Assembly: GCF_900114655.1 (NCBI RefSeq)
Contig: NZ_FOTT01000004.1
Location: forward strand, 1 to 64,000
Length of the DNA stretch: 64,000 nt
Direction: 5' to 3'
Source of the DNA: Candidatus Frackibacter sp. WG13
GTDB lineage: Bacteria > Bacillota > Halanaerobiia > Halobacteroidales > Acetohalobiaceae
Under the pieces are notes generated by a model. The model did no database searches and had not been told where the DNA came from. It worked only from the letters and a program-made list of their open reading frames with translations. This document shows positions 1 to 64,000 of this stretch, piece after piece. Numbering within the stretch: position 1 is the stretch's first letter; the number at the start of each line of letters is the position of its first letter. A program made the position numbers and the translations under genes.

Positions 1-56
1 TTTGACAGTCGAGTAAAAGCTGATAACTCTAATTAAAGTTATCAGACAGTCCTCTT

Positions 57-90
57 CAAACCGTACATGAGATTTTCCCTCATACGGCTT
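57..90 (-). ncRNA. Group II intron domain V hairpin
   Basis: Read on the minus strand, this 34-nt hairpin has the AGC-like catalytic start, a GTATGAGG stem strand, a GAAAAT tip and the CATGTACGG return strand of group II domain V. It is the catalytic core of the ribozyme. It looks intact, so the intron may still splice. Domain VI (about 50-8) follows directly, with a perfect stem formed by CTGATAACT and AGTTATCAG. Confidence 0.85.
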
Positions 91-128
91 CCCTTTAGAC
101 TTCATCTAAAGCTTTCACAAGTGTCAGT

Positions 129-1460
129 TTAATAAGCACTAGGTTTTATTAATCCGTATTTCTCAACTAATACCTTGTATGCTCCTTTACTATAGAGCTT
201 GCTTCTTCTCTGACTTTTCCTTTTATAGTACCTGCCTAACCTACACTTTAGGTACCATTCTATATTCCTTTTTGCTTTATTTGGATAACTTACCCCTTCT
301 ATGGAAAAATAGTTTATCCAGCCTCTAATTTTTGAGTTTAGTTCATTTGCGATTCTCATTGGCACCAGATGGCCAGATTTCTTTAAATAACTTCCTATTT
401 TCCTTCTTAACTTTTTCAGGGATTTCTTACTCGGGAATACATTCCAATATCTCTTGTCTTCATTAAACAAACTTTTATCAAATCTAAATGTAAACCCTAG
501 AAAATCAAATGATTTCTCCCTAGCTTTTACTGTTTTTGTTTTCTCTTCATTTATTCTAAGACCCATTCTCTCAAGTAATCCTAGTAACGCACCTTTTATC
601 TTACTTGAAATTTTCTTCCCCATCACAACAAAATCATCAGCAAATCTGACAATTTTAATTCTTGCCTCTCTGAATAACTTCCATCCACCATCCACTATTT
701 TATCTAATAGATTTAGATATATGTTGGCTAAAAGTGGAGATATAACCCCTCCTTGAGGAGTTCCTTGCTTACTTTTCTTCCCTCCAGTTATCTTTCCATC
801 TTCCTGTACTGGAGTCTTTAGCCATCCTTTGATTAAGCTTAAAGTATGTTTATCACTCACTCTCTGAGCTACTAATATCATTAGCTTATCATGTGGAATG
901 GTGTCAAAGTAAGAACTTAAATCGGCATCATATACCTCTGTGTTTCCTGCTTTTAAGTTATCTTTGATTTCCTTTATTGCATCTGCTGCACTTCTTTTTG
1001 GTCTAAAACCATATGAAATATCTGCAAAATCTGCTTCAAATATTGGTTCTATTACGATTTTGCATGACATTTGTACTACTCTATCTCTTATAGTGGGAAT
1101 ACCTAAAGGTCTTTTCTTCCCGTTTTCTTTTTCTATATAAACTCTTTTGACTGGGGAAGATTTATAGCTTTTAGTCTTTAGTTCTTTATGCAAGCTATTT
1201 ATGAAGTCTCCTAAACCTTCGTTCTCTATATCTTCAAAACTTACTCCATCTATACCAGGACTTCCATCATTCTTTTTCACCCGGAAATATGCTTCCAGCA
1301 AGAATTTCTTTGACATTATCTTATCGTATAGAATATAGAACTTGAATTCTTCTTCTTGCTTTGCTTTTAGATATATCTTCCCCTGAAAGTCTCGTATGCT
1401 TTCCTCATCTCGTTGTGGTATGTTATTTGAAATGGGTTGCAATTCTAGGTTTTTCACCAA
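129..1460 (-). CDS. ltrA: Group II intron reverse transcriptase/maturase
   Basis: This 443-residue intron-encoded protein helps its host intron splice and copies it into new DNA sites. The reverse transcriptase palm and fingers occupy roughly residues 60-310, with the fingers motif GIDGVSF, the template-grip stretch GTPQGGVISPLLANIYL and the catalytic FADD box (usual form YADD). A maturase (domain X) segment follows at about 330-420, with GWINYFS. The protein ends soon after, with no HNH endonuclease domain, so mobility would have to use nicked or replicating DNA, as in the endonuclease-lacking bacterial lineages. The frame is open throughout and the length is normal for that group. It lies inside intron domain IV. 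Confidence 0.93.
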   Translation of the reverse strand: MVKNLELQPISNNIPQRDEESIRDFQGKIYLKAKQEEEFKFYILYDKIMSKKFLLEAYFRVKKNDGSPGIDGVSFEDIENEGLGDFINSLHKELKTKSYKSSPVKRVYIEKENGKKRPLGIPTIRDRVVQMSCKIVIEPIFEADFADISYGFRPKRSAADAIKEIKDNLKAGNTEVYDADLSSYFDTIPHDKLMILVAQRVSDKHTLSLIKGWLKTPVQEDGKITGGKKSKQGTPQGGVISPLLANIYLNLLDKIVDGGWKLFREARIKIVRFADDFVVMGKKISSKIKGALLGLLERMGLRINEEKTKTVKAREKSFDFLGFTFRFDKSLFNEDKRYWNVFPSKKSLKKLRRKIGSYLKKSGHLVPMRIANELNSKIRGWINYFSIEGVSYPNKAKRNIEWYLKCRLGRYYKRKSQRRSKLYSKGAYKVLVEKYGLIKPSAY

Positions 1461-2112
1461 TTTGCAAATACTCCTCTCAACAAAAGATTGTCTAAAGTAA
1501 TGTCCCTTTGCTAATACAAGTTATTCTGTCTTATATATCATCGCTACTATGGACATCTCCGCATTCTTCTCTGCGATTTCCCATTTCGGTTACCCTTATA
1601 GGTAAAATCTTAGGTTGTAATCCCAACAGAAAAGAACTTCTCAAGTTCCTATGCTATCCATTTATATCCACGCCATCTCTTTTAACCCCGATAGTCCCAC
1701 CTATATGACCATTTTGCTATTTATAGGTAGTGGCAGGTTTCACCCAGTCTCGAGAGGCTGACCGACTATAATTTAGTTTAACGAGGCTACACCAAGTTCA
1801 CTTTCGTTACGGCTTAGATACTGTCTTGATAGGCTTCTACTTTGACTGTCACCAGCTTCGTAGCTATCTCAACTTCTATTTGAAAATGGTAATTGAATAG
1901 ATTGGACTTTCACCAATTGGATAAAACATAAGCTTAACTTGACGCTCCAAGACTATACACGAGACTTTTAAAACCTAGATTCATGTTATTCAATATTAAT
2001 CTACGCCTCATTCATTAACTATGTTTAATTCATTTCTTATTCTTTAAGTTTTTAGTCTGTGTTTGGTCTGCGGAAGTCTGTGTCTAATAAATCTTTAAAG
2101 GTTTTATCCGTA

Positions 2113-2994
2113 TTACATATAACCTTCTTTTCTAAGTTCCTCAAGACCTCCACCGTCTTCCTTATCCTGCTCACGACCTGCTCTCTCAGCAATATTAGAA
2201 AACTTACCAGTCTTCAACTCTTCAATTATCTCCGCTGGATTACTAGCTGTCGATTCGACAGGGTTAGTACAAGGTGCACATCCTAATGATCTATATCTAG
2301 TTCCATCACCTTGATCAAAGTAAAGTGAAACCATCGGAATATTCTCTCGTTCAATATATTCCCAGATATTCAACTCTGTCCAATCTAATAACGGATGAAT
2401 CCTAACGTGAGTTCCTGGTGCAAAATCAGTCTTATACTGATCCCAAAACTCTGGTGGCTGATCTCCTATCTCCCAGTCATTATTTGTATCTCTTGGAGAG
2501 AAGTATCGTTCCTTAGACCGCGTACCTTCCTCATCAGCTCTTACACCGACGATAACACCAGTATACGGCTCAGTATTTTTGTCTATCTCATATTCTCCAG
2601 TCTTATGATTCATTCTGTATCTAGGCCAATTACCGTTCAATGTATTCTTTAACCCCGCTGTCTTTAACTTACGACAACAGTCCAATCTAGTCGTATTCCC
2701 ATCGGGAAAGGTCTGTTTTTCTTCTAAAGCTTTCTTATTTTGACCGTAAATCATATCTAACTTCCACTCCCGAGCTAATCTATCACGATGTTCAATCATC
2801 TCCGCAATCTTATAATTTGTATCTATATGCACCAAAGGAATCGGCACATGACCAAAGAACGCCTTCCTTGCTAACCATAATAATACGGTACTATCTTTCC
2901 CAATCGACCATAACATACTTAAATTCTTAAATTCACTATAAGCTTCACGTAAAATGTGAATACTTCTATTCTCTAACTTATCTAAATGATCCAT
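2113..2994 (-). CDS. cysD: Sulfate adenylyltransferase subunit 2 (CysD)
   Basis: CysD is the small, catalytic subunit of heterodimeric ATP sulfurylase and forms adenosine 5'-phosphosulfate from sulfate and ATP in the cytoplasm. The PP-loop signature SIGKDS lies near residue 31, followed by LARKAF and the HIDTNYK stretch typical of CysD. The arginine-rich [10 protein letters not shown] segment and C-terminal CAPCTNP are also family features. At 293 residues ending KEGYM it is full length. A GGAGG site lies 9 nt before the ATG. The GTPase partner CysN is absent from the window; it would be expected downstream, beyond the group II intron, so co-transcription may depend on transcription running through the intron. 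Confidence 0.93.
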
Positions 2995-3229
2995 GAATTA
3001 GTTTGCCTCCTTCTCAATCTCTATCATATGTTTCTTAAAGGTAATAAGTGACAAATATTAAAATTAATTATTAACATCTTTATAAAATATGTTCAATGAG
3101 ACCACTATATTACAATTGAACAATCAATAAATAATAGTGACCCACATATTAAAGTTTTAATACAATAAATTTCATTCCTGGTTTCTTTTTTAATCTTTTA
3201 ATATAAATCAAAACTTCATTATTAAAGAA

Positions 3230-3260
3230 GCTATATTATGTGAATCCTACATAATATAGC
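3230..3260 (-). terminator. Hairpin downstream of the sulfur-carrier gene
   Basis: A 12-bp perfect inverted repeat (GCTATATTATGT / ACATAATATAGC) with a 7-nt loop starts 22 nt past the hcyS-like stop codon. On the minus strand it is followed by TTCTTTAATAA, a poor U-tract. It is probably a weak terminator between this operon and cysD. The rest of the 288-bp gap up to cysD is AT-rich, and I recognise nothing else in it. Confidence 0.55.
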
Positions 3261-3282
3261 CCTTAAACTTATAGCGTAATAT

Positions 3283-3483
3283 TTAGTTGCCGCCTCCCAT
3301 AAAGAATAACATCTCTACTTCATCGCCATCGCTTAATTCAGTCACTTCAATTCGGTCTTTATTAACCACTTGTTCATTCACCTTGAGAGAAACTAAATCA
3401 GGGTTAACATCAAACTCTTCTAATAACTCTAACAAATTACTTGTTTCTGTTTCATGTTTCTCACCATTTACTACCAACTCCAT
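3283..3483 (-). CDS. ThiS/MoaD-family sulfur carrier protein (HcyS-like)
   Basis: This 66-residue ubiquitin-fold protein would carry sulfur as a C-terminal thiocarboxylate. The ThiS hallmarks are an N-terminal MELVVNGE strand, a central SLKVNEQVVNKDR segment and a terminal GDEVEMLFFMGGG. It does not stop at the diglycine: the last codons read Gly-Gly-Gly-Asn-stop, so one extra residue masks the reactive glycine. Such tails occur in the HcyS carriers of protein-thiocarboxylate-dependent homocysteine synthesis, where a JAMM protease trims them. The adjoining E1-like gene (23 nt upstream) and metY fit that role better than thiazole synthesis, as no thiG or thiH is nearby. A GGAG site lies about 11 nt before the ATG. 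Confidence 0.85.
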   Translation of the reverse strand: MELVVNGEKHETETSNLLELLEEFDVNPDLVSLKVNEQVVNKDRIEVTELSDGDEVEMLFFMGGGN

Positions 3484-3506
3484 ATTATTATTTCACTCCT
3501 TTATTT

Positions 3507-4319
3507 TTAGTCGTTCTCTTGCAGAGAACAATGTATAGTATACTCTTCTAATTCAGTAATTTCTGGTTTAGCACCACAAAGTGAACAATCTGAATTCTGT
3601 TCTATCTTCACTTCTCTAAATGATAACTGTAAAGCATCATAAATTACAAGTCTTCCGATTAACGATTCACCAATTCCTAATAAATACTTAATCGCCTCTG
3701 TAGCTTGTAAAGTACCAATAGTTCCAGCGATCGCTCCTAAAACTCCTGCTTCTTGACAACTAGGGATACTCCCTGGCTTAGGTGGTTCCGGAAATACACA
3801 ACGATAACAAGGTCCTTCTTCTGGGTCAATTAATGTTACTTGCCCTTCAAATCGCAAGATTCCACCTTCTACCAAAGGCGTGTTAGTAAATACACACGCA
3901 TCATTAACTAAATAACGAGCAGCAAAATTATCAACACCATCAATCACTATATCATATTGAGAAACTAAATCTTCTACATTATCTGTCCCAAGACGTTGAT
4001 TATAAGTTATAATCTCTACGTTCGGATTTAATGCCTCTAAAGTTTCCTTTGCTGAATCAGTTTTAGCTCTTCCTACATCATCAGTACTATGTAGAATCTG
4101 TCGCTGTAAATTACTAAGGTCAACTTCATCAAAATCTACAATTCCAATCTTACCTACTCCCGCTGCCACTAAATAGTAGGCTACTGGTGAACCTAGCCCT
4201 CCTGCACCTACGACTAATACACTGGATTCTCTTAATTTTGCCTGTCCCTCTACTCCTACTTCTTGTAATAGAATATGCCTACTATATCTTTCGACTTCAT
4301 CTTCATTAAAATCAAACAT
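3507..4319 (-). CDS. ThiF/MoeB/HesA-family sulfur-carrier adenylyltransferase (HcyF-like)
   Basis: This E1-like enzyme of 270 residues should adenylate the C-terminus of the neighbouring sulfur carrier with ATP before sulfur transfer. The nucleotide-binding GAGGLGSP motif is near residue 38, followed by IVDFDEVDLSNLQRQ with the catalytic arginine. Two CxxC pairs (CYRC near 190 and CSLC near 248) form the usual structural zinc site. There is no rhodanese domain. It starts after a strong GGGGGAG site and is followed by the carrier gene. Its place between metY and cysD suggests a dedicated partner for sulfide delivery to homocysteine rather than molybdopterin or thiamine synthesis; that assignment is inference. 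Confidence 0.88.
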   Translation of the reverse strand: MFDFNEDEVERYSRHILLQEVGVEGQAKLRESSVLVVGAGGLGSPVAYYLVAAGVGKIGIVDFDEVDLSNLQRQILHSTDDVGRAKTDSAKETLEALNPNVEIITYNQRLGTDNVEDLVSQYDIVIDGVDNFAARYLVNDACVFTNTPLVEGGILRFEGQVTLIDPEEGPCYRCVFPEPPKPGSIPSCQEAGVLGAIAGTIGTLQATEAIKYLLGIGESLIGRLVIYDALQLSFREVKIEQNSDCSLCGAKPEITELEEYTIHCSLQEND

Positions 4320-4604
4320 TTATTCTCCCCCTTTTATAAGAGTTTATCTATTAAATTGAATATTCCTTAAACAAGATGTCTTAAATCTATTATACCATAA
4401 TTTATTAGAGACTAAGATTACTACAAAAAAATTAAGTAAACATCTTATACATAACCAAAAATATTATCCCGAGTAATCTCATTGGTTTTTATGTATTTAA
4501 GCTAATATAATTATAACAGATAACTTTAATACTTTCAAGGCCATTTAATAAATAATTATAATAAAACCCATCAGTTTACCTGGTATTAATATAAAAAATA
4601 TAAT

Positions 4605-5828
4605 CTAATCTTTAACATCCTCTAAGGCTCTCGTAAAATCACCTTTAAGGTCTTCTATATCTTCAACTCCAACACTAATTCGAATTAAATCATCGTAGAC
4701 TCCTAATACTTCTTTTTCTTCTGCTGTATTATTAGCATATATAGTTGAAGCAGGATGGATTACTAATGATTTTACATCACCAATATTAGGCGAGTTATAA
4801 AAGTATTGCAAGCTTTCGATAATTTTAAATGCTTTTTCCTTACTACCGACTCTTAAGGTTAACATTCCTCCAAAGCCTACCTGAAACAGATCCTTCGCTC
4901 TAGTATGGTATTTATTCTCTTTTAAACCTGGATACGTTACTTCATCTATTTCCGGATTTGAATCTAAGAATTGGGCTAATTCGAATGCATTCTGACAATG
5001 CCTTTCTATGCGCAAAGCAAGAGTCGGAATTCCTAATTCGTTTAAGAAAGAGTTCATTGGTGATATGCAAGCACCAAGATTACGAGCAGTCTCTCCTCTT
5101 ATTTTTGCACTAAATGCAAAATTGCTAAATTCTTTATATTTAGAAAAAGTATTAAATTTACCCCAATTAAAGTTCGCACCATCAATAATAACTCCCCCAA
5201 TAGAATTAGCAGTTCCGTTTATATACTTAGAGGTTGAATGAATCACTATATTAGCACCTAATTCAATCGGATTAATTAAACAAGGACTAGTCATTGTATT
5301 ATCAACTATTAATGGTACTCCTTTTTCTTTGCACAATTCAGCAATCCCCTTAATGTCAGGTATATCTAATTTAGGATTACCCAATGTCTCTAAGAAGACA
5401 AATTTAGTCTTATTATTTAATAGTTCTGCTATATCATTCTTCTCCACCCCAGAAGCAAATCTAGGTTTGATACCATAATTTTTATAACTTTTAAATAAAT
5501 TATAAGTTCCGCCAAACAAAGAGCTAGTCGCAATAAATTCATCACCTTCTTCTAAAATTGCTAAAGTACAAGTAGTAATTGCTCCCATTCCTGAAGAACA
5601 TAATAGAGCAGTCTCGCCTTGTTCTAATGTAGCTAATTTTTGCTCTACATTACTAATAGATGGATTCCCCACCCTAGTATATGTATAACCTGGAGCCTTA
5701 TTATTAAATACCGCTTCTAAATCTTCAGGTTTTTCATAAGCAAAAGAGTTACTTAAATATACTGGTGTATTTGTAGACCCATTTGCATCTTTAGAATCAA
5801 AATTGACTAATTTTGTATTAAATTTCAT
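4605..5828 (-). CDS. metY: O-acetylhomoserine sulfhydrylase (MetY-type PLP enzyme)
   Basis: A 407-residue Cys/Met-metabolism PLP enzyme. MetY makes homocysteine from an O-acylhomoserine and sulfide (or a protein thiocarboxylate). The N-terminal region contains YTYTRVGNPS and SSGMGAI (cofactor phosphate binding), VDNTM lies in the middle, and the Schiff-base lysine is in HSTSKYINGT. The C-terminal LVIHPAST and LIRISVGVED stretches are typical of homocysteine-forming members. A SAM-I riboswitch lies directly upstream, tying it to methionine supply. Downstream are the E1-like enzyme and sulfur carrier after a 285-bp gap in which I see no clear terminator. Cystathionine gamma-synthase is the main alternative, less likely given the internal SVGVED-type end and the context. 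Confidence 0.88.
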   Translation of the reverse strand: MKFNTKLVNFDSKDANGSTNTPVYLSNSFAYEKPEDLEAVFNNKAPGYTYTRVGNPSISNVEQKLATLEQGETALLCSSGMGAITTCTLAILEEGDEFIATSSLFGGTYNLFKSYKNYGIKPRFASGVEKNDIAELLNNKTKFVFLETLGNPKLDIPDIKGIAELCKEKGVPLIVDNTMTSPCLINPIELGANIVIHSTSKYINGTANSIGGVIIDGANFNWGKFNTFSKYKEFSNFAFSAKIRGETARNLGACISPMNSFLNELGIPTLALRIERHCQNAFELAQFLDSNPEIDEVTYPGLKENKYHTRAKDLFQVGFGGMLTLRVGSKEKAFKIIESLQYFYNSPNIGDVKSLVIHPASTIYANNTAEEKEVLGVYDDLIRISVGVEDIEDLKGDFTRALEDVKD

Positions 5829-5856
5829 TAATATTTCCTCCTCTATCTCTTATTAC

Positions 5857-6034
5857 AAAAACCTCTTCTCAGAAATGAGAAGAGGTTTTTGTTCGTTACC
5901 TAACCTTTTCTCATCTTTCAGTAAGAAATAGCAATTCTTACTGTAGGATTTAGCACCTGTTTAGTAATTGAATACAATTACTACTGGTTGCTGGGTTTCA
6001 TTGGGCCAGTCCCTCCACCGCTCTTGATAAGAAG
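5857..6034 (-). promoter_or_regulatory. SAM-I riboswitch (S-box) with terminator, upstream of metY
   Basis: On the minus strand, P1 is formed by TTCTTATC (6034-6027) and GATGAGAA (about 5926-5919). Between them are the invariant S-box blocks AGAGCGGTGGAGGGACTGGCCC, GAAACCCAGCAACC and AGGTGCTAAATCC; the first is given here only to place the class. A strong hairpin of AACCTCTTCTCA and TGAGAAGAGGTT with a T5 tail (5890-5857) is the terminator, and its 5' strand can compete with P1. SAM binding should end transcription before metY. No convincing promoter is visible between the metQ stop and this leader, so it may act as an internal attenuator in a metNIQ-metY transcript. Confidence 0.95.
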
Positions 6035-6065
6035 AATTTACTTTTATCTAATCATTACTCGAACT

Positions 6066-6893
6066 TTAGAATGTAGGTACAATAGCACCTTTATACTTCT
6101 CTTGAATGAATTTCTTCACAGTCTTAGAAGTTAATACATCTGCTAATTGATTTAATGCTTCGTTATTTTTATCTTCAGTTCTAACTGCTAATATATTAGC
6201 ATATGGCGATTCACTACCTTCCATAATGATTGCATCTTTAGTTGGTACTAAGTCAGCCTCTAATGCATAATTAGTATTAATCACTGCTGCTGTTACATCA
6301 GTTAATACTCTTGGTAATTGTGCCGCTGCTAACTCTTCAAACTTTAAATCCTTTGGATTTTCTACAATATCTACTGGTGTTGCTTCTAAACCAGCATCTT
6401 TATCTAATTTGATTAAACCATTCTTTTCTAATAATAATAGGGCACGACCTTCATTCGTAACATCATTAGGAAGAGCAATTGTAGCTCCTTTTTTAAGCTC
6501 TTTTAGCGAACTAATCTTTTCAGAATAAAGCCCCATTGGTTCAATATGAATTTTATTAATATAAGTAAGGTCTAACCCTCTTTCTTCTTTAAAGTTATTT
6601 AAATAAGGAACATGCTGAAAATAATTAGCATCGATACTTCCATCTGCCAAAGCAATATTAGGCGTTACATAATCAGTAAATTCCTTAATCTCTAACTCAA
6701 TCCCTTTCTTAGCTAGCAACGGCTTTACTTTCCTTAAGATTTCTGCATGTGGTACCGGTGTTGCTCCTACAACCAATTTTGTCTGTTCTGCCTTTCCTTT
6801 AGTCTCAGTAGCTTGATTCCCACTGCAGCCTACTACTAAACCTACTATTAATACTAACAAAATAGAAATTACAATTCTTTTACTCTTTAACAT
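6066..6893 (-). CDS. metQ: Methionine ABC transporter substrate-binding lipoprotein
   Basis: This NlpA/MetQ-family protein (275 residues) captures methionine outside the cytoplasmic membrane and delivers it to MetNI. It has a lipoprotein signal peptide: positive MLKSKR, a hydrophobic core and a lipobox LVVGC with acylated Cys23. The mature part opens with LVVGATPVPHAEIL, followed by DGSIDANYFQHVPYL, which is characteristic of MetQ. It is the last gene of the metN-metI-metQ order, 39 nt after metI. A second SAM riboswitch before metY starts only 32 nt past its stop codon. Confidence 0.95.
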   Translation of the reverse strand: MLKSKRIVISILLVLIVGLVVGCSGNQATETKGKAEQTKLVVGATPVPHAEILRKVKPLLAKKGIELEIKEFTDYVTPNIALADGSIDANYFQHVPYLNNFKEERGLDLTYINKIHIEPMGLYSEKISSLKELKKGATIALPNDVTNEGRALLLLEKNGLIKLDKDAGLEATPVDIVENPKDLKFEELAAAQLPRVLTDVTAAVINTNYALEADLVPTKDAIIMEGSESPYANILAVRTEDKNNEALNQLADVLTSKTVKKFIQEKYKGAIVPTF

Positions 6894-6932
6894 TAATACT
6901 CACTCCTCATCTTTCTTTTATTTTTAAAAATA

Positions 6933-7607
6933 TTAAGTTGCTTTGTTTAGTTTACTTGATAACCAATTGCCTATTGATTGAATCAATTGTACTAAAACGA
7001 CTAAGATAACTACTGTTTGTAACATTACATCTCCTTGAAAACGCTGATAACCATATCTAATTGCTATATCTCCTAGTCCACCTCCTCCAACTGCTCCTAC
7101 AATTGCAGAATACCCAATCAAACTAATCAAAGCTAATGTTATTCCCAATATTAATGATGGTAATGCTTCAGGAATTAATACTTTAGTAATAATCTCCCAT
7201 GGAGTAGCTCCCATCGCCTGTGCAGCCTCTACCACTCCAGGGTCTACTTCTTTTAATGAATTTTCAACAATACGTCCTATAAAAGGAATTGCTGCTACAG
7301 CCAAAGGAACAATTGCTGCTGTAGTACCAATTGAAGTCCCTACTATCAGTCTAGTAAAAGGAATAATTGCTACCATCAAAATAATGAACGGAATTGAACG
7401 AGCAACATTAATTATTGAGCCTAAAATGAAATTTATCTCTTTCTTTTCTAAAATACCATTTGGTTCTGTAACCACCACTCCTACTCCTAATGGAATCCCG
7501 AAAAATACAGCAATCATCATCGAAACTAAGACCATATATAATGTTTCTTGCAATCCTTGCAACAATAATTCTGAATTACTAGCTAACTGTCCTAACATCT
7601 CTGTCAT
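6933..7607 (-). CDS. metI: Methionine ABC transporter permease
   Basis: An integral membrane permease of 224 residues with about five hydrophobic helices, forming the methionine channel as a homodimer with MetN. The family signatures are the N-terminal LLLQGLQETLYMVL, the periplasmic-loop NVARSIPFIILMV and the ATPase-contacting EAAQAMGATPWEII loop near residue 130. Its start overlaps the end of metN by 29 nt and has a good GAGGTGA site 8 nt before the ATG, so the two are translationally coupled. It belongs to the SAM-controlled metNIQ operon. Confidence 0.95.
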   Translation of the reverse strand: MTEMLGQLASNSELLLQGLQETLYMVLVSMMIAVFFGIPLGVGVVVTEPNGILEKKEINFILGSIINVARSIPFIILMVAIIPFTRLIVGTSIGTTAAIVPLAVAAIPFIGRIVENSLKEVDPGVVEAAQAMGATPWEIITKVLIPEALPSLILGITLALISLIGYSAIVGAVGGGGLGDIAIRYGYQRFQGDVMLQTVVILVVLVQLIQSIGNWLSSKLNKAT

Positions 7608-8628
7608 TTCTAATCACCTCTATCTTTAAGTTCTGTTCTTCTAAGTAATTAACTGCCTGTTTAACTGAAAAATTATTTCCTGTTATCTCAATTAAGAGGA
7701 TTCCAAATGAGGTCTCTTGTATCTTATCTATATTGCCATACAAAATATTAGCATCTACATCACACTCTTTAATGACGTTAGATATAATCGGCTCTTTTAC
7801 TGATTTGCCAACAAATGAAACCTTGATTAGCTTTCCAGTTTCTGGTTCTATAACACTCTTTCTTTCGTAGAACTCTTCTGGTATATCGGCATTAATTACA
7901 CTCTGAACAAATCTTTTAGTCGTATCATGCTGTGGATTAGTAAAGACTTGAATCGTCTCTCCTTCTTCTATAATTGAACCTTTTTCTAAAACCGCTACCT
8001 TATCACAGATCTGTTTAATCACTTCCATTTCATGAGTAATTAAGACGACTGTAATTCCTAATTGGTGATTAATATCCTTCAATAAATCTAAAATCGAATC
8101 TGTAGTCTGTGGATCTAAAGAAGAAGTTGCTTCATCACATAATAGTAACTTCGGATCATTAGCTAAAGCTCTAGCAATACCTACTCTCTGTTGTTGCCCA
8201 CCACTTAACTGTGCTGGATAATTATTAGTTTTATCAGCTAATCCAACTAGTTCTAATAATTCATCAACTTTAACCCTGATCTGCTCTTTATCCACTCCTG
8301 CTAATTCTAATGGAAATGCCACATTATCAGCTACAGTTCTACTTTGCAATAGGTTAAAATTTTGAAAGATCATTCCAATCTTCTTTCTAGCTTTTCTTAA
8401 TTTCTTAGTGTTTAAAGTAGTTAAATCTTGACCATCTACAATCACTTGTCCTTCAGTAGGTTCTTCTAACAGATTCAAACAACGGATAAAACTACTCTTC
8501 CCGGCGCCACTAGGTCCAATAATCCCAAATATTTGACCTGCCTCAATCTCTAAGTTAACATTCTTTAAGGCAACTACTTGACCTTCTTCGCTATTGTATA
8601 CTTTGCTGAGTTCTTTAATTTGAATCAT
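7579..8628 (-). CDS. metN: Methionine ABC transporter ATP-binding protein
   Basis: The 349-residue ATPase powers methionine import. The Walker A is GPSGAGKSS near residue 38, the Q-loop is in GMIFQNF, the signature is LSGGQQQR and the Walker B is LLLCDEATSSLD, with a switch histidine in LITHEM. The last ~75 residues form the NIL regulatory domain of MetN (FVGKSVKEPIIS onward), where methionine binds to inhibit transport. It is the first gene of the operon and lies below a SAM-I riboswitch. Confidence 0.96.
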   Translation of the reverse strand: MIQIKELSKVYNSEEGQVVALKNVNLEIEAGQIFGIIGPSGAGKSSFIRCLNLLEEPTEGQVIVDGQDLTTLNTKKLRKARKKIGMIFQNFNLLQSRTVADNVAFPLELAGVDKEQIRVKVDELLELVGLADKTNNYPAQLSGGQQQRVGIARALANDPKLLLCDEATSSLDPQTTDSILDLLKDINHQLGITVVLITHEMEVIKQICDKVAVLEKGSIIEEGETIQVFTNPQHDTTKRFVQSVINADIPEEFYERKSVIEPETGKLIKVSFVGKSVKEPIISNVIKECDVDANILYGNIDKIQETSFGILLIEITGNNFSVKQAVNYLEEQNLKIEVIRNDRDVRTVS

Positions 8629-8712
8629 ATTATCACCCTTCTTAAATTTAAGACTCTTCTATAATCTCTTAATTAAAATATTATTAGCTAAATCATAGAG
8701 TATAGTAACATC

Positions 8713-8886
8713 AAAAAAACCTCTTCTCAATGAGAAGAGGTTAAAATTTCTAAGACCTTTCTCATCTTTCAATAAAAGTATTTGTATACTTTTACTGCAG
8801 GATTTGGCACCGCTATAGTAACTAACGACGTTACTACCGGTTGCCGGGTTTCATCGGGCCAGTCCCTCCACCTCTCTCGATAAGAG
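8713..8886 (-). promoter_or_regulatory. SAM-I riboswitch (S-box) with terminator, upstream of metNIQ
   Basis: A second S-box. On the minus strand it carries GGAGGGACTGGCCCGATGAA, CCCGGCAACCGG and CGGTGCCAAATCCTGC, with P1 formed by CTCTTATC and the GATGAGAAAG strand near 8760. The terminator is a perfect hairpin (AACCTCTTCTCA with TGAGAAGAGG and a T7 run) at 8742-8713. Its terminator stem is nearly identical to that of the metY S-box about 2.9 kb away. It should shut off methionine import when SAM is plentiful. Confidence 0.95.
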
Positions 8887-8919
8887 CATATTATTTAGTT
8901 ACTTATATAAGCTACTAAC

Positions 8920-8948
8920 ATGATAACACGATAATAATTCTTTGTCAA
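8920..8948 (-). promoter_or_regulatory. Promoter for the metNIQ leader
   Basis: On the minus strand there is a TTGACA -35 box (8948-8943), a 17-nt spacer and a TATCAT -10 box (8925-8920). Transcription would begin near 8913, about 27 nt before the SAM aptamer. Confidence 0.75.
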
Positions 8949-8980
8949 GAAGAATTCGTTTTTAATTTTTTCCTTATATT

Positions 8981-9229
8981 CTAATTCTTATCTTCTAAAG
9001 TAGCGACTATTGCTTTGCTTAATTGGTCTGGACAAGAAGTCCCATTACGACAAGTAATTCCTCTCAACTTATTTACTACTTCTTCAACCTCCATACCTTT
9101 AACTAGAGTAGCTATGGCTTCTAAATTACCACCACAGCCTCCCCTAAATTCAATATCTTTAATAGTTCCTTCTTCTATTGCAAAACTGATCTCTTTTGAA
9201 CATACTCCTTCTGGCTTAAAGCTTTTCAT
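8981..9229 (-). CDS. TSCPD domain protein (TIGR03905-like)
   Basis: A small protein of 82 residues with the TSCPD domain, a cysteine-containing fold also found at the C-terminus of some ribonucleotide reductases; its function is not established. Visible features are GVCSKEI, IEFRGGCGGNLEA and the terminal GTSCPDQLSKAI block, giving several cysteines that could bind metal. I start it at the ATG at 9229, 8 nt after a strong GGAGG; the in-frame TTG one codon upstream is less well placed. It follows an M20 amidohydrolase gene by 44 nt and may be co-transcribed with it and cysK. Confidence 0.85.
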   Translation of the reverse strand: MKSFKPEGVCSKEISFAIEEGTIKDIEFRGGCGGNLEAIATLVKGMEVEEVVNKLRGITCRNGTSCPDQLSKAIVATLEDKN

Positions 9230-9273
9230 CAAACTAGCCTCCTAATACTTTAAAACAAATTTCTTTTATATAA

Positions 9274-10470
9274 TTAAGATTTACTCTGGTCTAGTAAGTA
9301 ATCATAAGCTAATTGTCCCAAAATTGCAGTTCCTATAGATAATGCTGCTTCATCTAAATTAAACTTAGGATGATGCCAAGGATATATCTCCCCAGAAGAT
9401 TTTCCTGCTCCTAAATGAGCAAAGACTCCAGGCACTTTTCGAGCATAATAGGCAAAATCTTCTCCTCCCATAGAAGGATTATTTAATTGCAAAGTCTTTC
9501 TTTTACCTATAATTTGGTCACTTGCATTCTCAATATAATTAACCATTATCTTATCATTATCTAAAATTGGATACCCCTTTTCATACGTTAAATCATATTC
9601 AGCATTAAAACTATCAACTACCCCTGAGATAGTCTTCTCAATCAACTGAGGCATCTTCTTTCTCAGTTCATAATTAAGAGTACGCACCGTCCCTGCAAAG
9701 TTGACTTCTTCAGCTATTACATTAAAACTACTTCCACCTTGTAACTCACCAATACTTAAAACTACTGCTTCTAAAGGATCAACTTGGCGACTAACTATCG
9801 TCTGTAAGGCTTGAATCACATGGGTAGTGACAATGATTGGATCTACTGTCTGATGAGGCGCCGCTCCATGGCCACCTTGCCCTTTAATCTTAACTGTAAA
9901 TTTATCGGCTGCGGCCATAATAGGTCCCTCTTTAACTGCTAACATTCCGGTTGGTAGTTGAGGATTAACATGTAAAGCAGCAATTGCATCTACTTCTGGT
10001 GTAGACAATACACCATCACTAATCATACCTTTAGCTCCTCCAGGTGGCTGCTCTTCATTAGGTTGGAAGATAAACTTGATGTTACCAGGTAGCTTAATTT
10101 CTGTTTCAGTTAATAACTTAGCTACCCCCAACACCATAGCCACATGAGCATCATGACCACAAGCATGCATCACACCATTATTTTGAGAAGCATATGGTAA
10201 GTCAGTTTCTTCCTGAATAGGTAAAGCATCCATATCAGCACGCAAAGCAATCGTAGGACCATTATCGTCACCACTTAGGACCCCTACAACTCCCGTATTG
10301 CCTACTTCAGTCTCTACCTCTATATCTAATTCTCTTAACACATCAGCAATTAAATTAGCTGTCTTGAATTCTTTACATCCTAATTCTGGATAAGCATGTA
10401 TCTGACGACGCCATTCTATTATCTCATCTGCTAAAGCTGCCGCTTCTTCTTTAAATTTTATCTCTTTCAT
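9274..10470 (-). CDS. M20-family amidohydrolase (N-acyl amino acid hydrolase-like)
   Basis: A 398-residue zinc-dependent hydrolase of the M20D type, whose members cleave amide bonds of N-acyl amino acids or hippurate-like compounds. The metal ligands sit in HACGHDAH (near residue 103) and in QPNEEQPPGG, and the late GGEDFAYYARKVPG block is diagnostic. A dimerisation lid occupies about residues 185-300. The start is 13 nt past the stop of the upstream cysK, and the only strong ribosome binding site overlaps that stop, so translational coupling is likely. A paralogue lies at 35695. The sulfur context makes hydrolysis of N-acetylated or S-substituted cysteine derivatives possible; the substrate is unproven. 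Confidence 0.88.
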   Translation of the reverse strand: MKEIKFKEEAAALADEIIEWRRQIHAYPELGCKEFKTANLIADVLRELDIEVETEVGNTGVVGVLSGDDNGPTIALRADMDALPIQEETDLPYASQNNGVMHACGHDAHVAMVLGVAKLLTETEIKLPGNIKFIFQPNEEQPPGGAKGMISDGVLSTPEVDAIAALHVNPQLPTGMLAVKEGPIMAAADKFTVKIKGQGGHGAAPHQTVDPIIVTTHVIQALQTIVSRQVDPLEAVVLSIGELQGGSSFNVIAEEVNFAGTVRTLNYELRKKMPQLIEKTISGVVDSFNAEYDLTYEKGYPILDNDKIMVNYIENASDQIIGKRKTLQLNNPSMGGEDFAYYARKVPGVFAHLGAGKSSGEIYPWHHPKFNLDEAALSIGTAILGQLAYDYLLDQSKS

Positions 10471-10483
10471 TATTAAAGTAAGA

Positions 10484-11422
10484 CTACTCTCCTTTCTTAC
10501 CTAATCTAAAGTATTTATGAACACTAAAGTATCTTTCACCTGTATCTGGTAAAATAGTGACTACTTTTTGGTCAGGTTCTAGTTCTTCTGCCACTTTAAT
10601 CGCCGCTAGAACATTGGCACCTGCTGAAATACCTACTGATAAGGCTTCGTCATAAGCAAGTTTTAATGAAGTTTGGAATGCTTCATCATCATCAATCTTG
10701 ATTACTCTATCATATATATTAGTATTCAATACTTCCGGTATAAATCCTGCTCCAATCCCTTGAATCTTATGGGGACCAGGTCTTTCTTCAGATAATACAG
10801 CTGAATCTTCAGGTTCAACAGCGTAGACCTGTACTCCATCAACTTCATTCTTTAAAACTTGTCCTACCCCTGTTAATGTGCCTCCAGTCCCTACTCCAGC
10901 TACAAAAGCATCTAAATCACTATCGACAGCTTCTAAAATTTCCTGAGCTGTAGTCTTTCTATGTGCTTCTGGATTTGCCGGATTTTCAAACTGCCGGGGC
11001 ATAAAACAATTATCATATTCTGCTTCTAATTCTTCAGCCTTCTTGATAGCCCCTTGCATTCCTGCTTCTGCTGGAGTCAATACTAGGTCAGCTCCATAAG
11101 CACTAAGCAATCTCCTTCGCTCCATACTCATTGACTCTGGCATCGTTAAGACTACTTTATAACCTTTAGCTGCCCCTACTAAAGCCAAACCAACTCCTGT
11201 ATTACCACTAGTCGGTTCTACAATAGTCCCGCCTGATTTCAATCTTCCTTTCTTCTCAGCATCTTCAATCATACTTAAAGCAATTCTATCTTTAACGCTA
11301 CGTCCAGGGTTAAAGAATTCTAATTTAGCAAAGACTTGGGCACCGTTAGCTGGACTCATCTTTTTTAGCTCAACTAATGGTGTCTTACCAATTAATTTAG
11401 TAACGTTCTCAATAACCTTCAT
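10484..11422 (-). CDS. cysK: Cysteine synthase (O-acetylserine sulfhydrylase), copy 1
   Basis: A 312-residue PLP enzyme that forms cysteine from O-acetylserine and sulfide. The cofactor lysine is K44 in NPGRSVKDRI, the substrate-phosphate loop is [10 protein letters not shown], and GTGGTLTG lies near residue 175. The C-terminal DTGERYFSVHKYF extends further than in the second copy. It is about two-thirds identical by eye to the copy at 11649; the arginine at position 41, where the other copy has glycine, and the different C-terminus are the clearest divergences. It is followed closely by an M20 amidohydrolase gene. Confidence 0.93.
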   Translation of the reverse strand: MKVIENVTKLIGKTPLVELKKMSPANGAQVFAKLEFFNPGRSVKDRIALSMIEDAEKKGRLKSGGTIVEPTSGNTGVGLALVGAAKGYKVVLTMPESMSMERRRLLSAYGADLVLTPAEAGMQGAIKKAEELEAEYDNCFMPRQFENPANPEAHRKTTAQEILEAVDSDLDAFVAGVGTGGTLTGVGQVLKNEVDGVQVYAVEPEDSAVLSEERPGPHKIQGIGAGFIPEVLNTNIYDRVIKIDDDEAFQTSLKLAYDEALSVGISAGANVLAAIKVAEELEPDQKVVTILPDTGERYFSVHKYFRLGKKGE

Positions 11423-11573
11423 CCTTAGTTCTACCTCCTATATAGCTCTATGCTCTTATATAATTAGCTAAGTAAATTTTATAATAAAATTTCAAGGATA
11501 AGTAACACAGAATTTTTAAGTGTCAGCAATTAATTATAAAAAATTCTTAATTTTAAAATTTGTTTATATAATG

Positions 11574-11610
11574 AAAATACCGGGACTAAAAACCGTTCTT
11601 TTTAGCCCCG
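11574..11610 (-). terminator. Terminator after the second cysK gene
   Basis: On the minus strand, CGGGGCTAAAAA and TTTTTAGTCCCG form a 12-base hairpin (11610-11581) followed by TATTTTC. It lies 39 nt past the stop of the cysK copy ending at 11649 and separates the two paralogues. Confidence 0.75.
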
Positions 11611-11648
11611 ATAATAAATGACAATTATAGTATAGTCTAATCTAACCT

Positions 11649-12572
11649 TTATTTAATTTCGAATAGATCTGTACTTAAGTATCGTTCACCGGTATCTGGA
11701 GCAATAACTACTAATTTCTTATCGCTACCTAATTCCTTAGCTACCTTTAATGCAACTGTTACTGCTGCTCCAGAAGAGATTCCAACTAGGAGACCTTCTT
11801 CCTTTGCCAATCTACGTGCTGTCTCTTTTGATTCATCATTAGTTACTTGAATGGTATCATCTAACAGACCTGTATTTAGTACTTCTGGTATGAATCCAGC
11901 ACCAATTCCTTGGATTTGATGAGGACCAGGATCACCACCGGATATAACCGGAGAACCCTCAGGTTCTACTGCATAAACTTTTACGTCATCTAACTCTTCT
12001 TTTAACACTTGTCCGACACCGGTCACTGTCCCACCAGTTCCTACTCCAGCTACAAAAGCATCTAAATCATTATCGACAGCTTCTAAAATTTCCTGAGCTG
12101 TAGTCTTCCTATGTACTTCCGGATTAGCCGGATTCTCAAATTGTTGTGGCATGAAGTAGTCATCATTCTCTTCATCTAACTCCTTAGCTTTTTCAATTGC
12201 TCCTGGCATACCATCTTCTCCAGGAGTCAATACTAACTCTGCTCCATAAGCACTAAGCAGCTGTCTTCGTTCCATACTCATTGAATCAGGCATAGTCAAA
12301 ACTACTTTATAGCCCTTTGCTGCTCCTACTAATGAAAGACCGATTCCTGTATTGCCACTAGTCGGTTCTATAATAGTCCCACCTGGTTTCAAATCTCCAT
12401 TCTCTTCTGCAGCTTCAATCATGCTTAGAGCAATCCTATCCTTAACACTTCCTCCTGGATTAAATGCTTCTAATTTAACGTAAATATCAGCAGCGTCTTC
12501 ATCAACGATTCGGTTTAATTTTACTAACGGAGTTTGACCTATTAATTGTGCTACATTATCAACTTTTTTCAC
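11649..12572 (-). CDS. cysK: Cysteine synthase (O-acetylserine sulfhydrylase), copy 2
   Basis: A 307-residue paralogue of the adjacent enzyme, with the more usual [11 protein letters not shown] lysine motif (K44), [10 protein letters not shown] and [10 protein letters not shown]. The C-terminus is [15 protein letters not shown]. It begins with GTG, 8 nt after AAGGAGG. It has its own consensus promoter and terminator, so it is regulated separately from copy 1. Both copies look catalytically complete. One may use another nucleophile or another O-acyl donor. Confidence 0.93.
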
Positions 12573-12640
12573 AATAATTCCTCCTTAAATCGATTTTTGA
12601 ACTAATCCCTACTAAATCACTCAGAATATATGTTATTTTA

Positions 12641-12669
12641 ATTCTATCAGAAGCAAGAAATCTTGTCAA
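12641..12669 (-). promoter_or_regulatory. Promoter of the second cysK gene
   Basis: On the minus strand: TTGACA at 12669-12664, a 17-nt spacer, TAGAAT at 12646-12641. It lies immediately after the stop codon of the DUF389 gene. Confidence 0.75.
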
Positions 12670-12672
12670 GCA

Positions 12673-13899
12673 CTAATCTAAGGGTAATTGAAATCTTTTA
12701 GTCTGAACTACTTCAAAGTAAATTCTAACATCAGGACCAAGTTTTCTCCTAATTCTCTTTTCTAGTAATTCAAAAAAATGTTCATTAGTTCCTTGTGGAG
12801 TATAAATGAATAACTCTACTTCATTACCAGTAACTTGAATCCTTAGTAAGTCGGTTTCTAACTCATCTCCAAAACTATCTCTATATATCTTACGCACTAT
12901 CTCTTCTGGCTTTTCTTTAATCATCCGCTGATAGGTTATCCAAGAAAGAGGTAAACTCAAAATTATAACAGCAGCTATTATCAACGTTAAGCTTTTTTTA
13001 ATCAATTTCTCCGCTTTGAATTTATACCAAATCTGTGGTTTCAATCCTTTAAAATAAAAGACTCCAATAATAGCTAGAATCAAAGCCAAATAGTTACCTC
13101 CTAAAAGTAATAAAGCTCCCCCTACCATAGATAAGTTTAATAAAGAAATCCCGATGCCAACAGTACACATTACCGGAATTAAAGCAGCAGCAATTACCAC
13201 CCCAACAATCTGAGCTCTAACACCGGAGATCAATGAATAAGCACCTGCACCTCCTGCAGCTAGTGCTACTAAAATATCTGCTACTGTCGGAAACATTCTT
13301 ACTCTTAAAGCATTAGTAATGGCTATATTTGGTGTAATAGCCCCCATTAATAACCCAATAATTACAGCTATTAATAAGACTGCTGTTTCTGACATTATCC
13401 CTTTGCCCATTAATTTGAAATCCCCTAAGACAATTCCCATAGCGATTGCTACAATTGGACCAAATACCGGAGCAATAATCATTGAACCTACAATCACAGG
13501 GGTATTATCTAATATCAAACCCATGGATGCTATAATTGCAGCCATAATAGCTAAAAATATAAAATGGTCATTAATCGTAGAATTATTCTGAGCATATGTA
13601 ACTAATGATTCCCGATTGGCTTTAAATGAAGACTCTTCAATCTTATCTTTATCACGAGGAATAATTGTATCTGGCGTAAAGATAACCATACTCCTATCAT
13701 CATCCTCTTCAAAATTAAAATGTTCAGAAAGATTATCTAGAACTACATCTGTATTTCCATATAATAGATTAATAATTAAAAGATCACCCGTTTCAGATGT
13801 GATTAACTTATAATCCTTAATATCTAAACCTAAAGTCTCTAGTAATTCTATCGCTTCCTTCCCCTCACCAGGACGAAAAGTAGCTTGAACTACCTGCAT
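12673..13899 (-). CDS. DUF389 family membrane protein (TIGR00341)
   Basis: A 408-residue membrane protein of unassigned biochemical function. The N-terminal ~110 residues are soluble (MQVVQATFRPGEG). A hydrophobic core of about seven helices follows, starting with FIFLAIMAAIIASMGLI and the conserved NTPVIVGSMIIAPVFGPI, then PNIAITNALRVRMFPTVADI with the glycine-rich GGAGAYSLISG. The C-terminal ~80 residues are soluble again, giving the common N-TM-C plan. It stands alone between cysK and a TrpR-like regulator, starts after GGGAGG, and shows no obvious link to either neighbour. Confidence 0.85.
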   Translation of the reverse strand: MQVVQATFRPGEGKEAIELLETLGLDIKDYKLITSETGDLLIINLLYGNTDVVLDNLSEHFNFEEDDDRSMVIFTPDTIIPRDKDKIEESSFKANRESLVTYAQNNSTINDHFIFLAIMAAIIASMGLILDNTPVIVGSMIIAPVFGPIVAIAMGIVLGDFKLMGKGIMSETAVLLIAVIIGLLMGAITPNIAITNALRVRMFPTVADILVALAAGGAGAYSLISGVRAQIVGVVIAAALIPVMCTVGIGISLLNLSMVGGALLLLGGNYLALILAIIGVFYFKGLKPQIWYKFKAEKLIKKSLTLIIAAVIILSLPLSWITYQRMIKEKPEEIVRKIYRDSFGDELETDLLRIQVTGNEVELFIYTPQGTNEHFFELLEKRIRRKLGPDVRIYFEVVQTKRFQLPLD

Positions 13900-13969
13900 A
13901 AAAAAACCTCCCTATCTTAAACGACTAAGCTATCTCTTAGTATGTTTAATTAGGAAGGAATTTATCACC

Positions 13970-14263
13970 TTATTCATCTGTAAAAACTCTTTCTAGAATT
14001 AATCGATATCCACCAGCGCCATAGTTCAAACATCTCTTTACTCTACTAATAGTTGCCGTACTAGCCCCAGTAACCTCAGCAATTTTATCATAAGTTGCTC
14101 CCTCATTTAACATCTTAGCAACCTCTAATCTCTGTCCCATCAATTTGATCTCATTAACGGTACATATATCCTCAAAAAACTTATAGGATTCATCTATTGA
14201 TTCTAATGCTAAAATTGCTTCAAAAAGTTGATCTGTAAAGTCATCTTTCAAATGTGAGCTCAC
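13970..14263 (-). CDS. YerC/YecD-family TrpR-like DNA-binding protein
   Basis: A small helix-turn-helix protein (97 residues from the start chosen here). The TrpR-like recognition unit is EGATYDKIAEVTGASTATISRVKRCL, mentioned here by its core TYDKIAEVTGAS and ATISRVKRC. Bacillus members of this family are called YerC; their role is not well defined. I choose the GTG at 14263, 8 nt after GGAGG; a GTG three codons earlier overlaps that site and is unlikely. A palindrome lies between the -10 box and the ribosome binding site, which suggests autoregulation. Confidence 0.85.
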   Translation of the reverse strand: MSSHLKDDFTDQLFEAILALESIDESYKFFEDICTVNEIKLMGQRLEVAKMLNEGATYDKIAEVTGASTATISRVKRCLNYGAGGYRLILERVFTDE

Positions 14264-14276
14264 TAAAAACACCTCC

Positions 14277-14302
14277 AGGTAAAAGCCTTTACCTATATTA
14301 TA
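14277..14302 (-). promoter_or_regulatory. -10 box and palindromic operator candidate of the TrpR-like gene
   Basis: On the minus strand a TATAAT (14302-14297) is followed at once by a near-palindrome, AGGTAAAGGCTTTTACCT (14294-14277), that covers the likely transcription start and touches the ribosome binding site. No good -35 box is visible. A repressor bound here would block initiation; the TrpR-like product itself is the natural candidate. Confidence 0.5.
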
Positions 14303-14362
14303 ACGAATCTTTGCTAAAAATGCTAGTGCTTTAAAGTATTAAAGTGGAATAAAGTATTAAGT

Positions 14363-14851
14363 TTAACGAGCGCAATCGCCTACTTCGCCTCTAATCAACT
14401 CTATTGCGTGGGGGATTGCTGGTAAAATAACTTCTAAACACTCACTTACCGCTTTAGGACTACCTGGTAGATTAACTATTAAACTCTCTTGTAATATTCC
14501 AGATACTGCCCGAGATAACATAGCCCGATTAGTCACTTTTAAGCTCTCCATCCTCATTGCTTCAGCCAAGCCAGGTACTTCTTTCTCTATTAATTCTAAA
14601 GTAGCATCTGGAGTTACATCACGAGGTCCCAGACCAGTACCTCCAGTAGTTAAGAGTAGCTCAACATTCTCCTTATTAATCATCTTTAGCATTACTTCTT
14701 TTAATTCTTCTTTTTCATCCGGTACAATTTGATAACTGACTACCTCACCATTTATTTCAGCTACTATCTCTTTAATTACTTGTCCACTCTCATCTTCACG
14801 TTCACCTTTAGAACCTTTATCACTGGCTGTAATGATACCAACTCTAATCAT
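14363..14851 (-). CDS. mogA: MogA/MoaB-family molybdopterin adenylyltransferase
   Basis: A 162-residue enzyme that activates molybdopterin with AMP before metal insertion. The MoCF fold shows VGIITASDKGSKGEREDESG at the N-terminus and the pterin-binding TTGGTGLGPRDVTPDAT near residue 70. NLPGSPKAV lies near residue 128. It is the last gene of the Moco operon; its ATG overlaps the end of the MOSC gene by 8 nt and has GAGGTGG upstream. A MoaB-type assignment is equally possible. Confidence 0.92.
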   Translation of the reverse strand: MIRVGIITASDKGSKGEREDESGQVIKEIVAEINGEVVSYQIVPDEKEELKEVMLKMINKENVELLLTTGGTGLGPRDVTPDATLELIEKEVPGLAEAMRMESLKVTNRAMLSRAVSGILQESLIVNLPGSPKAVSECLEVILPAIPHAIELIRGEVGDCAR

Positions 14852-15284
14852 TATCTACCACCTCAATCTTATCTCCCGGTTCTACCTTTCCTCCCTGAAT
14901 TACTTTAGCAAAGATTCCTTCCCGAGGCATTACACAATCTCCAGCTTGATGATAAATAGCACACCGGTCATGACACTCTTTTCCTTGTTGAGTAATCTCA
15001 AGCACTACCTCATTATTAACTCTAATTCGACTACCAATCTCTAAGTCAAGTAGATCAATTCCCTTAGTAGTTAAATTTTCAGCAAAATCACCTGCACTTA
15101 CATCTAGACCTTTATCTATCATCTTATCTATGCTCTCCTGAGCCAAGAGACTAACCTGTCGATGCCAGTCTCCAGCATGAGCATCACCGACAATCCCATG
15201 ATTCTCCTTTAAAGTAACAGCATTTTTATTAGTCTTCTGTTCACCCTTATTCTTACTAATTGATACTGCTAAAATTTCTGCCAT
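14844..15284 (-). CDS. MOSC domain protein
   Basis: A 146-residue stand-alone MOSC domain, related to the C-terminal domain of Moco sulfurase. It has the VGDAHAGDWHRQVSL segment, DFAENLTTKGIDLL and the conserved cysteine in GKECHDRCAIYH. Free MOSC proteins in Moco operons of anaerobes are thought to handle sulfur or metal for Moco enzymes; the exact reaction is unknown. I take the ATG at 15284, 8 nt after AAGGAG, rather than the GTG three codons earlier. It sits between moaC and mogA. Confidence 0.88.
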   Translation of the reverse strand: MAEILAVSISKNKGEQKTNKNAVTLKENHGIVGDAHAGDWHRQVSLLAQESIDKMIDKGLDVSAGDFAENLTTKGIDLLDLEIGSRIRVNNEVVLEITQQGKECHDRCAIYHQAGDCVMPREGIFAKVIQGGKVEPGDKIEVVDND

Positions 15285-15302
15285 CAATACCACTCCTTAA
15301 GT

Positions 15303-15797
15303 TTAATCGATCTCTCTAACAAAATCACCACTTTGGCCACCGGTCTTCTTTAATAATCGAATTTCTCCAATTTCCATTCCTTTATCTACCGCTTTACACA
15401 TGTCATAAATAGTTAAAGCAGCAGTTGAAACTGCGGTTAAAGCTTCCATCTCAACTCCTGTCTGTGAACTTATCTTTACTTCCGCTACAATTCTAATATA
15501 GCTATCTTCATCATTAATCTCAAAATCTAAATCAACACCGGTTAAATTTAACGGATGACACATAGGTATAATATCACTAGTCTTCTTTGCATTCATAATA
15601 CCAGCGATTTGGGCTACACCTAATACATCACCCTTTTTAATCTTTGCTTCTTGAATTCGGTTAATAGTCTCAGCACTAGTATAAACTTTACCTTCAGCAA
15701 TTGCCTTTCTCTCTGTTACTGGCTTCTTACTGACATCGACCATCTTAGCTCTTCCTGCTTCATTAAAGTGGGTAAAATCCTGTCCCTTTTCAGTCAT
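15303..15797 (-). CDS. moaC: Cyclic pyranopterin monophosphate synthase
   Basis: MoaC (164 residues) converts the MoaA product to cyclic pyranopterin monophosphate. Family motifs are [16 protein letters not shown] at the N-terminus, [13 protein letters not shown] near residue 78, [15 protein letters not shown] near 112 and [13 protein letters not shown]. The terminal KTGGQSGDF is also typical. It follows moaA with a 3-nt gap and a strong AGGAGG site. Confidence 0.96.
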
Positions 15798-15800
15798 AGA

Positions 15801-16787
15801 TTAACCTCCTATCTGCGACATCTTTCTTTGGTTAGTATTAAAATTAGAAAGATCCTCTATTCCTAAACCTTTTTTAGGCTTATTAAAAATAGAATTAGCA
15901 ATTGCTCGTTCCAACTCTTCATTGTTTACTCCCGCCCGTAATAGCTCTTTAATGTTAAATTCATTATCAGCATGTAGACAAGGCTTTAAAAATCCATCGG
16001 CAGTTAAACGAACCCTATTACAATCACTACAATAATGATCAGAAATAGGACTAATAAAACCAAGCTTCCCTTTAGCTTTTGGAAAACGATAATACTTAGC
16101 CGGTCCATTTCCTTGCTTAACTTCAGCCGGTATAAGACCATCAATCTTATTTAATTCTCTCTTAACATCCGCAATCGAAATATATTTCTCATCTGCCCAA
16201 TTATAGCTTTCCCCTAAAGGCATCAATTCAATAAATCTAACTGCAACCTCACTATCTAAAGTCAGTTTAGCAAAATCTTCTATTTCATCATCATTAACTC
16301 CTCTAATTAATACTACATTTAACTTAATCGGATTTAAATCTGCTTTTTGTGCTTCTTTAATACCTAACATCACCTGAGATAAAGAATGATTGGTACGACT
16401 TATTTCATCAAACTTCTTAGTCTGCAATGTGTCTAAACTAATATTAACTCTATCTAATCCTGCTTCTGCTAAATCACTAGCATATTTGGCTAATAAAGTT
16501 CCATTAGTAGTCATTGCTAAATCTTCTATGCCTAATTCTTTAATATCTCTAATAAAGTCAATTAAACCCTTCCTTACCAGAGGTTCTCCCCCGGTCAATC
16601 TTACCTTACTGACTCCTAACTTAGTAGCTGTTTTTATGATCTTATATAACTCTTCATAACGAAGGATATCATTACAACCTTTTAATTCAACTCCATCTTC
16701 TGGCATACAATAAAAACACCTTAAATTACAACGATCAGTAACTGACACTCTTAAATAATCAATTTCTCGTCTATAATTATCTTGCAT
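15801..16787 (-). CDS. moaA: GTP 3',8-cyclase
   Basis: The radical SAM enzyme that begins Moco synthesis by cyclising GTP. The first 4Fe-4S cluster uses CNLRCFYC near residue 20. The C-terminal cluster uses CSDCNRVRLTADGFLKPCL near residues 258-275. LTGGEPLVRKGL and the TTNGT stretch are SAM-binding features. At 328 residues it is full length, although it ends in NFNTNQRKMSQIGG: the GG tail essential for MoaA activity is present. Confidence 0.96.
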   Translation of the reverse strand: MQDNYRREIDYLRVSVTDRCNLRCFYCMPEDGVELKGCNDILRYEELYKIIKTATKLGVSKVRLTGGEPLVRKGLIDFIRDIKELGIEDLAMTTNGTLLAKYASDLAEAGLDRVNISLDTLQTKKFDEISRTNHSLSQVMLGIKEAQKADLNPIKLNVVLIRGVNDDEIEDFAKLTLDSEVAVRFIELMPLGESYNWADEKYISIADVKRELNKIDGLIPAEVKQGNGPAKYYRFPKAKGKLGFISPISDHYCSDCNRVRLTADGFLKPCLHADNEFNIKELLRAGVNNEELERAIANSIFNKPKKGLGIEDLSNFNTNQRKMSQIGG

Positions 16788-16797
16788 TAGTCAGCAC

Positions 16798-18705
16798 CTA
16801 CTTTCTATATATAATCTCTCCTGTCTCCTTCGTATCATAACCTAATATATTCTTCAATCGTGTTTTAAATTTAGACGACTTAACTATTTCCCATAAACTC
16901 TGCATCCTATCAGTTGCAAATTCTGTTTCTGATAATACTAAATTAAGATTAACCTGTCCTAAAGAAATAAATTCTAAACCAAACAACTCAGCTACTCCTT
17001 GACTAACCAACCCCACGTCCACAATACCTTCTTTAATTAAATTAGCCACACCTAAATCTGTACTTTCTTCATGTTCATATCCCCTTATGATTTTATCATT
17101 AATCTTTAAATTTTGCAATTTATTGTCTAAAACTTCTCTGCTAGCCGCTCTTTGCTGCCTATTAACAAATAATACATCTTCTTTAACTAAATCCTGTAAT
17201 TCATTAATCGCCTTTGGATTTCCAGAAGCAACAGCTAAACCTATTTGACTCCTAACTAAGTTAACCACTACTAATTGTTGCTCCAACTCTTCCATTGATG
17301 AGATGGTTTCTTTAAGAGTCTCAAGGTTATTCGTTTTCAATAATGCCATATTAGCTTGTTTCTGTCTTAAAAATTCTAACCCAGTCCTACTATCTACATC
17401 TTTAAGATGTAAGTTTAATTCTGCATCTAAAGCTAACTGATCCTTTAATAATTCAAAAACATAGTCCTGCTCTCCAACCGCCAATAAATTCTGTCTATAA
17501 TTTATTCCTTTGTGAAGCTCTACATTAATCTTATCTTCAACTTGTAAGCCTTGACTTAATGCTGGAACTCTTATAAAACCATCGGCCTTCGCCACTGAAT
17601 TAATTGCACCAGCTCCTCGCTTAAGCGGTATCGCCTTTAAAGTACCATCTATTTCTACTAGCTTAACCCGTATAAATTCTTCTTGTCCTAATTTAGAAAT
17701 TAATTTCTGAACTAACCCTGCTTCTACTTCTAATGGTTTGCTAATCGATAAGCCTAAAAAAGTTTCTATTAGTGGTTTAACAAAAAGTTGCGTATTTAAA
17801 TAAGCTGAAACCGGATAACCTGGCACGCCAATTACTAACTTTCCATTGACTAATCCAGCCATTAATGGTTTCCCTGGCTTAATGGCTACACCATGGAAAA
17901 GTAATTCTCCTAAGTCTTCAATCACTTGCGAAGTATAATCTTCACTACCAGCCGAAGACCCAGCAATAATTAATACTATATCATGTTCCTTGCTTAAGTT
18001 TTCAACTTTCTTTTTAATTAGTTCATAATCATCTTTAATCTTATCAAGCCTGCTCGGTTGTCCTCCCCATTCTTGCACCTGACTACTAATTACACGTGAA
18101 TTATATTCAACGACATTTCCCGCTTCTAATTGAACACCTGGCTCCACTAATTCAGTCCCAGTTGGTAAGATAGCAACTACAGGTTCTTTATTAACTTTTA
18201 TCTCTGTTACTCCTGACGCTAAAAGACTCCCTATCTCTGCAGGACCAATTTTAGTATTAGCTGATAAAACTAATTCCGCAGCATTAATATCTTCTCCAAT
18301 AGCTCTTATATGCTGCCACGGTGTAGCAGCTTGAGTAATCTCTAAAGTATCCTTGTCTATCTGATTGACATCCTCAATCATAATTACTCCGTTACATCCT
18401 TCAGGAATCGGTTCTCCAGTATCAATAAAGAAGACTTCTTCACCAATAGTTAATTCTTTAGGATTACGGTCACTAACTCCAAACGTAACCTCTACGTCTA
18501 CAGCTACCCCATCCATAGCTGAAGCATAATAATGTGGTGCCGAACTTTTAGCAAAAACAGCTTCAGCATTAACTCTATTTAAAGCTTCTTCTACAGGAAT
18601 TACCTCTGTCTTCTTCTTTGAATACTTTGCTCTAAAATTATCTAAAATTATCTTCCGCGCTTCTGATAAAGGAACTTTATCTAAATAAATATTTCTATCC
18701 TTCAT
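16798..18705 (-). CDS. MoeA-PBP fusion: molybdopterin molybdenumtransferase with periplasmic-binding-like domain
   Basis: A 635-residue protein in which a MoeA-like enzyme (about residues 1-400) is fused to a LysR-substrate/PBP-like domain (about 405-635). The MoeA part shows PHYYASAMDGVAV, DTGEPIPEGCNGVIM, SSAGSEDYT and VAIKPGKPLMAGL. The C-terminal part contains NLVRSQIGLAVASGNPKAI and the VDVGLVSQG segment of molybdate-binding-type domains. The binding domain may sense or deliver molybdate or tungstate. A conventional MoeA is encoded just upstream, so the two proteins probably differ in metal or substrate step. Confidence 0.92.
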   Translation of the reverse strand: MKDRNIYLDKVPLSEARKIILDNFRAKYSKKKTEVIPVEEALNRVNAEAVFAKSSAPHYYASAMDGVAVDVEVTFGVSDRNPKELTIGEEVFFIDTGEPIPEGCNGVIMIEDVNQIDKDTLEITQAATPWQHIRAIGEDINAAELVLSANTKIGPAEIGSLLASGVTEIKVNKEPVVAILPTGTELVEPGVQLEAGNVVEYNSRVISSQVQEWGGQPSRLDKIKDDYELIKKKVENLSKEHDIVLIIAGSSAGSEDYTSQVIEDLGELLFHGVAIKPGKPLMAGLVNGKLVIGVPGYPVSAYLNTQLFVKPLIETFLGLSISKPLEVEAGLVQKLISKLGQEEFIRVKLVEIDGTLKAIPLKRGAGAINSVAKADGFIRVPALSQGLQVEDKINVELHKGINYRQNLLAVGEQDYVFELLKDQLALDAELNLHLKDVDSRTGLEFLRQKQANMALLKTNNLETLKETISSMEELEQQLVVVNLVRSQIGLAVASGNPKAINELQDLVKEDVLFVNRQQRAASREVLDNKLQNLKINDKIIRGYEHEESTDLGVANLIKEGIVDVGLVSQGVAELFGLEFISLGQVNLNLVLSETEFATDRMQSLWEIVKSSKFKTRLKNILGYDTKETGEIIYRK

Positions 18706-18734
18706 TCTTTACACCTCACTTGCAAAATTAATTA

Positions 18735-19961
18735 CTATAATAACTCTACTTCTACTTCTTCCCCAGTCACTAAACCTTCTTTAGATAAAGGAACTTTAAC
18801 TAAACCATCAGCCTCTACCATAGTCATAATTAAGCTTGATCCTCCACGAACAGGTTTAGCTACTAGACCTGTTTCCTCTTCTTCCAATTTTACGCGCAAA
18901 TAATCTTCTCTTCCTGGTGCTGAACTCAAGTTCTGACTAAACTTTGCTTTAACAGTATTTAATTTATTCTTAACTCCCATTCTTTTCTTAATATAAGGCG
19001 CCACAAACTTTTTGAAGATCACCATCACCGAGACAGGATGACCTGGCAATCCGTAAACCGGCACATCATCTATCATAGTAAAGATAGTTGGTTTTCCTGG
19101 TTTAACAGCGACACCATGAATTAATACTCCATCGTCTCCGTTCTCATCTAAAACTTCATAAGTCACATCTCTAGTTCCTACTGAACTACCACCAGAGATG
19201 ACCAAGAAATCAACTTTCTTCACCAAATCTTCAATCGCTGCTTTAAGGCTAGCAAATTCATCTTCAACAATCTTACCTTCAACAGTTATAGCACCTAATT
19301 CTTCAATTAGACTTCCCAAAGAATAAGTATTTATATCACGCGTTTGACCTAGTTCTAAATCGTTCCCTAATGATATCAATTCATCTCCTGTAGAAATGAC
19401 ACCTACTTTAGTCTTTTTATATACTAATATTTCTTCTACTCCTACCCCAGCTAGAGCACCTATATCTTGCGGCCTTAGTTGGTGATTCCTAGGTAATAAT
19501 TGCTGACCCGCTTCAATATCACTACCTTTGCTCACTATATTCTGACCTGGAGAAACGGATTTAAAGATTTGAACCCTTTCTTCCTCAAGTAATGTATCTT
19601 CAACCATAACGACTGCATCTGCGCCTGAAGGTAACATTCCCCCAGTAGGAATCTTAACTGCCTCTCCCTTCTCTAATTTCATTGTTGGTTCAATCCCCAT
19701 TCTTACTTCACCAATCAGCTCTAAAGTTTGAGGTTTCTCTTCACTAGCCCCAAAAGTATCTTCGGCTTTTACAGCATAACCATCCATTACCGACTTAGTA
19801 AAAGCCGGCAAACTCTCTGGTGCCATTACATTTTCTGCAGTTACCCGGTCTAAAGCTTGAGTAATATGAATTTTTTCTTTAGAATTAGACTGCAAACTAC
19901 TAATATTGTCTTCAATAATCTGTCGTGCTTCTACAGAAGTAATTAATTCAAAAAATTCCAT
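18735..19961 (-). CDS. moeA: Molybdopterin molybdenumtransferase MoeA
   Basis: MoeA inserts molybdenum into adenylylated molybdopterin. This 408-residue copy has the full four-domain plan: SVMDGYAV near residue 58, the IPTGGMLPSGADAVVM stretch near 104, STGDELI and the SGGSSVGTRD active-site loop near 255, and VAVKPGKPT plus GLPGHPVS further on. I start it at the ATG at 19961, 8 nt after AAGGAG; the upstream GTG would overlap that site. It precedes the MoeA-PBP fusion by 29 nt. Confidence 0.94.
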   Translation of the reverse strand: MEFFELITSVEARQIIEDNISSLQSNSKEKIHITQALDRVTAENVMAPESLPAFTKSVMDGYAVKAEDTFGASEEKPQTLELIGEVRMGIEPTMKLEKGEAVKIPTGGMLPSGADAVVMVEDTLLEEERVQIFKSVSPGQNIVSKGSDIEAGQQLLPRNHQLRPQDIGALAGVGVEEILVYKKTKVGVISTGDELISLGNDLELGQTRDINTYSLGSLIEELGAITVEGKIVEDEFASLKAAIEDLVKKVDFLVISGGSSVGTRDVTYEVLDENGDDGVLIHGVAVKPGKPTIFTMIDDVPVYGLPGHPVSVMVIFKKFVAPYIKKRMGVKNKLNTVKAKFSQNLSSAPGREDYLRVKLEEEETGLVAKPVRGGSSLIMTMVEADGLVKVPLSKEGLVTGEEVEVELL

Positions 19962-20059
19962 AATCCAAACTCCTTCCACCTAATTAATAAATAGTCTATT
20001 CCAAAAGTACCACCTTGCAATTAAACTATCCAAATCAATCTATTTAAATTAATTATTCC

Positions 20060-20248
20060 CTAAAAACATCCTAATTGACAATTTTTTATTTTAATATTAA
20101 CTTCATTAGCTATTTCACCTATTCTTCGTGTAGATACCCCTAACTCTTCAGCTAATTCTTGTGCCACCTTACATTTTAAAGCCTTATCGCTAGCCTTCTC
20201 ATTAATTGATTCTATAACTTCTTCCTTCTTTGATTTCCTCGATGCCAA
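20060..20248 (-). CDS. Small HTH-like protein with C-terminal CQLGCF motif, first gene of the Moco operon
   Basis: A 62-residue protein that begins with TTG, 10 nt after GAGGAGG. A lysine-rich N-terminus is followed by a predicted helix-turn-helix (VAQELAEELGVSTRRIGEIA, about residues 28-47). The extreme C-terminus is CQLGCF, giving cysteines 57 and 61, with a third at 26. I know of no biochemical assignment. Position at the head of the Moco genes and a large inverted repeat 70 nt upstream suggest a metal- or redox-responsive regulator of the operon; this is inference. Confidence 0.72.
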   Translation of the reverse strand: MASRKSKKEEVIESINEKASDKALKCKVAQELAEELGVSTRRIGEIANEVNIKIKNCQLGCF

Positions 20249-20319
20249 TCTAATACTACCTCCTCTATTAAACTACCTTTTTATTCATTCTAAGTGAATA
20301 TATCTATTATAATAATCTT

Positions 20320-20363
20320 GCATAATTAATTACGGACGCCAAAAAATTCCGTATTAATTATGC
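20320..20363. promoter_or_regulatory. 17-bp inverted repeat in front of the Moco operon
   Basis: GCATAATTAATTACGGA (20320-20336) faces TCCGTATTAATTATGC (20348-20363), differing by one missing base, across an 11-nt centre. The proximal arm overlaps the expected -35 region of a minus-strand TATAAT-like -10 box near 20309-20314. With no T-tract it does not look like a terminator, so an operator or activator site is the better reading. Confidence 0.55.
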
Positions 20364-20490
20364 TTGAAATTTAATTATGAAATTTTCTTAACTACATAAT
20401 TATTTCACGGTTTAAAAACAAATTCCTCTATACCTCTGTAAATTAGAAAGCAGCCAAACTTAATATAAGTCTGACCGCTTCAAAGACAAC

Positions 20491-20518
20491 AAAGGAGAGG
20501 GGAATCCCCCTCTCCTTT
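20491..20518 (-). terminator. Strong hairpin downstream of the purine permease gene
   Basis: AAAGGAGAGGGG and CCCCTCTCCTTT pair perfectly with a small AATC-containing loop. It lies about 115 nt past the permease stop, and the minus strand continues TTTGTTGTCTTTG. The symmetrical stem could work in either direction. The remaining parts of this 384-bp gap hold the inverted repeat at 20320 and a GGTTGAGG-type repeat. Confidence 0.7.
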
Positions 20519-20593
20519 ACATTAAAATATTGTCAACTAAACAAATTCAACATTCTCAAGAACTTTCAAATTCCACATTACTTTCATTCCTTA

Positions 20594-20632
20594 AACTCAA
20601 CCTTGACCTAAACCTCAACCTAAATTACAATC
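20594..20632 (-). repeat. Degenerate GGTTGAGG-type repeat after a stop codon
   Basis: Read on the minus strand just past the permease stop: TTTAGGTTGAGGTTTAGG, then TCAAGGTTGAGTTTAAGG. Similar runs follow the stop codons at 28407 and 59654. Confidence 0.5.
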
Positions 20633-21973
20633 TTACATAAATATATAACGCGCTATAAATAGTAAAGCTAGAATATAGACCATTGGATGTACTTCATCTG
20701 ATCTTCCAGCAACTAATTTAACTACTGGATAAATGATAATTCCTGCTGCAATTCCTTCCGCAATACTATAAGCAAACGGCATCATAACAATCGTCATAAA
20801 TGCTGGGAATGCTTCTGTAAAATCTTCAAAATCAATATCCGTAATAGCTCCCATCATTAGTACTCCAACGATAATCAATGCTGGTGCTGTAGCTGCCTCA
20901 GGCACTAATAATACTAATGGCGAAATAACTAAAGAAGCTAAGAATAAAACCGCTACAGTTACTGCTGTTAATCCAGTACGACCACCTTCAACGATTCCAG
21001 CAGTACTCTCTACATAAGTAGTTACTGTACTAGTTCCTAGAATCGAACCAAAAGTAGTTCCTAAAGAGTCAGCCATTAATGCCTTACCTACCTTAGGCAA
21101 GTTGCCGTCTTCATCTAACATTCCTGCCCGAGCTCCAGTACCAACTAGTGTTCCAATAGTATCAAATAAATCAACAAATGTGAAAGCTAAAATTACGTTC
21201 AACATTCCAAAGTTCATTAATTCAGGAATTCCTTGTCTAAAAGCACCTAAAGTCTCTAAATTAAACTTTAATGCAAATGGTGAAAAGCCTTCCTTAATCT
21301 CTACAACTCCCAATGGAATCCCAATGATAGTAGTAATAATGATTCCAATTAAAATAGAACCTTTAACTCTTTTTGCCATCAACACACCAATAATAACCAA
21401 CCCAATTAAAGCTAAAAGTGTATTCGGTTCAGCTAAATTCTCAGTTAAACTAATTAAAGTAGCTTTATCAGCAACAATAATATTAGCATTGCTAAGTCCA
21501 ATTAGAGCAATAAATAGACCAATTCCAGCACTAACTGCTCTTTTTAATGAAGTAGGGATCGCATTTACTATAGCAGTTCTAATTCCTGTAATAGTAATTA
21601 AAATAAAGAAGATACCAGATACAAATACTGCTGCTAAAGCTGCTTGCCAACTTAACCCCATACCTAAAACTACTGTATAAGTAAAGAACGCATTTAGTCC
21701 CATCCCTGGCGCTAATGCAAATGGATAATTAGCATATAACCCCATAATTAAAGTAGCAAATGCTGCGGAGATTACAGTTGCTGCCATTACTGCTTCAAAC
21801 GGCATTCCTGCATCCTTAAGAATGATCGGATTTACTATAATGATATAAGCCATAGTCATAAATGTAGTTAAGCCAGCGATAATTTCCGTCTTAACTGTTG
21901 TATTATTCTCTTTCAACTTAAAAAGTTTTTCTAAAAGACCTTTTTCTGCTGCCCCTTGTCCTGAACTATTCAT
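20633..21973 (-). CDS. NCS2-family purine permease (AzgA/PbuG-like)
   Basis: A 446-residue membrane carrier with about 12-14 hydrophobic helices, of the AzgA/PbuG branch that imports adenine, guanine or hypoxanthine by proton symport. It shows TTFMTMAYIIIVNP near the N-terminus, APGMGLNAFFTYTVV near residue 93 and FTFVDLFDTIGTLVGTG near 268, followed by a STVTTYVESTAGIVEGGRTG stretch typical of this branch. A strong promoter lies upstream. No purine riboswitch precedes it, although one precedes guaA next door. The exact purine is not readable from sequence. Confidence 0.92.
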   Translation of the reverse strand: MNSSGQGAAEKGLLEKLFKLKENNTTVKTEIIAGLTTFMTMAYIIIVNPIILKDAGMPFEAVMAATVISAAFATLIMGLYANYPFALAPGMGLNAFFTYTVVLGMGLSWQAALAAVFVSGIFFILITITGIRTAIVNAIPTSLKRAVSAGIGLFIALIGLSNANIIVADKATLISLTENLAEPNTLLALIGLVIIGVLMAKRVKGSILIGIIITTIIGIPLGVVEIKEGFSPFALKFNLETLGAFRQGIPELMNFGMLNVILAFTFVDLFDTIGTLVGTGARAGMLDEDGNLPKVGKALMADSLGTTFGSILGTSTVTTYVESTAGIVEGGRTGLTAVTVAVLFLASLVISPLVLLVPEAATAPALIIVGVLMMGAITDIDFEDFTEAFPAFMTIVMMPFAYSIAEGIAAGIIIYPVVKLVAGRSDEVHPMVYILALLFIARYIFM

Positions 21974-22029
21974 AAATCAATTCTCCTCCTTGTTCGGTTT
22001 ATAACACTTATCCTCTTAATTATACGGAT

Positions 22030-22058
22030 ATTATAGCATGATATTCTAAAATTGTCAA
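22030..22058 (-). promoter_or_regulatory. Promoter of the purine permease gene
   Basis: On the minus strand: TTGACA at 22058-22053, 17-nt spacer, TATAAT at 22035-22030. This is a full consensus sigma-A promoter. Confidence 0.85.
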
Positions 22059-22152
22059 CTTTAATCCTAATATTAATTAAAATTTATTATTTAATGTTCG
22101 TGTTTATCAGATTGCACCTTAACTTTTATTAGGATAGTAGTGAATTAATGGT

Positions 22153-23697
22153 TTACTCCCATTCAATAGTTGCTGGTGGCTTAGATGTGATATCATAAAC
22201 TACTCTATTTACCTGCTCAACTTCATTAGTTATCCTAATTGAAATTTTTTCTAAAACTTCATAAGGAATTCTAGCCCAATCTGCAGTCATAGCATCCTCA
22301 CTTTTAACTGCTCTTAAACCGATCGTATAATTATAAGTTCTTTCATCACCCATTACACCTACACTACGCATTGGCGGTAAAGCCGCAAAATACTGCCATA
22401 TCTCTCGATCTAAGCCAGCTTTCTTTATCTCTTCCCGCAGTATTGCATCTGCCTCTTGTAAGATTACTACTTTTGCCGGTGTAACTTCTCTCAAAACTCT
22501 AATCCCTAAACCAGGTCCAGGAAATGGTTGGCGCCAAACTATCTCTTCTGGTAGACCTAATTCTTCTCCAACCTCCCGCACTTCGTCTTTAAAGATATTA
22601 CGCAACGGTTCAATTAATTTAAATTCCATATCCTCTGGTAACCCACCTACATTATGATGACTCTTAATGGTGGCTGAATCATCGGTACCACCACTTTCAA
22701 TTACATCAGAATAGATAGTCCCTTGAACTAAGTACTTAGCCTCCCCTATCTTATTAGCTTCCTCTTCAAAAACCTTAATAAATTCATTGCCAATTATCTT
22801 TCTCTTCTCTTCAGGATCAGCAACCCCAGCTAACTTATTAAAGAAACGTTCCTTAGCATCTACATAAATAAGATTCATATCGAACTCTTGACCAAAAGTC
22901 TCTTGTACCTCTTCCGCTTCACCTTTTCGCAATAAACCATGATCAACAAAGATACAAGTCAATTGATCACCAATAGCTTGATGAACTAATGTTGCTGCTA
23001 CTGAAGAATCTACTCCTCCTGACAGACCACAGATTACTTCAGCTTCACCAACTTCTTTCTTAATCTCTGCTATCTGCTCTTCAATAAAATTAGAGGTTGT
23101 CCAATCTCCTTTACAATTACAGACTTTAAATAAGAAATTACTGATTATCTCTGTACCTTGTGGAGTATGTACTACTTCTGGATGGAATTGTACACCATAA
23201 AATTTAGCTTCAGCATTACCGATTACAGCTACTGGAGAATTAGTCGTATGACCAATAACTTCAAAGCCATCTGGTATCTCTGTTACTCGATCCCCATGGC
23301 TCATCCAACACTTAATCTGTCCTCCTAATCCATCTAAAAGGTCCATCTCCTGATCAATAATTAATTCGGCACTACCATATTCTCTATGTTCTGCTGCTTT
23401 AACTTCTCCTCCAGGTAGTAAGTGACTCATTAATTGCATTCCATAACAGATTCCTAAGATTGGCACTCTTAATTCAAAAATTTCTTCATCTACATAAGGA
23501 GCACCATCACCATAGACACTAGCCGGTCCACCTGAAAAGATAATCCCTTTAGGATTAAGCTCCTTTATCTTCTCAATCGACGTACTATAGGGCAAAACTT
23601 TAGAATAAACATCGCATTCTCTTACGCGTCGGGCAATCAATTGACTGTACTGTGCTCCAAAATCTAAGACTAAGACTAATTCATGTTCTTCTTGCAT
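22153..23697 (-). CDS. guaA: GMP synthase (glutamine-hydrolysing)
   Basis: GuaA (514 residues) converts XMP to GMP. The class I glutaminase has the nucleophile cysteine in GICYGMQLM near residue 80 and the HPE triad residues in QFHPEVVHT near 170. The ATP pyrophosphatase domain has [10 protein letters not shown] near residue 228, and the C-terminal dimerisation domain ends KPPATIEWE. The start at 23697 is supported by GGAGGG 8 nt upstream; an ATG 16 codons earlier has no such site. A guanine riboswitch lies upstream. Confidence 0.96.
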
Positions 23698-23789
23698 AAT
23701 TATTTCCCTCCTGAAAATTACTATATCTATATAAGGTTCCTGCATAATTAAATTGTTAAACTTCCTTATATAAGAATTTTAATCACAAA

Positions 23790-23966
23790 TCAAAAATACC
23801 AAGCTATCATCTAAGTTAAGACTTACAACTTAATAGCTTGGCTAGTAGAATTGAAATATAGGTATATATAATTAGAGAATAGATTATTATACCTAAATTC
23901 CGTAGTCGGTTAGTTTACGGCTAACCGGTAGAAACTATCAAGCCTTATTCTTGAAATTATACGCAA
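23790..23966 (-). promoter_or_regulatory. Guanine-class purine riboswitch with terminator, upstream of guaA
   Basis: On the minus strand the aptamer (23966-23901) reads CGTATAATTTC, then GTTTCTACCGGTTAGCCG, then TAAACTAACCGACTACGG, closely following the purine aptamer core. The pyrimidine that pairs with the ligand (C74 equivalent, in GACTACG) is cytosine, so guanine or hypoxanthine is expected rather than adenine. Downstream, CCAAGCTATTAAGTT and AACTTAGATGATAGCTTGG form a terminator with a T5 run (about 23841-23790). Guanine should reduce guaA expression. Confidence 0.93.
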
Positions 23967-24008
23967 TTTATAACAAAATCATATAAAATTATATTAAGTT
24001 CTATTGGT

Positions 24009-24037
24009 AGTATAAAGCAGATTCTATTTGTTGTCAA
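24009..24037 (-). promoter_or_regulatory. Promoter of the guaA riboswitch leader
   Basis: On the minus strand: TTGACA at 24037-24032, 17-nt spacer, TATACT at 24014-24009. It lies about 40 nt before the aptamer. Confidence 0.85.
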
Positions 24038-24121
24038 GAAAAATCCTATAGTAGATTAGACAGAAAATTATTTTATACTTGAATAGTAAAAGATAATTCA
24101 ATTTTTATACTGTTAAATCAG

Positions 24122-24153
24122 TAATCCCCTTTGGAATATTCCAAAGGGGATTA
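24122..24153 (-). terminator. Terminator after groEL
   Basis: TAATCCCCTTTGGAA and TTCCAAAGGGGATTA form a 15-bp stem 32 nt past the groEL stop. The T-tract after it on the minus strand is weak; a T5 run lies before the stem, which also suits termination from the other direction. Confidence 0.7.
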
Positions 24154-24184
24154 AAAATGAAACTATTCTCTTATCAAAACTAAT

Positions 24185-25855
<1,671 letters not shown>

Positions 25856-25904
25856 TTATTCAAATGATTTATTTAACAATTGATTTACGATTAATTAAAG
25901 GATA

Positions 25905-26195
25905 TTATTCAACTATAGCTAATATATCCTTCTCACTAATTACTAAGTACTCTTCCCCATCAAACTCTATTTCCGTTCCAGCATATTTACCATATACAAC
26001 TTTATCTCCTTCACTCACATCTAACTCTAATCGTTCACCACTATCCAATTTTTTACCCTCTCCTACAGCTACAACTTTACCTTCTTGCGGCTTTTCCTTT
26101 GCACTATCTGGTAGTACAATTCCGCTTTCAGTAGTCTCTTCTTTCGCTTCTAATGCTTGCACAACTACTCGATCACCTAAAGGTTTAATTCCCAT
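25905..26195 (-). CDS. groS: Co-chaperonin GroES (Hsp10)
   Basis: A 96-residue GroES that caps GroEL. It has [11 protein letters not shown] at the N-terminus, a mobile loop around [17 protein letters not shown] and the terminal [16 protein letters not shown] take the ATG at 26195, 7 nt after GGAGG; an in-frame TTG two codons earlier is less suitable. It is the first gene of the groESL operon under HrcA/CIRCE control. Confidence 0.97.
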
Positions 26196-26238
26196 TACCA
26201 AAACCTCCTTATATATTTTTAAAATTAAATATTTGTTA

Positions 26239-26265
26239 TTAGCACTCGCTAACAGTGAGTGCTAA
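26239..26265 (-). promoter_or_regulatory. CIRCE operator (HrcA binding site)
   Basis: TTAGCACTC, nine bases, GAGTGCTAA: an exact match to the CIRCE consensus. It lies 8 nt past the expected transcription start and 44 nt before the groES ATG. HrcA bound here represses groESL until heat stress. Confidence 0.97.
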
Positions 26266-26279
26266 TCATTCCAGTATTA

Positions 26280-26308
26280 ATAATACATAAGACACCACTT
26301 AAAATCAA
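26280..26308 (-). promoter_or_regulatory. groESL promoter
   Basis: On the minus strand: TTGATT at 26308-26303, 17-nt spacer, TATTAT at 26285-26280. The predicted start falls just before the CIRCE operator. Confidence 0.8.
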
Positions 26309-26471
26309 CCTTGATTTATAACCATTTAGCAGTTATAATTATGGTTAGGGGCAATTAAATGCTAATTACTAGTTTATTCTCAAATAATCAATCTTTTTCA
26401 ATCAATCCCTTTCTTGAAAACCTATTGATATAAAATCCAATCTAATAACCCCTTCCATTATTAATATTTCA

Positions 26472-26500
26472 TTGACATTAACTATAAAATCATATATTAT
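26472..26500 (+). promoter_or_regulatory. Promoter of the ACT/DUF711 operon
   Basis: TTGACA at 26472-26477, 17-nt spacer, TATTAT at 26495-26500. It is divergent from the groESL promoter. Confidence 0.82.
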
Positions 26501-26542
26501 TGTTATCAAAATTACATTAAATTAAACGGAGGTGCTTATATA

Positions 26543-26830
26543 ATGCAAGAAGAAAAGAATAATAGAATTGTTGTTACAGTCTTAGGAGAAGATAAAGTAG
26601 GTATCGTAGCTAATATCACCACTGTTTTAGCTGAACACAAAGCTAATATTATTGATATTAGTCAATCTTTATTACAAGATCTATTCTCTATGATTATGTT
26701 AGTTGATATTTCTGAAATAGATATCAGTTTTGAAGAATTACAAAACGAATTACAAGACGCCGGACAAGAATTAGATTTAAAAGTTATGACTCAACATGAA
26801 GATATCTTCCGCTATATGCACCGTGTCTAA
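26543..26830 (+). CDS. ACT domain protein (UPF0237 family)
   Basis: A 95-residue single ACT domain, a fold that usually binds amino acids to regulate enzymes. It opens RIVVTVLGEDKVGIVANITTVL with the glycine-turn DKVGIVA that contacts ligand. GCVR-like sequences share this start. Its partner gene, a DUF711 protein, lies 21 nt downstream; the two occur together widely in Firmicutes. The ligand is unknown. The site GGAGGTG stands 8 nt before the ATG. Confidence 0.9.
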   Translation: MQEEKNNRIVVTVLGEDKVGIVANITTVLAEHKANIIDISQSLLQDLFSMIMLVDISEIDISFEELQNELQDAGQELDLKVMTQHEDIFRYMHRV

Positions 26831-26851
26831 TTATGTAAGGAGGGAAATTTA

Positions 26852-28213
26852 ATGCTCATCAATCCAGATGAAATAATCGAAACTATTAAAATGATTGAAA
26901 TGGAAAACTTTGATATTAGAACAGTTACTATGGGTATCAACCTTCGTGACTGTGCAGATAGTAATATCAAAGTCTTAAATCAGAAGATATATGATAAGAT
27001 AACTACTTATGCTAAAAATTTAGTAGAGACAGTAGAAGAGATGGAAATTAAATATGGAGTACCAATCGTTAATAAACGAATCTCTGTTACTCCCATTTCT
27101 ACTATAGCAGGTACTTGTCAAGAAACAGACTATAGCAGCATTGCTGAAACAATGGACAAGGCTGCTAAAGAAGTAGGAGTTGACTTTATTGGTGGATTCT
27201 CTGGGCTAGTACATAAAGGTTACACTAAAGGAGAAAAAAACTTAATAAAGTCCATTCCTGCTGCTTTAAGCAAAACAGACCGTGTTTGCTCATCTATTAA
27301 TGTAGCCACCACTAATGCTGGTATCAATATGGATGCAGTTTTAGAGATGGGCGATGTAATTAAAAAGACTGCTGATTTAACTAAGGATAATGGCGCCATT
27401 GGTTGTGCTAAATTAGTCGTCTTTGCTAATGTGCCGGAAGATAATCCATTCATGGCCGGAGCTTTCCATGGCGTTGGTGAACCAGAAGCAGTGATTAATG
27501 TAGGAGTTAGTGGACCAGGAGTAGTTAAAAATGTAGTTGATAAGATTCCCGGAGCTGATTTTAGTGAGTTATCGGCCTCTATTAAACGAACTGCTTTTAA
27601 AATTACTCGCATGGGAGAATTAATCGGCAATAGTGTTTCTAAGGAGTTAGACGTTCCGTTTGGCATTGTAGACTTATCATTAGCACCTACACCTGCTATT
27701 GGTGATAGCATAGCTAATATTTTAGAAAGTATGGGCTTAGAAAGATGTGGTACTCATGGTACTACTGATGCTTTAGCTTTATTAAATGACGCAGTTAAAA
27801 AAGGTGGTGCTATGGCATCATCACATGTCGGAGGACTCAGCGGAGCATTCATTCCGGTTAGTGAAGACCAAGGTATGATCGAAGCAGCCGAAGTAGGAGC
27901 TTTAAGTATAAGTAAACTAGAAGCAATGACCTCAGTCTGTTCCGTAGGTTTAGATATGATCGCAGTTCCTGGTTCAACTTCTAAAGAAACCCTCGCTGCT
28001 ATCATAGCTGATGAAATGGCCATCGGTATGATCAATAAGAAGACAACCGCTGTGCGGATTATTCCTGTCCCAGGCAAAGATGTAGGTGACTACGTAGAAT
28101 TTGGTGGCTTATTAGGTAGAGCACCAATTATTGATGTAAACCAATTTAGCTCAGATGACTTTGTAAACCGCGGTGGAAGAATTCCAGCACCTTTACAAGC
28201 ACTAAATAATTAA
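26852..28213 (+). CDS. DUF711 / PFL-like family protein (UPF0210)
   Basis: A 453-residue protein of the UPF0210 (DUF711) family, distantly related to pyruvate formate-lyase-like folds but without a known reaction. Visible conserved stretches are [13 protein letters not shown] near residue 22, [12 protein letters not shown] near 90 and [13 protein letters not shown] near 112. The C-terminal third carries [18 protein letters not shown] and the [17 protein letters not shown] end typical of the family. It is co-transcribed with the upstream ACT protein, which probably regulates it. Confidence 0.92.
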
Positions 28214-28265
28214 AATTTATCTATGTGCTTTCATAATCAATTAATTATGAAGGAGTAAAGTTACC

Positions 28266-28291
28266 ACAACCAGCGTGTCCACGCTGGTTGT
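28266..28291 (+). terminator. Hairpin after the DUF711 gene
   Basis: ACAACCAGCGTG and CACGCTGGTTGT form a perfect 12-bp inverted repeat separated by TC. There is no T-tract after it on either strand. It lies between two convergent genes and could terminate from both sides. Confidence 0.6.
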
Positions 28292-28357
28292 ATATCTATA
28301 TCCTTAATCCAAATTCTATATTAAAATTCCATTCCAATTCAGATTAATTATTCTATT

Positions 28358-28406
28358 ACTCAACCTCAGCCTTAGCCTCAACCTTAGTCTAATCCTCAAC
28401 CTTAAC
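28358..28406 (-). repeat. Degenerate GGTTGAGG-type repeat after a stop codon
   Basis: On the minus strand, straight after the radical SAM gene: GTTAAGGTTGAGGATTAG, ACTAAGGTTGAGGCTAAGG and CTGAGGTTGAGTAATAG. This is the longest example of the repeat also seen at 20594 and 59614. Confidence 0.55.
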
Positions 28407-29759
28407 TTAAACCAAAGCTACCTCACAATCCAGTTCATCCTTTATTACCTCATAAGACTTACCAACCAAATCATTTCCCCAATTATTAAAAGGATTCTCT
28501 GGAATAAAGACTAAATCAGCTTCTAAGATTTCAGCTTGATACTCATAAATAGCATCTAAAAAATCATCTGCTACTAACAGTCCTGCTGCCATAATACTTC
28601 CACCAAAAAACTTGTTCTTAATTGGCAAGATTTTGACTTCTATTTCAGATAGCGATTCATCTATAATCTTTTCAACCCCCAACTTAACTATTCTTTCACC
28701 TAAAACAGACGTTAATAATACCACCTTCTTCACAACTTTACTAGTAATTATCTGTTCTATCTTCTTTATTCGTTTTGAAGAAATATCATAATCTAAAACT
28801 ATTCCCGGTCTATCACCAGATTCTTTTTCTAATGAAATTTCAATGATTTGACCACTACGCTTACACTCTATAACGGCTGTCTTAGCATTTAATAATTTAT
28901 TAAATGCATCCACTCTTGTCTTTACAGTTTCTTGGTTTATTTTTATAATCTCATCACCTTTTTTAAAACCAGATATATCCGCTGGTGAACCAGAAATTAC
29001 CCCCTTTAACTTCACATTCATATCTTCAAGCAAAGGAGGTTCTACCATAATAGGAACTCTATATCTATTATTCAATTCCTTAATATAGTTACTTAGCTCT
29101 TCCCATAATTCTAAATCAAATTGCAATTCAGATGGCGTTAACTTAGTATAACCTGGTAAGAATACCCTTACAGTTTGAGCATGATTACTATCTAAAAAAC
29201 TAATTGTTTTTTCTAACTCATCCCAGCCGCTAATCATAGGCATTGCTACAATACTGCCATGATAAGGAATCTCAAACTTAGCCAACTCTTCTATTCCTTT
29301 TAAAACCTTTTTCCCATTTTGATCTCCCATTATTTTTTTACGCCAAATAGGTTGTGAACTATTTAAAGAAAGGTTTAATTCTATTAAACCCAAATCTTTC
29401 AATACCCTAACATTTTTATTATTTAAATATGACCCATTAGTTGTAATTTGAACTGTAGTTTCAGGAAAGCGCTTACGTAGGTAATTTAAAATAGAATTGA
29501 ATTTTGGATGGGCAAATGGCTCACCTTCTATAATGCGAGTAATAGATTCGCCAATTACAATCTTTCTTTGTGGGTCTAAAAAATCAGCAACTTCCTTTAC
29601 CTCATTTAAACTCTGATGCCCACAATTAAAGACTTCAACCCCTTCTGGATTAAAATAATGACTACAAAAAAGACAATTTAGATTACAAACAGAAGTAATA
29701 GGTAGAATATTACGTTCTTGAGCTGATAGAATGATTAGTTGTTTAGATGAATATTTCAT
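28407..29759 (-). CDS. Radical SAM protein with internal PDZ domain and DUF512-like C-terminus
   Basis: A 450-residue protein of unknown substrate. The radical SAM cluster motif is CNLNCLFC (Cys25, 29, 32), followed by the GEPFAHPKF and TTNGSYL stretches of a normal SAM barrel to about residue 240. A PDZ domain follows (about 250-312, with GVISGSPADISGFKKGDEI). The last ~110 residues include KNKFFGGSIMAAGLLVADDF, recalling the C-terminus of DUF512 proteins, where the order is PDZ, then Fe-S barrel, then DUF512. Here the PDZ lies between the other two. It is downstream of the t6A genes, so a tRNA-related role is possible but unproven. Confidence 0.8.
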   Translation of the reverse strand: MKYSSKQLIILSAQERNILPITSVCNLNCLFCSHYFNPEGVEVFNCGHQSLNEVKEVADFLDPQRKIVIGESITRIIEGEPFAHPKFNSILNYLRKRFPETTVQITTNGSYLNNKNVRVLKDLGLIELNLSLNSSQPIWRKKIMGDQNGKKVLKGIEELAKFEIPYHGSIVAMPMISGWDELEKTISFLDSNHAQTVRVFLPGYTKLTPSELQFDLELWEELSNYIKELNNRYRVPIMVEPPLLEDMNVKLKGVISGSPADISGFKKGDEIIKINQETVKTRVDAFNKLLNAKTAVIECKRSGQIIEISLEKESGDRPGIVLDYDISSKRIKKIEQIITSKVVKKVVLLTSVLGERIVKLGVEKIIDESLSEIEVKILPIKNKFFGGSIMAAGLLVADDFLDAIYEYQAEILEADLVFIPENPFNNWGNDLVGKSYEVIKDELDCEVALV

Positions 29760-29777
29760 TTTATTCTCTACTCTCCT

Positions 29778-30791
29778 TTACCCCAACTGCAAATTAGGTT
29801 CTGCATTCAAGTCATAATCTGTCCGCATACCACTCTTCCAATGGTAGTAACCTACACTAGCAATCATAGCTGCATTATCTGTACATAACTTAGGGGGTGG
29901 GAAATGTAATTCAACTCCTAAATCATACAACTTACTCTCTAGTTCTACTCTTAATTGTCGGTTAGAAGCTACACCTCCGGCTAAAATTACATTCTTAACC
30001 TTAGTCTCTTTAACCGCTTTAATCACTTTAGCAACTAAGATATCCACCACTGCTTGCTGAAAGCTAGCGGCTAAATTAGCCTTATTAATCTCTTCCCCTC
30101 GTTGCTCTTGATTATTAATATAATTTAAAACAGCAGTCTTTAGTCCACTAAAACTAAAGTCATAATTATCAGCATTGATGAGAGGGCGCGGTAAGTCAAT
30201 TGCTTCCTCATCACCTTCCTTAGCTAATTTATCTATAATTGGTCCTCCGGGATACCCCAACTCTAGGACTCTAGCTACTTTATCGAAAGATTCTCCCGCT
30301 GCATCATCTCTAGTTCTACCTAATATCTGATATTCTCCAAATTCAGAGAAATATAATAAATCAGTATGCCCTCCCGAAACGGTTAGACAAACTAAAGGCG
30401 GTTCTAGATCTTCATGAGCAATAAAATTAGAATAGATATGCCCTTCAATATGATTAATAGCTATTAAAGGTATCTGTTGGGCATAAGCTATACCTTTAGC
30501 AGCAGCTATCCCCACTAATAAACCACCGACTAATCCTGGACCATATGTAACTGCCACTGCTGATAAATCTGCAAATTTAACTCCTGCTTCCACCATAGCC
30601 TCTTCAATAACCGGATTCATTAATTCAACATGCTTACGAGAAGCAATTTCAGGCACTACACCACCAAACTTACGGTGCCAATCTATCTGTGAAGCAATAA
30701 TATTTGATAATACATTTCTCCCGTTTTCAACTACTGCTGCTGACGTTTCGTCACATGATGATTCAATCCCTAAAATCAAGTCATTTCCCAT
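29778..30791 (-). CDS. tsaD: tRNA N6-threonylcarbamoyladenosine transferase TsaD
   Basis: TsaD (337 residues) transfers the threonylcarbamoyl group to A37 of ANN-decoding tRNAs. The ASKHA-fold signatures are [14 protein letters not shown], the metal ligands HIEGH near residue 112, and VSGGHTDLL near 135. [15 protein letters not shown] (as [15 protein letters not shown] here) and [12 protein letters not shown] complete the set. It lies with rimI, tsaB and tsaE in the order tsaE-tsaB-rimI-tsaD. Confidence 0.97.
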
Positions 30792-30811
30792 AATATAATC
30801 TAACCCCTTAA

Positions 30812-31294
30812 TTATTTAATCTTTAAAGTCTTCCACATAATCACTGCATCTTCTTTATTATCTTGATAATAGTTCTTCCGGATACCCGCCTCATCAAATC
30901 CATAATCAGTATATAATCTCCGCGCTGACTGATTAGAAACTCTAACTTCTAACGTCACTTTATTAACGCCTTCTTCTACAAGCCGACCGAAAAGAGTTAT
31001 CAATAATTTTTTAGCTACTCCTTGCCGTCGATAATCAGGATTAACCGCTAAAGTAGTAATATGGCTTTCATTTAAAATAATCCAAGCCCCTATATAACCT
31101 ATTACTTCTTGTTCGTTCTTAGCTACAAAGTAATTTGCATAACGATTCTTTGTTATCTCCTTCTTAAACGCATTTCTTGACCAAGGTGAATTAAAAGCTT
31201 CTTTTTCAATAACTAATACCTGGTCTAAATCAGATGTCTTCATATATTCTACATTTAAATCTAAATTATTAGTTTCTTTCAAAACTATCTCCAT
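30812..31294 (-). CDS. rimI: Ribosomal protein S18-alanine N-acetyltransferase RimI
   Basis: A 160-residue GNAT acetyltransferase. The acetyl-CoA loop is [10 protein letters not shown] near residue 98, and [19 protein letters not shown] is characteristic of RimI. It sits between tsaB and tsaD, the usual RimI place. The first 15 residues extend beyond typical RimI proteins, and the true start could be the internal ATG of MKTSDLDQV; the ribosome binding site before the given start is weak. The target may be S18 or other N-termini. Confidence 0.92.
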
Positions 31295-31296
31295 CC

Positions 31297-32010
31297 TTAC
31301 CTATTCTCTAACCTCCGCTCCCAATCAATTTCAGCTTGAGAACGCTTTAAATAATTAGGGTTGACCTTAAAAAGATCATCATCTTCGCCGGCTTTCAACT
31401 TAATAGATCCAATTCTACCTAAGACTCCACCACGAATTATATTATATATACTAGGTAAAAATTGAGCTTGTTTCCCTAACTCACCCTTGATTATTGTACC
31501 GTAGTTATCTGTTGCCTCTCCTACAAAGATAGTCTCCTCATTAAAATCTCGTCCAATTTTTTGAACTAAATCTGTTACAGGAATCATTCTTTCAGAAAGG
31601 ACTTGCTTCTTTAATCCATCTACATTCTCTTTATAGATTCCTGTATAGACTCTTTCTCTTCTAGCATCTATTACAGGACAGATATATTTATCAGTATGTA
31701 CTAAACTATTAGCTAAAACTTCCAAAGTTGAGACACTAACAATTGGAATCTCTACTACCTGCGCTAAGCTTTTAGCTGTAGCAACACCTATTCTAATGCC
31801 TGTAAACGAACCAGGTCCAACTCCAACTGCAATTCCATCTAACTCATTTAATTCTACCTGTGCCTCTTCCATCACACGAACGACCTGAGGCATCAACCGT
31901 TGCGAATGAGTCATCTTCAAATTCAAATTATACTCTGCAATTATCCTTTCATTCTGACATAGACTAACTGCCCCTGTCTTTGTAGAACTATCTAAAGCTA
32001 AAATCAACAT
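31297..32010 (-). CDS. tsaB: t6A biosynthesis dimerisation protein TsaB
   Basis: TsaB (237 residues) is the ASKHA-fold partner that stabilises TsaD and links it to TsaE. It shows LALDSSTKTGAVSL at the N-terminus and VGVGPGSFTGIRIGVATAKSLA near residue 63 (here given by the core GPGSFTGIRIG). It lacks the TsaD metal-binding histidines, as expected. Its start overlaps the tsaE end by 23 nt. Confidence 0.96.
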   Translation of the reverse strand: MLILALDSSTKTGAVSLCQNERIIAEYNLNLKMTHSQRLMPQVVRVMEEAQVELNELDGIAVGVGPGSFTGIRIGVATAKSLAQVVEIPIVSVSTLEVLANSLVHTDKYICPVIDARRERVYTGIYKENVDGLKKQVLSERMIPVTDLVQKIGRDFNEETIFVGEATDNYGTIIKGELGKQAQFLPSIYNIIRGGVLGRIGSIKLKAGEDDDLFKVNPNYLKRSQAEIDWERRLENR

Positions 32011-32461
32011 TCTTCTTCAACTCCGTAACCAACGAAATATACTTATTAGCCTGTGGAATAACCTTAATAGTTCTTGTATTATCATGACCTTTAATTATAA
32101 TATTTAAATAGTTATCGGGCATTAAAGAACCAGCTTTGTCTGGCCACTCAATAATTGTCACTCCTTCTCCATAAAGATATTCTTCAAATCCGATATCATA
32201 TAACTCTTTATAATCAGATACCCGATAAAGATCTATGTGATAAGCAGGCAAACGTCCTTGATATTCGTTAACTAAAGTATAAGTAGGACTAGTTATCTCT
32301 CTTTCTACCCCTAATCCCTTTAATATTCCTTTTGCTAAATATGTCTTACCTGCTCCTAAATCACCTTGAAGACAGATAATATCACCACTATTAAGCACTT
32401 CACCTAATCTCTCACCTAATTCAATTGTCTCCTCTGGAGCCTCAGTCTTTAACTTTAACAT
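31988..32461 (-). CDS. tsaE: t6A biosynthesis ATPase TsaE
   Basis: TsaE (157 residues) is the small P-loop ATPase that resets the TsaBD complex. The Walker A is GDLGAGKTYLAKG near residue 36. SPTYTLVNEYQ and HIDLYR follow, with the IIEWPDKA block near residue 108. I start at the ATG at 32461, 7 nt after GAGGGG; the upstream ATG overlaps that site. It is the first gene of the t6A cluster. Confidence 0.95.
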   Translation of the reverse strand: MLKLKTEAPEETIELGERLGEVLNSGDIICLQGDLGAGKTYLAKGILKGLGVEREITSPTYTLVNEYQGRLPAYHIDLYRVSDYKELYDIGFEEYLYGEGVTIIEWPDKAGSLMPDNYLNIIIKGHDNTRTIKVIPQANKYISLVTELKKNVDFSFR

Positions 32462-32521
32462 ATTTCCACCCCTCTTCATATAAATAAATTAGTAATCAAT
32501 ATCAGTTGTCAGTATCAGTAA

Positions 32522-32658
32522 AGCCCACTAAAAAGTTATCAAACTAAAGCAGTAGTTATCATAAGCTTATGGTCAGCCTTGTTTTTTAGGCTGAGAATAG
32601 CCCACTAAAAAGTTATCAAACTAAAAGCAGTAATTGTCATAGACTTATGATCAGCCTT
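32522..32658. repeat. Two ~60-bp direct repeats between tsaE and the ECF gene
   Basis: The stretch starting AGCCCACTAAAAAGTTATCA (32522-32580) recurs at 32599-32658 with about six differences and one inserted A. The 18-nt spacer holds AGGCTG, which can pair with CAGCCT at the end of copy 1 around a T-rich loop. The array fills most of the gap between two minus-strand genes. Confidence 0.8.
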
Positions 32659-32665
32659 AACCTCA

Positions 32666-33172
32666 TTACCTATTATTATCCAAAACTCTAACTACTAACA
32701 AAACAATAATAACTGCTACAACCACTTCTGGAGGACCGTGAGTAATACCAATCCCTATCGCTCCTGCCAAAGGTAAATAGCCTTTTAAAACTGATAATCC
32801 TAAAACCCCAATAGTATTAGTTAAAGTTCCTACAGTTGCTGCCAACCCAACTGCTAATGAATCTTTAGATACTAATTTATAACTATACGCAGCCAAAATA
32901 CCGATTAAAACCCGAGGTAAAATCCCAATTAACGGATCTGCTACAAAAGGATTTCCTGCTCTCAAAAAGCTGAACACTCCAAAGACTAACCCTACTAAAC
33001 CACCTACCAAAGGGCCTTCTAAGATAGCGCCAATAATAACCGGGATATGCATAATAGTCGCTGCCCCCGCTGGCGTAGGCACCGGCACAAAACCTAAGGG
33101 AGTCATTCCTAGCACAACCGATACTGCACCTAAAATTCCTACTATTGTAATCTTTCGTGTCTCCAATTGCAT
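32666..33172 (-). CDS. ECF transporter S component
   Basis: A 168-residue membrane protein with about six hydrophobic helices. It matches substrate-binding S components of energy-coupling-factor vitamin transporters, with GFVPVPTPAGAATIMHIPVI near residue 27 and the GPLVGGLVGLVFGVFSFL stretch near 53. Related proteins carry pantothenate, folate or other vitamins, but the ligand here cannot be read. No EcfA or EcfT gene is nearby, so it would use a shared module. The ATG at 33172 is 9 nt after GGAGG; the TTG three codons earlier is less suitable. Confidence 0.85.
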   Translation of the reverse strand: MQLETRKITIVGILGAVSVVLGMTPLGFVPVPTPAGAATIMHIPVIIGAILEGPLVGGLVGLVFGVFSFLRAGNPFVADPLIGILPRVLIGILAAYSYKLVSKDSLAVGLAATVGTLTNTIGVLGLSVLKGYLPLAGAIGIGITHGPPEVVVAVIIVLLVVRVLDNNR

Positions 33173-33201
33173 CTTATTCAACCTCCATCAACTAATAAAC
33201 C

Positions 33202-35637
33202 TTACTTAACCTCTTTAACCAAATTCCTAATTTCTTTTAGGACTTCTGCTTTATTCTGTTGAAAATAATCATTATCAAAACGAGAAATTATCTCCTCCAC
33301 TCGCTGATAATTCTGTTTTACACTTTGAATCATACCTAAATAGAAGTAGGCATCACCATAATAAGCATTCTTTTCTAAGGCTGCACGATATTCTTGCATC
33401 GCTAAATTTAGTCTACCTTTACGACGCCATCTATCCCCGTTTGCCTTATATTCTTTACCATATGTCTGATAATTATTTTTATTTTCCTGTAGTCGTTCTA
33501 ATTCGTCCACAACTTTAGTAAGCTTAGTAGTCAACTTACTTAAAGTCGGATCAGGTTTAAATCTTTTAATATATTTAGAATTAATTCTAACTTTATCAAA
33601 TTCCCCAGTAATTAGATGAGCAACTGCTAAATTATATACTGCTCTTAGATCACTAGGATCCTTCTGTTTTACTTTCTTCCATAGCTTAACAGCTGTTGCT
33701 AAGTCCCCATCTCGCAGCTTCAAGACTCCCAGCTTTCTATAAATCCATGGATAATCATGTAATTCAAGAGCATTTTCATAGTTATTAACTGCTAACTGAT
33801 AATTACTCTGCTTTTCATATAATTTTGCCAAATTTGCATATAGCTTAGCAACTACTCTTTCGGTCCAGCTATCTGCTGAATCGCCAAACTCTTTTATCCC
33901 TTGTTGGTAAGTAGCTACAGCTAGATTATCTAATTTATAATTAGTTAATAATTGTCCTAATTCAAGATAATCATTAACCTTTAAATCATCGACTTCCAAA
34001 ATTCCACCCCACACTTTAAGGGCTTCATCCTTATCTTTTAATGCCCAATATGCTTTACCTAGCTTCACCTTTAAATTAAATTGTTTAGGTTTTAACTTTA
34101 ATGCTGATTTATAATACTTTACAGCAGCCTCATAATTCTGCCAACGATAATAGAAATCAGCTATTTCTTCATAGTTCAACCAATTTGGCTCTAAGTTAAT
34201 AGCTTGCTTATATAATTGCTCTGCTAATTGATACTCTTTCATCTTCTCATAAGACTTAGCTAGCTTTATATAACCCCAAGTATTTTTAGGCTCAACCTGA
34301 ATAGCCTGTTGATATCTAAGAGTAGCCTGCATATACTTCCCAGCATCAAAATATAAATTTCCAGAGTAAATTAGATATTCTGGCTTTTTAGGAGCTAAAG
34401 CAATTAGCTTATCTAGAATATTTTGTGCGTTATTAAGCATTGCAGCAGTAATAGAAGAACGACGATATGTCCAAAATAACCTTTCCAAATACTCTTCTCT
34501 AGTAGGCTTCAAACTAACAGCTGTTTCAAAAGCATCTCGCGCTGCTTCTAAATTATTTAATTGTAAATTTAGCTCTCCTAAAGTAAAATGCAATTCACCA
34601 TTTTGATAATCAATAATTAAAGCATCTTCAATTGCCTTTATAGCTTTTCTATACTTACCTTGCCCACGATAAATTTCAGCTAATTTTTGATAATACTTCA
34701 CTTTCTTATCAATCTTAATTGCTTCTTTTAAAGTCTCGATTGCTTTTTCAATATCTAAGATTTTATAATATAACTTAGATAAAAGGTATCTGCTTTCATC
34801 ATCCTTCGGATTATTATTAACCTTCTTTTCTAATTTTACTATCTCTCGCCTAGCTTGTGGCGCAAAACCTACAGCAAAATCATTATAATTCAGGCCACTA
34901 TTTAACACCCAATTTTGATAAGTAATCAATAAAATTTTTCTTCCTTGATTATCTTTAACTTCGATTAAGTTAGGTAGCAAAATATTATCAACTAACTCTT
35001 GATAGTCATTATAATTTATTGTAGCTACTAACTGTTTATTACTATTAAATATTTCTATCTTCTTAATAATTAATTCTTCTTGATCTACCCACAAAATCTG
35101 TCTAGTAAATAAATTATTTAACTCTAATAAGTACATAGGATTATTATTTAGATTAGCTTCACCAATTAACTTTAAAGTATAAAGATCCTCTAAATTTGCT
35201 AATGGTTTTAAGTAGTCTCGTTGACCATTCAAAGGAAGAGCTGTCTGTAATAACGAATAATCTGGCGGTAGATAGATCCATGGTAAACTATTCAATAACC
35301 TACCTACTTCAGTTCCTTCAAGTTTATTAAAATTATATGAATTATCAATTAAAGAACGTTGTTGATTCTTCATTATATTCGCCTGATAAGCTATCTTCTT
35401 ATCTTTATTTAAAATAACTTTAGAAATTAAAGAACCTTTAAAATCATTAATCTGAGCAAAATTATCTGTAATCGCTTTAATAATTTCTTTAGCACTCTTA
35501 TCCCCTTCAGACATCTGATATGGAAGATCGATCCCTTGACCTAACCCTCTTTCTTTCGAAGTTTGTGCTGCCGACGGCAAATTAATTGCTACACACAATA
35601 CTATAATAAAAATTGTAACCTTTAACTTCTTCTGCAA
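33202..35637 (-). CDS. Secreted protein: LolA-like lipoprotein-sorting domain plus long TPR array
   Basis: An 811-residue exported protein. A signal peptide (KKLKVTIFIIVLCVAINL, cleaved near PSAAQ) is followed by a domain of about 200 residues resembling LolA-type lipoprotein-sorting proteins (KEIIKAITDNFAQINDFKG, and later IEVKDNQGRKILLITYQNW). From about residue 265 to the end there are at least twelve tetratricopeptide repeats, for example YQKLAEIYRGQGKYRKAIKA and YIKLAKSYEKMKEYQLAEQL. It could handle or sort lipoproteins between membranes of a diderm Firmicute. The likely start is the TTG at 35637, 8 nt after AAGGAAGG. Confidence 0.78.
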   Translation of the reverse strand: MQKKLKVTIFIIVLCVAINLPSAAQTSKERGLGQGIDLPYQMSEGDKSAKEIIKAITDNFAQINDFKGSLISKVILNKDKKIAYQANIMKNQQRSLIDNSYNFNKLEGTEVGRLLNSLPWIYLPPDYSLLQTALPLNGQRDYLKPLANLEDLYTLKLIGEANLNNNPMYLLELNNLFTRQILWVDQEELIIKKIEIFNSNKQLVATINYNDYQELVDNILLPNLIEVKDNQGRKILLITYQNWVLNSGLNYNDFAVGFAPQARREIVKLEKKVNNNPKDDESRYLLSKLYYKILDIEKAIETLKEAIKIDKKVKYYQKLAEIYRGQGKYRKAIKAIEDALIIDYQNGELHFTLGELNLQLNNLEAARDAFETAVSLKPTREEYLERLFWTYRRSSITAAMLNNAQNILDKLIALAPKKPEYLIYSGNLYFDAGKYMQATLRYQQAIQVEPKNTWGYIKLAKSYEKMKEYQLAEQLYKQAINLEPNWLNYEEIADFYYRWQNYEAAVKYYKSALKLKPKQFNLKVKLGKAYWALKDKDEALKVWGGILEVDDLKVNDYLELGQLLTNYKLDNLAVATYQQGIKEFGDSADSWTERVVAKLYANLAKLYEKQSNYQLAVNNYENALELHDYPWIYRKLGVLKLRDGDLATAVKLWKKVKQKDPSDLRAVYNLAVAHLITGEFDKVRINSKYIKRFKPDPTLSKLTTKLTKVVDELERLQENKNNYQTYGKEYKANGDRWRRKGRLNLAMQEYRAALEKNAYYGDAYFYLGMIQSVKQNYQRVEEIISRFDNDYFQQNKAEVLKEIRNLVKEVK

Positions 35638-35694
35638 AGTTGACACCTTCCTTACTAAAGGTTTAATGGACTTCTTAGACTACTTATTCTATAC

Positions 35695-36888
35695 TCAAGA
35701 ATCTTTTCCTTTATTCTTAGAATAATTTAAAACTGTTTCTACAAAAGTCATTACTCCAAGCTTCAATGCTGCTTCATCAAAATCAAATCGAGGGTGATGT
35801 CCTGGATAAGAATAGTTTGGAAACTTTCCAGCTCCTAAGCGATAATAAGCACCAGGCACATCTTGACAGTAATAAGCAAAATCCTCAGCCCCCATTGAAG
35901 GTTTCTTAACTCTATCTACTCCTTCAAGTTCTACTAATTCATCTAAAATTCTTACTAAATAATTTACTAACTGCGAATCATTCATCAGCACAGGATAACC
36001 AAATTTATAACCCAAATCATAATCTGCATTATGACTAATAGTTACTCCTTTAATCACTCGTTCAATCTTTTTGGGTAAATCTTCTCTAATATCAGGGTCA
36101 GTTGTTCTTACTGTTCCTTTTAACTTTACGCAATCAGCAATTACATTATGTCTATATCCGCCCTCAATCTTACCTAATGAGATAACCGCTGCTTCCTGAG
36201 GATCCAGTTTCCTACTTACTACAGTCTGTAAAGCAGTTATAATCTCTGCTGCTACTACTATAGCATCTACTGTTTGATGAGGAGCTGAACCGTGTCCTCC
36301 CTCTCCTAAAACTTCTAAATGAATCTGGTCAGCTGCTGCTGCAAATGGTCCATCTTTTATCTCAATCTTTCCTGTCGGTAAATCAGTATTTAAATGTAGA
36401 CCTACTATACTATTTACCCCTTCTAAGACCCCCTCTTTAATCATTGGTAGTGCTCCCCCAGGCCCTTCTTCGGCTGGTTGAAAGATAAACCGAACATTAG
36501 TATCCAAGTGATCACGAAATTCATCTAAGATAACTGCTGTTCCTAGTAAGATAGCTACATGACCATCATGACCACAGGCATGCATGACTCCTTCTTTCTG
36601 TGAAACATACTCAACTTCATTCTGCTCTTGGATAGGTAATGCATCCATATCAGCTCTTAAAGCTAAAATAGGCAAATTATCATCGATATGTAAATCAGCA
36701 ACTACTCCTGTCTTCGCCACTTCAGTCTTTAATGATAATTCCGTATCTTTTAATACTCTAATTATCTTCTTTGCTGTTTCATATTCAACAAAACCTAATT
36801 CCGGCTCTTGATGGATAGAACGCCTCCAAGTAACTAAATCCGACTCTAAATCATAGATAGCTTGCTTAATTTTGGATTGCATATCCAA
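35695..36888 (-). CDS. M20-family amidohydrolase, second copy
   Basis: A 397-residue zinc hydrolase related to the one at 9274. The metal-site motifs are HACGHDGH near residue 104 and QPAEEGPGGALPM near 137, and the late MGAEDFAYYCQDVPG block is shared. The start is TTG, 7 nt after a GGGGG site. Substrates of this group are N-acyl amino acids or related amides. It lies downstream of the MazF gene after that gene's terminator and has no linked pathway genes. Confidence 0.87.
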   Translation of the reverse strand: MDMQSKIKQAIYDLESDLVTWRRSIHQEPELGFVEYETAKKIIRVLKDTELSLKTEVAKTGVVADLHIDDNLPILALRADMDALPIQEQNEVEYVSQKEGVMHACGHDGHVAILLGTAVILDEFRDHLDTNVRFIFQPAEEGPGGALPMIKEGVLEGVNSIVGLHLNTDLPTGKIEIKDGPFAAAADQIHLEVLGEGGHGSAPHQTVDAIVVAAEIITALQTVVSRKLDPQEAAVISLGKIEGGYRHNVIADCVKLKGTVRTTDPDIREDLPKKIERVIKGVTISHNADYDLGYKFGYPVLMNDSQLVNYLVRILDELVELEGVDRVKKPSMGAEDFAYYCQDVPGAYYRLGAGKFPNYSYPGHHPRFDFDEAALKLGVMTFVETVLNYSKNKGKDS

Positions 36889-36919
36889 TCTATTACCCCC
36901 TTCATAAAAAATAATAACT

Positions 36920-36953
36920 AAAAAAAGCTATTAACCTTTTCTAAGTTAATAGC
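36920..36953 (-). terminator. Terminator after mazF
   Basis: GCTATTAAC and GTTAATAGC form a stem followed by seven Ts on the minus strand, 20 nt past the toxin stop codon. The following M20 gene starts 32 nt beyond it. Confidence 0.88.
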
Positions 36954-36972
36954 CTCCACCGCATATATCTAA

Positions 36973-37323
36973 TTATAAATCTATTAACCCTACACTAATT
37001 TCTAAAGCTTCATTCACTTCCTGTACTATCTCATCATCTAAATGAGTAATCTGCCGTTGTAACCGTTTCTTATCGATGGTTCTAATCTGTTCTAAAAGAA
37101 TTACTGAATCTCTTTCTAATTTATGTTCATTAGCATCTATTTCTACATGTGTTGGTAACTTAGCCTTATCAATCTTAGAAGTAATTGCTGCTACAATAAC
37201 TGTAGGACTATATTTATTACCAATGTCATTCTGAATCACTAGAACTGGCCTAACGCCACCTTGTTCTGAACCGACTACAGGGTTTAAATCGGCATAGAAC
37301 ACATCTCCTCGTTTAATAGCCAC
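36973..37323 (-). CDS. mazF: MazF/PemK-family endoribonuclease toxin (EndoA-like)
   Basis: A 116-residue toxin that cuts mRNA at short sequences. It has [31 protein letters not shown] in the first 45 residues (core [11 protein letters not shown] and [12 protein letters not shown]) with the conserved arginine, then [18 protein letters not shown] and [12 protein letters not shown]. It resembles Bacillus EndoA closely. The start is GTG, two nt past the antitoxin stop. A terminator follows. It is paired with the RHH antitoxin at 37326. Confidence 0.94.
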
Positions 37324-37325
37324 TG

Positions 37326-37601
37326 TTATTCACACTCCGCTATATTTGTTTCATACTTAAAAAAATCCCTGTTTTCCGTATTAATATTATCTTCTGCCAG
37401 TTCTAAATTAATATTACCCATCTCAAGATAGCCCTGTTTCATCTCTCTTTTTATCTCTTTTTTACGCAACTCAGTAATGTAAAGCTTCATAGCTTCACGA
37501 ATAAATTCACTACGATTCTGATTCTTCTCTTGAACGACCCCATCTACTTCCTCCAATAAATTATCTGGCAAACTAATCATTACCCTCTTTAGATTAGTCA
37601 A
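37326..37601 (-). CDS. Ribbon-helix-helix antitoxin of the MazEF/EndoAI type
   Basis: A 91-residue antitoxin. Residues 1-45 form a ribbon-helix-helix DNA-binding unit ([17 protein letters not shown] and [13 protein letters not shown]). The second half carries [19 protein letters not shown], which matches the toxin-binding region of Bacillus EndoAI (RRGYMEMAKINL, from memory). It begins with TTG, 7 nt after GGAGGTG, and leads the toxin gene. It would neutralise MazF and repress its own promoter. Confidence 0.92.
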
Positions 37602-37639
37602 ATTAAAACACCTCCGGCAAGATACATTAATTTAATAAT

Positions 37640-37669
37640 AGTATATGTTACTGACTGTAAGAATGTCAA
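37640..37669 (-). promoter_or_regulatory. Promoter of the antitoxin-toxin operon
   Basis: On the minus strand: TTGACA at 37669-37664, 18-nt spacer, TATACT at 37645-37640. The antitoxin start is 39 nt further on. Confidence 0.82.
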
Positions 37670-37760
37670 TATGGATATATATAAAGTTATATATTTGATT
37701 CAACATTAGTTTTTACAAGTTAATATATAATATTCATTTAATTTAAAGCTCTTCCAAGGA

Positions 37761-37787
37761 GAAAAAAGAGACGCAATAACACGTCTC
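37761..37787 (-). terminator. Terminator of the mini-antitoxin-like gene
   Basis: GAGACG and CGTCTC close a hairpin (37787-37768) followed on the minus strand by TTTTTTCTC. It starts 33 nt past the stop codon of the 56-residue gene and isolates that gene from the antitoxin-toxin operon. Confidence 0.82.
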
Positions 37788-37819
37788 CTCTCTTAAGTTC
37801 AAGACTAATTAGTCATCAC

Positions 37820-37990
37820 TTATACTCTTTCATAAGCTTCTTTATCCGCTTTCAAACCTTCTTCAGCTAATTTCAAATTGATCTTCCCCATTTTAAAATA
37901 GCCTTTCTTCATTTTCAGCTTTAAACTGCCTTTACATTCTTCATCTGCATTGTTAACTTCTTTCTTACTTAAAAACTGCTGGTTAGCCAT
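37820..37990 (-). CDS. 56-residue protein resembling only the toxin-binding half of the MazE-type antitoxin
   Basis: A short unrecognised gene reading MANQQFLSKKEVNNADEE and onward to a lysine-rich end. Its core, MKKGYFKMGKINLKLAEEG (residues 27-45), aligns with [19 protein letters not shown] in the antitoxin next door at about 11 of 19 positions. It has no ribbon-helix-helix part. It is a complete transcription unit with a consensus promoter (38070-38041), GAGGTGG 7 nt before the ATG and a terminator. It may bind MazF without DNA, act as an extra antitoxin, or be an unrelated protein with the same helix; the first is my preferred inference. Confidence 0.78.
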   Translation of the reverse strand: MANQQFLSKKEVNNADEECKGSLKLKMKKGYFKMGKINLKLAEEGLKADKEAYERV

Positions 37991-38040
37991 TGGCATCCCA
38001 CCTCATTCAAAATAGTTGAAACAGGACAATACGTAATTTA

Positions 38041-38070
38041 ATTATATCCTATTCTCAACAGACATGTCAA
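38041..38070 (-). promoter_or_regulatory. Promoter of the mini-antitoxin-like gene
   Basis: On the minus strand: TTGACA at 38070-38065, 18-nt spacer, TATAAT at 38046-38041, a full consensus. The ATG at 37990 is about 44 nt after the predicted start. The helicase stop at 38142 is 72 nt upstream. Confidence 0.87.
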
Positions 38071-38141
38071 TAGAAGTAATTGATTCTTTTGCCTAAATCG
38101 ACAAGTAATTTATGGTAATCCAATTAAAGTGTATGCTAATA

Positions 38142-40385
38142 TTATAATGCATAATAATAGCCATCTTCCTGCACATAATTAATTAATCGTTGGTAAACTT
38201 CATTAGAATTAATAGTAGAAGAATCCCCGATTATAATTAATTTTCGTTTAGCTCGCGTTAAAGAAACATTCAGTCTTCTCAAATCCCTTAAGAAACCAAT
38301 ATTACCATATTGATTACTACGAACTAATGATAAAATAATCACTTCTTTTTCACGCCCTTGAAAACCATCAACAGTATTAACTTCTAACTCATCTAAATCT
38401 AATTTATTATTAATCAACTCTACCTGGTCTTTATAAGGAGTAATCACCGCTATATCTTTTAAGTCTAAAGTAAGCTTCATAGCTTCTTCCACAATTTCTA
38501 TAACTAAGTCTGCTTCGATATGATTCTCTAATGACGTTGAATCACCTTTAGAACGTTCTGGTGCTCGCATACCTTTCGTATCAAAGAAGATTAATGGTTC
38601 ATTAAAAGTTAATGCTTTCTCTGCTATCTGTCCTCCATCTGGTTTTAAGATATCTAAGTCAGCTAAAGTATGATTTCCAATTCCTTGTGCACTTTCTAGT
38701 AAACCATTATAAAATTCGAAGTTAGAAAAGTTCATAATTAGATCATTCATTCGATATTGAACCTTTAACATCTGTTTTATTTCACCATTATATAAATCAA
38801 CTAATCTTTCAAATATAGAACGATTTAAACCATCTTGTTCAGCCTTACCACTTAAGATTGTTGGTGGTAACTGTTTGTGGTCTCCAGCTAAGATAGCTTG
38901 CTTAGACTTGGTTAATGGTATTAAGACTGCTGGTTCAGTAGCTTGAGTAGCTTCATCCACTACCAACAGATCAAATTTGAAGTTTTCTAGTACCTCAGAA
39001 CCCGCCGTAGAATTAGTAGTACATACCACATCTGCTTCACTCAATAATTCTTTTACAGCTTCATCTTCTAAAGTCTCTATCTTTGTAAATAACTCATCAA
39101 CCTTTTCTTGAATTTTAAGCCATTCTGCCATCTCTTTAATCTTGTTAAGCGGAACACCTCTAGTTCTCTTGTTATTATTAGCACTCTCTATAATTTGTTC
39201 ATTACTCATCCCTCTACGCCATCTACCACTTGGATGAGTCAATTCATCCTGTTTATCTAACAATTTATAAGCTTCTCTCCTTAACTTAGTAGCTTCTTGA
39301 TACTTAGCACGCTCTTCAATCAAATAGTCCAAAGTATGCTCCCTTAGAATAGGTGTCACTCTTACGGGATGTCCCACTCGGACTACATCAACATCTGCTT
39401 GCACTAACCTCTCTACTAAGTTATCAACCGCCGTATTGGAATCAGCCGTTGCCAAAATATCTTTCTTAGGACCAATAGCCTGCCTAATAATCTCAATACA
39501 AGTCATCGTTTTACCAGTACCTGGAGGCCCATGAATAAGGAAGAAGTCTCTAGCCTGTAAAGCCTTTTTAACCGCTTTCTTCTGTGACTCATTTAAGTTT
39601 TGATTAATGAATTCTACTTTTGGTTCAATATCATTAAACTCCATTTCTTCAATTCCTAAAAACCTATCACGAATTTCAGCCAATCTATCCTCTGCTTTTT
39701 CGACTTTCTCTAAAGCATCTAACATCCGTTGGAAAGTAATATCATTTACATATAGGTCTAGCCTTAAGCCCTTACCATAAACAAAGCCAGCCGGTTCTTG
39801 ATCAAAAACAACAGTTAATGAGTACTGAGTCTTCTCAGCCACAGTCCCTGTCGGATTATCATCTCGTAGAGGTTGATTCTTACTAATCATTACTAAGTCT
39901 CCTACATTTATCTCATTATCCGGTAACTCTTCTCCTCTTCGCTGTCGCATAAATTTTACTAACTTCTTACCACCAAAACCTTCACCTTCATCACGACCAC
40001 GAAGATGTAAGATTGCTCTTCCTTTCTTTTCACGCTCGTAACCTGTCAAGTTCTGAATTTCTAATTCATGTTTCCGCATCTCAGCTTTTCTTTCCATCTG
40101 TACTAATCGCTTAAACTTATTAACATAATTATTTATATCCTCTATCTTTTCTCGGGCATCATCATCAACCCGAACTTTGACCTTAATTCCCGCTACTTGA
40201 TTATTGTCCATAACCTTAACCACTTTATCTGCTATACCTTCTTCTACTTCGACTACTGCTTTACCATCAACAAAATCTATCTTACCAATCTTATTTCCAT
40301 CCATCTTCACCTCATTAGTAAAAGCCCCTACAATATCACCTGGCCCTACATAATCAGGTAAATTTTCAACTACTAAATTTACCAT
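38142..40385 (-). CDS. SF1B helicase (IGHMBP2/Upf1-like) with DbpA-type RNA-binding N-terminus
   Basis: A 747-residue DNA/RNA helicase. Motif I is HGPPGTGKT (286-292 for the P-loop), motif II VVDEATQAT, then GDHKQLPPTI and the C-terminal motifs VQYRMND, TVDGFQGREKEVIILS and RLNVSLTRAKRKLIIIGD. The first ~75 residues (GDIVGAFTNEVKMDGNKIGK, then VVEVEEGIADKVVKVM and AGIKVKVRV) resemble the RNA-binding domain at the C-terminus of DbpA/YxiN helicases. I start at the ATG at 40385, 8 nt after GGAGGTGA; an upstream ATG would place a terminator hairpin inside the gene. It may act on structured RNA or R-loops. Confidence 0.88.
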   Translation of the reverse strand: MVNLVVENLPDYVGPGDIVGAFTNEVKMDGNKIGKIDFVDGKAVVEVEEGIADKVVKVMDNNQVAGIKVKVRVDDDAREKIEDINNYVNKFKRLVQMERKAEMRKHELEIQNLTGYEREKKGRAILHLRGRDEGEGFGGKKLVKFMRQRRGEELPDNEINVGDLVMISKNQPLRDDNPTGTVAEKTQYSLTVVFDQEPAGFVYGKGLRLDLYVNDITFQRMLDALEKVEKAEDRLAEIRDRFLGIEEMEFNDIEPKVEFINQNLNESQKKAVKKALQARDFFLIHGPPGTGKTMTCIEIIRQAIGPKKDILATADSNTAVDNLVERLVQADVDVVRVGHPVRVTPILREHTLDYLIEERAKYQEATKLRREAYKLLDKQDELTHPSGRWRRGMSNEQIIESANNNKRTRGVPLNKIKEMAEWLKIQEKVDELFTKIETLEDEAVKELLSEADVVCTTNSTAGSEVLENFKFDLLVVDEATQATEPAVLIPLTKSKQAILAGDHKQLPPTILSGKAEQDGLNRSIFERLVDLYNGEIKQMLKVQYRMNDLIMNFSNFEFYNGLLESAQGIGNHTLADLDILKPDGGQIAEKALTFNEPLIFFDTKGMRAPERSKGDSTSLENHIEADLVIEIVEEAMKLTLDLKDIAVITPYKDQVELINNKLDLDELEVNTVDGFQGREKEVIILSLVRSNQYGNIGFLRDLRRLNVSLTRAKRKLIIIGDSSTINSNEVYQRLINYVQEDGYYYAL

Positions 40386-40401
40386 TACAATCTTCACCTC
40401 C

Positions 40402-40428
40402 AAAAAAAGCACCCTAAGCTTAGGGTGC
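40402..40428 (-). terminator. Intrinsic terminator/attenuator hairpin abutting the helicase ribosome binding site
   Basis: GCACCCTAAGCTTAGGGTGC (40428-40409) is a perfect palindrome followed by seven Ts, and the T-run touches the GGAGGTGA site of the helicase gene. It lies downstream of a consensus promoter, so it is part of the helicase leader rather than just the end of elbB. Confidence 0.82.
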
Positions 40429-40443
40429 AATTATACACTAAAA

Positions 40444-40472
40444 AGTATATCAAAAAGTCTTTTGTTAGTCAA
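40444..40472 (-). promoter_or_regulatory. Helicase promoter
   Basis: On the minus strand: TTGACT at 40472-40467, 17-nt spacer, TATACT at 40449-40444. Transcription would start near 40437, about 10 nt before the terminator hairpin. Confidence 0.8.
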
Positions 40473-40476
40473 AATT

Positions 40477-41139
40477 TCAAAGTAAATTGATTACACTATC
40501 TACCAGTTTTTTTACCCCAATATCAACTTCCGAAATTGAATCCGCTAACATATATGCCGGAGTAGTAACTATCTTTAATTCTTCATCCACTACTATTTCA
40601 TCTACTTTAGTTTCAACATGTTCAGCACCTAGCTCTTCAATATATTGAGCTGCTTCACAATCAATTCCTACAGTTAGTTTAGGTTTGTAATCTGCATCTG
40701 CTAAGGCCTTAGCTACTACTAATGGTGAAATACAGATAGCACCTATTGGCTTTTGGTCATTAATCATCTGTACTATTATCTCCTTAACCTCTCGATTGAT
40801 CTTGCACTCATCTTGCATCAAAGCATAGTTAGTTAAATTCTTGGTAGCCCCCGCACCTCCAGGTAAAATTAAGGCATCTAAACTAGAAGCATCCACTTCA
40901 CTTAATGATTGAATATCTCCACGGGCAATTCTTGCTGCCTCTACCAGTAAATCTCTATTCTCTCTTTTAATCTCTTCCTGGCTCAAATGATTAATTACTT
41001 CTGTCTGAAGAATATTAGGTCCTAATGCAACTATTTCTTGACCTGCTTGGTCTAAATGAAGCATAGTCAGAACAGCCTCATGAATCTCTGAACCATCATA
41101 AACCCCACAACCACTTAATAAGACACCTATCTTCCCCAT
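40477..41139 (-). CDS. elbB: ElbB-family glyoxalase-like protein (DJ-1/PfpI fold)
   Basis: A 220-residue class I glutamine-amidotransferase-like protein of the ElbB/ES1 group; the E. coli member has been called an isoprenoid-biosynthesis protein with glyoxalase activity. It shows VLLSGCGVYDGSEIHEAV at the N-terminus, LILPGGAGATKNL near residue 92 and the nucleophile-elbow cysteine in GAICISPLVVAKAL near 133. I start at the ATG at 41139, 8 nt after AAGGGG; the upstream TTG is less likely. Its physiological role is uncertain. It follows a CBS gene. Confidence 0.92.
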   Translation of the reverse strand: MGKIGVLLSGCGVYDGSEIHEAVLTMLHLDQAGQEIVALGPNILQTEVINHLSQEEIKRENRDLLVEAARIARGDIQSLSEVDASSLDALILPGGAGATKNLTNYALMQDECKINREVKEIIVQMINDQKPIGAICISPLVVAKALADADYKPKLTVGIDCEAAQYIEELGAEHVETKVDEIVVDEELKIVTTPAYMLADSISEVDIGVKKLVDSVINLL

Positions 41140-41161
41140 CTTCAATTCCCCTTTCCTAATC

Positions 41162-41608
41162 TTATTTGACCAATGAGCTTACTAAGTCATTTCTACTTAC
41201 AATCCCTACTAATTCATCTTTCTCTAAAACCGGAACCCGATTAATTTCATTCTCAGTCATCATAGTAGCTATCTCCTCAGTAGACGTTTCTGTATCAACA
41301 GCAATAACATCCTCACTCATTACATCTCCTACTTTAGTTCCTATCATCTTCTTAAATTCTTCTTCAAACTCGCGAAAACTCTCTAAATAAATAATACTAT
41401 CCAATAGATAGATATAGTCAGGAAAATGTAATTTTTTATCACGAACAATTAAGTCCTGTTCCGTTACAACTCCTACTAATTCTTGCTCATCATTAACCAC
41501 TGGCAAACCACTAATCTTATGTTTAGTTAATAATTTAGCTACTTCTTTAATAGTGGCTTCCTCATTAACAGTAATTACATCTTTAGTCATTACATCTTTT
41601 GCTAACAT
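41162..41608 (-). CDS. CBS-domain pair protein
   Basis: A 148-residue protein made of two CBS motifs (a Bateman module), which bind adenine nucleotides or related ligands. Motif 1 covers about residues 1-60 (AKDVMTKDVITVNEEATI, ISGLPVVNDEQELVGVVTE). Motif 2 covers about 90-148 (GDVMSEDVIAVDTETST, RVPVLEKDELVGIVSRND). There is no effector domain. It lies 3 nt after nnrDE and 16 nt before the elbB stretch in a compact run of genes. Confidence 0.92.
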   Translation of the reverse strand: MLAKDVMTKDVITVNEEATIKEVAKLLTKHKISGLPVVNDEQELVGVVTEQDLIVRDKKLHFPDYIYLLDSIIYLESFREFEEEFKKMIGTKVGDVMSEDVIAVDTETSTEEIATMMTENEINRVPVLEKDELVGIVSRNDLVSSLVK

Positions 41609-41611
41609 TTT

Positions 41612-43162
41612 TTATCCCTCCATTAAATAATTGAATGCTTTTGCTAATCCTTTAATTAGATCACTAGCTACCAAAGTATGAACTGTCTCCGCTTCTAATT
41701 GTAAATCCCCAGTCAAACCATGTAAGAAAACTCCTAAAACAGCTGCACTATCAGATGATAATCCTTGTGCTATCAAGCCAGTAATAATACCTGTCAAGAC
41801 ATCTCCACTACCTGCCGTAGCCAAACCAGAATTGCCAGTTGAATTAACATAGACCTTACCATCAGACAGAGCTACTAAAGTAGCGGCTCCCTTTAAAACT
41901 AATGTTATATCTAAGTCTTGTGCTAACTGAGTAGCCACTTTTACTCTATCTTCTTGAATATCTTTAATTGAACTCCCTGTCAAACGAGCCATTTCTCCAG
42001 GATGAGGTGTTAAAACAGTTGGAGCTTCTCTTTCAGCTAACAGCTTTAAATCATTAATCGCATTTAGACCATCAGCATCAATTACTAAAGGTATTTTTAC
42101 TGTGGAAAGAATATCATGGAGAATATAAGTCATTTCTTCATTCTGAGATAATCCTGGACCAATAGCCATGACATCTGCTTTTTGGCTTAACTCTTTTATA
42201 TTAGATAAAGCATTTAAACTTAAGGAGCCTTTACGACTCTCCGGTAAAGGTTTAGTCATTACTTCAGTTAATTTTTCCTCTAAAATTGAATTTAAACTTT
42301 TAGGAATACCTAAAGTTACAATTCCAGCCCCGCTCTTCAAAGCAGCTAAGCTACTTAACTTAGCTGCACCGGTCATCCCTACTGAACCGGCTACTACTAA
42401 AGCATGTCCATAAGTCCCTTTATAACTAAACGCCTCTCTTTTAGGCAATAATTTTCTTGCTAGCTTAGGAGTGATTAACTCTCGTTTAATCTCTTTACCA
42501 TCTATTACTTGGTCTGGTATACTAATATCTGCTACCTCTAAGCCCCCTACATAGTCCCGACCAGGATAGAGTAATAACCCTAGCTTTGGCAAAGCAAAAG
42601 TAACCGTTCTATCTGCTTTAATTGCTATTCCATGTATTCTTCCGCTATCAGCATTAATTCCTGAAGGAATATCTATAGCTAAAACTGATGTCTCTACATC
42701 ATTAACTATTTTAATTAAATCTGGCACTAAACCCCTTAATTTTCCTTTAATCCCAGTCCCTAAAATTCCATCTATTATCAAGTCAGCCTCTTCTAAACTA
42801 GGAATCAACCGTTCTAAATCTTCTTGATTCTGCAATTCTTCTATCGTAAATCTTAGTTTATGTAAGATATTTAAATTAATTTCGGCATCCCCACTTATCT
42901 GAGCAGTCTCTCCTAAAACGAAGACTCTAACTTCTACTCCTAAGTTAGCTAATAGACGAGCTACTACGAAACCATCACCACCATTATTCCCTTTCCCAGC
43001 TAAAACTATTACTTCAGCCTGATAATTATCTTCTAAGATTTCTAATGCAGTATCAACTACTGCTTGTCCTGCATTCTCCATTAGAACCACTCCTGGAACA
43101 CCGACCTCTTCAATGGTAATTCGGTCTAAATCTTGCATCTCTTGAGCAGTTACTAACTTCAT
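41612..43162 (-). CDS. nnrDE: Bifunctional NAD(P)H-hydrate epimerase / ADP-dependent NAD(P)H-hydrate dehydratase
   Basis: A 516-residue repair enzyme that restores damaged NADH/NADPH hydrates. The N-terminal epimerase (NnrE, about 1-215) has ENAGQAVVDTA and LAGKGNNGGDGFVVARLL near residue 53. The C-terminal dehydratase (NnrD, about 225-510) has KGTYGHALVVAGSVGMTGAAKL near 245, LTPHPGEMARL near 395 and the NSTGNSGLATAGSGDVLTG block near 440. It follows acpS, a frequent arrangement in Firmicutes. Confidence 0.96.
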   Translation of the reverse strand: MKLVTAQEMQDLDRITIEEVGVPGVVLMENAGQAVVDTALEILEDNYQAEVIVLAGKGNNGGDGFVVARLLANLGVEVRVFVLGETAQISGDAEINLNILHKLRFTIEELQNQEDLERLIPSLEEADLIIDGILGTGIKGKLRGLVPDLIKIVNDVETSVLAIDIPSGINADSGRIHGIAIKADRTVTFALPKLGLLLYPGRDYVGGLEVADISIPDQVIDGKEIKRELITPKLARKLLPKREAFSYKGTYGHALVVAGSVGMTGAAKLSSLAALKSGAGIVTLGIPKSLNSILEEKLTEVMTKPLPESRKGSLSLNALSNIKELSQKADVMAIGPGLSQNEEMTYILHDILSTVKIPLVIDADGLNAINDLKLLAEREAPTVLTPHPGEMARLTGSSIKDIQEDRVKVATQLAQDLDITLVLKGAATLVALSDGKVYVNSTGNSGLATAGSGDVLTGIITGLIAQGLSSDSAAVLGVFLHGLTGDLQLEAETVHTLVASDLIKGLAKAFNYLMEG

Positions 43163-43198
43163 AGTACCCCTCCTTGCAATATTCCTCTCAACGCTAAT

Positions 43199-43582
43199 TT
43201 AATCCTTCTTACTTAAGGCAACTGCTTGAGCAACAGCATACTCTTCTGTGTGAGAAAGACTTATTAGCACTTCTTTAATTCCTAACTCTTTAGCTACTTC
43301 TTTTGCTCGATTATGTAAAATAATCGTCGGTTTACCTAATTGATCATTCCTAATCTCTATATCAGTTAATCTCATCTCTCTTAATCCAGTTCCTAACGCT
43401 TTAACTACTGCTTCTTTAGCAGCAAAGCGAGCTGCAAAGTTAATTTCTGGTCTGTTACGTTCTAGACAGTAATCAATCTCATCTAAAGTAAAGATTCGTT
43501 GCTGAAATCGTTCTCCATGCTTCTGTATCCCTTCTCTAATACGCTCAACCTCAATAATATCGACACCTATTCCATAGACCAT
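43199..43582 (-). CDS. acpS: Holo-[acyl-carrier-protein] synthase
   Basis: A 127-residue AcpS that attaches 4'-phosphopantetheine to acyl carrier protein. It has GIGVDIIEVERI at the start with the Mg-binding aspartate, ARFAAKEAVVKALGTGL near residue 50 with the second metal ligand, and LISLSHTEEYAVAQAV near 107. I start at the ATG that precedes VYGIGVD (43582), with AAGGAG 11 nt before it. nnrDE follows 36 nt on. Confidence 0.95.
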   Translation of the reverse strand: MVYGIGVDIIEVERIREGIQKHGERFQQRIFTLDEIDYCLERNRPEINFAARFAAKEAVVKALGTGLREMRLTDIEIRNDQLGKPTIILHNRAKEVAKELGIKEVLISLSHTEEYAVAQAVALSKKD

Positions 43583-43745
43583 TTTAATTATTACTCCTTC
43601 TTGATTAAAAGTCACCAAAGAGAGTTTCGGCTATACTCCTTTATTAATACAGGTGAATACCTACTATTATTATACTAGCTAACTTACTAATTAATTCTTT
43701 AAATATCCGGTTGATTCCTTTTTATATTGCTAAAAATTGGGCAAA

Positions 43746-43778
43746 AGAAAAACCTTCGGCCTAAAAATAAACCGAAGA
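43746..43778 (-). terminator. Terminator after glmS
   Basis: ATCTTCGG and CCGAAGG form a stem around a T-rich loop, followed on the minus strand by TTTTTCTTTTG. It is 16 nt past the glmS stop. Confidence 0.85.
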
Positions 43779-43793
43779 TTTAATTTATTCCAC

Positions 43794-45626
43794 TTATTCA
43801 ACTGTAACACTCTTAGCCAAGTTCCGTGGTTGATCTACATCACAACCTCTTTCTACAGCTACGTAGTAAGCCAGTAACTGCAGAGGTACTACTGTCAAAA
43901 TAGAAGTTAATATTTCTTCTGTAGACGGAATTTCAATAATATGATCTAAAGACTTAATAATATCTTCATCATTCCCTAAGACAATTCCTGTAACAGAAGC
44001 TTCCCGCGCCTGTACCTCCCGAACATTACTTAACATCTTATCTAATACAGACTTTTGGGTCGCCAGTGCTATAACCGGTACACCTTCCTCAATCAAAGCT
44101 AAAGTACCATGCTTTAATTCACCAGCAGCATAAGACTCAGCATGAATATAAGAGATCTCTTTTAACTTTAATGCTCCTTCTAAAGCCACAGCATAATCTA
44201 TACTCCGCCCAATAAAGAACGCATTCTCATATTCAGCATAATCGCTAGCAAAATCCTCAATCATCTCTTCACTCTTATTAATAATCTGTCCTACCTGATT
44301 CGGTAGATTCTTCAAGGCTGCTATTAATTCTTTAACTCTCCTTTGAGATATAGTCTCTTTAACCTGAGCTAAATAGATAGCTAACAGATAAAAGACCATT
44401 AACATATTAATATAGGCCTTAGTAGAAGCAACCGCAATCTCTGGACCAGCATGGATATATAAGACCTTATCAGCCTCTCGTGGTATTGTCCCTCCTACCA
44501 CATTACTAATTGCTAACACTTCTGCCCCTCGGTCTTGAGCTTCTCTTAAAGCTGCTAAGGTATCTGCTGTCTCTCCCGATTGACTAACTACAATAACTAA
44601 AGTGTTCTCATTAACTAGCGGACTACGATACCTAAATTCAGAAGCAATATCTACTTCAACTGGTACTCTAACTAAGTCCTCGATTAAATATTTAGCTACT
44701 AACCCTGAATGGTAAGCCGTACCACAAGCTACAATATAGATTCGCTCGTAACCATTTACATCTTCTAAAGTAAAATCTAACTCTTCTAAGATTACTTTGC
44801 TATTATCATTACTTAATCTACCGCTAATTGCTCTACGCAAAGCCTCGGGCTGTTCGTGAATCTCTTTCAGCATAAAATGATCATAGCCAGCTTTTTCAGC
44901 CATTCCTGGGTCCCAATCAACTGTAAAGACCTCTTTTTCAACCAGTTCACCATCAAAAGCAGATAATTTCACTCCGTCTCTCGTAATAACTGCTATCTCT
45001 TCATCATCTAAAATATAGACCTGATCAGTATGCTTTAAGATAGCCGGAATATCTGAAGCAACAAAATATTCACTATCTTTAAGACCTACTATTAAAGGGC
45101 TATCCTGTCTGACTACTACTAGTTTATCAGGTTCATTAACCGTCATAACTACGAGCGCATATGAACCGTCTAACTTCTCAATCACCTTCTGTACTGTTGC
45201 TTCTAAATCTCCATCATAATATTCCTCTATTAAATGGGCGATTACTTCCGTATCTGTCTCCGAACTAAATTGATGACCTTCAGCCAATAGTTCTTCCTTC
45301 AAAGGTAGATAATTCTCAATAATTCCATTGTGAACAACCACAAATTCACCTTCACAACTAGTGTGAGGATGAGAATTAGGGGTCGAGGGTCGACCGTGAG
45401 TTGCCCAACGTGTATGACCAATTCCTATCTTCCCTTTAGGTTCTTCTTTAGTAACTACTTCCTCAAGATTCTCTAACTTACCGACCTGTTTATAAATATC
45501 AATTTCACCTTGATGATACAAAGCTATTCCAGCCGAATCGTACCCGCGATACTCTAATTTATTTAAACCATCAACCAAAATGGAACTCGCCGTTTTTTCA
45601 CCTATATAACCGACAATTCCACACAT
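43794..45626 (-). CDS. glmS: Glutamine-fructose-6-phosphate aminotransferase (isomerising)
   Basis: GlmS (610 residues) makes glucosamine-6-phosphate for peptidoglycan and lipopolysaccharide. It must start MCGIVGY because the cysteine at position 2 is the N-terminal glutaminase nucleophile, so I use the ATG at 45626, 8 nt after GGAGG. The glutaminase covers about residues 1-225 (GHTRWATHG, HNGIIENY). Two SIS sugar-isomerase domains follow (SQSGETADTLAAL near 350), and the end is QPRNLAKSVTVE. The glmS ribozyme lies in the leader and glmM upstream. Confidence 0.98.
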   Translation of the reverse strand: MCGIVGYIGEKTASSILVDGLNKLEYRGYDSAGIALYHQGEIDIYKQVGKLENLEEVVTKEEPKGKIGIGHTRWATHGRPSTPNSHPHTSCEGEFVVVHNGIIENYLPLKEELLAEGHQFSSETDTEVIAHLIEEYYDGDLEATVQKVIEKLDGSYALVVMTVNEPDKLVVVRQDSPLIVGLKDSEYFVASDIPAILKHTDQVYILDDEEIAVITRDGVKLSAFDGELVEKEVFTVDWDPGMAEKAGYDHFMLKEIHEQPEALRRAISGRLSNDNSKVILEELDFTLEDVNGYERIYIVACGTAYHSGLVAKYLIEDLVRVPVEVDIASEFRYRSPLVNENTLVIVVSQSGETADTLAALREAQDRGAEVLAISNVVGGTIPREADKVLYIHAGPEIAVASTKAYINMLMVFYLLAIYLAQVKETISQRRVKELIAALKNLPNQVGQIINKSEEMIEDFASDYAEYENAFFIGRSIDYAVALEGALKLKEISYIHAESYAAGELKHGTLALIEEGVPVIALATQKSVLDKMLSNVREVQAREASVTGIVLGNDEDIIKSLDHIIEIPSTEEILTSILTVVPLQLLAYYVAVERGCDVDQPRNLAKSVTVE

Positions 45627-45669
45627 ATAGTTAGCCTCCATCTCTATCAAATTATATTTGTTAGTTTAA

Positions 45670-45803
45670 CCTTCTTTGTCCTTATAGTCACCTATAAGTT
45701 TTAAAGATTAATTAAGGTATCTAACTATACCTAGAGGTATCCGCCGAAATTTCGATCACCTCTTCCTCGTCAACTCAGTCTAAGCCAAGTCCGGGCGCTA
45801 TAA
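45670..45803 (-). ncRNA. glmS ribozyme (glucosamine-6-phosphate-activated)
   Basis: On the minus strand, AATTATAGCGCCCGGACT marks the cleavage region; the cut is expected between A45799 and G45798. The core then shows TTGACGAGGAAGAGGTGATC, GAAATTTCGGCGGATACCTC and, downstream, two P4-type arms including ACTTATAGGTGACTATAAGG. This matches the glmS ribozyme consensus closely. Glucosamine-6-phosphate bound here makes the RNA cut itself and lowers GlmS synthesis. Confidence 0.96.
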
Positions 45804-45833
45804 TTGTAGTTGACAGTTGATAGTTGCTGCCAA

Positions 45834-47177
45834 CTAATTCAATTCTTTTTTAATTACACTTGCTATTTCATTTGCTAATTCTTCTAACTGTGCCTTTTCT
45901 TTTCCTTCTACCATGACTCTAATAACAGGTTCTGTACCTGATGCTCTAACGAATACGCGACCATCATTGCCTAATTCAGTTTCTACTTCTTTGATAGCGT
46001 TTTGAATCTCTTGATTAGTCTTCCACTCTTCCTTCTTTTTTACTTTTACATTTACTAACAACTGTGGAAAAGGTCTCATTACTTTAGCTAATTCAGACAA
46101 TGACTTCTGTTCTTCTACCATCACTTTAATTAACTGTAAAGCAGTCATTACTCCATCGCCAGTGGTATTATAATCTAGAAAGATAATATGACCTGATTTT
46201 TCACCACCTAATTTATAACCTTGCTCTAGCATTTCTGCTAATACATAGCGGTCACCATTCTTAGTGGTTACTATCTCTCCACCTACCTCAGTTAAAGATT
46301 CTTGCAAACCTAAATTACTATACCTAGTAGCAACTACTGTTTCTTTCGGCAATTTTTTTTCTTTAATTAAGTGTCTCCCACAAATAGCCATAACTAAGTC
46401 TCCATCTACTAAGTTACCTTTTTCATCAACAGCAATCATTCGGTCAGCATCACCATCATTAGCAATCCCTATATCTGCCTGATGTTCTTTAACTGCTTTC
46501 TGTAAACCTTCTGGATGCGTAGAACCACAGTCTACATTGATATTAGTTCCATCTGGACTATTATTTAGAGCAATCACTTTAGCACCTAGCTCTTTTAGAA
46601 TACGAGGTGCTAATGCTGAAGCAGCACCATTAGCAGTATCTATAACTACCTTAAGAGTTGAAAAATCTGTAGCTACTACCTCTTTAGCAAACTCTAAATA
46701 ACTCTCTAATGGTTCATTTAACTCCTTTACTCTTCCTACTCCCGCACCAGTCGGTTGCGGTAAATCCTTTAGTCCAGCGAAGATTATTTCTTCAATTTCG
46801 TCTTCAACTTCATCGGAAAGTTTAAATCCATCACCATCAAAGAACTTAATACCATTATCCGGCACTGGATTATGAGAAGCTGAGATCATAATTCCAGCAT
46901 CAACCTCTTCTAATTCACGGGTCAAGTAAGCTACTACTGGTGTTGGTACAACACCTACTTTTAATATATCTGCCCCTATCGAGTTAATGCCAGCAATTAA
47001 AGCTGCTTCTAACATATCACCTGAAATTCTAGTATCCTTCCCGATTAAGATAGTAGGACGCTCAACTCCTTCAACTAACCTATAAGCACCTGCTTTTCCT
47101 AACTTATAAGCCAACTCTGGAGTTAAATCCTTATTTGCTAATCCTCTTACTCCGTCAGTTCCAAACAATTCTCCCAT
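45834..47177 (-). CDS. glmM: Phosphoglucosamine mutase
   Basis: GlmM (447 residues) interconverts glucosamine-6-phosphate and glucosamine-1-phosphate. It starts GELFGTDGVRGLAN after GGGAG; a longer upstream frame crosses the promoter and is rejected. The phosphoserine is in GIMISASHNPVPDNGIK near residue 100, the metal loop is DGDADRM near 243, and the phosphate-binding loop RASGTEPVIRVM is near 412. It lies upstream of glmS, so product and substrate enzymes are linked; about 200 nt with the ribozyme separate them. Confidence 0.97.
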   Translation of the reverse strand: MGELFGTDGVRGLANKDLTPELAYKLGKAGAYRLVEGVERPTILIGKDTRISGDMLEAALIAGINSIGADILKVGVVPTPVVAYLTRELEEVDAGIMISASHNPVPDNGIKFFDGDGFKLSDEVEDEIEEIIFAGLKDLPQPTGAGVGRVKELNEPLESYLEFAKEVVATDFSTLKVVIDTANGAASALAPRILKELGAKVIALNNSPDGTNINVDCGSTHPEGLQKAVKEHQADIGIANDGDADRMIAVDEKGNLVDGDLVMAICGRHLIKEKKLPKETVVATRYSNLGLQESLTEVGGEIVTTKNGDRYVLAEMLEQGYKLGGEKSGHIIFLDYNTTGDGVMTALQLIKVMVEEQKSLSELAKVMRPFPQLLVNVKVKKKEEWKTNQEIQNAIKEVETELGNDGRVFVRASGTEPVIRVMVEGKEKAQLEELANEIASVIKKELN

Positions 47178-47213
47178 TATTTCACTCCCTTCTTTATAGA
47201 AGACACTCATTTC

Positions 47214-47243
47214 ATTATATGTTAATTCATACACAAATGTCAA
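47214..47243 (-). promoter_or_regulatory. glmM promoter
   Basis: On the minus strand: TTGACA at 47243-47238, 18-nt spacer, TATAAT at 47219-47214, 36 nt before the glmM ATG. It supports the shorter glmM start. Confidence 0.85.
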
Positions 47244-47272
47244 TTCCAAAAGCTTCTAAAATGATTTTTATT

Positions 47273-47395
47273 TTAACCCTGCTCGCCAATTCTATTTCTT
47301 AAACTACCGATTCCTTCAATCTTAACTTCTAATTCATCACCTGTCGTTACTTCTCCTATTCCTGGTGGCGTCCCAGTTGCAATCACATCTTTCAT
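47273..47395 (-). pseudogene. Remnant of a fumarylacetoacetate hydrolase-family gene
   Basis: A 40-residue frame, [19 protein letters not shown] followed by a [16 protein letters not shown] stretch, equals the extreme C-terminus of FAH-family hydrolases ([13 protein letters not shown] and EIEGIGTLRN in intact members). The other ~200 residues are missing: upstream sequence is non-coding up to the cimA terminator. A GGGAGG lies 11 nt before its ATG, so it might still be translated, but a full enzyme is impossible. It lies between glmM and cimA. Confidence 0.82.
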
Positions 47396-47489
47396 CCTAA
47401 TCACCTACCTCCCTACTTTATTATTTATAATTGGCATACCTATTATATTTTTTCTAGTTTCATAAGATTAACACCTTCTTTTAAAACAT

Positions 47490-47539
47490 AAAAAAGCCGT
47501 CACTTCAAAGTTATACTGAGCTAACTTTGAAGTGACGGT
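47490..47539 (-). terminator. Terminator after cimA
   Basis: ACCGTCACTTCAAAGTTA and TAACTTTGAAGTGACGGC form an 17-bp stem followed by six Ts on the minus strand, about 60 nt past the cimA stop. Very strong intrinsic terminator. Confidence 0.93.
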
Positions 47540-47600
47540 TAATTCATTAGTTATAAGCTGACGCGAGTGTAATCTTATTGCAAGAAGCTAATAATATTTA

Positions 47601-49163
47601 TTAATTGTCTTCTTTGAGTTTAATACCATACTCTATACTATCTACGAGAGCCTGCCAACTTGCTTCTATTATGTTAGTTGATGCACCGACTGTGCCCCAG
47701 GTTTCATGGCCATCGCTAGATTCAATCAATACTCTAACTTTAGCTGCTGTGCCATCATTACCATCTAAAACTCTTACTTTATAGTCGATTAGATGCATTT
47801 CTTCTAAGACCGGATAAAATTCGATCAATGCTTTTCTTAATGCACTATCTAGAGCATTAACCGGGCCTTCTCCCTCGGCAACTGTATGCATTATTTGATC
47901 ATTAACTTTTACTTTAATTGTTGCTTCTGAGATTGGAGTCATACCTTCATTCTTCTCAGTAATTATTCGACAGCCTTCTAATTCAAATAATTTTTTGTAA
48001 GTACCCATTGCCTTCTTCATCAAGATTTCAAAGGAAGCCTCTGCTCCTTCAAATTGATAGCCTTGGTGCTCTAATTCTTTAATTTTATCTAAAACTTGAC
48101 TTAGATTCTCACTCTCTTTATCTAGTTCAATACCAAACTCTTCAGCCTTATAAACCAAATTACTCTTCCCAGATAGTTCAGAAACTAATACTCGCCGTGA
48201 GTTGCCTACTACTTCTGGTTGTAGATGTTCATATGTTTCCGGATTTCGCATTAAAGCACTAACATGAATACCGCCTTTATGAGCAAAAGCACTATCACCT
48301 ACATAAGGCTGTTGACTAGAGGGACTTAGATTGGCTACTTCACTAACATACCTGGATACTTCAGTTAAACTGCTTAGCTGTTCATCACTAATAACGTCAA
48401 TACCATGCTTTAGCTTTAAGTTTGGAATCAATGAGCTTAAATTTGCATTCCCACAACGCTCACCATAACCATTAACTGTGCCTTGTACTTGAACTGCTCC
48501 GGACTGAACTGCAATTAATGAATTTGCCACTGCTACATCGGCATCATTGTGAGCATGGATACCTAATGAAACTGAAACCTTTTGTTGCACTTCTTCTATT
48601 ATATCTTTTACTTTTAAAGGCAGTGTGCCACCATTAGTATCACATAAAACTATTGTATCTGCGCCTCCATTAGCGGCTGCTTGTAATGTCTTCAAAGCAT
48701 ATTCTTTATTAGCCTGATAAGCATCAAAGAAATGTTCTGCATCATAAAAAACCTTTAACCCCTCGGATTTAAGATGACTAATAGTATCTTCAATCATAGC
48801 TAAATTCTCATCTAAAGTAGTCTTTAACGCATCGGTAACATGCAAATCCCAACTCTTACCAAATATTGTAGCTATCTCAACTCCTGACGATAGGATAGCA
48901 TTGATATTAGGGTCTTCCTTGGCCTTAATTCCAGCACGTCTAGTACTACCAAAAGCAGCAATTTGAGCATTTTCTAGAGAAAGTTCTTTAACCTTTTTAA
49001 AGTATTCAATGTCTTTAGGATTGGAACCCGGCCAACCACCTTCTATATAATCAACTCCTAATTCATCTAACTTCTTAGTTATCTTTAGCTTATCATCTGT
49101 AGAATATGATATTCCTTCCATCTGAGTACCATCTCTTAATGTCGTATCATATAACTTAACCAC
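47601..49163 (-). CDS. cimA: Citramalate synthase
   Basis: A 520-residue member of the isopropylmalate synthase family, CimA type, which joins pyruvate and acetyl-CoA to citramalate as a threonine-independent route to isoleucine. It has [19 protein letters not shown] at the start, [14 protein letters not shown] near residue 205 and [18 protein letters not shown] near 235. [11 protein letters not shown] and the C-terminal regulatory domain complete it. The start is GTG at 49163, 7 nt after GAGGTG. It follows the leuB terminator and has its own terminator, so it may be a separate unit at the end of the ilv-leu block. Confidence 0.93.
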
Positions 49164-49213
49164 CTTATAACACCTCACTTTCAATACAATCTTATATAAT
49201 TGTCAAAATAGAC

Positions 49214-49262
49214 TGAAAAAATAACAGCCACACCCAGCCTAAAGATAAGACTAGGTGTTAAT
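49214..49262 (-). terminator. Terminator after leuB
   Basis: CACCTAG and CTGGGTG (one G-T pair) form a hairpin followed by GTGGCTGTTATTTTTT on the minus strand. It ends the ilvB-leuB run 48 nt past the leuB stop, and cimA starts 50 nt on. Confidence 0.7.
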
Positions 49263-49309
49263 CTATGATAGTCTAAGACTTTTTAACTTAACTCACATTC
49301 AACCATAAA

Positions 49310-50356
49310 TTATAATAAACTACTAATATAGTCTCCTGCCTCTTCAGTGGACAAGTCGCCGCCCATATCTGCTGTTGTCTTACCATCAGCTAAAGATTGT
49401 TTTATCGCTGCTTCAATTTTAGCTGCTTCTTCTGAATGCCCTAAGACTTCTACCATCATCTGTGCTGCTAAGATTGCTGCAATTGGGTTAGCTATATTCT
49501 GACCAGCAATATCTGGTGCTGAACCATGTACTGGTTCAAACATAGAAACTCCATCTGGATTAATATTACCTGAAACAGCTAATCCCATTCCGCCTTGAAT
49601 CTCTGCTCCTAAATCAGTGATAATATCACCAAACATATTACAAGTAACTACTACATCAAAGTCTTCTGGATTACGTACCATCTTCATTGTCATCGCATCT
49701 ACTAGCATATGATCTGGCTCTACATCTGAATAGTCAGGAGCTACATCATCAAAAGTTCGTTGCCATAGTCCATGAGCATAAGTTAAAACATTTCGCTTAT
49801 CACAGACCGTCAACTTCTTAACATCATCTCTTTGCTGAGTATACTCAAAAGCATACCTAATTACTCGTTCTACTCCTTTACGAGTATTAACCATCTCTTG
49901 CGTAGCTACCTCATCAGGAGTATCTTTCTTTAATACACCACCAAAGCCAGCATAGAGTCCTTCAGTATTCTCTCTAACTACTACAAAGTCAACATCTTCA
50001 CCTGTCTTATCTTTAAGTGGAGTAAAGTCTTCATCTAGCAATTTAATTGGTCTTAAATTAACATACTGATCAAAAGAAAATCTTAGATCAAGTAAAATTC
50101 CCTTCTCTAAAACACCAGGCTCTACTCGTGGGTCACCAACGGCACCTAAGTAAATGGCATCAAAACCTGCTAGCTCTTCTTTCACTTCATCAGTAACTAA
50201 TTCTCCTGTCTCTAAATAGTGATCTGCTCCCAAATTAAAGTATTCAAATTCGAAATCAAAATCAGCTTGCTCAGCCAATGCTTTTAATACTTTAACTCCT
50301 TCGTCTGTTACTTCTGGCCCAATCCCATCACCAGGAATAACTGCTATTCTATACAT
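49310..50356 (-). CDS. leuB: 3-Isopropylmalate dehydrogenase
   Basis: LeuB (348 residues) oxidatively decarboxylates 3-isopropylmalate in leucine synthesis. It opens RIAVIPGDGIGPEVTDEG, with VVRENTEGLYAGFGGV near residue 125, DAMTMKMVRNPEDFDVVVT near 216 and the NAD-loop EPVHGSAPDIAGQNIANP near 275. The ATG overlaps the leuD stop by one base (TAATG). Related tartrate or homoisocitrate dehydrogenases are unlikely given the leuACD neighbours. Confidence 0.94.
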   Translation of the reverse strand: MYRIAVIPGDGIGPEVTDEGVKVLKALAEQADFDFEFEYFNLGADHYLETGELVTDEVKEELAGFDAIYLGAVGDPRVEPGVLEKGILLDLRFSFDQYVNLRPIKLLDEDFTPLKDKTGEDVDFVVVRENTEGLYAGFGGVLKKDTPDEVATQEMVNTRKGVERVIRYAFEYTQQRDDVKKLTVCDKRNVLTYAHGLWQRTFDDVAPDYSDVEPDHMLVDAMTMKMVRNPEDFDVVVTCNMFGDIITDLGAEIQGGMGLAVSGNINPDGVSMFEPVHGSAPDIAGQNIANPIAAILAAQMMVEVLGHSEEAAKIEAAIKQSLADGKTTADMGGDLSTEEAGDYISSLL

Positions 50357-50850
50357 TATTTATTCACCTTCTTTGCTACGTATTTAATTAATCCGCCAGA
50401 TTCAATAATTTCTTGCATGAATTCTGGAAAAGGTTCTGCTTGATAGACTTCGTCTTTAGTTAAATTCTTAATTTTACCGGAATTCACATCTATTTCTATC
50501 TGATCACCTTCCTCAATTGCAGCTACTGCTTCTACCGATTCTAGAATAGGCAACCCAATATTAATTGAATTTCTATAAAAGATTCTAGCAAAAGACTCAG
50601 CAATTACACAAGAAACTCCTGCTGCTTTAATTGCTAATGGTGCATGCTCTCTAGAGCTACCACAACCAAAGTTTTTACCTGCTACTATTACATCTCCTTT
50701 TTTCATCTTATCTACAAACTCACCATCTAAGTCCTCTAGACAGTGCTTAGCTAATTCAGATGGGTCAGAAGTATTTAAATAACGAGCTGGAATAATTACA
50801 TCTGTATCTATATCATCGCCATATTTCCAGGCTTGGCCGTTTAAATTCAT
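50356..50850 (-). CDS. leuD: 3-Isopropylmalate dehydratase small subunit
   Basis: LeuD (164 residues, the short archaeal/clostridial type) forms the swivelling domain that completes the LeuCD active site. It shows [18 protein letters not shown] at the N-terminus, [19 protein letters not shown] near residue 62 and [16 protein letters not shown] near 87. A GGAGG that overlaps the end of leuC lies 8 nt before its ATG. Confidence 0.95.
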
Positions 50851-52113
50851 CTACATTACCTCCTCTGGACTAACTATTTCACCTTTAATAGCTGAGGCTG
50901 CTGCTACTGCTGGATTAGAAAGATATACTTCACTTTCAGGATGCCCCATTCGTCCTACAAAGTTTCGATTAGTAGTGGCAATTGCTCTTTCCCCTTTAGC
51001 TAAGATTCCCATATGTCCACCTAAACAAGGCCCACATGTCGGAGTGCTAACTGCTGCTCCTGCATCAATGAAGATTTCAATTAATCCTTCTTTCATCGCT
51101 TGTTTATAAATTTCTTGTGTTCCTGGAAAGATAATTAACCGTACATTATCTGCTTTTCTCTTACCTTCCAGTATCTTAGCTGCTAATCGTAAATCCTCAA
51201 TTCTACCATTAGTACAAGAACCAATTACAGCCTGGTCAATCTTGATATCCTCTACCTCACTGATTCCTTTTGTATTCTCTGGTAGATGCGGGAAGGCTAC
51301 TTGTGGTTCTATCTCACTTACATCATATTCAATTACTTCTTCATATTCAGCATCTTCATCACTTTCATATAACGTATATTCCCTTTGTGCTCGGTCTTCT
51401 ATATAATCGATTGTAGTCTGATCTGGCTCGATCAACCCACACTTACCTCCGGCTTCGATAGCCATATTAGACATAGTAAATCTATGATCCATCGATAAGT
51501 CCTCTATTACTTCACCGCTAAATTCCATAGCCTTATAAAGAGCACCATCTACACCAATATCTCCAATAGTATAAAGGATAAGATCTTTTCCTCCTACCCA
51601 TTCGTTCAATTCTCCAGTATAGACAAACTTGATAGTCTCTGGTACCTTAAACCATGCTTCTCCAGTTGCCATTCCGGCAGCCATATCTGTGCTGCCAACC
51701 CCCGTAGCAAAAGAACCTAAAGCCCCATAAGTACAAGTATGAGAGTCAGCCCCGATAATCACATCTCCAGGCACAACTAAACCTTGCTCTGGTAAAAGAC
51801 AGTGTTCAATTCCCATATCTCCAATCTCAAAGTAATTTACAACCTCTTTTTCATGGGCAAAATCTCTAATAAATTTACACTGCTCTGCTGAATTAATATC
51901 TTTATTAGGCGCAAAGTGGTCTGGTACAATTACTACTCTCTCTTTATCAAATACCCCATCTACACCTATTTTATCAAACTCATGAATAGCTACTGGAGTA
52001 GTTACATCATTTCCTAAAACAATATCTAATTTAGCATTAATCAGTTCACCTGGCTTAACTTTTTCTTTTCCTGTATGCGCAGCTAAAATCTTTTCTACCA
52101 TCGTCATTCCCAT
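50851..52113 (-). CDS. leuC: 3-Isopropylmalate dehydratase large subunit
   Basis: LeuC (420 residues) isomerises 2- to 3-isopropylmalate with a 4Fe-4S cluster. The cluster cysteines sit in IGSCTNGR near residue 298 and in [13 protein letters not shown] near 357. [20 protein letters not shown] lies near 125. I start at the ATG at 52113 (MGMTMVEK), 9 nt after GGAGG, one base after the leuA stop. It pairs with LeuD immediately downstream. Confidence 0.95.
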
Positions 52114-52114
52114 C

Positions 52115-53653
52115 TTAAGCTTCCTCCTTGCTTTCAATTAAGTCCTTATTTTCATATAAAATCTTATTTACTGCACTCATATATGCTTTGGCACTAGCTT
52201 CAATTACATCTATACTAACACCACGACCAATAAATAGATCATCATTATACTTTAATTTAACAGTAACTTCTCCTAAAGCGTCTTTTCCACTAGTGATAGC
52301 ATCTATAGCATAACTTTCCAAATCACAATCTAATCCAGTAATTCGATCAATAGTCCGATAGACAGCATCAATTGGTCCTCCATCACAATAAGCCGCTTCA
52401 GTAACTATTTCCCCAGCACAGTCCATTCTAAGAGTGGCAGTTGGAAAGACTTGATTTCCACTAGAAACTTGAATCCCCATTAACTCATAAGACTGTGGAA
52501 CTACTTTAATCTCATCTTCAACTAATGCTTCTAAGTCTCGGTCTGTAATCGACTTCTTACGATCAGCTAACTCTTTAAAACGTTTGAAAGTCTTATTAAG
52601 ATTTTCACCTTCTAATTCGTAACCTAATTCATTTAATCTCTCTTTAAAAGCATGACGTCCTGAATGTTTACCTAGCACAATCTTATTTTCATTTAAACCG
52701 ATAGTCTGGGCATCCATAATCTCATAAGTCGTTCTTTCCTTCATCACTCCATCTTGATGAATCCCAGATTCATGAGCAAAGGCATTCTGCCCTACAACTG
52801 CTTTATTAGCCTGAACAGACATGCCTGTTAATGAACTTACTAACTTGCTAGTCTTATAAATCTCATTCAATTTAAGTTCTGATAATCTATCAAAATAATC
52901 TCGTCGTGTATATAAAGACATAACTACTTCTTCTAGGGCAGTATTACCAGCCCGCTCTCCAATCCCATTAACTGCACACTCTACTTGCTCAGCACCATTC
53001 TCGATAGCAGCCAATGAGTTAGCAACTGCCATACCCAAATCATTATGACAGTGGACACTAATCGTTGCTTCATCAATATTAGATACATTATCATTAATAT
53101 ACTTAATCAAACCTCCGAACTCCTGAGGAGTAGCATAACCCACTGTATCAGGAATATTGATTACTGTTGCTCCTGCTTTGATTACAGCGGTAAAGATCTC
53201 ACATAAAAAATCTTTATCACTACGAAAAGCATCTTCAGCAGAAAACTCTACGTCATCAACATACCCTTTAGCATATTCCACAGCTTTTACTGCTGATGCT
53301 AAGACCTCTTTAGGACTCTTTTTAAGTTTATATTTCATATGAATATCAGAAGTAGCTATAAAAGTATGAACCCTCGGTTTTATAGCAAATTTTAAAGCTT
53401 CCCAAGCACGGTCGATATCCTTTTCAGTGGCACGAGCCAGCCCAGCAATGACTGGCCCTTCCACTTCCTTAGCAATAGCTTTTACTGCTGCAAAATCTCC
53501 ATCGGAGGCAATAGGAAATCCGGCTTCTATTACGTCAACGTTTAGTTTGGCTAGTTGATGAGCAATCTCCAGTTTTTCTTCAATATTTAAACTAACACCT
53601 GGTGATTGTTCACCATCTCTTAAAGTCGTATCAAATATCTTAATTTCACTCAT
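52115..53653 (-). CDS. leuA: 2-Isopropylmalate synthase
   Basis: LeuA (512 residues) condenses 2-oxoisovalerate with acetyl-CoA, the committed step to leucine. It has [18 protein letters not shown] at the start, [20 protein letters not shown] near residue 200 and [17 protein letters not shown] near 232, with [15 protein letters not shown] near 290. The C-terminal LeuA dimer domain (about 390-505) gives leucine feedback. It precedes leuC with a 1-nt gap. Confidence 0.97.
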
Positions 53654-53684
53654 TAGAATCCCTCCGAAATCTATTTAAGTAGCT

Positions 53685-54674
<990 letters not shown>

Positions 54675-54733
54675 TAACATCATCTCCCTAATTTTAATTT
54701 ATGATTTTTAATATATAATTTATTAGTTGTTAA

Positions 54734-55213
54734 CTATTTCTCCCCTCTTGCCATAGCAATCTTACCAGTTCTAACTAATTCTATGATACCAAATGGTCTT
54801 AATAACTCCTCAATGGCATTAACCTTCTCTTCATTACCAGTGACCTCAACTACTAGTGATCCTGTTGCTACGTCTACAATCTTTCCTCTAAAAATATCTA
54901 CAATCTGCATAATTTCGGATCTAGTACTTGAAGTTGCTTTTACTTTAATTAAAGCTAAATCTCTATCTATAGATGGATCATTAGTAATATCACTTACTTT
55001 ATAAACATCTATTAATTTATTAAGCTGTTTGGTAACCTGTTCTAAGACCTGATCATCACCTTCTACTACAATAGTGATCCTAGAAACTGTTGGATCTTCA
55101 GTAGTTCCCACTGAAAGACTATCTATATTAAACCCTCTTCTACTGAACAGGCTAGCAATTCTAGCTAAGACTCCAGACCTATTAGCTACTAAGACTGAAA
55201 CTGTATGCTTCAC
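54734..55213 (-). CDS. ilvN: Acetolactate synthase small regulatory subunit
   Basis: IlvN/IlvH (159 residues) controls the catalytic subunit and gives feedback by branched-chain amino acids. An ACT domain opens with HTVSVLVANRSGVLARIASLFSRRGFNIDSL (core NRSGVLARIA and RRGFNIDSLSVG), followed by an ALS_ss_C domain from about residue 85. It starts with GTG that overlaps the ilvB stop by one base (TAGTG), with AGGAGGGG upstream. Confidence 0.95.
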   Translation of the reverse strand: MKHTVSVLVANRSGVLARIASLFSRRGFNIDSLSVGTTEDPTVSRITIVVEGDDQVLEQVTKQLNKLIDVYKVSDITNDPSIDRDLALIKVKATSSTRSEIMQIVDIFRGKIVDVATGSLVVEVTGNEEKVNAIEELLRPFGIIELVRTGKIAMARGEK

Positions 55214-56949
55214 TATTCATCCCCTCCTAGAATCATATTATCCAACTCTCCTCCAGCAGGTACCATTGGAAACACATTTGCCTCTCGTTCAATAATAAAA
55301 TCTAAAACTACTGGCTTAGGACTAGCAATTGCTTTCTCTAAAGCCGGCTTTATCTCTTCAGCTTTAGTGACTCTAATACCTAAAGCTCCAAAGGATTCAG
55401 CTAGCTTAACAAAGTCCGGTACCAATTCTGGACACTGGTCTCCTGGTGAGGAACAGTTTGGAGGACAACTATTTCTCCTTTGCAAACAAGTAGACGAATA
55501 ACGCTTATCATAGAATATCTCTTGCCACTGTCGCACCATACCTAAATAATTATTATTAAGAATTGCTATATTAACTGGAAGCTCATAATGAATAGCAGTA
55601 GCTAACTCCATAGCCTTCATTTGGAAACAGCCATCTCCAGCTATACAGAAGACAGGTTCATCTGGATTACCAACTTGAATACCTAAAGCCGCTGGAAATC
55701 CATATCCCATAGTTCCTAAACCACCGGAAGAACTAAAACTTCTTGGTTTAGTATACTTATAATATAATGCGGCCCACATTTGATTCTGTCCTACTTCAGT
55801 AGCAATTAAAGCCTCGCCATTAGTTGATTCATAAATCTGATTAATTACTCCTTTTGGAGTTACCTTATCTTGAAGTGGCTCTTTTTGAACAATAGATTTA
55901 CTCTTCCAATTAGCCACTTTCTTATTCCACTCTTTATGTTCTTTGCCCTCTACCTGTTCATTTAACTCAGTTAGGATCTGTTTAACATCTCCTACTATCG
56001 GTACATCTATCAACACACGTTTTGAAATTTCAGCCGGGTCAATATCAATATGGATAATATCAGCATTAGGAGCAAAAGTCTCTAATTTTCCAGTTACTCG
56101 ATCATCAAACCTAGCTCCAACCGCAATTAATAAGTCAGCTTCACAAACAGCATAGTTTGCCTGTTCTGTTCCATGCATTCCTAACATCCCTAAAGCTAAA
56201 TTATCTGTTTCTGGGAAACTACCTAACCCCATTAAAGTTGTGGTTACAGGAATTGTCGCCTTCTGTGCTAATTCTCGTAACTCATCAGCAGCCCCGCTAG
56301 AAATTACTCCTCCTCCGGCGTAAATTAATGGCCTTTCAGCTTCATTAATCACTTTAGCCGCCTCTTTTATCTGTAACCCATGTCCAGTATAATTAGGTTT
56401 ATAGCCAGGCAAGTTGACCTCTGTTGGATAATCAAATACTGCTTCTTCATTTTGAATATCCTTCGGTAAATCAATTAAGACCGGACCAGGCCTCCCCGTA
56501 GTAGCAATATGAAAAGCCTCTTTAATGATTCTAGGTAGCTCTTTTACATCTTGTACCAAATAATTATGCTTAGTAATTGGTAAAGTAATCCCGGTTATAT
56601 CTGCTTCCTGAAACGCATCTGTCCCTAACATATGCGTTGGAACCTGCCCAGTAAAAGCAACGATTGGAATTGAATCCATATGAGCAGTAGCTAAACCAGT
56701 CACTAGGTTAGTTGCTCCTGGACCTGAAGTAGCAATACAGACTCCTGGTTCACCTGTACTCCGCGCATATCCATCTGCTGCATGAATCGCCCATTGCTCA
56801 TGTCTCGTTAAGACATGCTCAATCTCCTCTTCATATTCATATAATACATCATAGAGAGGTATTACTGCTCCACCTGGATAACCAAATATTTTTTCTACAT
56901 CTTCTTCTAACAATGACTTAACAATAATTTCTGCTCCAGTAATCTTCAT
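55213..56949 (-). CDS. ilvB: Acetolactate synthase large (catalytic) subunit
   Basis: IlvB (578 residues) is the thiamine-diphosphate enzyme that starts valine, leucine and isoleucine synthesis. It has [30 protein letters not shown] in the first 32 residues (core [12 protein letters not shown]), the catalytic glutamate in [14 protein letters not shown], and the ThDP-binding [14 protein letters not shown] near 448 with NNNYLGMV. After YSSTC near residue 484 there is an inserted cysteine-rich segment with cysteines 488, 495, 499 and 506. It is the first gene of the T-box-controlled operon. Confidence 0.96.
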
Positions 56950-57035
56950 TTGCTTAAATTCACCCCTTTTAAAGTATTTATGAGTTTTTTAAAAATTATA
57001 TACTTGGAATTAAGATTAAATATATATTTAAATAT

Positions 57036-57067
57036 AAAAAGGCTCTAGATGAGTATATCCAGAGCCT
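57036..57067 (-). terminator. Second terminator-like hairpin between the T-box and ilvB
   Basis: AGGCTCTGGAT and ATCTAGAGCCT (one mismatch) pair around TACTC, followed by TTTTTATATT on the minus strand. It is about 210 nt downstream of the T-box terminator and 87 nt upstream of the ilvB start. I see no ATG-led leader peptide in between. Confidence 0.7.
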
Positions 57068-57277
57068 AAATAACAATTTAAGAGTTAATAAATATCTAAA
57101 GATGAAAATTCACCTATAAATAAATATAAACTACCCTTAGTTAAATAATATACTCCTTGGCTACTGGCTACTCAATCTTTTACTAATAATTCTATTCTAA
57201 ATCTTATACTAATTTCTTCTTAATTCTGCTAATAATCTTCTACTAATTCTTCTCTCTACTTGCTTACTACTTAAATC

Positions 57278-57595
57278 AAAAAAACCTCTTATCCAGACTA
57301 ATGCTATAGACATTAATCGGGACAAGAGGTTATAAACTTCTCGTGTTACCACCCTGATTCACTACTACCTCACGATAGCAGTCTTAGTAAGTACTTACAG
57401 ATTCATAAAAAGAATCTGTTCCATACTCCAGCACATAATAACGGGTGCTAAACCGGCACAACTTACTCGGAGTTATCTTTCAGTCTGCAGCTCTAGGGGG
57501 ATGTTCAATAGGTCGTTCTATCCTGGCTCTCACCAATCCCAGTTCGCTGTAAATAGAATTAACTATTTACTCTCCCTTTCAACGCCTTTAAGCTT
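57278..57595 (-). promoter_or_regulatory. T-box riboswitch of the ilv-leu operon, apparent isoleucine (ATC) specifier
   Basis: On the minus strand the T-box sequence AGGGTGGTAACACGAG lies at 57355-57340, followed by the terminator (AACCTCTTGTCC with GGATAAGAGGTT and T7, 57331-57278). Stem I starts near 57589 with GGGAGAGTAAATAG and has the distal GGTGAGAGCC loop. The specifier loop reads GAAC-ATC-CCCC, placing ATC (Ile) at 57502-57500, with the loop-E GAA just before it. Uncharged tRNA-Ile should stabilise the antiterminator and let transcription reach ilvB. The codon is assigned by alignment to known ilv leaders from memory. Confidence 0.9.
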
Positions 57596-57625
57596 ATAAT
57601 CACTTTTATAATTTATTTATTAACA

Positions 57626-57654
57626 AGTATAAGCGATTTCCACTAATTTGTCAA
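57626..57654 (-). promoter_or_regulatory. Promoter P2, directly before the complete T-box
   Basis: On the minus strand: TTGACA at 57654-57649, 17-nt spacer, TATACT at 57631-57626. Transcription would start near 57619. Its -35 box can pair with GTCAA in the upstream leader. Confidence 0.85.
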
Positions 57655-57678
57655 GAGCTTTCTTAAAAGAATTGACTC

Positions 57679-57770
57679 CTTTCGGTCTACAGTTCTAGGA
57701 CGAGAGAAATAATTAATTTAGATATCGGTTCTCAGCCCCTCCGATTCTCTGTAATCCAATTAATTACTTC
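57679..57770 (-). promoter_or_regulatory. Orphan T-box Stem I-like element with apparent leucine (CTC) specifier
   Basis: On the minus strand AGTAATTAATT (from 57768) pairs with AATTAATTATT (near 57720-57710). Inside are ACAGAGAATCGG and GGCTGAGAACCGAT, counterparts of ACAGCGAACTGG and GGTGAGAGCCAGG in the complete T-box. The specifier flank CCTAGAACTGTAGACCGAAAG matches CCTAGAGCTGCAGACTGAAAG of the Ile T-box; shared core TAGARCTGYAGACYGAAAG. The aligned codon is CTC (57704-57702). The usual GAA before the codon is not seen, and no T-box/antiterminator follows before promoter P2. Confidence 0.7.
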
Positions 57771-57814
57771 ATTTCCTTTCATTACTTTTAAACTTTATTA
57801 TTGATTTAAAACAT

Positions 57815-57843
57815 ATTATATGAAAATTTTATCTGTTTGTCAA
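57815..57843 (-). promoter_or_regulatory. Promoter P1, before the orphan Stem I
   Basis: On the minus strand: TTGACA at 57843-57838, 17-nt spacer, TATAAT at 57820-57815, a perfect consensus 16 nt past the ilvD stop. Its transcript would contain the Leu-type Stem I and, if it runs on, the complete Ile T-box. Confidence 0.87.
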
Positions 57844-57858
57844 GAGATTTTTCATTTT

Positions 57859-59517
57859 TTATTCAAAAACCGCTCCTGTACTTGCTGAAGTAACTAGCTT
57901 TGCATATCGAGATAAATAACCACTCTTAATTTTTGGCTCTGGTGCTGACCACTCTTCTAACCTTCTTTCAATCTCTTCTTCATTTAATTTCACATTTAAC
58001 TTTCTATTAGGAATATCTATTTCAATAATATCTCCTTCTTCAACAACAGCAATCGGTCCACCTTCCATAGCCTCTGGAGATACGTGTCCAATAGATGCTC
58101 CACGAGTAGCACCAGAAAAACGCCCATCAGTAATTAAAGCAACCTCTTTATCTAACCCTGCACCAGCAACTGCTGAAGTTGGGGTTAACATTTCTCTCAT
58201 TCCTGGTCCACCTTTAGGTCCTTCGTACTTAATAATCACTACATCTCCTGCTTTAACTTCACCAGCATGAATCGCTCTTACTGTTTCTTCTTCAGAAGTA
58301 AAGACCCGAGCCGGACCTTCATGAACTAACATTTCATCAGCTACTGCTGCTTGCTTAACTACTCCTCCATCCGGGGCAAGGTTACCCTTTAATACAGCTA
58401 GACCACCGGTTTGATGATACGCAGTATCAAACTTTCTAATTACATCTTCATCTAATACTTCTACCTCTGCTAAATTATCTCCAACACTCTGGCCAGTTAT
58501 AGTCAGCAATTCCTCATTAAGAAGCCCTTCGCTACTTAAGACTTTCATTACTGCTGGAATACCGCCAGCTTCGTCCAAATCTTGAATGTGATGTCTACCA
58601 GCAGGACTTAAACTACAAAGATGAGGTACCTTAGCACTAACCTCATTAATCAGCTCTAAATCCAATTCAACTCCTGCTTCATGAGCAATCGCTGGTAAAT
58701 GTAAAGCCGTATTAGTAGAACAACCAAGCGCCATATCTACAGCCAAAGCATTCTCAAAAGTTTCCTCTGTTAAAATATCTAATGGCTTAATATCCTTTTC
58801 TAATAGATCCATAACCTGCATACCAGCCTTCTTAGCTAATCTAATTCTTTTAGCATCTACCGCTGGAATTGTTCCGTTGCCAGGTAAACCTAATCCCAAA
58901 ACTTCTGTTAAACAATTCATTGAGTTAGCAGTAAACATTCCTGAACAAGAACCACAACCAGGACAAGCACTATCCTCAACTGCTGCTAATTCATCTTCTG
59001 ACATATTATTAGTCTGAACTGCTGCCACACTTTCAAAGACTGTCTTCAAATCAATATTTTCTCCTTCATGGCGTCCAGCTAACATCGGTCCACCACTTAC
59101 TACTACCGTTGGAATATTTAATCTAGCTGCTGCCATCAACATTCCCGGCACTATCTTATCACAATTAGGAATCAAAACTAACGCATCAAAAGCATGGGCT
59201 TGTGCCATAATTTCTACTGAATCAGCAATCACTTCTCGACTAGCTAAAGAATAATGCATTCCTTGATGTCCCATAGCGATACCATCACAGACTCCAATCC
59301 CTCCAAATTCAATTGGAGTCCCTCCGGCCATCCTAACCCCTGTCTTCACTGCTTGCGCAATCTTATCTAAATGAGCATGACCAGGAATCACCTCATTTTG
59401 AGCATTAGCAATTCCAATTAACGGTCTCTCTATCTCCTCATCAGTGTACCCCATAGCTTTAAATAATGAACGATGAGGTGCCTTATCTACTCCTTTAGTT
59501 ACTTGATCACTTCTCAT
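57859..59517 (-). CDS. ilvD: Dihydroxy-acid dehydratase
   Basis: IlvD (552 residues) dehydrates dihydroxy-acids to the keto-acid precursors of valine and isoleucine. Cluster and Mg sites include [16 protein letters not shown] near residue 118, [19 protein letters not shown] near 190 and PEGGVV-like [11 protein letters not shown] near 378. [20 protein letters not shown] lies near 472. A GGAGG precedes the ATG. It lies upstream of the T-box leader, so it is transcribed separately from ilvB-leuB unless promoters further up read through. Confidence 0.97.
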
Positions 59518-59613
59518 ACTTAACTCCTCCTCTTCTTAACATAAAGTCATCTGCGTTAACTTAATACGTGTTTTTTAATTAACTATTATTGATATAATTT
59601 TTAAGGATTTGAA

Positions 59614-59643
59614 CTTCCTCAACCTTATCCTCAGCCTGAAATT
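59614..59643 (-). repeat. Degenerate GGTTGAGG-type repeat after a stop codon
   Basis: On the minus strand, 11 nt past the stop of the FAD/Fe-S gene: TTCAGGCTGAGGATAAGG then TTGAGGAAG. It is the shortest of the three clear examples. Confidence 0.4.
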
Positions 59644-59653
59644 ACGTCTCTTA

Positions 59654-62521
59654 TTAATAACTCCCAGCTAAAACCTGAATCGGATGAATAATTTCATCAT
59701 CAATTCCTTCTTTGATCTGCATCTTACAAGCATCACAATCAGTTAATACCTGATCATAATCCATCTTCTTTAATTTATCAGTAATATTCTTACCTATCTT
59801 CATCGAAAGCTCATAATTATCCTTCTTAAACCCAAAGGTCCCTGCGATTCCACAACAGCCTGCATCTATCTCTTCTACCGTAACTCCTGGAACTAGCTTT
59901 AATACTTCTTTCGTAGAACCTTGTAAGTGTTGAGCCTTTAAATGACAAGGAGTATGATATGCATACTTCCCCTGCTGATCTTTAAAGTCAAGATCTAATT
60001 TCTCTTTTTCTCTTAAAGTTAATAAATACTCATTAATATGATAAGTATTCTCTGCTACTAACTTAGCCTCTTGAGTATCTATCAAATCTAAATACTCATC
60101 TTTAATACTTAGACTACAGCTAGGACAAGCGGTAATAATATCATATCCTTCTTTAACAACCTCAACTAATGAATTAATATTATAATTTATATTATCCTTA
60201 GCCGAATCCAAATCTCCATAATTTATCTTTGGAATTCCACAACACTTTTGCTCTGGCAATATAACTTGGTATCCATTCTTCTCTAATACTTTAACTAAAC
60301 TTTTGCCTACCTCTGGGCTATAGTAATTAGTAGAACAACCAGTAAAATAAGCTACTTTTTTACCTTTTTTAGACTTCTTCTTCTTAAACCAAGCATTAAA
60401 AGTCTCATTAGCAAATTGAGGAAAATTTCTTTCCTTAGCAAGCCCAGTCACCTTCTCCATAACTGCTCTAAATGGTTTCATCGTAAGAAAGTTATTAGTT
60501 ATAGCCGGAGTTATACTTCCCAATCTGCCCATATCTCCACTAGCACCTAATACCTTATTAACTAATGGTTGACCAGTTCGTTCGTAATGCTTAGTTCTTG
60601 CTTCCACCATTAATTTAGGTATATTTACTTGAGAAGGACATTCTAAATGACAGTTCTTACAATTAAGACAGAGATCAAAGATTTCCTTAATATTCTGCTC
60701 TTCAGTTTCACCTGATGGATCTAATCTACCTGAAATAATCGCCCGCAAAATATTAGCTTTAGATTTAGGAGCCATTCGTTCATCGCCATATGCTTTAAAG
60801 ATTGGACACATATCGGTGCCTACAAAAGATCGGCACTTAGAACAACCATGACATTTCTCTACCTCTGCTTGATACTCACCTTCAGCAAATTTTAATTTAG
60901 ACTCTACATCAGTAATCTCATATTCACTGCCATATCTTAAATTTTTAGTCATTAATTCTGAATCATCACTAATTATCTTACCTGGATTTAAGATATTCTT
61001 AGGATCAAAAGTCTCCTTTATATCCTTAAAGAGATCATACATCGGCCCATAAATCCTCTTTAAAAACTGAGCTCGTAATAGGCCATCGCCATGTTCGCCA
61101 CTAATAGTCCCATTTAATTCACTAACTAAATCATAAACCTCTTCAGCGATAGCCTCCATCTTCTTAATATCTTCTTCCTCTTTTAAATTTAAAAGAGGCC
61201 GGGGATGAGTATTACCATGACCTGCATGGCCATATATAATAGCCTTCACTCCGTGTCTATCTACAATCTCTTTAAAACCTCTAATATAATCTGGTAACTT
61301 AAAAGGATCAACTGCTACATCTTCTACAAAACCTGTAATGCGCTTAGGTCCTTTTATCTTATTTAAGATCGGTACTGCCGATTTTCTAATCGACCATAAC
61401 TTCTTCTGTTCTGCTTCATCATAAGCAGTATCAATTCCAAAAGCTAATTCTAATTCTTGACATACTAACTCTTCTATTCTATTAATTGCCTCTTCAATTT
61501 CATCATCATTATCTCCATCAACTTCTACTAACAGAGCTGTTTGAATATCATCCGGTAGTTGCTTATCAATATCGGGATGATTATTACGCACCAACTCTAA
61601 AAATCCATAATTCATAATCTCAATTGCACTAGGGTCTAAATTCAAAATCTTGCCTACAGCTCGACCGGCCTTATCTAAGTCATCAAAATACAATAAAGTA
61701 ATAGCCTGTTTTACTGGTCGTTCAACAATCTCCAACTTAGCTTCAGTAATTACTGCCAAAGTACCTTCTGAACCAACAAGTAATTTAGCCAAATTGAAGT
61801 CTTCATCTTGAACCACTGCATCTAATCTATACCCACTGCAGTTCTTCCTCGCATCAGGAGTATGTTCTTTAATTAACTCTTGGTTATCTTTAATCAATTG
61901 ACTGACTTTCGTATATATCTCTCCTGCTAATCCTTCCTGTTGTAAAGCTTCCTTATATTCTTGACTATCCAATTTAAAATTCTCAACTCTAATATCCTCA
62001 CCATTAGCTAAGACCACTTCTAGTTCTAAGACATAATCAATAGTACTACCGTATTTAACTGAATGGCCTCCGGAAGCATTGTTCCCCAACATTCCTCCTA
62101 ATGTACAATATTCACCACTAGAAGGGTCCGGCGGTAAGAATTTATTATCTTCTGCTAATCTTCTATTTAGAACACCCAAAGTAATTCCTGGTTCTATTTT
62201 AACATATGACTCATCAGTATTAACCTCAACAATCTTGTCCATATACTTAGTAAAATCCAAGATAATCCCTTCCCCCAAAGATTGTCCGGCTAAACCAGAA
62301 CCGGCACCCCGAGGAAAGATAGCTAAACTATTTTCATAAGCATATTTGATTACTGCTTTTACATCCTCTTTATCCTTTGGAAAGACTACTCCTAAAGGTT
62401 CGATTTGATAGATACTTGCATCAGTACTATAAAGAGTTCTTGTTACTTTGTCCACCAATACTTCGCCCTTATTAACTTTCCTAAGATCAGCAGCAATCTG
62501 CTCTATTCTTAACTCTCCCAA
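59654..62521 (-). CDS. Fused FAD-linked oxidase and Fe-S/CCG oxidoreductase (GlcD-GlcF-like)
   Basis: A 955-residue flavoprotein probably oxidising a 2-hydroxyacid such as D-lactate or glycolate. The N-terminal GlcD-like half (about 30-540) has the FAD loop FPRGAGSGLAGQSLGEG, LGGMLGNNASGGHSVKYGS and GHAGHGNTHPRPLL. Two 4Fe-4S motifs follow near 560-660 (CHGCSKC and CLNCKNCHLECP). The C-terminal half has paired CCG motifs (QKCCGIP, CPSCSL, TPCHLKAQ and AGCCGIAGTFG). The start is probably TTG at 62521, 8 nt after AAGGAGG; an ATG eight codons up overlaps that site. No LldP or Etf genes adjoin, so the acceptor is unknown. Confidence 0.9.
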   Translation of the reverse strand: MGELRIEQIAADLRKVNKGEVLVDKVTRTLYSTDASIYQIEPLGVVFPKDKEDVKAVIKYAYENSLAIFPRGAGSGLAGQSLGEGIILDFTKYMDKIVEVNTDESYVKIEPGITLGVLNRRLAEDNKFLPPDPSSGEYCTLGGMLGNNASGGHSVKYGSTIDYVLELEVVLANGEDIRVENFKLDSQEYKEALQQEGLAGEIYTKVSQLIKDNQELIKEHTPDARKNCSGYRLDAVVQDEDFNLAKLLVGSEGTLAVITEAKLEIVERPVKQAITLLYFDDLDKAGRAVGKILNLDPSAIEIMNYGFLELVRNNHPDIDKQLPDDIQTALLVEVDGDNDDEIEEAINRIEELVCQELELAFGIDTAYDEAEQKKLWSIRKSAVPILNKIKGPKRITGFVEDVAVDPFKLPDYIRGFKEIVDRHGVKAIIYGHAGHGNTHPRPLLNLKEEEDIKKMEAIAEEVYDLVSELNGTISGEHGDGLLRAQFLKRIYGPMYDLFKDIKETFDPKNILNPGKIISDDSELMTKNLRYGSEYEITDVESKLKFAEGEYQAEVEKCHGCSKCRSFVGTDMCPIFKAYGDERMAPKSKANILRAIISGRLDPSGETEEQNIKEIFDLCLNCKNCHLECPSQVNIPKLMVEARTKHYERTGQPLVNKVLGASGDMGRLGSITPAITNNFLTMKPFRAVMEKVTGLAKERNFPQFANETFNAWFKKKKSKKGKKVAYFTGCSTNYYSPEVGKSLVKVLEKNGYQVILPEQKCCGIPKINYGDLDSAKDNINYNINSLVEVVKEGYDIITACPSCSLSIKDEYLDLIDTQEAKLVAENTYHINEYLLTLREKEKLDLDFKDQQGKYAYHTPCHLKAQHLQGSTKEVLKLVPGVTVEEIDAGCCGIAGTFGFKKDNYELSMKIGKNITDKLKKMDYDQVLTDCDACKMQIKEGIDDEIIHPIQVLAGSY

Positions 62522-62574
62522 ATAAAATACCTCCTTACTACTCACTTCTAACTTCGATTTCTAGTTTTAAATAA

Positions 62575-62603
62575 TTATAACACACCACTTTTATTTATAC
62601 AAG
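62575..62603 (-). promoter_or_regulatory. Promoter of the FAD/Fe-S oxidoreductase gene
   Basis: On the minus strand: TTGTAT at 62603-62598, 17-nt spacer, TATAAT at 62580-62575, 54 nt before the TTG start. Confidence 0.7.
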
Positions 62604-62701
62604 CACTTAAACCAGGGATGATTTTCAAATTATTTCCAGTCGCTTGCAGGATATTTCCTCTCTCAATTAGAATTTAATAAAAAAGAAATAAGGGGATTAA
62701 T

Positions 62702-63445
62702 ATGAAGAATAAACAGCTCAAAAAACTAATTAAAGGCAAAAAAAAGAAGTATACTTGGAAGACTAAAGAGATAATAATGCTTCAACTACTTTGGTATCTA
62801 GGACCATTGCTTATCTCCTTAGCTAAAGATTATAATCTTCCAAATATACCTGAATTTGAATCTTTCTTTTACTATTCATTCTTATTAGTTATTAAATTAT
62901 TAATAATTACCTACCTGGTATATACTTTATTATTTAAACATAATCTTTCTTTGAGCAAGATAGGTCTTGCTTTAGATAATTATACTAAAGATTTAAAATT
63001 AGGACTTAAAGTTAGTTATCCTTTACCAATTTTAACGATCTTACTTATTAATCTTCAACATCAACATCTTACTTTTGATACTACATTTCAACCTTTAGTA
63101 AGAATTACTTCAATAGATGAATTAACAAGTAGTATCCTTTACTTTATTATTCTAAGTCTATTATCGATAATTCCTGCTTTAGCAACTGAGCTATTCTACC
63201 GTATTATTATTTATAATTACTTTAAAGAAAGAATCGGCATTATCTTTGGTACTTTAGCTAGCAGTCTCTATTATGCATTAAGCCTGTTAGAATTTAACTT
63301 TGGCTTCTTACTACATTATTTCATAATTGGAATTATTGCTGTCTACCTTTATGAGCGAAATAATAGCCTAATCTCATCAATCATTTGGCAAAGTTTCTAT
63401 CAAGCTACTAGCATCCTATACATTTTTGGTTTCCAGATCTTTTAG
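62702..63445 (+). CDS. CPBP-family membrane protein with degenerate catalytic motifs
   Basis: A 247-residue membrane protein of about seven helices, recognised as a CPBP (CAAX protease/bacteriocin-processing) relative by layout. Where active enzymes have EExxxR it has TELFYR (162-167), where they have FxxxH it has YYALS (190-194), and the third HxxxN/D site reads QSFYQ (230-234). So the metal ligands are mostly lost and proteolysis is unlikely. The first 20 residues are highly basic. AAGGGG precedes the ATG. It is on the plus strand and its 3' end overlaps a converging aminotransferase gene by 38 bp. Confidence 0.75.
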   Translation: MKNKQLKKLIKGKKKKYTWKTKEIIMLQLLWYLGPLLISLAKDYNLPNIPEFESFFYYSFLLVIKLLIITYLVYTLLFKHNLSLSKIGLALDNYTKDLKLGLKVSYPLPILTILLINLQHQHLTFDTTFQPLVRITSIDELTSSILYFIILSLLSIIPALATELFYRIIIYNYFKERIGIIFGTLASSLYYALSLLEFNFGFLLHYFIIGIIAVYLYERNNSLISSIIWQSFYQATSILYIFGFQIF

Positions 63446-64000
63446 CTATTTCACCTTTAATAATCTTACCTAATCTATAGATTCCTTCTTCTATTTCATC
63501 TATATCTGGTTGGCTAAATGATAATCTGAAGGCATTATGCCCTTTACCATTAACTTGAAATGCACTCCCGACTACAAAGGCTACATTCTCTTCAATCGCC
63601 TTTAATAAGATCTCTTTAGTATTTAAAAATCCGGGTAATTCGACCCAAGTATAGAAGCCTCCTTCTGGCTCCGTCCAGGTTGCTTCTTGAGGAAAATATT
63701 TAGTTAAAGATTCTAATGTCACATCCCTCTTCTTACGATAAAAGTCTCTTAACTTATTAATCTGTTGATCAATGATACCTGCTTCTCCACAAGCAGTAAT
63801 CAACCGTTGTCCAATTGAATTAGTACATAAGTCTGTTGCTTGCTTAGCTAAAATCATCTTCTGAATTATCTCTTCGTGCGCTACTATCCAGCCAATTCTA
63901 ACCCCTGGAATAAATATTTTAGAAAATGACCCTAAATAGATTACTCTTCCCTCCCGGTCAAAGTTTTTAATAGCAGGCTGTTCGATACCCTCATATCTTA
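63408..64000 (-). CDS. Partial PLP-dependent aminotransferase (class I/II, LysN/MocR-like)
   Basis: The C-terminal ~197 residues of a fold-type I aminotransferase; the N-terminus lies beyond the window. The frame stays open to the edge and includes YLGSFSKIFIPGVRIGW with the cofactor lysine (in SFSK) and the phosphate-binding arginine, then WTEPEGGFYTWVELP and NAFRLSFSQPDIDEIEEGI. This pattern suits 2-aminoadipate/multi-substrate aminotransferases. The final residues end CIGC. The stop region overlaps the converging CPBP gene by 38 bp. Confidence 0.9.
   Translation of the reverse strand, partial: RYEGIEQPAIKNFDREGRVIYLGSFSKIFIPGVRIGWIVAHEEIIQKMILAKQATDLCTNSIGQRLITACGEAGIIDQQINKLRDFYRKKRDVTLESLTKYFPQEATWTEPEGGFYTWVELPGFLNTKEILLKAIEENVAFVVGSAFQVNGKGHNAFRLSFSQPDIDEIEEGIYRLGKIIKGEIAKRSGNQKCIGC

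Follow-up and report, generated by a model that had tools for sequence, protein, structure and literature searches.

A radical SAM-PDZ-DUF512 protein is encoded immediately downstream of tsaD, whose product serves the universal tRNA modification t6A, and it represents a widespread family. We propose, with the chances evenly balanced, that it acts at the TsaD/t6A step as a class 2 cobalamin-dependent radical SAM methylase, as predicted from sequence. For about 6,000 DUF512 proteins the cofactor is known and the substrate is not (PMC11659888), and a 2025 review, which puts the DUF512 proteins in one class with Mmp10 (class 2 of the cobalamin-dependent radical SAM enzymes), calls the DUF512 reactions unknown and poses them as a question (PMC13331322). 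The genome context described here ties a DUF512-type family to one tRNA-modifying enzyme, so that this open question becomes testable, and the tsaD linkage makes the enzyme a specific candidate for some undescribed step tied to t6A modification. In the open-licence PMC literature we found no paper on the radical SAM-PDZ-DUF512 order or on a tsaD link of such an enzyme.

In the window (the whole 64,000-nucleotide stretch analyzed) the gene is one open frame of 450 amino acids on the minus strand, with its ATG at 29759 and its stop codon ending at 28407, exactly where the sequence-only reading had put it. That reading had also placed it next to t6A genes, and tsaD, a rimI-like gene, tsaB and tsaE do lie directly upstream on the same strand. 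The gene, its domains and its neighborhood are as follows.

28407..29759, minus strand: radical SAM-PDZ-DUF512 gene, stop codon included (Pfam and AlphaFold2 model)
29025..29717, minus strand: radical SAM domain, residues about 15-245 (Pfam, model)
28785..29024, minus strand: PDZ domain, residues about 246-325, with an invariant G319 at the expected carboxylate-binding loop (Pfam, alignment)
28410..28784, minus strand: predicted DUF512-type cobalamin-binding domain, residues 326-450 (Pfam, structure matches)
29778..30791, minus strand: tsaD (PF00814, E 3.3e-101), 18 bp upstream of the radical SAM-PDZ-DUF512 gene
30812..31294, minus strand: rimI-like GNAT acetyltransferase (Pfam; the rimI name is given by position)
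31297..32010, minus strand: tsaB, a short TsaD-family gene (PF00814, E 2.2e-31)
31988..32479, minus strand: tsaE (PF02367, E 1.4e-42)
28265..28292, minus strand: possible terminator hairpin where two converging genes end (28230-28310 folds at -30.4 kcal/mol, z -6.25)

The 18-bp gap between tsaD and the ATG contains AGGAGA. A DUF711 gene and an ACT gene lie downstream and converge on the radical SAM-PDZ-DUF512 gene, and between its end and that of the DUF711 gene stands the strong hairpin, with a 12-bp stem, which is perhaps a shared terminator, though without a clear T run after the stem. Structured RNA was sought in 26000-33500 with no Rfam match, and a scan for sigma-70 promoters inside the operon gave as many sites as in shuffles.

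The domain order had been read as a radical SAM barrel with a CX3CX2C motif, a PDZ domain and a DUF512-like end. The Pfam domain scan upholds this order, which is conserved in relatives, and the motif is C25-C29-C32 in CNLNCLFC. Radical_SAM matches residues 20-189 (E 6.8e-20, 72.3 bits, cut-off 29.5) and DUF512 matches residues 338-446 (E 5.4e-10, 39.3 bits, cut-off 25), the latter over profile positions 93-196 of 202, that is, the C-terminal half only; FFGGSIMAAGLLVADDF, quoted earlier from this end of the protein, was found at residues 384-400. PDZ_2 at residues 251-301 scores 27.0 bits, equal to its cut-off of 27, and PDZ_6 and PDZ fall slightly under their own cut-offs. When 30 aligned relatives were scanned one by one, Radical_SAM and DUF512 were each present in 30/30, and PDZ_6 and PDZ_2 each in 27/30 at E <= 0.01; hence the PDZ match is not due to chance, and chance domain matching as a whole was rejected on these counts. 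No named NCBIfam radical SAM family scored above its cut-off among the 25 of 61 matches listed, of which MoaA was the best (59.3 bits, cut-off 284).

A full-length AlphaFold2 model built from 30 sequences reached a mean pLDDT of 90.4 and a pTM of 0.90. The two DUF512 structures available for comparison, 9cg1 (csDUF512) and 9cg2 (pfDUF512), were solved by Wang et al. 2024 (PMC11659888). The whole model is nearest to 9cg2 (Z 24.1, 3.4 Å, 306 aligned residues), followed by Mmp10 (7qbs_A; Z 21.5, 2.7 Å, 313 aligned) and 9cg1 (Z 17.9, 4.1 Å, 318 aligned), and Foldseek also returned 9cg2, 9cg1 and Mmp10 on top. Folded alone, the C-terminal 125 residues (pLDDT 91.3) matched the two solved DUF512 proteins best, by a modest margin (9cg1 Z 11.5, 9cg2 Z 10.6, next 9.0), and in Foldseek 9cg1 was their sole match at E <= 0.001. 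The tail that had been called DUF512-like is thus similar to DUF512 by structure as well as by a profile match that passes the Pfam cut-off. Barrel strands in the model run at 67-69, 103-107, 126-131, 166-171, 197-200 and 237-240, with bridges at 18 and 22, and this secondary structure suggests that the radical SAM barrel may be complete.

The same genome (2.77 Mb) encodes two DUF512 proteins, and the second (G000:C30) bears out the ordinary order of PDZ, Fe-S region and DUF512 from which the sequence-only reading had set the protein apart: Pfam places PDZ at 14-52, Radical_SAM_2 at 75-225 and DUF512, over nearly the full profile, at 228-421. At least two DUF512 matches were found in 58 of the 61 genomes searched, and one in G007, G054 and G059. 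Elsewhere, an ordinary DUF512 protein of Clostridioides difficile stands in a table of genes classed essential (PMC12548448), and PDZ-radical SAM proteins are placed near der/engA and gpsA (PMC6411480). The N-terminal PDZ, the DDD motif and the full-length DUF512 profile match of ordinary PDZ-radical SAM-DUF512 proteins are all absent from the protein studied here. According to Wang et al., DUF512 proteins that carry a PDZ domain show high conservation of DDD (PMC11659888); the motif occurs in 0/30 of the radical SAM-PDZ-DUF512 relatives versus 25/25 ordinary paralogues, and its absence despite the PDZ domain therefore marks a separate branch.

Profile comparison with the ordinary family aligned residues 114-450 with 138-429 (99.7%, E 1.3e-26), so that the C-terminal half of the radical SAM domain and the cobalamin domain are collinear, with the PDZ domain replacing the segment between. 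The PDZ profile itself matches both the DUF512 PDZ (98.4%, E 9e-15) and, a little less well, the RseP PDZ (97.5%, E 8.9e-12). The earlier description of the protein as permuted is fair for its domain order; as history it goes beyond the structure and profiles, which a PDZ insertion fits equally. We give an insertion of the PDZ domain, separating the radical SAM domain from the cobalamin domain, a probability no lower than that of a permutation, because the model is nearer to the PDZ-less pfDUF512 and Mmp10, the barrel seems complete and the PDZ domain matches both sources.

DUF512 is a cobalamin-binding domain: Wang et al. 2024 tested four DUF512 proteins, all of which bind cobalamin, form methylcobalamin from SAM and also release some 5'-deoxyadenosine (PMC11659888). 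The similarity claimed for the tail stood, and its reading was incomplete on the chemistry, which this cobalamin-binding role supplies. Given that role, the protein is most likely, by prediction, a class 2 cobalamin-dependent radical SAM enzyme. The predicted cofactor part, cobalamin plus radical SAM, is well supported by homology and very probably correct, and methylation is the likely reaction. Class 2 enzymes have a radical SAM domain with CX3CX2C followed by an Mmp10/DUF512-type cobalamin-binding domain; both domains are found here in this order, with the PDZ domain between. CobS is encoded in the same genome and was found in 29 of the 41 genomes searched, this one included; it was not found in 12 of the 41, genomes that mostly carry the radical SAM-PDZ-DUF512 gene.

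Residues that align with cofactor sites of such enzymes are listed here with their conservation among the 30 aligned relatives.

29658..29687, minus strand: cluster loop CNLNCLFCSH (C25, C29, C32, S33, H34), each of the five residues in 30/30
29517..29528, minus strand: E78-G79-[E/D]80-P81, by alignment in place of the SAM-binding GGE/GGD motif; EG[ED]P in 30/30
28707..28712, minus strand: T350-S351, with T350 aligned with csDUF512 Thr323; S351 in 30/30
28578..28580, minus strand: L394, aligned with csDUF512 L366 and pfDUF512 L286, the lower-axial Leu of each; 30/30

Thr323 of csDUF512 hydrogen-bonds the B12 tail, dimethylbenzimidazole (PMC11659888), and the aligned residue 350 is T in 23, S in 2 and another residue in 5 of the 30 relatives. 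From the alignment, L394 would take the lower-axial Leu position of B12, in a model that carries no cofactor; the chain numbering of 9cg2 runs one ahead of that in the paper, as judged from its cysteines. One position departs from the solved enzymes. S33 stands at the place of csDUF512 F95, pfDUF512 Y47 and Mmp10 Y23 in 30/30 relatives, which leaves no aromatic side chain at that point between cluster and B12, so the geometry or the reaction may differ; a hydrophobic residue there is a trait of the three solved members and lies outside the class 2 definition given in PMC13331322. Ordinary paralogues have Phe after the third Cys in 25/25 examined. Across the window and 80 named loci (n = 81) the third Cys is followed by SH in 71 and by SN in 9, and in 1 neither pair was found; these counts lean to SH because the named-locus scan favored FCSH patterns.

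The family is widely distributed. A match at E <= 1e-30 occurs in 93 of 398 sampled genomes of the phylum, and with the protein as query 59 of 61 genomes match at E <= 6.1e-62, the G024 copy having an internal TGA; among these 61, G059 has no comparable match and G007 has only fragments with stops. The G007 copy (G007:C4:297992-298786) is a broken gene with several stops in a close relative. A scan of named-genome contigs with the single protein sequence found no relatives, and a scan with the alignment found 178, of which the best 80 were used (FCSH-biased patterns); these include Halanaerobiales, Pelotomaculum, Desulfotruncus and Moorella. The records are mostly Bacillota, and two MAGs labelled Sumerlaeota and Actinobacteria may be misassigned. 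We also observed a second radical SAM-PDZ-DUF512-like group, of about 530-570 amino acids, with an N-terminal extension and the loop FCYLKGNP or CYEKKNP, with the following members.

L170:6003-7706: second-group member, DUF512 absent
L171:4724-6352: second-group member, DUF512 below cut-off
L169:3639-5219: second-group member

A fusion reading of the one very long open frame (G434, L162) was rejected, since a masked stretch had been read through; the other long frames examined are N-terminal extensions or longer linkers.

The linkage to tsaD is conserved across this distribution. Among the window and the 80 named loci (the best of 178), 71 of 81 have tsaD upstream in the same orientation; the remaining ten have 0.5-8 kb of upstream DNA. 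tsaD is the -1 gene in 49/81, a count affected by spurious small frames from the simple frame caller, and the commonest +1 family reaches 11/79. No tsaB was seen in the available flank, short in a few cases, of 35 of the 71 tsaD-linked loci. A neighborhood-blind sample was also drawn, comprising 75 of the 93 phylum matches, in each of which tsaD was searched (16 already counted close relatives, one contig-split gene and one second-group member were left out). This survey again found the linkage conserved: of the 72 genomes with a tsaD hit, 58 have tsaD no more than 3.5 kb upstream in the same orientation, and the others have it 4-7 kb off (3), far away (3) or on another contig (8); the linkage appears in 29 of 34 families. 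In seven sampled Moorella-type genomes (f24 g43) the gene and tsaD are widely separated or sit on different contigs.

Some features of these loci were noted in passing. The Moorella-type L165-L168 (f24 g43), whose copies are likewise distant from tsaD or on a different contig, have a longer stretch between the PDZ and cobalamin domains. Where tsaD and the radical SAM gene are not adjacent, there is often one gene between them, by eye Lgt-like or Mpl/MurC-like (L098, L104, L110; L094, L102, L106 and others), without a common theme. In L115, L126 and L138 a set resembling EtfB/EtfA, an FAD oxidoreductase and a ferredoxin stands in that place (by eye); this electron-transfer flavoprotein-like set is perhaps a source of reducing power.

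In the proposed mechanism, C25, C29 and C32 would hold a [4Fe-4S] cluster and SAM would be cleaved to a 5'-deoxyadenosyl radical, the C-terminal domain would hold base-off B12 over L394, with a second SAM recharging the cofactor, and the PDZ domain between the two would recruit or clamp a partner. The target could be t6A37-tRNA, a threonine precursor, or a protein that belongs to the TsaD complex or system; the sequence-only reading rightly named no substrate. Predicted pI values of 81 proteins have a neutral median (6.7) and give no support for tRNA binding. Operon neighborhood by itself is no proof of a common pathway, and we regard a link of the enzyme to t6A, argued from gene order, as somewhat probable.

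The methyl acceptor might instead be a protein whose C-terminus the PDZ domain grips, perhaps a translation factor or a member of the TsaD complex. PDZ domains bind C-termini and the loop glycine G319 is invariant; substrate recognition was suggested for the csDUF512 PDZ by Wang et al. (PMC11659888), and Mmp10, the closest solved class member of known substrate, acts on a protein. However, TsaD C-termini show no conserved tail in the 71 linked loci, on which ground TsaD was rejected as the PDZ ligand, and no other constant protein partner was seen in the neighborhood of the surveyed loci; we rate protein methylation as unlikely. B12 could also be used for a reaction other than methylation, such as ring contraction or coupling, which we judge very improbable: S33-H34 stands where other members have an aromatic side chain between cluster and B12, and OxsB is an example of a B12 radical SAM enzyme that does not methylate (PMC11659888), but the lower-axial Leu environment is kept, which Wang et al. 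take as favoring radical methylation (PMC11659888). Finally, the tsaD linkage could reflect inherited gene order or co-expression only, around an unrelated B12-radical function. The synteny that links the tsaD region to groES/groEL in many of the genomes and the loss of linkage in Moorella-type genomes speak for this. Yet the outer and downstream neighbors turn over while tsaD stays (+1 at most 11/79, tsaD at -1 in 49/81, 29/34 families), and the ordinary DUF512 paralogue lies at least 338 kb from the radical SAM-PDZ-DUF512 gene in 7/7 one-contig genomes; inherited order is, in our estimate, an explanation of low probability.

Methylation at the TsaD/t6A step would take a specific form if its product were hn6A, which is t6A with one extra carbon on the threonyl chain and carries hydroxynorvaline. 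In many anaerobic Bacillota the enzyme would then C-methylate the t6A37 threonyl side chain to give hn6A or an undescribed C-methylated t6A, the methyl being added to a radical on the unactivated gamma-methyl of the t6A threonyl, of threonine or of its carbamoyl-AMP, and threonyl becoming 3-hydroxynorvalyl. We hold this to be quite improbable. The biosynthetic origin of hn6A is called unknown in PMC10702137, Mmp10 and TokK methylate sp3 carbons (PMC11659888), and a candidate B12 radical methylase is here strongly linked to tsaD. On the other side, PF04459 (DUF512) has no match in the hn6A-positive Thermotoga maritima, Methanocaldococcus jannaschii and Methanosarcina acetivorans (PMC6313347, PMC10702137), in a search that a very divergent relative could escape; at least these three therefore make hn6A otherwise. 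T. maritima and T. commune are the bacteria named as having hn6A in PMC6313347, and we found no hn6A report for an organism carrying the radical SAM-PDZ-DUF512 gene. Bacterial t6A enzymes can also use hydroxynorvaline when it is supplied (PMC10702137, PMC11648230), so a route through the free amino acid is possible. If true, the hn6A reading would fill in the missing biosynthetic step for this nucleoside within one lineage, and a DUF512 enzyme would for the first time have an assigned substrate.

Among known systems, pfDUF512 of Pyrococcus furiosus (9cg2) is the best fold match and shares the radical SAM domain followed by the DUF512 cobalamin domain, a similar cluster loop (FC..xNPPE) and the lower-axial Leu; it differs in being archaeal, in lacking a PDZ domain, in its (beta-alpha)5 barrel and in Tyr47 where the radical SAM-PDZ-DUF512 protein has Ser. 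csDUF512 (9cg1) and the ordinary paralogues have the same three domain types, with a homologous C-terminal radical SAM half and cobalamin domain, but differ in their N-terminal PDZ, the DDD motif and Phe after the third Cys, and in the seven one-contig genomes the paralogues are not near tsaD. In csDUF512 the PDZ domain completes a degenerate barrel, and Mmp10 stands outside DUF512 in the Pfam grouping (PMC11659888). A role of MTTase on t6A is described in PMC10702137. Mmp10 (methanogenesis marker 10, 7qbs) shares a full barrel followed by a C-terminal cobalamin domain, and differs in being archaeal, in having no PDZ domain and in methylating an Arg of methyl-coenzyme M reductase. MtaB and TrmO act on t6A37; they belong to other families with other chemistry, and since the same genome encodes TrmO and an MtaB-type enzyme at other loci, the role of the radical SAM-PDZ-DUF512 protein is not simply theirs.

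Follow-up and report, generated by a model that had tools for sequence, protein, structure and literature searches.

Models of type II toxin-antitoxin systems usually place neutralisation of the toxin and repression of the operon in one and the same antitoxin. In B. subtilis, the antitoxin EndoAI (YdcD, a MazE), the partner of the toxin EndoA (MazF; complex in PDB 4me7), carries a ribbon-helix-helix (RHH) domain, and it contacts the toxin with the segment Met64-Glu83 (PMC4041440). The MazE of S. aureus is unusually short and binds MazF with its C-terminal segment, residues 23-56, and the mazEF of this bacterium is not autoregulated (PMC4041440). A further relative is AimX of the arbitrium (SPbeta/phi3T) phages (PDB 8anv), an RHH-less MazE-like helix of about 51 residues that is encoded away from mazEF. 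AimX binds MazF about 5 times tighter than MazE does and displaces MazE, and its M14D mutant loses MazF binding; the crystal complex of AimX is that with phi3T_93, while its complex with MazF was modelled and has binding data in support (PMC10769878).

The initial annotation of the locus described below stated that no DNA-binding-free partner of MazF had been described. This was wrong, since Staphylococcus MazE (PMC4041440) and phage AimX (PMC10769878) are such partners. What we did not find described in the open-licence literature is a third gene of such a kind beside mazEF.

The short gene and its relation to MazE

The locus was read in a window, by which we mean the whole stretch of 64,000 nucleotides that was analysed. 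Its features, from upstream to downstream, are as follows.

38041..38070, minus strand: promoter of the short gene, TTGACA-18-TATAAT, 12/12 consensus matches
37998..38003, minus strand: AGGTGG, ribosome binding site 7 nt upstream of the start codon (ATG at 37990), read from the sequence
37820..37990, minus strand: short stand-alone gene, 56 aa, a MazE-type MazF-binding helix without an RHH domain, as judged by open reading frames, homology and predicted helix
37762..37793, minus strand: intrinsic terminator of the short gene, GAGACG-loop-CGTCTC-TTTTTT, -15.8 kcal/mol, z -2.3
37640..37669, minus strand: separate mazEF promoter, TTGACA-18-TATACT (promoter scan)
37326..37601, minus strand: mazE, EndoAI type, with intact RHH_1 domain (Pfam, 3.9e-7) and toxin-binding tail (PDB 4me7_E, 1.1e-11)
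36973..37323, minus strand: mazF, the sole MazF/PemK toxin of the genome (PF02452, 3e-39; 4me7_A, 2.4e-53)
36923..36957, minus strand: terminator after mazF (terminator scan)

The open reading frame of the short gene, if taken from its first ATG (37996), spans 37820-37996 on the minus strand and has 58 codons. We place the start at the second ATG because the ribosome binding site is well spaced from it, and the Met encoded there is invariant in the alignment of the short-protein family. The gene was thus correctly annotated as a stand-alone gene of 56 residues upstream of an antitoxin-toxin pair, and the perfect promoter, ribosome binding site and terminator (a hairpin with its U run) that had been claimed for it are all present. 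From its stop to the start of mazE there are 218 bp. This gap argues for a separate unit and against a frameshifted mazE, and together with the gene's own promoter and terminator it gives the short gene the appearance of the independent unit that had been proposed. A simple terminator scanner passed over the short-gene terminator, the cause being a limit of the scanner's pattern. An Rfam search over the locus returned no RNA family.

The relation of the short protein to its neighbour is seen in the MazF-binding segment of MazE, where 12 of 19 core positions are identical, the best of 2000 shuffles reaching 10. A search of the whole genome with the short protein gave only one other match, the C-terminal half of the neighbouring MazE (E 7.8e-5), and a profile-profile alignment between the short proteins and MazE had a probability of 98.4 (E 9.6e-15), again over the C-terminal half only. 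The alignment to EndoAI is free of gaps over residues 57-83, a span that includes the published contact segment; by sequence, therefore, the short protein possesses the MazF-binding C-terminal segment of MazE/EndoAI, in agreement with the earlier claim that its core mirrors the toxin-contact region. The RHH half, on the contrary, is gone, as had also been noted: a Pfam search of the short protein found no RHH domain of the MazE/EndoAI kind, nor any other match at E 10, and AlphaFold (ten sequences used) predicts one long helix, residues 6-54, with mean pLDDT 84. Such a lone predicted helix says little about its partner.

A homology search had been suggested as a check on the annotation, and profile searches matched all three kinds of relative. 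Against PDB, a profile of 24 short proteins found 8anv_C (phage AimX, 5.1e-5) and 4me7_E (EndoAI, 3.2e-4) and no further significant chain. The family NF041459, short Staphylococcus MazE, was matched by 20 of the 24 (best 4.3e-10); the protein of the window scored 19.3 bits against it, below the curated cut-off of 108. Four positions are key in AimX: M14, Y18, E20 and M21. In the short family, M14 is M or L in 38/38, Y18 is Y in 38/38 and M21 is M in 32/38; the pair GY is invariant. At the position equivalent to E20 of AimX, 34 of the 38 short proteins have K or Q, while MazE has mostly E.

The toxin of the window is of the EndoA type by sequence, and the whole genome has one MazF match. The MazF of B. 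subtilis is specific for UACAU. If a B. subtilis-like specificity is assumed, short coding sequences contain 0 such sites against 1.7 expected, which is not significant, and whole short transcripts are not depleted of them (8 against 5.5 expected).

Distribution, selection and descent in Halanaerobiia

We read 46 mazEF loci in genomes that are at least 90% complete and left out that of G053, whose contig ends too early, so that 45 were readable. Conservation beside mazEF had been set beforehand as a test on which the reading could fail; an open reading frame of 47-65 aa is found upstream of mazE/mazF on the same strand in 39 of these 45 Halanaerobiia loci. It is present in all loci of families f1 (5/5), f2 (8/8), f3 (12/12), f4 (2/2), f6 (6/6), f8 (1/1) and f10 (1/1) and in 4/5 of f9, and absent from f5 (0/4) and f7 (0/1), which have mazEF without it. 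The gene is hence retained across eight family groups, in 38 of the 39 loci alongside mazE, and in most families the gene next upstream is a helicase gene. Two loci, L110 of G005 and L111 of G010, have the short gene together with a MazE whose RHH half seems degenerate.

In a survey of the phylum, where 217 of 299 genomes gave any match at 1e-3, two matches were found in 13 of the 14 members of the class and a second match in none of about 285 genomes outside it, with a sensitivity that is limited for very diverged copies. A search of genome contigs with a single sequence found nothing; the profile search succeeded.

The short gene is under purifying selection. In four families its dN/dS has medians of about 0.17-0.27, clearly below 1, though above the 0.03-0.08 of mazF. 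Of the 38 short sequences, 36 cluster together (support 0.90) in a tree built on the 38-column core, and the two from f4 fall outside this main clade; a single origin is supported but not proven, because the core alignment is short. Downstream of GYxKM the protein has diverged in f3, putatively Halanaerobium, and in two genomes of f9, with the loss of LAEEG, and thus a weaker contact with the toxin or a changed role is possible there.

A promoter with at least 10/12 matches lies before the short gene in 36 of 39 loci, where 3.3 were expected, and 31 of 39 have a terminator behind it, against 0.25 expected, both expectations being taken from a simple block shuffle. The stem of the terminator reaches into the final codons of the gene in f3, f6, f8 and part of f9. 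Little is conserved in the short promoters besides -35, -10 and ribosome binding site, and a search for an operator common to them and the mazE promoters revealed none. An inverted repeat, TATAGAA/TTCTATA, occurs at mazE promoters of f6, with both halves in 4 of 6; upstream of mazE in L107, L113, L115 and L142 it flanks the promoter and is a candidate operator for MazE. It is absent from the short-gene promoters of the same family. This pattern fits, without proving, a constitutive short gene beside an autoregulated mazEF, with the mazE operator itself being putative.

One genome deserves separate mention. In G043 (L144, G043:C19), of family f10, the gene before the single mazF encodes a protein of 54 aa that belongs to the short clade. 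It has a promoter of its own and is the only antitoxin-like gene there, and an RHH-type MazE has no match anywhere in the genome. Provided that this MazF is active, the sole recognisable candidate to hold it is the short protein. The assembly of G043 is a single draft, 95% complete and in 240 contigs, so that a full mazE may lie on a missing contig or an antitoxin of another kind may act there.

A probable second antitoxin and the readings that compete with it

In our opinion, the short gene is likely to be a second, DNA-binding-free antitoxin of the neighbouring MazF, uncoupled from the repression of the mazEF operon. We favour this reading because published RHH-less helices bind MazF and because the short family keeps the M/L position, the GY and, mostly, the second M. 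The original suggestion that the protein could hold MazF in check is accordingly a plausible one. Homology supports it well, and so does G043, in which the short gene appears to stand in for MazE.

For the short protein, we infer MazF binding, neutralisation, constitutive expression and an effect on autoregulation in the following way. The long helix (M/L-x-x-G-Y-x-x-M-x-x-[IL]-N...) would enter the groove that the MazF dimer forms at its interface, the site of the MazE tail, and would thereby block RNA cleavage. The resulting complex would be unable to tether MazF to the mazEF operator, since the RHH domain is missing. The gene is probably constitutive, because a near-consensus promoter and a terminator serve it alone and no operator is seen, and neutralising capacity from it would persist when mazEF represses itself. 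The threshold for MazF activation would then be raised, and the operon may sense a shifted MazE:MazF ratio. The short protein would thus probably hold the toxin back and yet not itself switch off the mazEF genes.

A wider reading, taken as a whole, seems to us evenly balanced between right and wrong: that MazF is controlled class-wide by three genes, where MazE represses and neutralises and a constitutive RHH-less paralogue neutralises only, that restraint and autoregulation are genetically uncoupled, and that the short protein took over fully in at least one lineage. Several points speak against the antitoxin reading, namely K or Q at the E20 position, the divergence in f3 and f9, the families f5 and f7 that are without the gene, and the fact that G043 is a single genome.

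It is possible, if rather doubtful, that the short protein acts as a competitor or modulator, which binds MazF but was selected for stripping it from the MazE-MazF-DNA repressor and so tuning mazEF transcription, rather than for guarding against toxicity. The displacement of MazE from MazF by AimX, the independent promoter and the company of mazE in nearly all loci agree with such a role. However, G043 keeps the short gene without MazE, and hence has no MazE complex to modulate. This role is compatible with the MazF binding assumed for a second antitoxin, so our confidences in the two do not exclude each other.

We consider it improbable that the helix was co-opted, at least in Halanaerobium, for a partner other than MazF. 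The same AimX helix does serve two partners, phi3T_93 being the other, and the consistent K/Q and the divergent C-terminal part in f3 would agree with this; on the contrary, the GY and M/L positions are kept, the linkage to mazE/mazF is strict, and G043 has the gene beside its mazF.

Still less credible is a buffer against phages, where the short antitoxin would soak up phage binders of MazE/AimX, such as phi3T_93, that free MazF, and would so keep MazF in balance during infection. Indeed phi3T_93 binds AimX and MazE via the same helix (PMC10769878), and MazF-binding tails are present on viral contigs, but none of 50,697 phage records matched the short gene.

Finally, a functionless decaying duplicate of mazE or a chance open reading frame can be dismissed as most improbable: the eroded toxin-contact segment in Halanaerobium and two f9 genomes would suit decay, which is contradicted by purifying selection in four families and opposed by the conserved promoter and terminator and the retention in eight family groups.

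If the short gene is a second antitoxin, the neutralising half of MazE was apparently copied into another gene, which most of the class has retained, and this offers a ready test of what autoregulation contributes.

Comparison with described MazF partners

Compared with EndoAI, whose contact segment it matches without gaps, the short protein is without RHH domain, its gene has its own transcription signals, and an EndoAI-type mazE still stands next door. The MazE of S. aureus resembles it in being unusually short and in its MazF-binding segment, which is C-terminal there. However, this MazE serves its own mazEF operon as antitoxin and is co-transcribed with the sigB operon, whereas the short gene has an intact mazE nearby, looks monocistronic with promoter and terminator of its own, and is not the sole antitoxin in a mazF operon.

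Some MazE of Clostridia likewise consist of a toxin-binding tail without recognisable RHH (50 aa in L090 and L099, 79 aa in L091 and L096; coordinates L090:2986-3138, L099:2581-2733, L091 and L096:2896-3135). Unlike the short gene, these are sole antitoxins directly before mazF. G043 suggests a possible route to RHH-less antitoxins such as that of Staphylococcus, by takeover rather than truncation.

Matches on viral contigs were AimX-like, or tails on other proteins. The proteins of L182, L183, L184, L186 and L187 end in, or consist of, a MazE-like MazF-binding tail and are possible anti-MazF proteins; some have unrelated N-terminal parts, e.g. of 121-124 aa in L182/L183. No phage record among those searched with the short gene gave a phage-encoded or arbitrium-linked copy of it, and these results speak neither for nor decisively against its descent from a phage gene that was domesticated. 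AimX is a phage gene under arbitrium control, while the short gene is chromosomal and in class-wide synteny with mazEF; it would be the chromosomal counterpart of AimX.
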